Origin: Kiloniellaceae bacterium
Lineage (GTDB): Bacteria; Pseudomonadota; Alphaproteobacteria; Kiloniellales; J153
Assembly (NCBI GenBank): GCA_021776055.1
Contig: JAJFGP010000027.1
Location: 1-38,718 of the forward strand
Length of the DNA stretch: 38,718 bases
Direction: 5' to 3'
Shown: positions 1 to 38,718 of the stretch, in pieces
Layout: every line of letters starts with the position of its first letter
How positions within the stretch are numbered: position 1 is the first letter of the stretch
Position numbers and translations under genes: made by a program
Notes under the pieces: model-generated
Database searches by the model: none
What the model was told of the DNA's origin: nothing
The model's input: only the letters and a program-made list of their open reading frames with translations

Positions 1-1942
1 CGTCCTCGATGTACTTCTTGGCATTGTCCCAGGCCCCGCCGCCGGCGGTCATCGAGACAGCCACGAACAGGCCGTTGACGATAACGCCCAACAGCATCGC
101 CCCGACGGCGGCCAGCGCCGCTGCCTGCCCGGCGATCCACAGGATCACGAAGTACAGCACGATTGGCGATAGCACCGGCAGCATCGACGGAATGATCATC
201 TCCTTGATCGCCGCCTTGGTCAGCAGATCGACACAGCGGCCGTATTCCGGCTTGCCGGTGCCTTCCATGATGCCCGCGATCTCCTTGAACTGCCGGCGCA
301 CCTCGACAACGACCGAGCCGGCCGCCCGGCCGACCGCGGTCATGCCCATGGCCCCGAAGAGATAAGGCAACAATCCGCCAATCAACAGGCCGACCACCAC
401 ATAAGGGTTGGTCAGAGCGAAGTTGATGGTCTCACCCGTCGCGATCAGGCCTTGCTCGACAAAATGGTCCAGATCCGAGGTGTAGGCGGCGAATAGAACG
501 AGGGCGCCAAGGCCCGCCGAGCCGATGGCGTACCCCTTGGTCACCGCCTTGGTGGTGTTGCCCACCGCGTCCAGGGCATCCGTCGTCTTGCGCACCTCCG
601 GCTCCAGATCCGCCATCTCGGCGATGCCACCCGCGTTATCGGTCACCGGGCCATACGCATCCAGCGCCACGACCATGCCGGCCAAGGCCAGCATGGTGGT
701 CACGGCGATGGCGATACCGAACAAGCCGGCCAGCAGGTTCGCGGAGATGATGCCGGCCACGATGATAAGCGCCGGAATAGCCGTCGCCTCCATGGAAATG
801 GCCAAGCCCTGGATGACGTTCGTGCCATGCCCGGTGGTCGACGCCTGAGCGATGCTGCGCACCGGCCGGTATTCGGTGCTGGTGTAATACTCGGTCACCC
901 AGATCAGCCCACCGGTCACAAGCAACCCGATCAGGCCGCAGTAATAGAGGATGCGGCCGCTAAAGCTGCGTTCGCCGACGAACATGACCGTGTCCATCCC
1001 AATGACCCACTCCGTGACCGGCCAGAGGATAACGGCCGAGAGCACCGCGGAAGCGAGGAAGCCTTTGTACAGGGCCCCCATGATGTTGCCGCTGGCTCCC
1101 AGACGGACAAAGAAGGTGCCGGCGACCGAGGTCAGGATGCACGCACCGCCAATTACCAGCGGATACATCATGGTCTGCTCGACGATGGCGCTGCCGGCGA
1201 AGAAGATCGAGGCGAGCAGCATGGTAGCGACCACGGTGACCGCATAGGTCTCGAACAAATCCGCGGCCATACCGGCGCAATCACCTACATTGTCGCCCAC
1301 GTTATCGGCAATGACCGCCGGATTACGTGGGTCGTCCTCGGGGATGCCGGCCTCGACCTTACCCACCAAATCGGCACCGACGTCGGCGCCCTTGGTGAAG
1401 ATGCCGCCGCCAAGACGGGCAAAGATGGAGATCAGCGAGGCACCGAAGCCGAGACCGACCAAGGGGTCCGTCAACGCCCGTCCCTCGGCGCCCTGGGTGA
1501 GCAGCACGGCGTAGTAGCCGGCCACCGCCAGCAATGCCAAACCCGCCACCAACATGCCCGTCACCGCGCCGGCGCGGAAGGCAATCGCCAATCCCTCGGC
1601 CAGGCCCGTACGCGCGGCTTCGGCCGTTCGCACATTGGCGCGGACCGATACGTTCATACCGATATACCCAGTCGCGCCCGACAGAACGGCGCCGATCAGG
1701 AAGCCAATCCCAACCTCGACACTCAGCACCACCGAGATGATGATGAAAATCACCACGCCGACCAAGGCGATGGTCCGGTACTGCCGGTTCAGATAGGCGC
1801 TAGCACCTTCCTGAATCGCGGCGGCGATGGCCTGCATACGCTCCGAACCCGCGCTCGCCGAGAGCACCGAGCGCGACGCCCATATCCCGTAAACAAGCGC
1901 CACAACGGCGCACACCAGGACGAACAACAACTGCGTCGACAT
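1..1942 (-). CDS. hppA: K+-independent proton-translocating membrane pyrophosphatase HppA (C-terminus cut off by window)
   Basis: The protein hydrolyses pyrophosphate at the cytoplasmic face and pumps protons across the inner membrane. The visible 647 codons start [10 protein letters not shown] and form many hydrophobic helices. The pyrophosphate-binding signature [11 protein letters not shown] lies at residues 187-197, followed by the Asp-rich [10 protein letters not shown] segment. The motif [10 protein letters not shown] begins at residue 461, with Lys465 where K+-dependent enzymes carry Ala. In this family that Lys marks a K+-independent H+ pump. Family members are about 690-710 residues, so roughly 50 C-terminal residues lie outside the window. 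The start is the only ATG before the first helix. The gene follows the FliL-like gene after about 170 bp and may have its own promoter there. Several long plus-strand frames over it are antisense shadows. Confidence 0.97.
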
Positions 1943-2114
1943 ATAGATATCCCCTGTTTCGGTGACGACCCCTTGGGACTAGCGCGGGATTCCCCGAAAT
2001 TCGCCAGACCCTATGTACCCCCAGCCTTCGCAGGCGCGAAAAGCCGGGCGGAAAATGCCAGATCACCGGGGGGAAGGCAACCGCCCGTGGGCGGCTATTC
2101 GGGGGGGTATTATT

Positions 2115-2591
2115 CTAGCTTCGCAATGGAGCCTGAGAGCCAATCTTGCGCACCGCTACGGATTTGACTTCCCCTGCACCCAAGATCCGCTCGCTGACCC
2201 GTATGAGTCGCTCGCGCACGATAGGGTGGTCGAAACCCTTCTCCTGAATATAGCGCAAGGCATAGACCGCGTGTAGCTCACTCAAAATAGCGTCCCGCAG
2301 GGGGCGCTGTATGCGGGCTATTTCGAACTTCGCCATGGGCGTGGTCAACTCCACGGCCAGAACAATGGTCAGGTGTAAGGTCACTTGCCCTTCGCGAATG
2401 ATGGGCAGCACCATGGGCTCAAGTTCGACGAACCGTTTGCGGGCGAAGTCCCCGGTCTCTTCCCCCAGTTCATCGTTAAGCTCGGCGACTTCGTCGACGG
2501 GTGCCTCGCGCAGCAAGAACCACCATGCCGCACCGCCGCCGCCGCCCGCGACCAGCAGAACGATGACAATGAGAATGACCAAGCGCTTCAT
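2115..2591 (-). CDS. FliL-like single-pass membrane protein
   Basis: A 158-residue protein with one N-terminal membrane segment (residues about 4-27, very Gly-rich at its end) and a periplasmic domain. An acidic linker (about 33-48) leads to a region that reads like the FliL C-terminal fold: 'ELEPMVLPI...REGQVTLHLTIVLAVEL', then a basic and acidic helix and a closing segment. FliL family proteins sit at the flagellar motor and affect stator function. No flagellar gene is adjacent here; the neighbours are thiL and hppA. The position therefore suggests a FliL paralogue whose role may not be flagellar. Length and topology fit FliL (about 150-180 residues). The family assignment is by pattern and the function is uncertain. 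Confidence 0.72.
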   Translation of the reverse strand: MKRLVILIVIVLLVAGGGGGAAWWFLLREAPVDEVAELNDELGEETGDFARKRFVELEPMVLPIIREGQVTLHLTIVLAVELTTPMAKFEIARIQRPLRDAILSELHAVYALRYIQEKGFDHPIVRERLIRVSERILGAGEVKSVAVRKIGSQAPLRS

Positions 2592-2692
2592 GGCCGGAGA
2601 GGGGTATCATGCATGAGACTGTCCACTTGCGGTCATAGCGCGATTATGGTGAACAACCGATTAAGCTTTTAGTCACAATATGTTGGAGGAAA

Positions 2693-3673
2693 CTAAAAGT
2701 GGCTCCAACCCGCCTTTGCCAACGGAATTGGCGCCCCTGCTTCATCGAGCACCCGGACCCCGGTTCCCGCCGCCATGGCACCTATCCGGGTCAGCGGCAG
2801 GGCCACATCCTCCGCCAGCGCCGCGATGGCGGCCACCGTGTCCGGCGGAGCCGCGAACAGCAACTCATAGTCATCGCCACCGCCCAGGACCACCTCCCGC
2901 AAGCCCGGATCAGCGGTCAAGGCCGCTCGGGCCGCCGTGGATAGGGGAACCGCCTGTGCCTCGACCTCCGCCGCTAAGCCGGACCCTGTGGCCACGTGGC
3001 CCAAATCGGCGACCAGACCGTCGGAAATATCGAGCGCCGCCGTGGCCAGCCCCCGTGCCGCCAGGGCCTGGCCCAGCGCCAAGCGTGGCCGTGGCAAATG
3101 ATAGCGGTCCGCCAGCGCCGCCCGGGCCGTTTCAGTCAGCCCCACGATCTCACCCCGCAAGGCCTTGAGACCGAGGGCACCGTCGCCGATGCTGCCCGAG
3201 ACGTAGATATCGTCCCCGGCCCGCGCCCCGGTCCGGGTCAGCGCCGTTCCTGTTGGAACCTCACCAAAGGCGGTTAGGGCCAAGGTCAGGGCCCCCGGCG
3301 TCTTGACCGTATCCCCACCCAGAAGGGTAATGCCGAATTCGTCTTGGTCGGCCCGAAGACCGTCAACAAAGGCCGCGACCCAGGCCTCGTCAAGATTCGG
3401 CGGCAAAGCCAAGTCCAGCACATAGGCACGCGCCCGCGCGCCCATGGCGGCCAGATCGGACAAATTCACCCGCAGAAGCTTGCGCGCCACCAGATTCGCA
3501 GGATCGTCCGGCAGAAAATGCACGCCTGCGACCATGGCATCGGTGGTAACGACCACGCTGTATCCGGGCGCGGGGTCCAGGACAGCGGCGTCATTGCTCA
3601 ACCCAAAGGCGCCGGGCGCACTCGCGGCAAGCGGTGCGAAGTATCGGGCAATAAGATCGAATTCGCCGAGCAT
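2693..3673 (-). CDS. thiL: Thiamine-monophosphate kinase
   Basis: ThiL phosphorylates thiamine monophosphate with ATP to give thiamine diphosphate, in the cytoplasm. The 326-residue length is normal. Visible family motifs are NDAAVL (residues 27-32, with Asp28 and a Ser-Asn where many homologues have Asp-Asp), TTDAMVAGVHF (43-53), RVNLSDLAAMGA (68-79, part of the metal and nucleotide site) and LLGGDTV (117-123). A second glycine-rich segment, VSGSIGDGALG, belongs to the C-terminal half. It lies downstream of nusB, separated by about 170 bp that hold a large inverted repeat. The nusB-thiL neighbourhood is common in alphaproteobacteria. The start has no better in-frame alternative. Confidence 0.96.
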   Translation of the reverse strand: MLGEFDLIARYFAPLAASAPGAFGLSNDAAVLDPAPGYSVVVTTDAMVAGVHFLPDDPANLVARKLLRVNLSDLAAMGARARAYVLDLALPPNLDEAWVAAFVDGLRADQDEFGITLLGGDTVKTPGALTLALTAFGEVPTGTALTRTGARAGDDIYVSGSIGDGALGLKALRGEIVGLTETARAALADRYHLPRPRLALGQALAARGLATAALDISDGLVADLGHVATGSGLAAEVEAQAVPLSTAARAALTADPGLREVVLGGGDDYELLFAAPPDTVAAIAALAEDVALPLTRIGAMAAGTGVRVLDEAGAPIPLAKAGWSHF

Positions 3674-3718
3674 GGGTGTACCGGGGCGCTTCAGCGCCGA
3701 CTGCCGGGCGCTTGGAGG

Positions 3719-3822
3719 TCACCCCCACCCCAACCCTCCCCCATCAAGGGGGAGGGAGTAACGATTTGAATCGCCTCACATTTCCCTCCCCCCTTGTGGG
3801 GGAGGGTTAGGGTGGGGGGTGA
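3719..3822. repeat. Large inverted repeat (C/G-rich palindromic element) between nusB and thiL
   Basis: Two arms of about 40 bases, 3719-3757 and 3783-3822, are near-perfect reverse complements separated by about 25 bases. Each arm contains its own smaller hairpin, CCCTCCCCC followed a few bases later by GGGGGAGGG. The full element could fold into a very stable cruciform or, in the thiL-direction RNA, a long hairpin between two cistrons. Repeats of this general composition are scattered in many alphaproteobacterial genomes. There is no reading frame or terminal duplication, so no transposase is implied. No U-run follows, so it is not a classic terminator. Confidence 0.85.
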
Positions 3823-3846
3823 GCCACGCATACCGGTCTCGAAAAG

Positions 3847-4344
3847 CTATGTAAGGCCGCCGACGGCGGCAAGCGCCTCGGGTCGCAACGAGCGCGCCAG
3901 GCGGTCGAGGACGCCGTTCACCAGGCCCGGTTCCTTGCCGCCGAAGAAGGCGTCGGCCAAATCCACGTATTCGGCGATGACCACGCGGGGTGGAATGTCC
4001 AGACGCTCGGAAAGTTCATAGGCACCGGCGCGCAAAACCAATCGCAGCAGGGTCTCCAACCGCTCTACCGGCCAACCGTCCTCCAGCACCGCCGATAGCA
4101 TATCGTCGAGAGTGTTGGCCTCCCGCGCGACACCGGTGACCAAATCCCGCAGCATCCGTCGATCGGCACTGTCGAGGCGCACGCCGTCCATCTCCTCCTT
4201 TAGATGGTGATCGAGAAATTCTTCGATCACCGTCTCGGAGGCTTGGCCCGTCATCTCAATCTGATACAGCGCCTGCACCGCGGCCAAACGTGCAGCGCTT
4301 CGGCGCGAGCCCGAATCTTGCGATTTGCCGGCACTTCCGCTCAT
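3847..4344 (-). CDS. nusB: Transcription antitermination factor NusB
   Basis: NusB binds boxA RNA with NusE (S10) and supports antitermination of rRNA transcription. The 165-residue product shows the family signature: ARLAAVQALYQIEMTG near the N-terminus, RMLRDLVTGV in the middle and, near the C-terminus, RLVLRAGAYEL, PPRVVIAEYVDLADAFFGG and VNGVLDRLA. I chose the ATG at 4344 because AGAAGG lies about 10 bases upstream. The frame also extends to an ATG at 4380, adding twelve Arg-rich residues with no clear ribosome site. It lies between ribH and thiL, an arrangement widespread in proteobacteria. Confidence 0.94.
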   Translation of the reverse strand: MSGSAGKSQDSGSRRSAARLAAVQALYQIEMTGQASETVIEEFLDHHLKEEMDGVRLDSADRRMLRDLVTGVAREANTLDDMLSAVLEDGWPVERLETLLRLVLRAGAYELSERLDIPPRVVIAEYVDLADAFFGGKEPGLVNGVLDRLARSLRPEALAAVGGLT

Positions 4345-4417
4345 CGCCGCGCGCCTTCTGGATCGATCCGCCGCATGCATTCTAACATCTTGATAATTCT
4401 TCTATATTCTAAGTGAT

Positions 4418-4897
4418 CTAGCGCGGATAGAGGTGGAAGTGCTGTTTTAGCTCCAGCATGCGCAGGCACGCCTGTGCCGCATCACCGCCCTTGTTCTTGC
4501 GTTCGACGCGCGCTCTTTCCCAGGCCTGCTCCTCATTTTCACAGGTAATGATACCATAGCCGAGCGCCAGCACGTATTGGCAGGCTAGATCTTGAAGCTT
4601 GCGGGCGCTTTCACCGCAAACGTAGTCGTAGTGCGTGGTCTCACCCCGAATGACACAGCCGAGCGCCACGTAGCCGTCGAAGCGAGACCGCCCGGCGAAA
4701 AAATCCAGCGAGCGGATAGCCATGTGAATCGCCGCCGGAATCTCCAAGGCGCCAGGAACCGTTACACGCTCGACAGTGGCGCCCTGGCGCGTCAACTCGG
4801 CATGGGCACCCTTGAACATCTCATCGGCGATACCCTCGTAGAAACGCCCCTCCACCACCAGGATATTCGGCGCCGAGCCACCCGCGTTGGCCATCAT
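4418..4897 (-). CDS. ribH: 6,7-dimethyl-8-ribityllumazine synthase
   Basis: RibH condenses 5-amino-6-ribitylamino-uracil with 3,4-dihydroxy-2-butanone 4-phosphate, the penultimate riboflavin step. The 159-residue protein carries the substrate-binding VVEGRFYEGIAD segment (14-25), VPGALEIP (47-54) and ALGCVIRGETTHYDYV (78-93) with the catalytic His89. The start at 4897 overlaps the end of ribBA by 4 bases; a second Met follows directly at 4894. This overlap indicates translational coupling in the ribD-ribE-ribBA-ribH operon. A short gap of about 70 bases leads to nusB. Confidence 0.96.
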   Translation of the reverse strand: MMANAGGSAPNILVVEGRFYEGIADEMFKGAHAELTRQGATVERVTVPGALEIPAAIHMAIRSLDFFAGRSRFDGYVALGCVIRGETTHYDYVCGESARKLQDLACQYVLALGYGIITCENEEQAWERARVERKNKGGDAAQACLRMLELKQHFHLYPR

Positions 4898-6045
4898 TCG
4901 TCTCCTTCGCGCGGTACCGGCCGCTGTTCGACCACGCGCAGGCCATAACCATCCAGACCGACGATGGTCCGCTTCGTATTCGACAGCACGATCATATCGG
5001 TGACTCCGAGATCCAGCAGGATTTGCGCCCCGATGCCATAGTCGCGCAATTCGCCGAACGGCTTTTCGCTGGCGTCCTGCCGGGCCTGCACGGTCTCGGA
5101 CAGATTGGTCGGCGATGGTTCGCGAATAAGGACAATAACGCCGCGCCCGGCCTCGTCGATCATGCGCATCACCCGCTCCAGCTCGCCCGCCTTGCCAATC
5201 GCGGTATCGCCGAGCACGTCGTCGAGCACATTCAGCACGTGCACGCGCACAAGCACCGGCTCCGGACCCGACAAATCGCCACGCCAGAGTGCGATATGCT
5301 CAGCGTAGTTGCTCTTGTTCACGTACACCGCCATCTCGAAGCGGCCACCGAAGCGGCTGTCCAACGAGCTGGTCAGGGCGCGCTCGACCGTATGGTCATG
5401 GCGGCGGCGATAGGCGATCAAATCGGCAATGGTGGCGATCTTCAGGCCATGCAGTTGGGCAAAGGCCATGAGATCGTCGCGCCGGGCCATGGAGCCATCA
5501 TCATTCATGATCTCGCAGATCACGCCGGACGGATTGAGCCCGGCCAGGCGCGCTAGATCGACGGCCGCCTCGGTATGGCCGGTGCGCACCAGGACACCAC
5601 CATCGCGCGCCACCAACGGGAAGACATGGCCGGGCGAGACGATGTCGCCGGCCCCCATGCTGGGATCGACGGCAACCGCAACCGAACGTGCCCGGTCCGG
5701 CGCCGAGATGCCGGTGCTGATGCCCTCGCGCGCCTCGATGGAGACCGTAAAGGCGGTCTCGTGCCGGGACTCGTTGCGCTGGGCCATGAGCGGCAGACCG
5801 AGCGCCTCGACGCGTTCACGGGTCAAAGCCAGGCAAATCAGTCCGCGCCCGTGCTTGGCCATGAAATTGATCGTCTCCGGCGATGCCATCTGCGCCGGCA
5901 TGACCAGATCGCCCTCGTTCTCCCGCCCCTCGTCATCGACCAGAATGAACATGCGGCCGTTGCGCGCTTCCTCGATCACGTCCTCGATGGGTGAGACGAT
6001 CTCGCTGAAGGTCAAACGCCAGGGTTCGGGTTTTGCCTTGGCCAT
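4894..6045 (-). CDS. ribB: 3,4-dihydroxy-2-butanone 4-phosphate synthase with degenerate GTP cyclohydrolase II-like domain (RibBX type)
   Basis: The N-terminal half (about 10-210) is a complete DHBP synthase, which converts ribulose 5-phosphate into the four-carbon riboflavin precursor. The acidic metal loop is DDEGRENEGD at 37-46, and RTGHTEAAVDLARLAGL is at 154-170. The C-terminal half (about 220-383) aligns with GTP cyclohydrolase II but lacks its defining residues. After RVH at 267-269 the sequence is VLNVLDDVLGD where active enzymes have a Ser-Glu-Cys zinc segment, and no CDCG-like cysteine pair follows. The cyclohydrolase domain therefore cannot bind zinc and is predicted inactive. Such RibBX proteins are known in alphaproteobacteria, and a separate ribA must lie elsewhere. 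It starts 3 bases after ribE and overlaps ribH. Confidence 0.95.
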   Translation of the reverse strand: MAKAKPEPWRLTFSEIVSPIEDVIEEARNGRMFILVDDEGRENEGDLVMPAQMASPETINFMAKHGRGLICLALTRERVEALGLPLMAQRNESRHETAFTVSIEAREGISTGISAPDRARSVAVAVDPSMGAGDIVSPGHVFPLVARDGGVLVRTGHTEAAVDLARLAGLNPSGVICEIMNDDGSMARRDDLMAFAQLHGLKIATIADLIAYRRRHDHTVERALTSSLDSRFGGRFEMAVYVNKSNYAEHIALWRGDLSGPEPVLVRVHVLNVLDDVLGDTAIGKAGELERVMRMIDEAGRGVIVLIREPSPTNLSETVQARQDASEKPFGELRDYGIGAQILLDLGVTDMIVLSNTKRTIVGLDGYGLRVVEQRPVPREGDE

Positions 6046-6048
6046 AGT

Positions 6049-6636
6049 CTAGTCCTTTGCCAGAAGGCGCTGAACGTAGCGCGCCAGCATGTCGATTTCC
6101 AGGTTAACCGGCGCCCCCGGTTGACACTGCCCCAGGGTGGTCATCCGCGCCGTGTGCGGGATGATGGTCACCTCGAAGTGCTCATCACTCACCCGGTTGA
6201 CGGTCAGCGAGACCCCATCGACGGCGATCGATCCTTTCACCGCGACGAAGCGCAGCACATCCGCCGGCGCCGAAAAGACCAGCCGGTGCGAGTCCCCATC
6301 CGCGTGGCGCTCGGCGAGCGCGCCGACGCCGTCCACATGGCCATAGACCAGGTGTCCACCCAGCTCGTCGCCGAGCCTGAGCGAGCGCTCCAGGTTAATC
6401 GCCGTGCCCGCCCGCCAGTCAGCGGCGGTGCTGCGCGCCAAGGTCTCGGCCGATAGGTCGCTGCTGAACCAGCCCGGCCCCTTTTCGACCGCGGTCAGGC
6501 AAACACCGGAGCAAGCAATCGACGCACCTATCTCGATGCCCGCCGTGTCATAGGCGGTCTCGAAGATAATGCGGGTGTCACCGCGGCTTTCAACCGAGCG
6601 GATTTGCCCCAGATCGCTGATTAGTCCGGTAAACAT
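6049..6636 (-). CDS. ribE: Riboflavin synthase, alpha subunit
   Basis: Riboflavin synthase dismutates two lumazine molecules into riboflavin and its pyrimidine precursor. The 195 residues begin with the classic MFTGLI and contain two tandem lumazine-binding barrels, about 1-95 and 96-190. Typical segments are IACSGVCLTAV in the first barrel, GHLVYGHVDGVG at the junction and VKGSIAVDGVSLTVN in the second. It lies 9 bases after ribD and 3 bases before ribBA, so all four rib genes are probably one transcript. No FMN riboswitch was seen in front of ribD, where the upstream gene nrdR overlaps directly. Confidence 0.96.
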   Translation of the reverse strand: MFTGLISDLGQIRSVESRGDTRIIFETAYDTAGIEIGASIACSGVCLTAVEKGPGWFSSDLSAETLARSTAADWRAGTAINLERSLRLGDELGGHLVYGHVDGVGALAERHADGDSHRLVFSAPADVLRFVAVKGSIAVDGVSLTVNRVSDEHFEVTIIPHTARMTTLGQCQPGAPVNLEIDMLARYVQRLLAKD

Positions 6637-6645
6637 CTAATGATT

Positions 6646-7785
6646 CTAGGCCGATGGCCCGTAAGTTTCCAGCACATCGTTACCGATGCGGGCTAGGTCG
6701 GTCAGGGCAAAGGCTGGCGCATCGGCCAAATTTTCCAGGCCAAAGCCAGCAACCGCCGGCAAACCGTCGCCTCCCATGACCCGCGACGCCCGAAACCACG
6801 CTAAGCGGTCGACCAGGCCCAGGCGCAGGAGACCGGCCGCTACGCCGCCGCCCCCCTCGACCAGCACCCGTGTGATTCCGCGTCGGCCAAGCGCCTCAAG
6901 GGCGGCCTTTAGAGAAAGCCGGCCCTCCGCGTCGGTGCCGACCGTCATCACCTCGACCCCCGCCCCTTCGTAGGCCTCGACCCGGTCGCGATCAGCTTGG
7001 TCGCGGGTGATCAGCCAGGTCGCCTGTTGCCGTGCCCGGCGCACCAGATCGTGGGTAAGCGGCAGGCGCAAGCGCCCGTCCAGCACGACCCGCACCGGCG
7101 ATGTGGCCGCCAACCCATCCAAGCGCACATCCAGACGCGGATCATCCAAAACCGCGGTACCGCTGCCGACCAGGACCGCGTCATGGCGTGTCCGCAGCAA
7201 ATGCGCGCGGGCGCGCGCGGCCTCGCCGGTGATCCATTGGCTAGCACCGTTCTTGGTGGCGATGCGGCCGTCCAGGGTGGTGGCCAGTTTCAGGGTCACC
7301 AGGGGCCGTCCCTGCCGGCGTTGGGCCAGGTAGCCGGCATTGATATCCGCCGCCGCCGCGGCACCGGGCCCAACCACCACGTCGACCCCAGCCGCGCGCA
7401 GATGCGCCACCCCGCCGCCATCGACACGGGGGTCCGGGTCCTCCAGGGCAATGACACACCGGACGATGCCGGCGGCAACCAATGCCTCGGCGCAGGGCGG
7501 CGTCTGGCCGTGGTGGGCGCACGGCTCCAAGGTCACATAGGCGCAGGCACCGCGCGCCGCCTCACCGGCCCGGCGCAGGGCCTCGGTCTCGGCATGCGGC
7601 CGCCCGCCCGGTTGGGTCCAGCCGCGCCCGACGACGCGCCCGTCCTTGACCAGAACACAGCCGACCGCCGGATTTGGTGCGACTTGCCCCAGGCCACGTC
7701 TGGCTAACGCCAGGGCGGCCTGCATATGAGCCAGATCGGCGCCTTCCTCAGGGCTCGCTGGCGAGCTTTTCGATGAATTCTTCAA
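6646..7785 (-). CDS. ribD: Bifunctional riboflavin biosynthesis deaminase/reductase RibD
   Basis: RibD deaminates the pyrimidine and then reduces the ribosyl side chain in riboflavin synthesis. The N-terminal cytidine-deaminase domain shows the zinc site PHAETEA and [14 protein letters not shown]. The C-terminal reductase domain starts around [14 protein letters not shown] and contains [14 protein letters not shown]. The start is unclear. The first ATG, at 7725, would remove the Asp of the conserved D-x-x-x-M segment before the first helix, so I use the TTG at 7785, giving 379 residues and a 38-base overlap with nrdR. A GAGGAAGG sequence at the nrdR stop is placed better for a start near 7734 (CTG) than for either. 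The domain content is certain; the first residues are not. Confidence 0.94.
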
Positions 7786-8203
7786 AGTCGCGCGCCTCGC
7801 GGAAATTGCGATAGACCGAGGCGAAGCGCACGTAGGCGACCGGATCCAGCGAGGCCAAGGCGTCCATCACCAACTCGCCGATCAGCTTGGTCGGGATCTC
7901 GCTTTCGCCCGATGACTCGAGACGGCGGACAATGCCGTTGACCACGCGCTCCACACGATCCGCCTCCACCGACCGCTTGCGCAGCGAGATGGTCATGGAA
8001 CGTAAAAGCTTGTCGCGGTCAAAGGTCTCCCGCTTGCCGGTCGATTTGACCACGGTGAGCTCACGAAGCTGCACCCGCTCGAACGTTGTAAAGCGGGCGC
8101 CGCAGTTCGGGCACTGGCGGCGGCGGCGGATGGCCGAGTTATCCTCGGTCGGCCGCGAGTCCTTCACCTGAGTATCTTCGTTAGAGCAGAACGGGCACCG
8201 CAT
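7748..8203 (-). CDS. nrdR: Transcriptional repressor NrdR
   Basis: NrdR is a nucleotide-sensing repressor of ribonucleotide reductase genes. The 151-residue protein starts [12 protein letters not shown] and has an N-terminal zinc ribbon with cysteine pairs CPFC and CPNC, then an ATP-cone domain (about 45-140: [34 protein letters not shown]). The ATG at 8203 has GGAG about 9 bases upstream and lies 25 bases after glyA. An upstream extension of the frame would run into glyA and is rejected. The glyA-nrdR-ribD order is typical of alphaproteobacteria. Confidence 0.97.
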
Positions 8204-8228
8204 TTGTTTTCTCCGCCACCTTGGGCGT

Positions 8229-9545
8229 TCAGACCGATAAGTCGGGATAGATGGGGAAGCGCCGGCACAAGGTCCGCACTTCATCGCGCACCTGCGTCTC
8301 CAGGGCCGAATTGCCCTCACCGTCCTTGGCCAGGCCATCGAGCAGGCGCGTGATCATATCGCCTACCTGGCGAAACTCGGCAACGCCAAAGCCACGTGTC
8401 GTTGCCGCCGGGCTTCCCAAACGAATGCCCGAGGTGATGGTCGGCTTCTCGGTGTCGAACGGCACGCCGTTCTTGTTACAGGTGATGCCGGCCCGATCCA
8501 AACACTCGTCCGCCGCCTTACCGGTCAGGCCCTTGGGGCGCATATCGACCAGCATGAGATGCGTGTCGGTGCCGCCGGTGACGATATCGAAGCCGTTATC
8601 CAGCAAGGTTTTCGCCAGCGCACGGGCATTTTCCACCATGGCTTGGGCATAGACCTTGAATTCCGGCTTCAGGGCCTCGTTGAAGGCCGCCGCCTTACCG
8701 GCAATGGCGTGCAGAAGCGGCCCGCCTTGCAGTCCCGGAAAGGCGGCCGAGTTGATACGCTTACCCAGATCGAGGTCGTTGGACAGGATCATGCCGCCGC
8801 GCCCGCCGCGCAGAGTCTTATGCGTCGTGGTGGTCACCACATGGGCATGCGGCAGCGGGCTCGGGTGCACGCCTGCCGCGACCAGCCCAGCGAAATGCGC
8901 CATATCTACCTGAAAGATCGCGCCCACTGAATCGGCAATCTGGCGGAAGCGGGCGAAATCGATTATGCGCGGATAGGCGGAACCGCCGGCGATGATGAGC
9001 TTCGGCTTGTGCTCGCGCGCAAGCGTCTCAACCTCGTCGAAGTCGATCAGGCTATCCTCCCGGCGCACCCCATAGGGCACAGCGTTGAACCACTTGCCCG
9101 ACAGGTTGGGCGGTGACCCATGGGTCAAATGCCCGCCCGCCGCCAGCGACAGCCCCATGATGGTATCGCCGGGTTTACAGAGAGCCAGCAGAACACACTG
9201 GTTGGCCTGCGCGCCGGAGTGAGGCTGCACGTTCGCAAAGGCGCAACCGAAGAGCTCCTTCGCCCGATCGATGGCCAATTGCTCGACGTGATCGACATAC
9301 TCGCAGCCGGCGTAGTAACGCCGGCCCGGATAGCCTTCCGCATACTTGTTGGTCAGCACCGAGCCCTGCGCCTCGAGCACGGCGCGGGAGACGATATTCT
9401 CCGAGGCGATCAGTTCGATCTGATCCTGTTGCCGGCGCAACTCACCGGCAATGGCTTCGGCCAGCGCCGGATCGGCTTGGCGTAAGGTAGCCCCAAAGAA
9501 CGCGCCCGCGTCCCCAACGACCTGCGCGGCATCCGTTAAACTCAT
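8229..9545 (-). CDS. glyA: Serine hydroxymethyltransferase
   Basis: GlyA interconverts serine and glycine with tetrahydrofolate and is the main source of one-carbon units. The 438 residues show [10 protein letters not shown] (44-53), [20 protein letters not shown] (67-86) and the pyridoxal phosphate Lys243 in [14 protein letters not shown]. The N-terminal 18 residues are an extension with no conserved motif. It lies 27 bases after rpiB and directly before nrdR. No glycine riboswitch is seen upstream, as the space to rpiB is too short, so it is probably transcribed from the rpiB promoter. Confidence 0.97.
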
Positions 9546-9572
9546 AAGTCCCCGTCCTCCCTGTCCGGAATG

Positions 9573-10010
9573 CTAGCTACCCAGCTTTGCCACGCGTGCC
9601 GCGTGGCGCCCGCCGGCGAACTCGGTCGCAAGAAACACGCGCAAGCACGCCTTGGCAACCTCGGGGCCGATTAGTCGAGCCCCCAAGGCCAACACGTTGG
9701 CGTCATTGTGCTCGCGCGCCAATCGTGCCGAGGTCTCGTCGTGGCAGACCGCCGCACGTACTCCTAAGTTACGGTTCGCGGCAATAGAGATGCCGATGCC
9801 GGTACCACAGACCACCACCCCGCGCTCCCCTTGGCCATCCGCGATTGCCTGCGCAACCGCTTTGCCGAAATCCGAGTAGTCCACGGACTCCGGCCCATTA
9901 CAGCCAAGATCGAGAACCTGATGCCCCAAAGCGCGCAGTTCCTCGATCAGCGACATCTTCATCTCGTAACCGGCATGGTCCGAGCCAATCACAACGGGTT
10001 TCCCGGACAT
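9573..10010 (-). CDS. rpiB: Ribose 5-phosphate isomerase B
   Basis: RpiB interconverts ribose 5-phosphate and ribulose 5-phosphate; the latter is the substrate of the RibB enzyme encoded downstream. The 145-residue product has GSDHAGYEMK near the N-terminus, DYSDFGK, the active-site segment VVCGTGIGISIAANR and HDETSARLAREHNDANVL. I chose the ATG at 10010 because the family begins just before the VVIGSDHAG strand. Upstream codons to 10097 add 29 residues without similarity. A purine-rich GGCAGGCTGGA precedes this ATG. It is the first gene of the long minus-strand run. Confidence 0.95.
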   Translation of the reverse strand: MSGKPVVIGSDHAGYEMKMSLIEELRALGHQVLDLGCNGPESVDYSDFGKAVAQAIADGQGERGVVVCGTGIGISIAANRNLGVRAAVCHDETSARLAREHNDANVLALGARLIGPEVAKACLRVFLATEFAGGRHAARVAKLGS

Positions 10011-10313
10011 TCCAGCCTGCCTGCCGCTAGAGCCCCACAGCCCCAAAATAGCCGCGGACCCTACCATATGTCGATATCCCATGGAAAGGCGGCACAAGGT
10101 TTCGGGCTCGGCTCGAGCATTCGGTTGTCACCGAATTATCAGAAATTACAAATTACCAGGTGATAGAACGTCAAATTTTGAGCCATAGCGCGAGGCCGAC
10201 ACTCAATTGAACCTCAGTAAAATTATAGTTGTTATTCTAAATTGACACTATTCAACCGTCATGCGATCTTCGCCAAATCCTTTTGGGGGAACTAAAAAGC
10301 GGGTTCCAAGAAA
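10011..10313. promoter_or_regulatory. Divergent AT-rich promoter region between rpiB and mucR
   Basis: These 303 bases contain no gene. The mucR-proximal half (about 10125-10250) is clearly more AT-rich than its surroundings, with many TA steps. A TTGACA hexamer at 10242-10247 is a plausible -35 box for mucR, but the hexamer 17 bases later (GATCTT) is a poor -10. MucR/Ros proteins are known to repress their own genes through AT-rich sites, so autoregulation here is a reasonable inference. No good Shine-Dalgarno sequence precedes the mucR ATG. Confidence 0.45.
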
Positions 10314-10745
10314 ATGACTGAACAAACACCTGACGATCTTACTTCCACTGAGCTCCTGCGCATGACGACCGAGGTTGTCGCCGCGTTCGTCCGCAACAAC
10401 ACGGTGGCAACCAGTGATGTGCCCGCCGTAATCGGCGCGGTTCACAAAACGCTGGCCAACCTGGACGGCGAGCAGGGCCGCGAGACGGAGCCACAGAAAC
10501 CGGCCGTGCCGGTGCGCCGCTCGGTCACGCCGGACTACATCGTCTGTCTGGAGGACGGTAAGAAGCTCAAGATGCTCAAGCGGCACTTGCGCACGACATA
10601 CGACCTGACCCCGGACCAATACCGGGCGAAGTGGCACCTGGCGCCGGATTATCCCATGGTCGCCCCGAGCTATGCCAAGCGCCGTTCGGAGTTCGCCAAG
10701 AAGATCGGCCTCGGGCATAAGGCTCGCAAGGCTGCGACGGCCTGA
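10314..10745 (+). CDS. mucR: Ros/MucR-family transcriptional regulator
   Basis: MucR/Ros proteins are small zinc-finger or zinc-finger-like DNA-binding proteins that control surface polysaccharide, motility and cell-cycle genes in alphaproteobacteria. This 143-residue protein has the N-terminal oligomerisation region (LLRMTTEVVAAFVRNN) and the DNA-binding core VCLEDGKKLKMLKRHL, followed by YRAKWHL and YPMVAPSYAKRRSE. In the metal site, Cys78 and Asp81 take the first two ligand positions and His91 the third. The fourth, usually His, is replaced by Thr95-Tyr96. Zinc binding may therefore be weak or lost, as is known for some family members. It is monocistronic, ending in a strong terminator. 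Confidence 0.95.
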   Translation: MTEQTPDDLTSTELLRMTTEVVAAFVRNNTVATSDVPAVIGAVHKTLANLDGEQGRETEPQKPAVPVRRSVTPDYIVCLEDGKKLKMLKRHLRTTYDLTPDQYRAKWHLAPDYPMVAPSYAKRRSEFAKKIGLGHKARKAATA

Positions 10746-10770
10746 TCCACTTAAGCAGCGCGAAAAGAAA

Positions 10771-10799
10771 ACGGCCCGGCGGGATTTCCGCCGGGCCGT
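10771..10799. terminator. Bidirectional intrinsic terminator between mucR and livK
   Basis: A perfect 12-bp stem (10771-10782 with 10788-10799) and a 5-base loop form a GC-rich hairpin. On the plus strand it is followed by CGTCTTTT and serves mucR. On the minus strand it is followed by TTTTCTTTT and serves livK, whose stop lies about 50 bases away. Confidence 0.93.
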
Positions 10800-10846
10800 C
10801 GTCTTTTGTGCAGGCGGCAGAAACCGCCCGACTTAGCCTTTAGAGC

Positions 10847-11959
10847 TTACTGCTCAGCGTACTTGCCGTTCTTCCAGACGTACCACACATACTCGGGGTT
10901 CTTCACATCGCCCTTATCGTCAATGCTCAGCTTGCCGATGACCGTGTCGAAGGTACCCCCACGCACTTTCGCGGCAACCTTCTCCATGTCGGTGGAGCCG
11001 GCCGCCGTGGCAGCCTGGGCCCATACCTGCACGGCCGCGTAGGTGTACAGGGTGTAGCCTTCCGGATCGTAGTTGTCGGCCTTGAAGCGGTCGACAACAG
11101 CCTTCGCCGCCGCGTTCTTGCGCGGGTCGGGCTGGAAGGTCATGAGAGTGCCCTCACCGGCGTCGCCGGTGATCTTCCAGAACTCGTCCGTGACCAACGC
11201 GTCACCGGATACCATCTGCGGGTTATAGCCCTGCTCGCGCGCTTGGCGAATCATCAGGCCCGCTTCGGTGTGATAGCCACCGACATAGAAGGCGTCGATG
11301 CCGCCGGCCTTCATCTTCGAGATGAGAGCCGAATAGTCCTTCTCACCCGCGGTGTAGGCCTCGTACATGGTCTCCTTGACGCCGGCCGCGTTCAGGTTCT
11401 TCTTGGTCTCGTCGGCCAGACCCTTACCGTAAGCGGTCTTGTCGTGCAGGATTGCAACGTTCTTGCCCTTGTAAGCCTGTGCCAGGAACTTGCCGGCAAC
11501 GATGCCTTGGGCGTCGTCACGGCCGCAGACGCGGTTGACGTTCTTCCAACCCTTGGCTGCCGCATCCTCGGTCAGCGCCGGGTTGGTCGAAGCCGGCGAG
11601 ATTTGCAGGATGCCTTCCTCGGCATAGACCGCCGAGGCCGGAATGGACGAGCCGGAGCAGAAATGGCCGGCTACCAGGGCGACGCCTTCCGACGCCAGCT
11701 TGTTGGCCGCTGCCACCGCCTGCTTCGGATCACAGGCGTCGTCTTCGATGGAGCCGACGAGCTTCTCGCCGAGGACGCCGCCAGCCGCGTTCAGATCCTT
11801 CACGACCATCTCGAGGCCACGCTTCATCTGCTCGCCAAAGGAGGCGTATTGGCCGGTCATCGGGCCAACGGTCGCAATCTTAATCTCAGCCTGCGCGATT
11901 CCGGCAAAGCCGAAGGCGATCGCGGCGGCGGAGACAACACCAAGTGCGCTCTTACGCAT
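10847..11959 (-). CDS. livK: Branched-chain amino acid ABC transporter, periplasmic substrate-binding protein
   Basis: This is the periplasmic ligand-binding component that delivers leucine, isoleucine or valine to the LivHM permease. The 370 residues start with a signal peptide (1-24, cleavage after AQA). The mature protein begins EIKIATVGPMTGQYASFGEQM, the usual opening of the type I binding fold. Other typical segments are DDACDPKQAVAAANKL and ISPASTNPALT in the ligand pocket lobe. GGGAG precedes the ATG. It is the last liv gene in the transcriptional direction, separated from the DUF6867-type gene by about 220 bases with three hairpins, so it may also have its own promoter. Confidence 0.95.
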   Translation of the reverse strand: MRKSALGVVSAAAIAFGFAGIAQAEIKIATVGPMTGQYASFGEQMKRGLEMVVKDLNAAGGVLGEKLVGSIEDDACDPKQAVAAANKLASEGVALVAGHFCSGSSIPASAVYAEEGILQISPASTNPALTEDAAAKGWKNVNRVCGRDDAQGIVAGKFLAQAYKGKNVAILHDKTAYGKGLADETKKNLNAAGVKETMYEAYTAGEKDYSALISKMKAGGIDAFYVGGYHTEAGLMIRQAREQGYNPQMVSGDALVTDEFWKITGDAGEGTLMTFQPDPRKNAAAKAVVDRFKADNYDPEGYTLYTYAAVQVWAQAATAAGSTDMEKVAAKVRGGTFDTVIGKLSIDDKGDVKNPEYVWYVWKNGKYAEQ

Positions 11960-12070
11960 GATATGCTAACTCCCTGCTAGTTATTAACAATTGGGATCGA
12001 ATCTTCCGTATTGCCCACAACCTCTGATTTCAATGTGGGGTCGAGATTCATTGCCGACGGTACTTTAGCA

Positions 12071-12144
12071 CTTGCCGAAGACGCGGCAAGAGGTTCTGGC
12101 GCTCCGGCAGGCGCCAAATACAGCCGATACGCCTAAGGAGGCGT
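12071..12144. other. Three consecutive hairpins upstream of livK
   Basis: In the 223-base gap between the DUF6867-type gene and livK three short perfect stems appear: 12071-12077/12084-12090 (CTTGCCG), 12097-12102/12111-12116 (TGGCGC) and 12129-12133/12140-12144 (ACGCC). No T-run follows any of them in the livK direction, so they do not look like terminators. They could protect or process the mRNA so that the binding protein is made at a higher level than the membrane parts. That role is inference. Confidence 0.5.
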
Positions 12145-12182
12145 CGGGATTAGGTCCAGAAAAACGATTTATCCTAAGCATA

Positions 12183-12530
12183 TTACGCCTGTGTTTTCTC
12201 ACGCCAGGTGAGCAAACTGGTGCGCTCATAGACCCAGGGGTACTGAGCCACCATCTTGCGGGTCAAGGTCAGGCGATAGGCGAGCGCGGAGATCCCGATC
12301 AGGACCAGCGTATCGATAAGGTATCCGGAGAGCAGGAGAAGCTCGCCCTGAAATAGCCCCCAGGTCAGGAAACGGTCGGCCCCACCGAGCAAAAGGCTAT
12401 ATGGAACTACCTGCCACATGGGCCGCCACGTGTTCGCCATGCCTTGCCCGGTCATGAAACTGGCGAAACCCAGCAACAAACAGGTGATGCCGATGAATAC
12501 CGGCCAGGTGGTGCCGAGGAGATCTACCAT
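12183..12530 (-). CDS. Small membrane protein of the liv operon (DUF6867-like)
   Basis: A 115-residue hydrophobic protein with about three membrane helices: residues 8-28, a Gly/Leu-rich segment around 42-60 and 65-85. It has a basic C-terminal tail. Conserved-looking motifs are ASFMTGQGMANTWRP and YPWVYERTSLLTWR. Proteins of this kind, which I recall as the DUF6867 family, sit next to livF in several alphaproteobacteria. The gene starts 21 bases after livF, so it is in the liv transcript. The function is unknown; an accessory role with the BCAA transporter is suggested only by position. Confidence 0.7.
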   Translation of the reverse strand: MVDLLGTTWPVFIGITCLLLGFASFMTGQGMANTWRPMWQVVPYSLLLGGADRFLTWGLFQGELLLLSGYLIDTLVLIGISALAYRLTLTRKMVAQYPWVYERTSLLTWREKTQA

Positions 12531-12551
12531 CGTGCCCGCTCCATCCCCACC

Positions 12552-13256
12552 TCAGCCGCCTTCGAGGTACGCCTTGCGCACCTCCTCGTTCGCCAGCAAA
12601 TCACGGCCGGCGCCTTCGAGCACAATGCGCCCATTGGCCATGACATAGGCATGATGGGCCAACCGAAGGGCGTGATAGGCATTCTGCTCGACGAGCAGGA
12701 CGGTCACGCCGTCGCGGTTGATGCTTTGAATCACATCGAAAATCTGTTTCACGATCAACGGCGCCAAACCAAGCGATGGTTCGTCCAGCAGGAGCAAACG
12801 CGGCCGGCTCATCAGGGCGCGGCCGATGGCCAGCATCTGCTGCTCGCCACCGGATAAGGTACCGCCCCGCTGCGCGCGCCGGTTGCGCAGAATCGGGAAC
12901 AGCTCGAAGACCTTGTCCACATCCTGGTCGAAATGAGCCACATCGGTGGTCACCGCGCCCATCTGTAAGTTCTCCATCACCGACATGCGCGGAAAGATGC
13001 GCCGGCCCTCGGGCGACTGGGCAATACCCATGCGGACGATTTCATAGGTCTGGCGTTCGGTGATGTCCTGGCCTTCGAAGCGAATATTGCCACGCGACGA
13101 CCGCGGATTGCCGCATATGCTCATCAGCAAGGTCGACTTGCCGGCGCCGTTGGCACCAATCAGGCTGACGATCTGGCCCTCTTGAACGCTGACGCTGACA
13201 CCGCGCAAGGCCTCGATGTTCCCGTAAAAGGTATGGATGCCGGAAACCTCAAGCAT
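12552..13256 (-). CDS. livF: Branched-chain amino acid ABC transporter, ATP-binding protein LivF
   Basis: This is one of two cytoplasmic ATPases driving LivHM import. The 234-residue protein has Walker A GANGAGKST, the Q-loop region, the ABC signature LSGGEQQ and Walker B LLLLDEPSLG followed by the H-loop neighbourhood. The first residues, MLEVSGIHTFYGNIEALRG, are typical of LivF. I chose the ATG at 13256, which overlaps the livG stop in an ATGCTTGA arrangement and indicates translational coupling. Ten further in-frame residues upstream lie inside livG and are not needed. Confidence 0.96.
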   Translation of the reverse strand: MLEVSGIHTFYGNIEALRGVSVSVQEGQIVSLIGANGAGKSTLLMSICGNPRSSRGNIRFEGQDITERQTYEIVRMGIAQSPEGRRIFPRMSVMENLQMGAVTTDVAHFDQDVDKVFELFPILRNRRAQRGGTLSGGEQQMLAIGRALMSRPRLLLLDEPSLGLAPLIVKQIFDVIQSINRDGVTVLLVEQNAYHALRLAHHAYVMANGRIVLEGAGRDLLANEEVRKAYLEGG

Positions 13257-14157
13257 CGTCCGGGCTCCGGTCGGCGGTGCCGGCACCGGCTATGATCTCG
13301 GGCGGCAGTTCCTCATGCTCTTCCTGACCCAGGTAGGCACGGATAACTGCCGGATCGTTGCGCACGGCCTCGGGCGTGCCGTCCGAAATCTTGCGCCCGT
13401 AGTCGAGCACGATGATGTGGTCGGAGATTTCCATGACCACGCTCATGTCATGCTCGATCAGCAGAATGCCGATCTTGTGCTCGTTGCGGATATAGCGGAG
13501 CAGGCTGTTGAGATCGTGCGATTCGCGTGGATTGAGGCCGGCCGCGGGCTCGTCCAGGCACAGCAGAACCGGCTCGGTGCACATTGCCCTCGCGATCTCC
13601 AGCCGGCGCTGATCGCCGTACGGTAGATTGCCGGCCTCCACATCCGCCTGTTCGGTCAGCTTGGTGTGGTCGAGCCAGTACTTGGCCAGGTCCATCGCCT
13701 TGGCCTCGGCGTCCCGGTAGACCTTCAAACCAAACAGACCCGCCGCGGTAAAGCCGGACGCCCGCATCAGCTTGTTATGCTGTGCAACGATCAAATTCTC
13801 CAGGACCGTCATTCGGGGAAACAGGCGGATGTTTTGGAAGGTTCGCGCGACACTGGCCTTTTGCGCGGTCCTGTAGCCTTCCAACCGCTCGAGCAGAAAT
13901 TCGCCCTTGGGATGATGCAGCGTGAGCCGCCCGACCGTCGGCTTATAAAACCCCGTCAGGCAGTTGAACACGGTCGTCTTGCCGGCACCGTTCGGGCCGA
14001 TAATCGCGGTGATGCGGCCCTCGGCGGCCTGGAATGACACATCGTCGATGGCGACCAAGCCACCAAAGCGCATGGTCAAATGTTCGACGGTCAACAACGC
14101 CCGGCCACCGCCTGGAACCTCAGCCGCCGGCGCACCGTATGACTCGGCCGCGCTCAC
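13249..14157 (-). CDS. livG: Branched-chain amino acid ABC transporter, ATP-binding protein LivG
   Basis: This is the second ATPase of the liv importer. Walker A is GPNGAGKTT, the signature region reads LPYGDQRRLEIARAM (a LivG-type variant of the ABC signature) and Walker B is LLCLDEPAAG. The characteristic LivG insertion RTFQNIRLFPRMTVLENL is present. I chose a GTG start at 14157: it overlaps the livM stop as GTGA, while the open frame further upstream lies within livM. The next ATG falls inside the conserved N-terminal strand and is too late. This gives 302 residues with a C-terminal tail rich in Glu and Pro. Confidence 0.93.
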   Translation of the reverse strand: MSAAESYGAPAAEVPGGGRALLTVEHLTMRFGGLVAIDDVSFQAAEGRITAIIGPNGAGKTTVFNCLTGFYKPTVGRLTLHHPKGEFLLERLEGYRTAQKASVARTFQNIRLFPRMTVLENLIVAQHNKLMRASGFTAAGLFGLKVYRDAEAKAMDLAKYWLDHTKLTEQADVEAGNLPYGDQRRLEIARAMCTEPVLLCLDEPAAGLNPRESHDLNSLLRYIRNEHKIGILLIEHDMSVVMEISDHIIVLDYGRKISDGTPEAVRNDPAVIRAYLGQEEHEELPPEIIAGAGTADRSPDDA

Positions 14158-15677
14158 GAACTTGTCCCCGGTTTCTTGTTGCGGCCAAACAGGCGCAGCG
14201 TCGGCTCCCGGTGCGCCAACAAGCCGGCGGGCCGCCACAACATGATCAAGACCATCGCCAAGCCAAAAGCCAACATGCGGTACTGCTGCAGGTCGCGGAA
14301 GAATTCCGGCAGGCCAATCAAAAGGACGGCGGCGATCACGACACCCACCTGGCTACCGAAGCCACCGAGCACGACGATCGCCAAGATGACCGCGGACTCA
14401 ATAAAGGTGAAGCTCTCCGGACTGATAAAGCCCTGCCGCGTGGCAAAGAACGACCCGGCGAAACCCGCGAACATGGCCCCGATACCAAACGCCGTCAGCT
14501 TGGTATTGCGTGGATTGATGCCCAGCGACCGGCAAGCCGTTTCGTCTTCGCGCAAAGCCTCCCAGGCGCGGCCAATGGGCAGCTTGCGGATGCGCATGGT
14601 GAAGACGTTGACGATCAGCGCCATGCCGAGAATCAGATAAAACATAAAAATAATTCGATGAACGGACGCGAATTCGAGCCCGAACATGTCGTGAAAGGCG
14701 GTGGTATCGCCAGCGTTCCGACGGAACTCGGCAAAGCCGAAGAAGCTGGGGCGCGGGATTCCCGAAATACCGTCGGGACCATTTGTAAAGCTGTACCAGT
14801 TCAGCAAAATGACGCGGACCATTTCGCCGAAACCGAGGGTCACGATGGCCAGATAATCACCGCGCAGGCGCAGTACCGGAAAGCCGAGGATCACACCGGC
14901 CAGCCCGGCCATCAGCCCCGCAAACGGCAGCGCCACCCAGAAGCTGACATCCATCTGTGTCGCCAAAAGCGCGAAGCTGTAGGCCCCCACCGCATAAAAC
15001 GCTACGTAGCCCAGATCGAGCAGGCCGGCCAGGCCAACCACAATATTCAAGCCCCATCCGAGCATGACATAGGTCAGGACCAAGATACCGATGTCGAGCA
15101 ACCGGCGGTCGGCGAACGGCATAAATGGTAGCGTAATGGCGAAGAGTAGAAGCACCGGCCCCAGCAGACGCGCGGCGCGCTGCACGCCGGCACCGATTTG
15201 GTCCATGCGCACTTCGCGCTCTTCCAGCGTCATGCTGGAGTTCATGTGCGTATGAGCATAGGCCGAGCGCACCGCCAGCACGATGGTGACCAGCAGAACA
15301 CCCCACAACACGACCGGATCCTGGAAGGGAAGAAACTGCTTCAGGACGGAACCTGTCTCGACCCCGAAGAACGTCTCGGACAGCAGCAGCACCAACATGA
15401 TTGCCGCCAGGACCGGAGTGACAATGAGCACCGGTCGTGGCCGGTGCTCACGCAATAGAATGAGGGCGACGCGACCGAAAAAGGCGAGCACCATCACCAT
15501 GCCGACATCGACGAAACGGGTGCGGATGGCCAGACCGCCGGGCACATCCAAGACCTGGAAGCCGACTAGACTGATCGCCAGAGCGAACACCACCAGCGCC
15601 GTTATCGAGGCCTCGCGGACCAGGGCCGCCATATTCAGGGGGCGAACGACGATGTCTTCGGCTACGGCCACCGCCAC
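14154..15677 (-). CDS. livM: Branched-chain amino acid ABC transporter, permease LivM with N-terminal extension
   Basis: This is an inner-membrane permease subunit. The conserved permease core occupies about residues 195-490, with the typical GWGLNIVVGLAGLLDLGYVAFYAVGAYS, PVLRLRGDYLAIVTLGFGE and EALREDETACRSLGIN segments; the last is the cytoplasmic coupling loop. The first 190 residues form an extra domain with several membrane helices, as found in long LivM proteins (the DUF3382-type extension). At 507 residues it is longer than the usual 300-420. It begins 3 bases after livH and overlaps livG by four bases. Confidence 0.95.
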   Translation of the reverse strand: MAVAVAEDIVVRPLNMAALVREASITALVVFALAISLVGFQVLDVPGGLAIRTRFVDVGMVMVLAFFGRVALILLREHRPRPVLIVTPVLAAIMLVLLLSETFFGVETGSVLKQFLPFQDPVVLWGVLLVTIVLAVRSAYAHTHMNSSMTLEEREVRMDQIGAGVQRAARLLGPVLLLFAITLPFMPFADRRLLDIGILVLTYVMLGWGLNIVVGLAGLLDLGYVAFYAVGAYSFALLATQMDVSFWVALPFAGLMAGLAGVILGFPVLRLRGDYLAIVTLGFGEMVRVILLNWYSFTNGPDGISGIPRPSFFGFAEFRRNAGDTTAFHDMFGLEFASVHRIIFMFYLILGMALIVNVFTMRIRKLPIGRAWEALREDETACRSLGINPRNTKLTAFGIGAMFAGFAGSFFATRQGFISPESFTFIESAVILAIVVLGGFGSQVGVVIAAVLLIGLPEFFRDLQQYRMLAFGLAMVLIMLWRPAGLLAHREPTLRLFGRNKKPGTSS

Positions 15678-15680
15678 GGC

Positions 15681-16607
<927 letters not shown>

Positions 16608-16878
16608 GCCCGCCTTTCGGCCAAACCTTTTGGCTCTGGGCGGCCTCCCAATCAGCCCCGTAATGATCGCGGTCGCAACGACCTCTCTGACACGGGTCTG
16701 GTCTCGGCCCACACCCGCCGTCGAAGCACCACAATTATTTCAAGGCGTCCCACCGGGAACGCGTTCGCCACCCAGATACGTTTCTATTTCTTGCTTTGGT
16801 TGATAGCGCGGCGGCCCGGCCTTCGCAAGAGGCAAGGCACACCATTGCTATACAAGTTGGGCAGAGGCGCTATACAGG

Positions 16879-17088
16879 TTAGGCAGGGGAGCGGCCGCGA
16901 GCGGGCGACTTCCCGTCCTTACGCGCCATGACATATTCCAGCTTGCGGATAGCCGCACGGGCCAACATCTCCTCGCCGGCCTTGGGATCGCCGACGATGG
17001 ACACCTCGGTCAGGGTATGGGAATCGACCGCCGAGACCTTGACGTAGGACCCCACCCGGAGGAACTCGATGATGACATCTTTGGCCAT
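16879..17088 (-). CDS. Small conserved protein, DUF6898-like
   Basis: A 69-residue basic protein with no signal or membrane segment. It reads MAKDVIIEFLRVGSYVKVSA, then TLTEVSIVGDP and a helix ending ...AIRKLEYVM, followed by a Lys/Arg/Pro-rich tail. This pattern matches a short family I recall as DUF6898, found in alphaproteobacteria; no function is known to me. I chose the ATG at 17088 because AGGA lies 8 bases upstream and the conserved part begins there. An ATG at 17109 preceded by AAGGAAAT is a fair alternative. It is divergent from gcdH, sharing about 130 bases of upstream DNA. Confidence 0.72.
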   Translation of the reverse strand: MAKDVIIEFLRVGSYVKVSAVDSHTLTEVSIVGDPKAGEEMLARAAIRKLEYVMARKDGKSPARGRSPA

Positions 17089-17219
17089 GGCCAAATCCTG
17101 GCCAGGCATGGCAAATATTTCCTTAAAATCCGCCTGCCTCGCCCCTTTTCCAAGAGCATGGATAAGGTACATTATACCGTATCAGCTCGATTCGACCGGA
17201 CCAGAGGGACTAGCCGCCC

Positions 17220-18440
17220 ATGACGCCCGCGCAACCCGCCGCCGCCACGCCCCCCCGCTCCTCCGCCAGGGCCGCTTTCGTCTGGGAGGACCCGCTTCTG
17301 CTGGAGGAGCAGCTGAGCGAGGACGAGCGCATGGTCCGCGATGCCGCCCGGTCCTTTGCGCAGGAGCGCCTGATGCCGCGCATCCTCTCGGCCAACCGAG
17401 AGGGGCGTTTCGACCGCGAGATCATGAACGAGATGGGCGAGCTAGGGTTTCTCGGCGCCACGCTGCCGGAAACCTATGGTTGCGCCGGCGTTTCCTACGT
17501 CTGCTATGGCTTGGTCGCGCGTGAGATCGAGCGTGTCGATTCCGGCTACCGCTCGGCCATGAGCGTGCAATCCAGCCTGGTCATGCACCCAATCCACGCC
17601 TACGGCACCGAGGAACAGCGCCGCCGTTTCCTGCCCGGCCTGGCCAAAGGTGAGCTGGTCGGCTGCTTCGGCCTGACCGAGCCGGATTCCGGGTCCGATC
17701 CGGGCAGTATGACAACCCGCGCCCGCAAGGCCGACGGCGGCTATCGGCTAACCGGCGCAAAAATGTGGATCACCAACTCGCCGATCGCCGACGTCTTCAT
17801 CGTTTGGGCAAAGACCGAGGATGACGTGATTCGCGGCTTTATCCTGGAAAAAGGCATGTCCGGCCTGTCGGCCCCGAGCATCGAGGGCAAGTTCAGCCTG
17901 CGCGCCTCGGAAACCGGCGAGATCGTCATGGACGATGTCTTCGTGCCGGAGGAGAACCTGCTGCCGAATGTGCAAGGGCTCAAAGGCCCCTTCGGCTGCC
18001 TCAACCGAGCCCGCTACGGCATTGCCTGGGGCGCCTTGGGCGCCGCCGAATTCTGCTGGCACGCCGCCCGGTCCTATTGCCTGGAACGCAAGCAATTCGG
18101 CCGCCCGCTGGCCGCCAATCAACTGATCCAGAAGAAGCTGGCCGACATGCAGACCGAGATTACCTTGGGCCTACAGGTCTGCTTACGTCTGGGCCGCCTG
18201 ATGGACGAGGACAAGGCCGCGCCGGAGGCGATCTCCCTGGCCAAGCGTAATTCCTGCGGTAAGTCGCTGGACATCGCCCGCATGGCGCGGGACATGCACG
18301 GCGGTAACGGGGTAGCCGACGAATATCACGTCATCCGCCATGTCATGAACCTGGAGGCGGTGAATACCTACGAGGGCACCCACGATGTCCACGCTCTGAT
18401 CCTGGGCCGCGCTCAGACCGGTATCCAAGCCTTCTCTTGA
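17220..18440 (+). CDS. gcdH: Glutaryl-CoA dehydrogenase
   Basis: GcdH is an FAD enzyme that oxidises and decarboxylates glutaryl-CoA to crotonyl-CoA in lysine and tryptophan breakdown. The 406 residues have the FAD/substrate motif [16 protein letters not shown] and the glutaryl-specific segment [19 protein letters not shown], whose Arg/Ser contact the distal carboxylate. The catalytic base is Glu385 in TYEGTHD, followed by the diagnostic ending [15 protein letters not shown]. These features separate it from ordinary short-chain acyl-CoA dehydrogenases. It appears monocistronic: the next gene begins after 288 bases with a palindromic repeat. Confidence 0.96.
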
Positions 18441-18501
18441 GAGTCTGGCTCAAAATGAAGTGCTTTCGATCATTGGGTTGTCGTGTTGCTGTCTCCACCG
18501 G

Positions 18502-18592
18502 TGTCATTGCCGGGCTTGACCCGGCAATCCATCAAGGCCGGAGTCTCGCTTGTCCATGGACCCTCGGGTCAAGCCCGAGGGTGACGATCGGA
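18502..18592. repeat. REP-like pair of palindromes downstream of gcdH
   Basis: Two short palindromes occur 33 bases apart: 18507-18527 (TTGCCGGG, loop CTTGA, CCCGGCAA) and 18561-18581 (CCCTCGGG, loop TCAAG, CCCGAGGG). Their cores, GGGCTTGACCC and GGGTCAAGCCC, are reverse complements, so the two units face each other. Each is flanked by GTCAT or GTGAC at the outer side and an ATCCA or TGGA element inside. This is the layout of bipartite extragenic palindromic elements common in alphaproteobacteria. The gap from 18441 to 18728 holds nothing else I recognise. Confidence 0.8.
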
Positions 18593-18728
18593 GTGTGGAA
18601 AAGGTGCGGGTGAGTTCCGGTAGACCCCAGCAATCTATTGAAACCAAACTATTCATTTCCGGCTAGGCTAAGGTCACCAACAGGTCTGCCGGTGCGGTTG
18701 CAACTCATTTTGCTTTGGGAGGGAAAGC

Positions 18729-19964
18729 ATGCCCGACGAACCCGCGTCACCGGCAAAGCCGGATCGCAGGAAAATTCAAGAAGTCTATGAGAAGGTTGTT
18801 AAAACCTTCGGTCAACGCGCGAATGTGACGGGCATAGATATCGGCTACAAGTACGATGGCGGTGTGCGCACCGACCAAGTCACCGTGCGCATCCACGTGC
18901 GCGAGAAGGTGCCGACGGAGGCCCTTACGGAAGCCGAAACCTTCCCCAAGGAAATCGACGGCGTCGCTATCGATGTCATCCAGGGGCACTATTCACCGTC
19001 GGCCAACGGTATTCTCTCGTTGCTCTCCCGCCGCCACCGGCGCGATCCGATCCAACCAGGCATCAGCGTTTCGCACTCGCTAGTCTCGGCAGGGACTATC
19101 GGCGCCGTCGTCTTCGACCGGGCCACCGGGGCGCCGTGTATCCTCAGCAACTGGCACGTGCTTGCCGGTTCCGTCTTTGCCCAGGTGGGCGATGCGATCT
19201 TGCAACCGGGGCGCTTCGACGGCGGCCGACGCGAGACGGATACCATCGGACACCTAGAGCGGATGCACCTGGGCCGGCGCGGCGATGCGGCTATCGCCGT
19301 GCTCAACGGCGAGCGCCAAATCTCGCGCATCCATGACGATACAACCGTCGAGGTACAGACCGCCCGCCGCGCCGGTCTGGGCGATACGGTGGCCAAGTCC
19401 GGCCGCACCACCGGGGTGACCAACGGCGTCGTGGACGGCATGGGCCGCTACCGGATCACCTATTCCGTCGGCACCCACGAGATCGAGGGGTTTCTTATCC
19501 GCGCGACCACCGATGGCAACCCGGACAATATGGAGATCAGCGGCGCCGGCGATTCCGGTTCCCTGTGGTACGACCCGACAACGCAAGAGGGCCTGGGCCT
19601 GCATTTCGCCGGGGAGTCGGACCCGGCGCCGACAGCGGAATACGCCCTTGCCTGCCACCTGGATGCGGTCCTGGACGAGTTGAATATCTCTCTTGAACCG
19701 GTCGACGTGACGGACGCACCGGCGCCGCAACCCACCCCGCCGGAGCCGCAGCCGGAGCCCAGCGCTCCGTCCCTCCTGGATTTGCTGCGCGGCGCCGGCG
19801 TGACGGAAGAAATGATCAGCAACATCGATTTGCCGGAGATCGGCGACGCGGCCCTGCGCGAACGCGGCGTCCGCATCACCGGCGGCAAGACCGGCCCGGT
19901 GCAGATCGCCATCGACCCACGCCTAGCCCGCGGCGAAATCCGCCTGCTGCTCGATATGGAGTGA
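18729..19964 (+). CDS. NAL1-like trypsin-fold serine protease
   Basis: A 411-residue protein without signal peptide or membrane segment, so probably cytoplasmic. Residues about 30-90 form an N-terminal domain (TGIDIGYKYDGG, VTVRIHVREK, IDVIQG) as in plant NAL1-like proteins. The trypsin-like domain follows (about 110-325) with a complete triad: His143 in LSNWHVLAG, Asp186 in RRGDAAIAVL and Ser276 in GAGDSGSLW. A Pro/Glu-rich linker (about 330-350) connects to a small C-terminal domain ending near 411 (LLDLLRGAGVTEEMISNI, then GGKTGPVQIAI). GGGAGGGAAAGC lies directly upstream of the ATG. It is convergent with the downstream dehydrogenase (15-base gap). Substrates are unknown. Confidence 0.82.
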   Translation: MPDEPASPAKPDRRKIQEVYEKVVKTFGQRANVTGIDIGYKYDGGVRTDQVTVRIHVREKVPTEALTEAETFPKEIDGVAIDVIQGHYSPSANGILSLLSRRHRRDPIQPGISVSHSLVSAGTIGAVVFDRATGAPCILSNWHVLAGSVFAQVGDAILQPGRFDGGRRETDTIGHLERMHLGRRGDAAIAVLNGERQISRIHDDTTVEVQTARRAGLGDTVAKSGRTTGVTNGVVDGMGRYRITYSVGTHEIEGFLIRATTDGNPDNMEISGAGDSGSLWYDPTTQEGLGLHFAGESDPAPTAEYALACHLDAVLDELNISLEPVDVTDAPAPQPTPPEPQPEPSAPSLLDLLRGAGVTEEMISNIDLPEIGDAALRERGVRITGGKTGPVQIAIDPRLARGEIRLLLDME

Positions 19965-19979
19965 GTTCGGCGACCTAGT

Positions 19980-21173
19980 TTAGCTCGCCGCCAATAGCAC
20001 CCGCGCCAGGCCCAGCATCTCGGGTTGCTCGATGGGGCGCAGGGTGGCTTTGCGCATGGGTGCATTCTCTGGCTTCATCGCTTCCGCCGCCAGGCGCTCG
20101 GCATCTTCCGGCTTGAGGCCGCTGTCCACGACATCGATGCGCAAACCCACCTCACGCAAGAATGCGTCGAAAGCCGACGGCAAGGCCGTCGCCAAATCGG
20201 CGTCGCTCTCTCCCTCGACACCGAAGGCGCGGGCCACGTCGGCATGCGGGCCGGGGGCGGCTTCGGCGTTGCCGGGCAAGGCCACCCGCAAGCTCAACCC
20301 CACCGACCGGCCGTGGTGCACGTGCCCGATGGCGCCCAGGGCATGACCCAGGGCGTGCGCGATGGTCGTGCCGCCGGAATCGATGGCCCGGCCGGCCAGC
20401 GCGGCGGCAATAATCATGGCCGAGCGTGCCTCGACGTTTTTCGGCTCGCGCACGGCCGTCGGCAGATATCGGCGGGTCAGCCGGATAGCCGCCAGGGCCG
20501 GCGCATGGGTCTGTGGTTTGGTACGGTGGCTGGTAACCGATTCCATGGCATGAACCAGGGCATCGACCCCGGTCGCCGCGGTTAGGTGCGCGGGCAGGCT
20601 GTAGGTTAGTTCCGGGTCCAGCAAAGCCAGCATGGGACGCAGATCGGCGGCGTCCGTCCACACCTTGGCCCCGCTTTCCGCCGTGAAGACCATGGACTGC
20701 GACATCTCGGCGCCGGTCCCCGCCGTCGTGGGAATGGCAATGATGGGCAAGACCCCATCGCCAAAGGGATCGCTTTGCAGAGCATAGCTTTCCGCCGGAG
20801 CGCTGCCACTCGCCACGCCAGCGGCCATCTTGGCCACATCCACCGCCGAGCCGCCGCCCAGGCCAACAATTATGTCGGCTTTCAGGTCGCGCGCCGCTTG
20901 TGCCGCACCATCGATCTGCGCGGCCAAGGGATCACTGCGTACATCGGTGAAGGTGCGCACGGTCACGCCAGCATCCGCGAGCGACGTTTCCGCGGCCGTG
21001 GTCAACCCGGCGGCGGCAACGCCGGCGTCGGCGACCAGCAGGACACGCGCCGTCGCTCCGGCGCGGGCCACCACCTCGGCCCCCAAGGTCGCAATGCGGC
21101 CTGGACCAAAGGCGACACCTTCTCCCAGAACGGCCAGCTCGGACTCGAACAAATTGTTCATCTCATGCCCCAT
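19980..21173 (-). CDS. Iron-containing alcohol dehydrogenase
   Basis: A 397-residue group III dehydrogenase using NAD(P)H and Fe2+. The nucleotide-binding GLGGGSAVDVAK is at 104-115, and IPTTAGTGAEMS (148-159) is the family segment. The likely iron ligands are Asp204, His208, His273 and His287, in GVDALVHAME and IAHALGHALGAIGHVHHG. The substrate cannot be read from the sequence; candidates include maleylacetate and short alcohols or 4-hydroxybutyrate. The start may instead be the ATG at 21161 (MNNLFES). It is divergent from the enolase-superfamily gene, with about 100 bases between them, which could indicate a shared pathway. Confidence 0.92.
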   Translation of the reverse strand: MGHEMNNLFESELAVLGEGVAFGPGRIATLGAEVVARAGATARVLLVADAGVAAAGLTTAAETSLADAGVTVRTFTDVRSDPLAAQIDGAAQAARDLKADIIVGLGGGSAVDVAKMAAGVASGSAPAESYALQSDPFGDGVLPIIAIPTTAGTGAEMSQSMVFTAESGAKVWTDAADLRPMLALLDPELTYSLPAHLTAATGVDALVHAMESVTSHRTKPQTHAPALAAIRLTRRYLPTAVREPKNVEARSAMIIAAALAGRAIDSGGTTIAHALGHALGAIGHVHHGRSVGLSLRVALPGNAEAAPGPHADVARAFGVEGESDADLATALPSAFDAFLREVGLRIDVVDSGLKPEDAERLAAEAMKPENAPMRKATLRPIEQPEMLGLARVLLAAS

Positions 21174-21272
21174 TTTTCAGTTCGGTCATCCCTAGCACGG
21201 ACCGACCCACGCTGGCGAGATACCTGCGGTTGCGATACGGTCACCGCAGTCATCGCGAGGACCGCACGTGCC

Positions 21273-22382
21273 ATGAAGATCACCCGTATCACCCAGACCC
21301 GGCATCGGATTCCGCTGGACCCGCCATTCCTACCGGCGTGGGATACGCGTCCCCGGACGCATTTCGATGTGGACCTGGTGCGCGTCGAAACGGACGACGG
21401 TTTGGTCGGTGTCGGCTCCGGTGACGCCATGCCCGGTTTCGCTGGGAACGAGGACCTCTTCGTCGGCCACGACCCGCGCGATCTGGAGCGCCACTTCCGC
21501 ATCATTGAGAACCTGTCGTTTCACTACGGCCGCTGTTGGCCTTTGGACGTGGCGATGTGGGATTTGGCCGGGCAGATTGCCGGGCAACCGGTTTGGCGCT
21601 TGTTGGGCGGGCAAATTGGACGCGTGCATACCTACGCCTCATCCGGCTCGCTGCGCGCCCCGGCCGAGCTTGTTGAGTTAGCGAGCCAAGTCGCGGAAGC
21701 CGGGTTCCCGGCCATGAAGATCCGCTTCCAACGGCCCGACTGGCGTGACGACGTGGCGGCGCTAGCGGCCGTGCGCACGGCGGTTGGCGATAAACTCGAA
21801 CTCATGGTGGATTGCAATCAGGGCTGGCGCATGCCCTGGGATGCGGCGGAGCCGTGGGGATTGAAAGAAGCACTCGCGGTAGCACGGCACCTGGAAGAGC
21901 TCGATGTCTACTGGATGGAGGAGCCGCTGCATCGCGGCGCCTACGACGACATGGTTGCGTTGCGCGCCGCCACCGACGTGCGCATCGCCGGCGGCGAGAT
22001 GACCCGAGAATTACACGAACTGCGCGAGCTGGTGACCCGCGGCTGTCTGGATGTTTTGCAAACCGATGCGGTGGTGACCGGTGGCATTACCGGTTTGTCC
22101 CGCATCGCCAAATTGGCGAAGGCGCACGACGTTGCCTTCACGCCGCACACTTGGGGCAACGGTATTGGCCTGCTGGCGAACGCGCAACTGACAGCGGGGG
22201 TCGCCAGCTCACTCTATCTGGAGTTTCCGTTCGACCCGCCGGGCTGGACGGTGGACCGGCGCGACTTCCCGTTGCGCGCGCCCATCGCCACCGATGGCGA
22301 CGGCTGGATCACCCTGGGCGAGGCGCCCGGGCTGGGACTGGAGTTGGATGAAGACCGGCTGGCGAAGACACGGATCGCCTAA
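21273..22382 (+). CDS. Mandelate racemase/muconate lactonizing enzyme family protein (enolase superfamily)
   Basis: A 369-residue enzyme with an N-terminal capping domain and a C-terminal barrel. Candidate catalytic residues are Lys149 and Arg151 in a K-x-R motif, metal ligands Asp180 (MVDCNQGW), Glu216 or Glu217 (WMEEP) and Glu242 (AGGE), Asp265 and His292 (FTPHTWGN). A K-x-R plus His-Asp pair fits acid sugar dehydratases or racemases of the mandelate racemase group, but the substrate is not evident. I chose the ATG at 21273, where the family's first strand begins. The long open frame upstream, to 20775, is antisense to the alcohol dehydrogenase. The 3' end overlaps the next gene. Confidence 0.92.
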   Translation: MKITRITQTRHRIPLDPPFLPAWDTRPRTHFDVDLVRVETDDGLVGVGSGDAMPGFAGNEDLFVGHDPRDLERHFRIIENLSFHYGRCWPLDVAMWDLAGQIAGQPVWRLLGGQIGRVHTYASSGSLRAPAELVELASQVAEAGFPAMKIRFQRPDWRDDVAALAAVRTAVGDKLELMVDCNQGWRMPWDAAEPWGLKEALAVARHLEELDVYWMEEPLHRGAYDDMVALRAATDVRIAGGEMTRELHELRELVTRGCLDVLQTDAVVTGGITGLSRIAKLAKAHDVAFTPHTWGNGIGLLANAQLTAGVASSLYLEFPFDPPGWTVDRRDFPLRAPIATDGDGWITLGEAPGLGLELDEDRLAKTRIA

Positions 22383-23850
22383 AGCAGACGGCCCCGCCCA
22401 GGCCTCATCGACAGTCGGTATTCCGGGTGCGCGGGTGGCCGGCATCGGCTTGGTGTTGGTGCTTCTGGCGGCCGCGCTGGGCATCGGGTCCCCGGCGCTC
22501 GCCCATACGGCGGAACGGGCCTTCGTGCTCCTTATGCCGACTGATTTCTACATCGCCGGCGGAGTCCTGGTCGTTGCCCTCTCCTTCCTCCTGATCGCCG
22601 CGGTTCCCGCGGCCAACCTCCGCGCGGTGGACGCTATCGGGCGCCCCCTCGGCAGCTTCCCAGAGGCTCTCGGCACGGCCACGAGCCTCGTCGGTTTCCT
22701 GGTCATGGTCTGGCTCATCTTCGCCGGATACCTCGGCACCCAGGATCCGCTGGCCAATCCGCTGCCCCTGGTAGTCTGGACCCTCTTCTGGGTCGGGCTG
22801 GTCGTGGCCCACGTCCTATTCGGCAATCTCTGGTCGGCTCTCAATCCCTGGCGCGGCGTCCACGCGGTGCTGTCGAAGGTGCCGGGCTTGCGGAACCGCC
22901 TGGCGCAGCCACCGCTATACTACCCAAAGCGGCTCGGCTACTGGCCGGCAGTTGCCTCGTTCTTAGCCTTCGCCTGGTTCGAACTGATCTACCCCGCGCC
23001 GCAAAACCCCGCGATCCTGGCCGAGGCCGTCGGTCTCTATTTCGCGCTCAACCTGATCGCCACGCTGCTGTTCGGGCCGGCCGCGTGGCTACGCTATGGC
23101 GAGGCCTTCTCGGTCTTCTTCCGCATGGTCGCGTGGCTATCACCGCTGAACGGCCGGCCCGGAAGCAGTATCGTCGCGACCGTTCCCACGTTGGGCCTCC
23201 TTCACGTCCGGCCGCTGCCCCTCGGCGGCATGGCCTTCGTGCTGTTGGCTTTGAGCTCGGTCTCCTTCGACGGGCTGTCGAAGACCTACTGGTGGCTCGC
23301 CCTCATCGGGGTCAATCCGCTCGAATTCCCCGGCCGCTCGGCGGTCGTATTGCCCAATACATTGGGCCTACTCGCTGCCTTCGCCGCCCTGTTGGGCTGC
23401 TACGTAACCGCTGTCTGGCTGGGCCTCAGGTTGAGTGGCGAGCGTGCGGGCTTGTCCGAAAGGCTCGGCGGTTATGTGGTCTCCATCGTCCCGATCGCGC
23501 TGGGTTACCACATCGCGCATTACCTAACCGTCTTCCTGGTCGACGCCCAGTATGCCGCGATTGCCCTATCTGATCCGTTCGGCCTGGGCTGGGATTTGTT
23601 CGGGTTGAGTCACGCGCACGTCACGACGTCCTTCCTGACCAACTTCGGCCCGGTCCGGCTGATCTGGTTTAGCCAGGTCACCGTGATCGTCCTCGCCCAC
23701 GTGGCCGCCGTGTGCGTCGCCCATTTCATCGCCATCCGCCAGGCCAGCCGGCGCCGGGATGCCATCGTGAGTCAGGTTCCCCTAACCATCCTGATGGTCG
23801 GTTACACGCAATTCGGATTGTGGCTGCTGTCGACCGCCACCGCCGGCTAG
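22348..23850 (+). CDS. Polytopic membrane protein, fenitrothion hydrolase (FedB)-like
   Basis: A hydrophobic protein of about 500 residues. It begins with a signal-like helix ending GSPALA, with predicted cleavage before HTAERAFVLLMP, and continues with about ten further membrane helices. Recognisable loops are VLFGNLWSALNPWRG, PLYYPKRLGYWPAV and GYHIAHYLTVFLVDAQ, with several His residues near helix ends. The pattern reminds me of proteins annotated as fenitrothion hydrolase, a label from one insecticide-degrading isolate; the natural role is unknown. The start is uncertain. The ATG at 22348 has GGAG close upstream and overlaps the enolase gene by 35 bases; a GTG at 22435 would remove the leading hydrophilic residues. 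The overlap suggests co-transcription. Confidence 0.7.
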   Translation: MKTGWRRHGSPKADGPAQASSTVGIPGARVAGIGLVLVLLAAALGIGSPALAHTAERAFVLLMPTDFYIAGGVLVVALSFLLIAAVPAANLRAVDAIGRPLGSFPEALGTATSLVGFLVMVWLIFAGYLGTQDPLANPLPLVVWTLFWVGLVVAHVLFGNLWSALNPWRGVHAVLSKVPGLRNRLAQPPLYYPKRLGYWPAVASFLAFAWFELIYPAPQNPAILAEAVGLYFALNLIATLLFGPAAWLRYGEAFSVFFRMVAWLSPLNGRPGSSIVATVPTLGLLHVRPLPLGGMAFVLLALSSVSFDGLSKTYWWLALIGVNPLEFPGRSAVVLPNTLGLLAAFAALLGCYVTAVWLGLRLSGERAGLSERLGGYVVSIVPIALGYHIAHYLTVFLVDAQYAAIALSDPFGLGWDLFGLSHAHVTTSFLTNFGPVRLIWFSQVTVIVLAHVAAVCVAHFIAIRQASRRRDAIVSQVPLTILMVGYTQFGLWLLSTATAG

Positions 23851-23871
23851 AAAAAACGCGCGTCGGCTAAA

Positions 23872-24342
23872 TTAGGCCGCCGTGGTCAGGCGCGAGCTTC
23901 CGGCTTGTGGAGACGACCAGAACTGCTGCAAGCGGCGCAGGGTCGCGTTCGCCTCGTCCAGGGTGGCCTGGCTGAACTGAGCGCCACCAAGCTTGCCGGC
24001 GTGCTCGTCGAACAGTTTGCTCAAGGCGTGGAAGATTTCGACGCCTTTCTCCGATGCGCGGACATGGAACGAGCGCCGATCGTGCGGCGAGCGCTCCTGC
24101 ACCAGATAGCCGTGCTCGACCATCTTCTTGACGTTGTACGAGACGTTGGAGCCCAGGTAGTAGCCGCGCTGGGTCAGCTCGCCCACCGAAAACTCCTCCT
24201 CGCCGATATTGAAGAGGATGAGCGCCTGCACGTTGTTCAAATCGCGCACGCTACGCTGCTCCAGCTCCGCCTTTACCACTTCCAGGCATTGCCGGTGCAA
24301 TCGTTCCACCAGGGAAATCGTCTCGAGATAGGCAGCCTTCAC
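23872..24342 (-). CDS. ldtR: MarR-family regulator, LdtR-like
   Basis: A 156-residue winged-helix protein. The recognition region reads NNVQALILFNIGEEEFSVGEL, then RGYYLGSNVSYNVKKMVEHGYL, then the wing ERSPHDRRSFHVRASEKG. The GYYLGSNVSYN segment is typical of the LdtR group of alphaproteobacteria, where LdtR controls an L,D-transpeptidase gene and osmotic tolerance. No L,D-transpeptidase gene is next to it here. Its upstream region (24343-24491) contains a perfect 9-bp palindrome arm pair that could be its operator. It is convergent with the membrane protein gene. Confidence 0.88.
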   Translation of the reverse strand: MKAAYLETISLVERLHRQCLEVVKAELEQRSVRDLNNVQALILFNIGEEEFSVGELTQRGYYLGSNVSYNVKKMVEHGYLVQERSPHDRRSFHVRASEKGVEIFHALSKLFDEHAGKLGGAQFSQATLDEANATLRRLQQFWSSPQAGSSRLTTAA

Positions 24343-24405
24343 GGTATCCTCGCCTCGTAATCAGGAGTTCAGGGCCGGGTTGTTTGGCAAGGATTTTAGG
24401 GAAGA

Positions 24406-24430
24406 TCCGGTTAAAGATGCCTTAACCGGA
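24406..24430. promoter_or_regulatory. Palindrome upstream of ldtR, candidate operator
   Basis: TCCGGTTAA (24406-24414) and its exact reverse complement TTAACCGGA (24422-24430) flank seven bases, about 65 bases before the ldtR start. No T-run follows, so it is not a terminator for the upstream valine operon. Autoregulation by the MarR-type protein is a reasonable inference. A second, C/G-only hairpin (24455-24459 with 24464-24468) lies nearer the valine operon end. Confidence 0.45.
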
Positions 24431-24491
24431 GCCGGAAACCTGTGGGAAACCATGCCCCCATCAGGGGGGAATTAGGAACAAATTCCGTGCT

Positions 24492-25379
24492 TTACCGGCC
24501 TTGCAGCATCTTGATGATCGCCGAATAGTCCAGGCCGCCATGCCCGGCGTCCACAAACTGCGCATAAAGGGCCGCCGCCTGGGCCCCCAGGGGCGTAGCC
24601 GCATCGGCCTGGACCGCCGCCTCCTGCGAGAGCTTCAGGTCCTTGAGCATCATGGCAGCGGCAAAGCCCGGCTTGTAGTCCCGATTGGCCGCCGAGGCCT
24701 CGATAATGCCGGGAACCGGCAGATGGTTCAGCATGGCCCAGCACGAGCCGGAAGCCTTGGAACTGATATCGAACAGCTTTTGCGCATCCAGGCCCAGCTT
24801 CTCTCCCAGGGTAAAGGCCTCGGAGATGCCGATCATGGTGATGCCCAGGATCATGTTGTTGCAGACCTTCGCCACCTGGCCATTGCCCGGTCCGCCGGCA
24901 TGTACGATGTTCCGGCCCATGCCCTCGAAGATAGGTTTGCCACGGGCAAAGGCGGCATCCGAGCCGCCGACCATGAAGGTCAGGGTCCCCGCCGAGGCCC
25001 CGGCGACCCCGCCGGAGACCGGCGCATCCAGCATGTCGACCCCGGCTTTCGCCGCCGCTTCGTGCACCGTTCGGGCGCTGCCCACATCGATGGTCGAGCT
25101 ATCGATTGCGAGTGTCCCTTTCGTCGCCACCGCAAGCACGCCATCCTCACCGGTATAGACCTGACGCACGTGTTCGCCGGCCGGCAACATGGTGATGACC
25201 ACATCCACGTCGCGCGCCGCCTCGGCGATGCTGGCCACGGCCGTGACACCGGCCGCCTCGGCGGCTTTGACCGAAGCCGGCACCAGGTCGAAACCTTTGA
25301 CGCTGTGCCCTGCCTTGACCAGGTTGCCCGCCATGGGCCCGCCCATGTTGCCGAGCCCGATGAAGCCGATCTTTGCCAT
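24492..25379 (-). CDS. mmsB: 3-hydroxyisobutyrate dehydrogenase
   Basis: MmsB oxidises 3-hydroxyisobutyrate to methylmalonate semialdehyde with NAD+, late in valine breakdown. The 295 residues start MAKIGFIGLGNMGGPMAGNL (Rossmann loop). The family substrate motif is DAPVSGGVAGASAGTL, and the catalytic Lys is in GNGQVAKVCNNM. KASGSCWAMLN and NRDYKPGFAAAMMLKDL are typical of true 3-hydroxyisobutyrate dehydrogenases rather than tartronate semialdehyde reductases. I chose the ATG at 25379, with GAGG 6 bases upstream. It lies 18 bases after the hydrolase gene, so it is the third gene of the valine operon. Confidence 0.95.
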   Translation of the reverse strand: MAKIGFIGLGNMGGPMAGNLVKAGHSVKGFDLVPASVKAAEAAGVTAVASIAEAARDVDVVITMLPAGEHVRQVYTGEDGVLAVATKGTLAIDSSTIDVGSARTVHEAAAKAGVDMLDAPVSGGVAGASAGTLTFMVGGSDAAFARGKPIFEGMGRNIVHAGGPGNGQVAKVCNNMILGITMIGISEAFTLGEKLGLDAQKLFDISSKASGSCWAMLNHLPVPGIIEASAANRDYKPGFAAAMMLKDLKLSQEAAVQADAATPLGAQAAALYAQFVDAGHGGLDYSAIIKMLQGR

Positions 25380-25397
25380 CGCTGCCTCGCTTCCCAT

Positions 25398-26429
25398 TCA
25401 ATCGAACGTTAAATCACCGCCGGGTGGTGGCGCGAAATGCGCCGCCACCAGTTCCGCGCTGACATCCGTCAGGTTCGCCGGCTGCCAGTCCGGCGCGTTG
25501 TCCTTGTCGATCACCGCGGCACGGATGCCTTCATATGAATCATGACGCGCCAGGCAGGCCTGGCTCAAGCGAAATTCCATACTCATGGACCCGTCGAAAT
25601 CCAGCTTAGCGCCACGGCGCAACTCTTCGACCGTTATCTTCAGGCTGGTTGGCGAAGCCGCGCGCAGGGCCTTGAGCGCAGTGGTTGCCCACTCGCCGCC
25701 TTCGTCCTGCAAGGTACCGATAATGCCCTCAACTGTCGCGCCGGCGAAGCAGCGATCGATGGCGGCCCGGTGCTCGGCCAGCGGGGCCGGGCCTGGATCG
25801 CCGGTGAAGCCGGCCAGCGTCACATCCCCACCCGCAAAAGCCTCCTCCAGTTCAGGCAAGCGCGCGCTGTCTACATAGTGAGTGGCCACACCGGCATAGA
25901 GTGCGTCGGCTGCCCTAAGACGCGCGCCCGTTAAACCCAGATAGAGCCCCAACTTGCCCTCTAGTCGCGGCAGAAAATGCGAGGCCCCCACATCGGGAAA
26001 CAACCCAATGCGAGTCTCCGGCATGGCGAAGAGCGTGCGTTCGGTCGCCACCCGGTGGCTGCCGTGCACGGACACACCGACCCCGCCGCCCATGGTGATG
26101 CCGTCGATTAGAGCCACATACGGCTTGGCAAAGACCTTGATGCGCCGGTTCAGGCGGTACTCGGCCCGAAAGAAATCCCGGGTCAGCGGATCGCCGTCCT
26201 TGCCCGCCTGCCAAATGGCGCGCACGTCGCCACCGGCGCAAAAGGCCCGCTCCCCCGTCCCACGCACCACGACGGCGTCAACTGCCGGATCGGTTGCCCA
26301 AGCAGCCAAGCGCGCATCCATCGCCTCGATCATGGCCAGGGTCAGCGCGTTCAGTGCCTGCGGCCGGTTCAGGGTGACAAAGCCGGCACGGCCGCGCACC
26401 TCGAACTGGATGTCAACGTCTGTACTCAT
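25398..26429 (-). CDS. 3-hydroxyisobutyryl-CoA hydrolase (enoyl-CoA hydratase family)
   Basis: The 343-residue enzyme frees 3-hydroxyisobutyrate from its CoA ester in valine breakdown. It has the crotonase fold: [14 protein letters not shown], the oxyanion-hole region [12 protein letters not shown] and [15 protein letters not shown]. The segment [23 protein letters not shown], with its acidic catalytic residues, is diagnostic of the hydrolase rather than ordinary enoyl-CoA hydratase, as is the longer C-terminal part. The ATG at 26429 overlaps the stop of the upstream dehydrogenase by four bases. About 125 more in-frame codons upstream are antisense or off-frame to that gene and were discarded. 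Confidence 0.94.
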
Positions 26430-27565
26430 TCGGCAAGCAGCCGGCGGGCGATGATGACGCGCATGATTTCGTTCGTGCCTTCCAATATCTGGTGAACCCG
26501 CACGTCGCGCAGGAAGCGCTCGATGGGGAAGTCGCGCAGGTAGCCGTAGCCACCGTGAATTTGCAGCGCCTGATTGCACACCGCGAAACCCACGTCGGTG
26601 GCGAAGCGCTTGGCCATGGCGCAAAGCTGTGTCGCCTCCGGGTCGCCGTCGTCCAGCGCCTGGGCGGCGCGGTGGACCATCAGGCGGGCCGCCGCTAGCT
26701 CCGTTGCCATGTCCGCCAGCTTGAATTGCAGGGCCTGAAATTCCGCCAGCCGTTTGCCGAACTGGCGGCGGTCGAGCATATGCGCGCGGCTGGCCTCCAG
26801 GCACGCACGCGCCGCCCCGATGGAGCAGGCCGAGATATTGATACGCCCGCCGTCCAGGCCCATCATGGCGATCTTGAAGCCGTCCCCTTCCGCCCCCAGG
26901 CGGTTGGCCACGGGCACGCGCGCATCCGCGAAATTCAGCATCGCCGTTGGCTGGCTATTCCAGCCAAGCTTGCGTTCCTGCTTGCCGAAAGACAGGCCGG
27001 GCGTGTCCTTGGGCACCACCAGGGTCGAGATACCCTTGGCCCCGTCGCCGCCAGTCCGGCACATGACCACATAGACATCGCTGCGCCCGGCGCCCGAAAT
27101 GAAGGCCTTTGAGCCGTTCAGCACATAGTCGTCGCCGTCCCGCACGGCACGGGTGGCCAGCGCCGCTGCGTCCGATCCGGCCCCCGGCTCGGTCAGGCAA
27201 TAGCTGGCGAAATGCTGCATGGAGGTGAGCGGCGGCAAGAACCGCTGGCGCTGCTCCTCATTGCCGAAGCGGTCGATCATCCAGGCCGCCATGGTGTGGA
27301 TCGAGATATAGGCCGCCGTCGAGGTGCATCCGGCCGCCAGTTCCTCGAACACAATGGCCGCATCCAGGCGCGTCAGCCCGGCACCGCCCACATCGTCACG
27401 AATATAGATGCCGGCAAAGCCGAGCCCGGCCGCCTGGCGAAGCGCATCTTCGGGAAAGATTTTGTCCTCGTCCCACCTGCCCGCATGCGGCGCCATCTCA
27501 TTGACAGCAAAATCCCGCGCCGCGTCACGAAAGGCGCGCTGATCGTCGCTGAGATTGAAATCCAT
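26426..27565 (-). CDS. Acyl-CoA dehydrogenase, probable isobutyryl-CoA dehydrogenase
   Basis: A 379-residue FAD-dependent dehydrogenase. The substrate/FAD motif is [15 protein letters not shown], the arginine segment is [21 protein letters not shown], and the C-terminal catalytic region is [20 protein letters not shown]. Being the first gene of an operon with 3-hydroxyisobutyryl-CoA hydrolase and 3-hydroxyisobutyrate dehydrogenase, it is most likely the isobutyryl-CoA dehydrogenase of valine catabolism; the sequence alone leaves 2-methylbutyryl-CoA possible. It starts [20 protein letters not shown], the standard opening. The next step enzyme, methylmalonate semialdehyde dehydrogenase, is not in this window. 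Confidence 0.93.
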
Positions 27566-27644
27566 GGGAACCCGCCACTCGCCGGAAATGCGGGCGCGAT
27601 GATACCTCCGGTCAACCGCCTGTCAATGCAGCGCGTCCATCCAG

Positions 27645-28052
27645 TTAAGGGGTGGCGTTTTTGATCTCGACCTCGATGGCCCGAATGAAGGTTTTGCCCA
27701 CGTTGCGGAGCGTATGCGTCTGCGCGGGGATCCAAAGGACCTGCCCCGCCGTGATGTCGATACGCTTCGCCTCGCCGCCCGGCACAAGCTCCAGCGTGCC
27801 GTCATCCCGCACCCGCCCCGGCGTTATCTCAAGCGTGCCTCCGGACTCCACATAAATGGCGCGGCGAGGAAACTCGTGCGTGTGCAGTGGCGAGACGGAA
27901 CCAGGTTCGTAGCGAATCTCCACCACCTGAACGTCTTCGTTATCCATCAGAACCACCCGGCGAAAAACCGGCTCGTCCGGAGCGGCCCATGCCGGAGATA
28001 AAGCCGCGACCAGGACCGCCATAAAAACAATTTTCCCGACCCAATACTTCAT
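27645..28052 (-). CDS. Exported cupin-domain protein
   Basis: A 135-residue protein with a signal peptide (1-23, cleavage around AWA-APDEP), so it is predicted periplasmic. The single cupin domain shows YEPGSVSPLHTHEFPRRAIYV (two His and a Glu as probable metal ligands), the glycine-rich turn ESGGTLEITPG and the second motif GQVLWIPAQTHTLRNVG with another His. The enzymatic role is unknown; such small cupins bind metals or small ligands. It lies 55 bases after the quinone oxidoreductase and may be the last gene of that cluster. About 80 bases separate it from the valine operon. Confidence 0.85.
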   Translation of the reverse strand: MKYWVGKIVFMAVLVAALSPAWAAPDEPVFRRVVLMDNEDVQVVEIRYEPGSVSPLHTHEFPRRAIYVESGGTLEITPGRVRDDGTLELVPGGEAKRIDITAGQVLWIPAQTHTLRNVGKTFIRAIEVEIKNATP

Positions 28053-28107
28053 AAAACCATTTTCTCCATTGCCAATTTTACAGCTTGAGCAGTGAACCCA
28101 GAGTAAC

Positions 28108-29079
28108 CTAGTCCACTATCACAACCAACTTTCCGAAAGCCCCATTTTCCTCCATGCAGCGGTGCGCCTCGGCAATTCGATCGAGCATGAAGACCGGCCC
28201 GGTCTTGATCCGCATGCGACCCGCCTCGACATCGTGAACGATCTGCTGCAACGGCGTGGCGACAAAGTCGTCGGCACCGCCGGAATAGCTGGTCAGTTTA
28301 ACCGTCGAGGGAATGGCACCCATGGGACTGAAGGTCTTTAGCTCCCACTCGTTGCCGACCATGCCAACCATGCAGACCGCACCTTGGCGGCGTACGCATT
28401 GCAGCGAGTCGAGCAGTGTGGTCGTGCCGACAAGCTCCAAGACCTTATCCACGCCAGCCGGATAGACTTGCCGAATGGTCGGGGCGATTTCGCCGGAATC
28501 GATAAACACGTGATCCGCCCCATTCTCGTAGAGGAGTTTTTCCCGTTCGCTCTGGCGGGTCGTGGCCGCAACTGTCAGGCCGTGCGCCTTGGCCAGGCCC
28601 GCTGCGGCGAGGCCAACCGATGTGGTTCCGCCGCGAATCAGCAGGATTTCGCCCGGCTTAATGTTCAAGGCTGTGTGTAACGACCCCCAGGCGGTTTGCA
28701 TCATCTCCGGCAACGCGCCCAGCACCGGCCAGTCGAGGGTCGTCTCGACCGCTAGAACCTGCTCCGCCGGTACACAGGTGAATTCCGCATAGGACCCGTC
28801 GAATTGCCGCCCCATGCCGCCCATGGCCGTCGCCACGGTTTGGCCACGGGTGAATTCGCCACCGGGCGCATCCTCGACCACGCCGACGGCTTCGATGCCA
28901 AGAACGCGCGGAAACCCGACCGACGGAGAAAGCCCCTGCCGTGTGAAAAGCTCCGAGCGATTGAGCCCAAAGGCCTTGACCCTGATGCGCACCCATCCCG
29001 GCGGCGGAATGGGGACTGGCAGGTCTTGAAGCTTTAGGACCTGCGGCGGACCCGGCTGTTCGATGACAGCAGCCTTCAT
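28108..29079 (-). CDS. Zinc-independent quinone oxidoreductase-like MDR protein
   Basis: A 323-residue medium-chain dehydrogenase/reductase. It begins [20 protein letters not shown], has the NADPH-binding loop [19 protein letters not shown] and lacks the cysteine-rich structural zinc loop, which puts it with quinone oxidoreductases. [18 protein letters not shown] is the usual core strand. The substrate is unknown. I chose the ATG at 29079, one base after the DoxX gene stop; the frame extends upstream inside that gene and is not used. Tight spacing makes it part of the NTF2-DoxX-oxidoreductase cluster. Confidence 0.92.
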
Positions 29080-29080
29080 A

Positions 29081-29491
29081 TCAACCCACCACGGCGGCGC
29101 GCGCTCTATTGCGGCTCCAATGATCCAGACTGAGCTCGCCGGCACCATACCTGCCAAGCAGCAAAAATCCACCGGCCATCGATACGTTCTTCATGAACAT
29201 GAGAAATTGCATCTGGTCGCCAAGTTGATTGTGAAAAACCAAGGCCGTCAGAAGGCTGAAGCCGGCGAACAAGAACGCCGCGATGCGCGTTTGCCAGCCC
29301 ACGACGATGGCCAACGCTCCCCCGAATTCGAGGAGTAAGGCGAGCGGCAGAAGCATGCCGGGTACTCCCACCGAATCCATGTACGCCTGGGTGCCGGAAA
29401 AACCGGCCGCCTTGGCAAACCCGGACAAGGGAAAGATCAAGACAATCATAAATCGCCCGAGTAGGCCGATATACGGGTTCAGCTTTTCCAT
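29081..29491 (-). CDS. DoxX-family membrane protein
   Basis: A 136-residue inner-membrane protein with four predicted helices: about 8-28, 46-65, 70-88 and 98-115. Family motifs are [39 protein letters not shown] and the late [19 protein letters not shown]. DoxX proteins are often found with oxidoreductases and may take part in redox or detoxification processes; no precise role can be read here. It starts 34 bases after the NTF2-like gene and ends one base before the oxidoreductase start. Confidence 0.93.
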
Positions 29492-29525
29492 CCAACATCC
29501 CTTTCGGAGCTATTCATACCGCGCC

Positions 29526-30002
29526 CTATTGCGGCCGCACGTTGGAAGAAAACGCATAGCGCGCGAACCGCCATTCGCCGTCGTCTTGCCTCTGCAACAC
29601 AAAAAGTTCCTTGCTGTCATTGGTGACCTGGGCACCCGAGGCGTTGATTTTAATCTTGCCGTCGGAGGTCGAGCGCACAAGGGCCCAATCGTCGCTCAAG
29701 ACTGTGACCTCGACGATATGGAGTCCCACATTAAGGTCGATGGCCTTGAACACCCTCTCGTAGGCTTCGCGTACTTCGGCCAAGCCAACCGATGCCGGGC
29801 TGAATTCCGGCATGAAGACACCGTCGTCGGCATATACCTTCAGCACCCCCTCGACATCATTGCCATTGAGGGCACGTTGATAGGTCTCGACGACCTTGAC
29901 GATGCGCTCTTTCTCCCCGTCGCGGCTGGCCTGCGCCGATCCAATCAGACCGATGGCCAACAAGCCCACGAAGACAGCCAACATCCGCGTATTTACACCC
30001 AT
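29526..30002 (-). CDS. Exported NTF2-like (SnoaL/DUF4440-type) protein
   Basis: A 158-residue protein with a signal peptide (about 1-25, cleavage near AQA-SRDGE). The mature part is a cone-shaped NTF2-like domain: VVETYQRALNGNDVEGVLKVYADDGVFMPE is the typical first helix and strand, followed by VREAYERVF and the sheet strands DDWALVRSTSDGKIKI and GEWRFARYAFSSN. Such domains serve as enzymes or ligand-binding modules; none is identified here. It is the first gene of the minus-strand cluster and faces the LysR gene across 117 bases. Confidence 0.88.
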   Translation of the reverse strand: MGVNTRMLAVFVGLLAIGLIGSAQASRDGEKERIVKVVETYQRALNGNDVEGVLKVYADDGVFMPEFSPASVGLAEVREAYERVFKAIDLNVGLHIVEVTVLSDDWALVRSTSDGKIKINASGAQVTNDSKELFVLQRQDDGEWRFARYAFSSNVRPQ

Positions 30003-30050
30003 GAGTCACTTTCGCTCCGTTCAATTTGGCGACATCAAGCTTATGTAAGA

Positions 30051-30110
30051 TTTTCCCACATCTGCGATTAGATGGTATTCTTGGGAACATCTTTTCCATA
30101 TTTGGGAAAA
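30051..30110. promoter_or_regulatory. Candidate LysR operator with repeated TTCCCA/TGGGAA half-sites
   Basis: In the 117-base divergent region four related half-sites occur: TTTTCCCA at 30051-30058, TTGGGAA at 30081-30087, TTTTCCAT at 30092-30099 and TTGGGAAAA at 30102-30110. The last two form the near-palindrome TTTTCCATATTTGGGAAAA (30092-30110), ending ten bases before the LysR start. Such interrupted dyads fit the T-N11-A pattern of LysR binding sites and autoregulation. The assignment is inference from position and symmetry. Confidence 0.55.
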
Positions 30111-30119
30111 TAGATCGAC

Positions 30120-31025
30120 ATGCTGGATCTCAATGCCATGGCCCTGTTCGCGAAGGTGGTTGAGCACAAGAGCTTCTCGGAAGCCTCCAAGCGCCTAGGC
30201 GTGCCCATCTCGACCGTGAGCCGAAAGGTCGGTCAGTTGGAGAAGAGCCTGGGGGTGCGGCTGCTCGATCGCTCGACACGCCGACACCGACTGACCGATA
30301 TCGGCCAGGACTACTACGCGTATTGCCGGCGCGCCCTGGAGGAATTTGAAGCCGGCACCTTGATGATCAATGACCGGCAACGGGAGGTTGCCGGCACGTT
30401 GCGCCTGTCTGTCGCGCCCAGCCTGGCGGACGCGCTGGCGGTCCCCTTGATCGCCGCCTTTCAAGAGCTGTATCCGAAAGCCGTGGTCCGACTCTGGGTC
30501 ACCGCCCGCAAGGTCGATCTGATCGAGGACGGCGTCGACTTGGCGCTGCGCGTGGGTGAATTAACGGACAGCAGTTTGACGGCCCGCGAACTACTGCAAT
30601 ACCGCCACCTCCTGGTTGCCTCGCCCACCTACCTGGCGGCGGCGGGCACGCCAAAACGTCCCCAGGACCTGTACCGCCATCGGCTGATTGCCTTCGCCAC
30701 CCTGCATCAGAACATCGTCTGGCGGCTCGCCAAGCGCCGGGACACCGTCAAGATTCCACTCGACGGCGCCATGACCCTCAACGACTACGCCGGCATCCGT
30801 CGCGCGGTCGAGATGAACCTGGGCATCGCCGAGTTCCCCTCGATCCTTTGTGGCGAGGCCATCGCGGACGGAAGCATGGTCGAGGTCCTGCCCGGCTGGA
30901 AATTTGCGCCCACCAAGTTGTCCGCCGTCTACTCCGGCGAGCGCCACACCCCGCGCCTGGTCCGTCTATTCAAAGATTTCTGCGTCGCCCACATCGCCGA
31001 CCTGGCATCGCATTGGGAGTTGTAG
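30120..31025 (+). CDS. LysR-family transcriptional regulator
   Basis: A 301-residue regulator. The N-terminal helix-turn-helix reads ALFAKVVEHKSFSEASKRLG, then VPISTVSRKVGQLEKSLGVR and LLDRSTRRHRLTDIGQ. The C-terminal ligand domain (about 90-295) has GTLRLSVAPSLADALAVPL and the DLALRVGELTDSSLTARELL segment of the CrgA/AaeR-like group. It is transcribed away from the NTF2-DoxX-oxidoreductase-cupin cluster, which is its most likely target. Its ATG follows the dyad described for 30051-30110. It converges with the FkbM gene (24-base gap). Confidence 0.93.
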   Translation: MLDLNAMALFAKVVEHKSFSEASKRLGVPISTVSRKVGQLEKSLGVRLLDRSTRRHRLTDIGQDYYAYCRRALEEFEAGTLMINDRQREVAGTLRLSVAPSLADALAVPLIAAFQELYPKAVVRLWVTARKVDLIEDGVDLALRVGELTDSSLTARELLQYRHLLVASPTYLAAAGTPKRPQDLYRHRLIAFATLHQNIVWRLAKRRDTVKIPLDGAMTLNDYAGIRRAVEMNLGIAEFPSILCGEAIADGSMVEVLPGWKFAPTKLSAVYSGERHTPRLVRLFKDFCVAHIADLASHWEL

Positions 31026-31049
31026 GTGCAGGTAAAGCGCGCTTGTTCT

Positions 31050-31898
31050 TTAGTCCGGGAGCGCGAGAACGTGGTAGGTGCTGTTTGTGGCCCGCGGGCC
31101 GCTGATAATATCGTCGGCTTGCTTCGTGGATCTCTCTATCGATCGGCAGATATACCCAGCATCGGCGAGTGCCGAGAACGCTCGGCTCACGCCATCCTGA
31201 TTGTCGGGATGCATCTCGCAGAGAACTGGGGGTCGGTATTTGCTGAGCATCTCTCTAGCTCCCTCCAAAACCAAGCCCTCCCCACCCTCAACATCGATCT
31301 TTATAAGTTTGGGCGGCCGCATTCCGCCAGCAAGCAAACTGTCGATTGAGCGAACCTGAATATCGCGAGTTCCGCCGCTCCCTATCTCGTTTTTACCCTC
31401 GACGAGACGTCCCGAAAACGCGCCGCCCCTACGATCGAAAACCATGGTTCCGTCCTCACCGCCAAGCGCGCAATCGCGCAGCTCAACATTCCGGACCGGA
31501 GCGCGCTCAAGGGAGCGCCGGAAACACAGGACGTTGTTCGGCTCTGGTTCGAAGGCGAAAACCACACCTTTCTCACCAACGATCGTCGCTGCCAAAAATG
31601 CGAATACGCCCACATTCGCGCCAACATCGTAGAATACATCGCCCGGGCCTAGATAACGCTCGATGACGTGAACCACGTCGTCCTCATAATCAAGGCAGCC
31701 ATTTTTTGATAAATTTGAATGCAATAGCGGGTTGGTGGATAGTTTTATGCCATTCGGCAGAAGCAGTTCGTCGAACGCGTCGCTGGGGAGGTTGGTTAGG
31801 ATCGCAGCGAGGCCAAGTCGATCAAGGATGAAACGGCGTTGCCGGTGCGTTAAGGCGTTGCCAAGTTTGTTGATGCCGCGAAGCGCCAAGGTCATCAT
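31050..31898 (-). CDS. FkbM-family SAM-dependent methyltransferase
   Basis: A 282-residue protein. The SAM-binding motif is FYDVGANVGVFAFLAA (89-104), followed by the acidic strand end VFAFEPEPNN. The FkbM signature IKIDVEGGEGLVLEGA is in the second half. These enzymes O-methylate sugars or secondary metabolites, often on cell-surface glycans. No glycan genes adjoin it. The coding sequence looks less GC-rich than its neighbours, and together with its isolation this suggests horizontal gain. The double Met start leaves 31895 as an alternative. Confidence 0.9.
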   Translation of the reverse strand: MMTLALRGINKLGNALTHRQRRFILDRLGLAAILTNLPSDAFDELLLPNGIKLSTNPLLHSNLSKNGCLDYEDDVVHVIERYLGPGDVFYDVGANVGVFAFLAATIVGEKGVVFAFEPEPNNVLCFRRSLERAPVRNVELRDCALGGEDGTMVFDRRGGAFSGRLVEGKNEIGSGGTRDIQVRSIDSLLAGGMRPPKLIKIDVEGGEGLVLEGAREMLSKYRPPVLCEMHPDNQDGVSRAFSALADAGYICRSIERSTKQADDIISGPRATNSTYHVLALPD

Positions 31899-32121
31899 TG
31901 ACGAGTGCTCCTTGTGTCCAAAATCACCCGGCTCTTTTCAAGCAACAGGCGGGCACAGGATCGAATTTGGACGTCGATCCAGCAGAGCACTTAGCGTTCC
32001 GCTCTCTCAATAATGAGTTAACTTTTTAGGCAAAATTCCACGCTGTATCCGTTCGGCGTTTTTTTGGAGGCATATCGCGGCACACCTAGCAGAGGTCAGA
32101 CTCGCGCCCCCAACTCCCCTC
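31899..32121. other. Gene-free stretch upstream of the methionine leader
   Basis: These 223 bases are upstream of the FkbM gene on one strand and the riboswitch promoter on the other. They are comparatively AT-rich. I see no reading frame, RNA gene or repeat in them. Confidence 0.6.
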
Positions 32122-32151
32122 TTGACACCGCCCCTCGTTTGCGGTTGGCTA
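32122..32151 (+). promoter_or_regulatory. Candidate promoter of the osmC-metY-metA operon
   Basis: A perfect TTGACA (32122-32127) is followed after 17 or 18 bases by TTGGCT or TGGCTA (32145-32151). Transcription would begin about 5-8 bases later, right at the first base-paired strand of the first riboswitch aptamer (32158). That placement supports the assignment even though the -10 box is weak. Confidence 0.6.
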
Positions 32152-32156
32152 GGGGA

Positions 32157-32212
32157 CAGCGCCGATTTGATGCTTAGATTGCGGGCGCTTTAAAAATGCG
32201 GCTAAAGCGAGG
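32157..32212 (+). ncRNA. SAM-II-class riboswitch, first aptamer
   Basis: The sequence folds as the H-type pseudoknot of SAM-II. P1 is AGCGCC (32158-32163) with GGCGCT (32184-32189). Loop 1 is GATTTGA (32164-32170), matching the conserved AUUUGA/AUUUAA. TTGC (32179-32182) pairs with GCTA (32201-32204) across the usual U-U mismatch, and CTT (32173-32175) with GAG (32209-32211) closes P2 in the same register as known SAM-II RNAs. The AT-rich TTTAAAAA linker and GGCTAAA are the other conserved parts. High SAM should stabilise P1 and favour the terminator that follows. It precedes a methionine operon, the usual SAM-II target. Confidence 0.88.
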
Positions 32213-32220
32213 GGATGTGT

Positions 32221-32252
32221 CCGCCCGGCTTTTTGTCGCGGCGGCTTTTTTT
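32221..32252 (+). terminator. Riboswitch-controlled intrinsic terminator with competing antiterminator
   Basis: Stem CCGCC (32221-32225) with GGCGG (32240-32244) continues inward over one bulge (C32239) as CGGC with GTCG (32226-32229 with 32235-32238, one G-U pair) around a TTTTT loop. It is followed by C plus seven T. CGGGCG (32182-32187), mostly the 3' strand of the first aptamer's P1, is exactly complementary to CGCCCG (32222-32227) in the 5' side of this stem. Without SAM that pairing should block termination; with SAM P1 holds the strand and the terminator forms. Confidence 0.82.
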
Positions 32253-32283
32253 GTGCTCGGATTGGTCCACCGAAAAACGGACT

Positions 32284-32332
32284 CGCGGAATTTGAGGGGC
32301 AGCTTGCACCGCGTCGACAATGCTAAAGCGCC
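32284..32332 (+). ncRNA. Second SAM-II/SAM-V-like aptamer
   Basis: The same architecture recurs 72 bases downstream of the first. P1 is CGCGG (32284-32288) with CCGCG (32309-32313). Loop 1 is AATTTGA (32289-32295). TTGC (32304-32307) faces GCTA (32322-32325), and GGC (32298-32300) pairs with GCC (32330-32332) in the canonical register. The tail GCTAAAGCG is identical to that of the first aptamer (32201-32209). The linker between P1 and GCTAAA is three bases shorter than in the first aptamer, which may place it in the related SAM-V class. P1 and P2 sequences differ from the first copy, so the pairing is compensatory rather than copied. Confidence 0.78.
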
Positions 32333-32377
32333 ACGGGACAAGATGTCTCCGTGGGCCCTGGCTTAGACAGAGGAGAC
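32331..32377 (+). promoter_or_regulatory. Putative translational expression platform before osmC
   Basis: CCACGG (32331-32336) pairs with CCGTGG (32349-32354), and ACA with TGT continues the hairpin to an AGA loop. The hairpin holds GTCTCC (32345-32350), a perfect complement of GGAGAC (32372-32377), the osmC ribosome site seven bases before the ATG. The hairpin shares C32331 and C32332 with P2 of the second aptamer. SAM binding could therefore loosen it and let GTCTCC cover the ribosome site. The two-base overlap makes this competition modest, so the mechanism is tentative. Confidence 0.5.
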
Positions 32378-32383
32378 CTACGG

Positions 32384-32923
32384 ATGACCGTTCAATTCAA
32401 GGATATCTATGACAAGACGCAGGCCGGCCTAAAGAGCACGCCGGAGAACGCCTCGGCCGTGTTCACGGTGCAGACCCGGCAAGTCGAGGGGTTTCGCAGC
32501 GAGGCAACCGTGCGCCAATTCAATGTCACGGTGGACGAGCCCGAGGCCCTGGGCGGTGACGATACCGGACCAACGCCGGTGGAGCTTTTGCTCGCGGCGT
32601 TGGGCAGTTGCCAGGAGATTACCTACCGGCTCTATGCCGATGCGCTGGGGGTGCCGCTCGATGGTGTTTCGGTGCAGCTGACGGGCAATCTGGATTTGCG
32701 CGGCTTCTTTGCCGTCGATCCGGGGGTGCGGCCTGGCTATCAGTCCATCCAAGCAACGGTGCGGCTCGACAGTCCGGCCTCGGACGAGGAGCTGGCGCGT
32801 CTAAAGGAGACGGTCGACCAGCATTGCCCGGTGCTCGACATCCTGGCCGCGGCAACGCCCGTCGAGTTGAAGCTGGAACGCGGGAACGCTGCAGGCTGGC
32901 AGGACACTTGGTCCGCCGCCTAA
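32384..32923 (+). CDS. OsmC-family protein
   Basis: A 179-residue member of the OsmC/Ohr fold. The two conserved redox cysteines are Cys76 in LAALGSCQEIT and Cys148 in DQHCPVLDIL, and GPTPVELLLAAL is the helix leading to the first. Peroxidatic reduction of hydroperoxides is the known activity of OsmC and Ohr, but this subgroup is poorly characterised. It is the first gene behind the tandem riboswitch, with AGGAG seven to eight bases before the ATG, and is followed by metY after 88 bases. That puts a thiol protein under SAM control with sulfur-assimilation enzymes, and suggests a role linked to methionine or sulfur intermediates. Confidence 0.9.
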   Translation: MTVQFKDIYDKTQAGLKSTPENASAVFTVQTRQVEGFRSEATVRQFNVTVDEPEALGGDDTGPTPVELLLAALGSCQEITYRLYADALGVPLDGVSVQLTGNLDLRGFFAVDPGVRPGYQSIQATVRLDSPASDEELARLKETVDQHCPVLDILAAATPVELKLERGNAAGWQDTWSAA

Positions 32924-33011
32924 GGCCGCCGCCTAGTTGAGCGGGGCGCGGGCGTCTTCGACAGGCGCCCGCCGTCCTGTTTCACAACTGACTAATTTCG
33001 AGGATACGACC

Positions 33012-34325
33012 ATGACCATCAAGACCCCCCATCCAGAGACCATCGTGCTCCACGCCGGCTATCGCAGCGACCCGGCCACCGGCGCCGTCGCGGCACCGAT
33101 CTATCAGACCACGTCCTATCAATTCGCCAACACCCAGCAGGCCGAGAATCTGTTCGCCCTGAAAGAGCTGGGTAACATCTACAGCCGCATTATGAATCCG
33201 ACCTGCGCGATTCTCGAGGAGCGGGTTAGCGCCCTCGAGGGCGGCGTGGCGGCCCTGGCCGTCAGCTCGGGACAGGCGGCCACGGCGATCTCCATCCAGA
33301 ACATCGCCCGTGCCGGAGACAACATCGTCAGTTCCACCGATCTGTACGGCGGAACCTGGAACCTGTTCGCCAATACCCTGCCGACGTTCGGCATCGAGGT
33401 GCGTTTCGTTGATCCGGCCGACCCGGAGAATTTCCGCCGCGCCACCGACGGCCGAACCCGCGCCTACTACGCCGAGACCCTGCCGAACCCGAAGCTGCAA
33501 GTCTTCCCCATCGGCGAAGTAGCGGCCATCGGCGAGGACCTCGGCGTGCCGTTGATCGTCGATAACACGGCGGCGCCGGTCATCTGCCGGCCGTTGGCGC
33601 ACGGGGCCCACATCGTCGTCCATTCGACCACCAAGTACATCGGCGGCCACGGCACTTCCATCGGCGGTATCCTCGTCGACGGCGGGAAATTCGATTGGGC
33701 GAAACATGCGGAGCGTTTCCCCCTGCTCAACCAGCCCGACCCCAGTTATCACGGCGCGGTCTGGACCGAGGCCGCCGCACCGCTTGGCCCCATCGCCTAT
33801 ATTCTCAAGGCGCGGGTAACGTTGCAGCGGGATCTTGGCTACGCGCTCAGCCCGTTCAATGCCTTCCAGTTCATCCAGGGGTTGGAGACATTGCCCCTGC
33901 GCATTCGCGAACATTGCCGCAATGCCAGCGCCGTCGCCAAGTTCCTGGCCGAGCACCCGGAAGTGACCAAAGTCATCCACCCCAACCGGCAGACCGGCGA
34001 AGCCAAGCGCCGCGCCGATACCTATCTCTCGGGCGGCAATGGCGGCTTGGTCGGCTTCGAACTGAAGGGCGGCAAAGAGGCCGGACGGCGCTTCATCGAC
34101 GCCCTGCAGTTGTTCTATCACGTGGCCAACATCGGCGATGTGCGTAGCCTGGCCATCCACCCCGCCAGCACCACGCACTCGCAGCTTTCGCCCGCGGAAC
34201 AACTGGCAACCGGCGTCTCGGATGGCTATGTAAGGTTGTCGGTCGGAATCGAGCACATCGACGACATTCTGGCCGATCTGGAGCGTGCCCTGGACGCCGC
34301 GGCAGCCGGCGCCAAGGCGGCCTGA
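33012..34325 (+). CDS. metY: O-acetylhomoserine sulfhydrylase (aminocarboxypropyltransferase)
   Basis: MetY makes homocysteine from O-acetylhomoserine and sulfide with pyridoxal phosphate. The 437-residue length matches MetY rather than the shorter MetZ or MetB. The opening is ETIVLHAGYRSDPATGAVA, and YSRIMNPTCAILEERVSALEGG follows around 57-78. Asp184 in LIVDNTAAP supports the cofactor ring and Lys208 in HSTTKYIGGHGTSIGG forms the internal aldimine. The ATG at 33012 follows GAGGAT by about 8 bases; the open frame upstream is not conserved. A GC-rich hairpin (32949-32954 with 32966-32971) lies in the gap after osmC. It is followed by metA after 23 bases. Confidence 0.95.
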   Translation: MTIKTPHPETIVLHAGYRSDPATGAVAAPIYQTTSYQFANTQQAENLFALKELGNIYSRIMNPTCAILEERVSALEGGVAALAVSSGQAATAISIQNIARAGDNIVSSTDLYGGTWNLFANTLPTFGIEVRFVDPADPENFRRATDGRTRAYYAETLPNPKLQVFPIGEVAAIGEDLGVPLIVDNTAAPVICRPLAHGAHIVVHSTTKYIGGHGTSIGGILVDGGKFDWAKHAERFPLLNQPDPSYHGAVWTEAAAPLGPIAYILKARVTLQRDLGYALSPFNAFQFIQGLETLPLRIREHCRNASAVAKFLAEHPEVTKVIHPNRQTGEAKRRADTYLSGGNGGLVGFELKGGKEAGRRFIDALQLFYHVANIGDVRSLAIHPASTTHSQLSPAEQLATGVSDGYVRLSVGIEHIDDILADLERALDAAAAGAKAA

Positions 34326-34348
34326 ACCTCAGAAAACGAGAGCCGCCA

Positions 34349-35302
34349 ATGCCCATCAAGATCCCCAATGACCTGCCGGCCCGGCGGACCCTTGAGAGCG
34401 AAGGGGTCAGGATCATTCGGGAAACGGACGCGATCCGCCAGGACGTTCGACCCTTGCGGATCGCGCTCCTCAACCTGATGCCCGACAAGATCCGTACCGA
34501 GACGCAGATCACCCGTGTCGTCGGCAGCACCCCACTGCAAGTGGAGATGACGCTGCTGAAGACGGGAACCTATCAGTCGAAGAACACGCCGGAACGGCAT
34601 TTGCTTGACTTCTATAGGACGTGGGACGACGCACGCCATGAAAAATTTGACGGCATCATCGTCACCGGCGCGCCGATTGAGACTATGCCTTTCGAGGCGG
34701 TCGATTATTGGAACGAGTTGACCGCCATTTTCGACTGGGCACAGACGCACGTGCACAGCGGCTTTTACATCTGTTGGGCGGCGCAGGCTGCTCTGCACCA
34801 CTTCCACAACGTTCCTAAACACGCGTTAGATAAGAAGATGTTCGGCATCTTCCGGCATCAGGTCCTGAAGCCGGACGCCAGTCTGTTACAGGGCTTCAAC
34901 GACGAGTTCTCCATCCCCGTCTCGCGCCATACCGAAACGCGCAAGGAGGATATCCCGCGCAAGCCCGGCTTGAATGTCTTGGCGGAATCGGCGGACTCAG
35001 GATTGTGCCTGATGGAGGACCTACCGCACCGCGCCGTCTATATGTTCAACCACCTGGAATACGATGCCGACACTCTCAAGGGCGAGTTTGAGCGAGACCT
35101 GGCATCGGGCAACGGCATCCAGGTGCCAAAGAACTATTTCCCCGGCGACGATCCACAGCAGCACCCCATCAATCAATGGCGCTCGTACGCACATTTGCTG
35201 TTCTGGAACTGGATTGGCGACATCTACCAAACCACGCCGTACGACATTTCCCAGATTGGTACCGGCACCGACGAGGCGCCGACGCTGGGCAAAACGGCCT
35301 AG
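34349..35302 (+). CDS. metA: Homoserine O-acetyltransferase, MetA type
   Basis: MetA activates homoserine for methionine synthesis. The 317 residues have the catalytic Cys142 in YICWAAQAALH and His235 and Glu237 in FNHLEYD. Residue 111, in TGAPIETMPF, is Glu. In the MetA family Glu111 goes with acetyl-CoA and Gly111 with succinyl-CoA, so this enzyme should make O-acetylhomoserine, exactly the substrate of the adjacent MetY. It is the last gene of the SAM-controlled operon and converges with the cytochrome genes (9-base gap). Confidence 0.95.
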   Translation: MPIKIPNDLPARRTLESEGVRIIRETDAIRQDVRPLRIALLNLMPDKIRTETQITRVVGSTPLQVEMTLLKTGTYQSKNTPERHLLDFYRTWDDARHEKFDGIIVTGAPIETMPFEAVDYWNELTAIFDWAQTHVHSGFYICWAAQAALHHFHNVPKHALDKKMFGIFRHQVLKPDASLLQGFNDEFSIPVSRHTETRKEDIPRKPGLNVLAESADSGLCLMEDLPHRAVYMFNHLEYDADTLKGEFERDLASGNGIQVPKNYFPGDDPQQHPINQWRSYAHLLFWNWIGDIYQTTPYDISQIGTGTDEAPTLGKTA

Positions 35303-35311
35303 CTTTTACGC

Positions 35312-35629
35312 CTAATCCGTCTTCAGGGTCTCGATATAGGCGACAAGGTCATCGATCTCGCGCTGGCTCAGGTTCAGGTTGGGCATTGGCGGGTGTGGAT
35401 CGGCGAGCCATGCCGCAATACTCGATGGTGATTTCGAGGGGTCGTTGGCAATCTGGGCGAGGGGCGGCGCGATATCGCTGGCCTGTTCCTGGCCCTCCTC
35501 GGCAATATGACAGTACGCACACCAGATTCGCGCCAACGCACGCCCCGCTTCGGCATCTGCGGAATATGCTGGACCGGACGCCATCAGCAGACCGCCGGCG
35601 AGCATGAGTAGTCCCAGGTAACGGATCAT
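35312..35629 (-). CDS. Small periplasmic c-type cytochrome
   Basis: A 105-residue protein with a signal peptide (about 1-23, cleavage near AYS-ADAEAG) and one haem site, CAYCH. The probable axial Met is in HPPMPNLNLS, with the C-terminal helix EIDDLVAYIETL typical of class I cytochromes c. The start at 35629 overlaps the end of the preceding cytochrome gene by four bases, so the two are translationally coupled and probably act together in electron transfer. The partner enzyme is not evident in this window. Confidence 0.92.
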   Translation of the reverse strand: MIRYLGLLMLAGGLLMASGPAYSADAEAGRALARIWCAYCHIAEEGQEQASDIAPPLAQIANDPSKSPSSIAAWLADPHPPMPNLNLSQREIDDLVAYIETLKTD

Positions 35630-36195
35630 TGACCGTCCTTCATTTGGGGAAACTGCCATTCATCGGTCTCGGGCCACTCGCCCTCATCCCAATAAACCTC
35701 GTCGATGAACCAGTCCTTGAGCAGGTCCGGAACTTCGTCATTCGAGAAACCCTCCTGCGCTGCGGGATCGGATGCGAACGCGGCAAGATCGCCGATCTCG
35801 TTGCCGGTCAACTCAATCTGGTAGCCAAGCTCGAGCGACTGCAGGTCCTGCATCGCCGACGCGCCGCGCCACATCCGCGCGGCGAAGTCGAGCAGATTCA
35901 CCGAGGTGCTGCCCTCGGGCGCATCGAGCGCAGGCGCGGCCTTGCCGCCGACGTCCTTGACCCGGTGGCAGCTCACGCACCCCTTCATGACGAAGAGACG
36001 CCGGCCGCGCATGGCATCAACATCGGGGACGACGATCATTTGCCCCTGGCGTTGAGCCAGCTGCGGCGAGCCATCCGTCGCCATCGCCGCCCCCTGACCG
36101 AGGGACAACGCGATCGCCATGGCCAACCCGGCAAGCAAGCCATGACACGCCGCCGACCGGGACTCGCGCTGCTGAAAAAGAGTGCTCGATATCAT
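35626..36195 (-). CDS. Periplasmic c-type cytochrome with acidic C-terminal tail
   Basis: A 189-residue protein with a signal peptide (N-terminal Arg-containing segment, hydrophobic core about 18-35, cleavage near AMA-TDG). The haem site is CVSCH in FVMKGCVSCHRVKDVGGKAAP. The likely axial Met is in ARMWRGASAMQ. After the cytochrome domain (GNEIGDLAAFASD) comes a tail of about 45 residues rich in Asp, Glu and Trp (residues 144-189), which could dock a positively charged redox partner. It is the first gene of a two-gene operon. Confidence 0.9.
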   Translation of the reverse strand: MISSTLFQQRESRSAACHGLLAGLAMAIALSLGQGAAMATDGSPQLAQRQGQMIVVPDVDAMRGRRLFVMKGCVSCHRVKDVGGKAAPALDAPEGSTSVNLLDFAARMWRGASAMQDLQSLELGYQIELTGNEIGDLAAFASDPAAQEGFSNDEVPDLLKDWFIDEVYWDEGEWPETDEWQFPQMKDGQ

Positions 36196-36441
36196 CTGTG
36201 CCTCGTTTTAGCGGGACCATCCCCGTTCGAATGGGGCGATCCGATAGTAGCGGGATGCCGGCGCCGGGGAATGACCGAGATCAATTCCGCTCGTGAATAC
36301 CAAGTTCACTTGGATATGGAGGGTATTAACCGCCCGTTAAGGCGGACCCCGTAACGCTGCGCAGGTTGTTGCCTGCCCTTGTTGGCGGACGTGCGGCACC
36401 CTAGACTAAATATTCTTGCAACGATGTGGCTGGTGAAGGCG

Positions 36442-37515
36442 ATGGCAAGCCCAAAGAACGATCCGAAGACCTTCCTCCGCTCGGTTCCTGGGGCCGAAAG
36501 AGCCAAGTCTGGGCCGGCACCAAAGGCTTTGGGTGCCTATCCGCAAGTTCGGATGCGCCGCAACCGGACGGATGCGTGGACCCGCGCCATGGTGGCGGAA
36601 AATCGCCTGGTCGTGGATGACCTGATCTGGCCGGTCTTCATCCAGGATTCGAACGGGGTGAGCGACGTCACCTCGATGCCGGGTGTGCGCCGCTTTGGTC
36701 TAGACCGGCTGGTGGATGCGGTCGGCCCGGCGGCGGAGCTGGGCCTGCCCGCGGTTGCCCTGTTTCCCAATCTAGACCCGGCCCTGCGCACGTCCGAGTG
36801 CGCCGAGGCCACAAACCCGGATAATCTGGTCTGCCGTAGCATCCGCGCCCTGAAAGCCGCTTACCCCGATCTGGGTGTTATCTGCGATGTGGCGCTGGAC
36901 CCGTATAACAGCGACGGCCACGACGGCTTGGTCCGCGACGGGCGGATTCTTAACGACGAAACCGTCGAGATCCTGTGTGGCCAGGCCCTGGTGCAGGCCG
37001 AAGCCGGCTGCGACATCATCGCCCCATCAGATATGATGGATGGACGCATTGGTATAATCCGAGCGGCCCTCGACGCCCAGGCTTTTCAGGACGTTCGAAT
37101 ACTCGCGTATTCAGCTAAGTACGCCAGCGCCTTTTATGGACCGTTCCGGGACGCGGTTGGGTCGGGCGGACTCCTAACCGGTGACAAGGCAACGTACCAA
37201 ATGGATCCGGCCAATAGCGACGAGGCTTTACGGGAAACGGCACTCGACCTGGCGGAGGGCGCCGATATGATCATGGTCAAGCCGGGCCTGCCATACCTCG
37301 ACATTTTGCGCCGCCTGAAGGATGCCTTCGCGGTGCCCACCTTCGTCTATCAAGTGAGTGGCGAGTACGCGATGCTCAAGGCCGCGGCGGCGAATGGCTG
37401 GCTGGACAATGACCGCGTTGTCATGGAAAGCCTGCTGGCCTTCAAGCGAGCCGGCGCCGACGCCATCCTGACGTACGCCGCGGTGGAAGCGGCCCGCCTG
37501 CTCAAGCGCGGCTGA
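36442..37515 (+). CDS. hemB: Delta-aminolevulinic acid dehydratase (porphobilinogen synthase), non-zinc type
   Basis: HemB condenses two 5-aminolevulinates into porphobilinogen. The 357 residues carry the two active-site lysines: Lys226 in YSAKYASAFYGPFRDA and Lys280 in MVKPGLPYLDI. The metal loop reads DVALDPYNSDGHDG (149-162), with Asp where zinc enzymes have Cys, so this is the Mg-type enzyme. I chose the ATG at 36442, preceded by GTGAAGGC. In-frame starts at 36379 and 36424 are possible. The 36196-36441 upstream gap has no other gene. It follows two cytochrome genes in opposite orientation. Confidence 0.95.
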   Translation: MASPKNDPKTFLRSVPGAERAKSGPAPKALGAYPQVRMRRNRTDAWTRAMVAENRLVVDDLIWPVFIQDSNGVSDVTSMPGVRRFGLDRLVDAVGPAAELGLPAVALFPNLDPALRTSECAEATNPDNLVCRSIRALKAAYPDLGVICDVALDPYNSDGHDGLVRDGRILNDETVEILCGQALVQAEAGCDIIAPSDMMDGRIGIIRAALDAQAFQDVRILAYSAKYASAFYGPFRDAVGSGGLLTGDKATYQMDPANSDEALRETALDLAEGADMIMVKPGLPYLDILRRLKDAFAVPTFVYQVSGEYAMLKAAAANGWLDNDRVVMESLLAFKRAGADAILTYAAVEAARLLKRG

Positions 37516-37548
37516 GAGCGCCTTCCGGCCCGTAAACCGGTGCCGCTT

Positions 37549-37568
37549 GCACGCTCCGGCGTGCTTTT
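37549..37568 (+). terminator. Intrinsic terminator after hemB
   Basis: GCACGC (37549-37554) and GCGTGC (37559-37564) form a 6-bp stem around a TCCG tetraloop, followed by TTTT, 33 bases after the hemB stop. Confidence 0.78.
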
Positions 37569-37702
37569 AACTCTCCGTTCACCCTAGATTGCTAACTTTC
37601 CCCAGGTGCGGGCAGTTTGGCCTTGAATCGTCTCGATTTTCGCGGGTTATGCCTGGCCGTTCACGGGATCCGCATGGGCCCCCAGGAACAAGAGTATGTG
37701 AG

Positions 37703-38269
37703 ATGAATGGCAGCATGAGTGCTCAAGTAGACGGCCTAACGCCGGAGATGGACCAGAAACTGCAATCCGAGGTCCTCAATCTCATCCAATACATCGATCG
37801 CCTGCGCCGGGAAATCGCCGGTATCGCCCAACTGAACGACGACGAGACGGCGTTCGAGGGCATGGCGGATCGGTTGGATTCCATCGTCAGTTCGACAGCC
37901 GATGCGACCGACACCATACTCGGCGCCGTCGAAATCATCGACAGTACCGTCGAGAAGCTGCGCGAGCACCCCGATGCCGCCACGATTGATGCGCTATGTG
38001 ACGCCATCACCGGACAAACCAGCGAGACCATGCAGGCTTGCAGCTTCCAGGATTTAACCGGCCAACGCGTCTCCAAGGTTATCGGCTCGCTCCGTTTCGT
38101 CGAGGATCGCGTCAATTCCATGGCGGACATTTGCGGCCGCGATCAGATCGCCTCCATTTCCGGCGAACCGCAGCTCGAGAAACAGACCGACGACGGCGTT
38201 GCCATGGAAGGCCCACAGAACGCCGCCAACGCCATCTCGCAGGACGACATCGACAAGCTGTTCGACTAG
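37703..38269 (+). CDS. cheZ: CheZ-like chemotaxis phosphatase
   Basis: CheZ dephosphorylates CheY-P. The 188-residue, mostly helical protein has the catalytic segment CSFQDLTGQRVSKVIGSLRF (113-132), in which Asp117 and Gln121 correspond to the active-site pair of CheZ. It ends ISQDDIDKLFD, a CheY-binding peptide like the end of CheZ and the start of FliM. A hydrophilic linker (about 150-178) joins helix bundle and peptide, as in other CheZ proteins. Starts at 37703 and 37715 are both possible, and neither has a strong ribosome site. No other chemotaxis gene is in the window. Confidence 0.85.
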   Translation: MNGSMSAQVDGLTPEMDQKLQSEVLNLIQYIDRLRREIAGIAQLNDDETAFEGMADRLDSIVSSTADATDTILGAVEIIDSTVEKLREHPDAATIDALCDAITGQTSETMQACSFQDLTGQRVSKVIGSLRFVEDRVNSMADICGRDQIASISGEPQLEKQTDDGVAMEGPQNAANAISQDDIDKLFD

Positions 38270-38415
38270 CGGTAGCCATCGGGAGGCGCCCCCGCTCCAA
38301 CAAACATCCTCGCCTTCACAAACGGTTGATTTGCCGGTTCGGGTCGTGGATTGTACATGGCACCTGTCGGGGCAACCGCCTTGGCATACCCTTCACCGAT
38401 AATCCGGGTTGTGCC

Positions 38416-38718
38416 GTGCCAAAATCGAAAAGCAGAAAAAAGTCCAGCGCGGCGGCCAACCGACCGTTGCCATTTAGCGGCAGCGGTAAGGATACCGGGA
38501 CGCGCCGTATAAATATGATTCTGGTAGCGATCGGCGCCGTCGTCATCGTCGCCACCGGCTATTGGTGGTGGCAATCGAACCAAATCGAGAGTCGCTTCAT
38601 GGCCCTGGCCGCTGAGGGTCAATCTGCCTTGCAAAACATCGAAACCCTGCCGGACCTGGGCCGGTCCCACCTGGCACTCGGACAGACGCAAGTTTACGAC
38701 ACGCCGTTCCCAACCACC
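38416..38718 (+). CDS. N-terminal part of a membrane-anchored DUF3105-like protein (cut by window end)
   Basis: An open frame of 101 codons runs to the window edge. It has a basic N-terminus (PKSKSRKKSSA), one membrane segment (about 34-53, MILVAIGAVVIVATGYWWW) and a periplasmic part reading GRSHLALGQTQVYDTPFPTT. That segment matches the beginning of the DUF3105 domain, in which it is followed by a His-rich region. I propose the GTG at 38416 as start; an ATG at 38515 would remove the basic residues. The upstream ribosome site is weak. The function is unknown. Confidence 0.68.
   Translation, partial: MPKSKSRKKSSAAANRPLPFSGSGKDTGTRRINMILVAIGAVVIVATGYWWWQSNQIESRFMALAAEGQSALQNIETLPDLGRSHLALGQTQVYDTPFPTT

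Follow-up and report, generated by a model that had tools for sequence, protein, structure and literature searches.

Two pseudoknot aptamers stand in the leader of one methionine operon, and the question raised by this locus is to which riboswitch class each of them belongs and whether they act on one step of gene expression or on two. In the window, by which we mean the whole stretch of 38,718 nucleotides analysed here, the leader occupies 32122-32384 and contains, from 5' to 3', a TTGACA box, aptamer 1, a terminator, a hairpin designated P0, aptamer 2, a hairpin overlapping P2 of aptamer 2, a Shine-Dalgarno (SD) sequence and the start codon of an osmC-like gene. Our preferred reading, to which we assign a probability of roughly 0.8, is that a homotypic tandem SAM-II riboswitch with two different platforms controls osmC-metY-metA, aptamer 1 terminating transcription and aptamer 2 hiding the ribosome-binding site (RBS). 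The original prediction had placed the aptamers at 32157-32332, which is right for the aptamers themselves and omits the terminator (32221-32252), the region of the anti-SD and SD (32328-32384) and P0. The features are as follows.

32122..32151, + strand: likely promoter, with a -35 box TTGACA at 32122-32127 and a weak -10 box at about 32145-32151.
32158..32211, + strand: SAM-II aptamer 1, called type 1 (RF00521, 33.3 bits at 32149-32222; orthologues; covariation); P1 at 32158-32163/32184-32189, loop GAUUUGA from 32164, P2 5' strand at 32173-32175 plus 32181-32182, P2 3' strand at 32201-32211.
32198..32239, + strand: antiterminator, predicted without SAM when either the window leader or a truncated transcript is folded free of constraints.
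32221..32252, + strand: intrinsic terminator, composed of a hairpin at 32221-32244 (CCGCCCGGC-UUUUU-GUCG-C-GGCGG), C32245 and seven U at 32246-32252.
32264..32283, + strand: P0 hairpin GGUCC...GGACU, with no gap to P1 of aptamer 2 (covariation, arm permutation).
32284..32332, + strand: SAM-II aptamer 2, called type 2 (RF00521, 22.9 bits at 32275-32346; model R1, 81.2 bits; covariation); P1 at 32284-32288/32309-32313, loop AAUUUGA at 32289-32295, P2b at 32298-32300/32330-32332, P2a at 32306-32307/32322-32323.
32328..32356, + strand: hairpin GCGCCACGGGACAAGAUGUCUCCGUGGGC, the fold predicted in the absence of SAM, with a 5' arm that shares bases with the P2 3' strand of aptamer 2 and a 3' arm that constitutes the anti-SD.
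32348..32384, + strand: SD-masking hairpin, predicted with SAM, in which UCCGUGGG (32348-32355) pairs with CCUACGGA (32377-32384).
32370-32375, + strand: SD GAGGAG, with the start codon at 32384.
32384..32923, + strand: osmC-like gene, the first of the operon (Pfam OsmC, 80.7 bits).
33012..34325, + strand: metY, O-acetylhomoserine sulfhydrylase (TIGR01326, 598.6 bits; cut-off 495.1).
34349..35302, + strand: metA, homoserine O-acyltransferase, nearest to the acetyl type (NF047918, 450.1 bits; cut-off 460.5).

The profile matches to these three genes agree with the predicted methionine operon; against NCBIfam OsmC_like_Se the osmC-like gene scores 83.9 bits, below the cut-off of 95. The + strand has no open reading frame of 80 aa or more between the two aptamers. 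A terminator-like hairpin with a U run, in the + strand reading, is found at 32040-32059, upstream of the promoter.

Aptamer 1 extends from the P1 5' strand at 32158-32163 to GCUAAAGCGAG, ending at 32211, and aptamer 2 from the P1 5' strand at 32284-32288 to GCUAAAGCGCC, ending at 32332, with a core-to-core distance of 83 nt by the core pattern. Both have the predicted order of elements (P1, AUUUGA loop, UUGC, P1', linker and GCUAAAGCG) and carry the conserved SAM-II core of AUUUG, UUGC and GCUAA(A). The P1 strands differ in sequence (AGCGCC/GGCGCU in aptamer 1 vs CGCGG/CCGCG in aptamer 2) and pair in both; the strands of the pseudoknot P2 likewise differ, with pairing kept.

The covariance search proposed with the original prediction was performed using RF00521 (SAM_alpha) in E-value mode, and gave 33.3 bits (E 9.4e-6) for aptamer 1 and 22.9 bits (E 0.0065) for aptamer 2 in a search of 601 bases. 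These scores are significant by E-value, yet they lie under the 36-bit gathering score, and at gathering scores no Rfam family matched anywhere in the window. Searched genome-wide, aptamer 1 has an E-value of 1.4e-5; this search scores only part of the first-look candidates, and the absence of aptamer 2 from its list is no evidence. A covariance model, R1, was constructed from 42 type-2 aptamers of relatives, with the window's genus left out, and it detected aptamer 2 with 81.2 bits, the E-value being 2.6e-26 for the window and 2.5e-24 when the 3.7 Mb genome is searched. The next-best R1 matches in the genome have 18.7 and 17.4 bits and are without the SAM-II core. Four weak matches of R1 and RF00521 in the same genome were dropped for lack of this core. 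Chance is ruled out for both elements.

The original prediction had described the pair as SAM-V-like as well, by analogy with the heterotypic tandem before bhmT of Pelagibacter, and aptamer 2 as a SAM-V or other SAM class would share with that system the order of terminator first and RBS second. We regard this as extremely improbable, since the SAM-V model (RF01826) has no match in 31900-32500 even at E 10, R1 and RF00521 both assign aptamer 2 to SAM-II, and its P2 pseudoknot and GCUAAA core are those of SAM-II. Judged by sequence and model matches, both elements belong to SAM-II and not to SAM-V, which upholds the tandem SAM-II part of the prediction.

Comparison of orthologous leaders, which had also been proposed as a check, provides evidence for the structures, and P1, P2b and P0 of aptamer 2 covary in 42 relatives. 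The type-2 structure tested (P0, P1, P2a and P2b) was compared with 500 shuffles, which leave the relatedness among sequences in place, and with versions in which the partners were slid by one column. Pairing is found in 95.5% of cells (n=42) and falls to 47-48% after sliding; 53 cells are changed on both sides, against a shuffled mean of 17.7, and the covariation score is 0.278, against 0.152, with none of the 500 shuffles as high. The native structure exceeds all slid versions in percentage paired, both-side changes and covariation score. Within this structure, P1 is 100% paired, one of its pairs having turned from G-C to C-G in 17 of the 42 relatives, and P2b is 93.7% paired, with one of its three pairs changed on both sides and two on one side. 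The permutation test for P2b gives a z of only 1.1-1.7; since the helix hardly varies, this signal is small and the pair count is the better test. The type-1 alignment is 91.4% paired and its covariation, weaker overall than that of type 2, is mostly in P2b (both-side changes in three of four pairs), P1 being nearly invariant (98.3% paired). Of the outcomes named in advance as speaking against the prediction, neither of the two computational ones arose: the second element has a covariance hit, and its helices covary in relatives.

All five pairs of P0 are changed on both sides among relatives, 90.2% of its cells are paired, and its native arms match better than permuted ones, with z = 11.8. 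It is kept, with varying sequence, in tandem leaders and in single type-2 leaders. A literature check of limited extent found no description of P0. As a guess, P0 could stack against P1 or shield aptamer 2 from the terminator.

RF00521 at E 0.1 detected SAM-II elements in 51 of 58 relatives, with scores up to 81 bits, and R1 matched 40 of 61 genomes of the order and 87 of 385 genomes sampled from the class, single aptamers being among these matches. A search with the type-2 core DNA pattern over one genome per species gave at least 118 loci, and the leaders collected from all loci comprise at least 58 distinct tandem and at least 64 distinct single type-2 leaders. The tandem leaders are nearly all alphaproteobacterial and come from several orders; their carriers include Pelagibius litoralis DSM 21314, P. 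marinus, Tistlia consotensis, Aquibaculum arenosum, Thalassobaculum litoreum and Dongia deserti. One tandem leader lies on a contig labelled Anaerolineae, which is probably a mis-binned alphaproteobacterial contig; its metY is 82% identical to that of the window. The tandem leader of Thalassobaculum litoreum (locus L169) precedes a protein with aminomethyltransferase (GCV_T) domains, not metY, and in the metagenome-assembled genome of locus L112 the start of the first open reading frame is similar to this protein.

Aptamers 1 share a mean identity of 0.81 with one another and aptamers 2 one of 0.84, the two aptamers of the same leader averaging 0.63, and all 58 aptamers 2 are nearer to the aptamer 2 of another leader than to their own aptamer 1. 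By these sequence comparisons, aptamers 1 and 2 form two separate ortholog groups. Because identity between leaders is higher than within a leader, the pair predates these lineages, and neither copy is a recent repeat of the other. At the Rfam cut-off no match was obtained at six loci from five relatives of the window's family, and some other SAM-II copies in the genomes of those five relatives pass it. Leaders of the window's lineage are often under the standard RNA-family cut-off.

A CTTGAC (-35) box is located 41-50 nt upstream of the aptamer 1 loop in 54 of the 58 tandem leaders and between the aptamers in none of the 58. From this placement, transcription would start at aptamer 1 and the pair would form one transcript. 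A generic sigma-70 scan found no promoter at the window leader, where the -10 box is weak; in the SAM-II element of metA, a near-consensus promoter immediately precedes P1 (PMC1273637). In the window, the start is likely to be at or just ahead of P1 of aptamer 1.

An intrinsic terminator is present between the aptamers in 52 of the 58 tandem leaders by a strict test and in 55 by a looser one, compared with 0-1 when the inter-aptamer gaps are shuffled. In the terminator of the window, the hairpin loop holds a first U run ahead of the seven-U tract. Since nearest-neighbour folding ignores pseudoknots, the bound state was imposed as a constraint. The unconstrained window leader adopts the antiterminator fold, which uses the P2 3' strand of aptamer 1, and the leader with aptamer 1 held bound adopts the terminator fold. 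The antiterminator joins GCGGC, which lies partly ahead of and partly inside the P2 3' strand, to GUCGC on the 3' side of the terminator and encloses a second helix formed with the terminator 5' arm; it is mutually exclusive with both P2 and the terminator. Holding aptamer 1 bound raised the terminator probability in 31 of 55 leaders and lowered it in 3. These folds point to an intrinsic terminator, with a predicted antiterminator that excludes P2, as the platform of aptamer 1. At high SAM, the P2 pseudoknot of aptamer 1 would use up the antiterminator strand, so that the hairpin at 32221-32244 and the U tract would stop transcription, and transcripts that escape would carry aptamer 2.

Downstream of aptamer 2 the leader is built differently. 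In all 58 tandem leaders the 120 nt downstream of aptamer 2 are free of intrinsic terminators, and a terminator occurs in 1 of the 64 single type-2 leaders. The start codon lies about 50-120 nt past the aptamer 2 core, and a hairpin, GCCACGG...CCGUGGGC in the window, overlaps the P2 3' strand; in a test of 116 leaders, its native arms match far better than permuted ones (z = 8.4). The lack of a terminator, the nearness of the start codon and the covariation of this hairpin argue against a pseudo-cooperative transcriptional pair, in which the second aptamer would act through Rho or a non-canonical terminator and the response would be steeper, with no translational layer. We consider such a pair quite unlikely, even though some tandem SAM-II leaders have one terminator per aptamer (PMC9481103).

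Under the tandem reading with two platforms, SAM on aptamer 2 would cause P2 to withdraw GCGCC (32328-32332) from the downstream hairpin, and the freed CCGUGGG would pair with CCUACGG next to the SD and start codon, blocking translation. Folding of the window with aptamer 2 held bound predicts this pairing beside the start codon, enclosing the SD. At low SAM both alternative structures would form and the operon would be expressed. The unpaired probability of the SD in the window goes from 0.53 to 0.40 on binding, which is a weak effect at equilibrium, and its mean over leaders from 0.34 to 0.31, being lower in 19 and higher in 4 of 57. Because the computed effect on the SD is small across leaders, the RBS step is the weakest part of the model.

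This small equilibrium effect would also suit a leader in which one aptamer alone senses SAM, the other being silenced by the linker or serving as a mere part of the platform. In the SAM-II/SAM-V tandem of Pelagibacter, the linker is reported to silence the SAM-II domain (PMC11508383), and therefore two working sensors should not be assumed. The ligand-pocket consensus (AUUUGA, UUGC and GCUAAA) is, however, preserved across the tandem leaders in aptamer 1 and aptamer 2 alike, as expected if both bind, and solitary type-2 aptamers occur ahead of sulphur genes, which argues that they can work without aptamer 1. A single sensor is accordingly an unlikely explanation in our view, somewhat less so than the transcriptional pair. 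For the tandem with two platforms, we infer that both aptamers bind SAM and switch independently of each other; the analysis supports the two-layer response proposed in the original prediction.

The original prediction had held that SAM-II is normally single except beside SAM-V. This does not agree with the literature: 44 tandem SAM-II examples from RefSeq 80 and environmental data were published in 2022 (PMC9481103). Their leaders combine two complete SAM-II aptamers, and in some of them a terminator follows the first and the second controls the RBS, which is the layout seen here. Since tandem SAM-II has already been published, the kind is known and the leader in the window is a further member. 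The window's tandem lineage is distinguished by two aptamer ortholog groups and by a covarying P0 on the second. The present analysis adds how deeply the pair is conserved, its division into two ortholog groups, P0 and the loci missed at the Rfam cut-off. The terminator-then-RBS design of SAM-II is, with at least 58 leaders in several alphaproteobacterial orders, an old arrangement kept as a unit and not a scattered curiosity, and the two-layer idea can be tested in cultured hosts such as Pelagibius litoralis DSM 21314, Tistlia consotensis USBA 355 and Thalassobaculum litoreum DSM 18839.

The bhmT tandem of Candidatus Pelagibacter also has SAM-II with a terminator first and an RBS-controlling SAM aptamer second (PMC9481103, PMC11508383); the second aptamer is SAM-V there and SAM-II in the window. 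The SAM_alpha (RF00521) metA element shares the P1 and P2 pseudoknot, the promoter before P1, the terminator after P2 and the methionine genes (PMC1273637), whereas both window copies are under the Rfam cut-off and type 2 is marked by P0 and by a P2 5' strand rich in G (GGGGCAGC). The genome of Sinorhizobium meliloti has both a SAM-II acting on transcription (metZ) and another acting on translation (metA) (PMC9373788); that pair precedes different genes, and the window's pair is in one leader.

We see an even chance that aptamer 2 represents an undescribed alphaproteobacterial SAM-II subfamily, marked by P0 abutting P1, often under the cut-off, translational, placed before methionine and sulphate-assimilation genes (cysG, cysI, cysH, DUF2849, solute-binding proteins) and usually in tandem before metY. 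The range of genes preceded by type-2 aptamers is wider than the SAM_alpha regulon given as metY/metA/metX/hom, which a 2014 survey assigned to none of nine Rhodospirillales genomes (PMC4239095). No paper on SAM-II with siroheme was found in a literature of partial coverage, which does not prove novelty. Since the cysG locus of the window's genome is without the GCUAAA core, the window tandem seems to be the sole SAM-II in that genome.

Type-2 aptamers at nine loci precede genes of sulphur assimilation or methionine uptake, namely siroheme synthase cysG, sulphite/nitrite reductase, PAPS reductase, DUF2849, an extracellular binding protein, a MetN-like ABC ATPase with a NIL domain and an NlpA lipoprotein. 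Tandem SAM-II leaders of a second kind were observed ahead of cysG at five loci, three of them among those nine. At two further loci, two type-2 aptamers are separated by about 1.1-1.2 kb and apparently precede separate genes.
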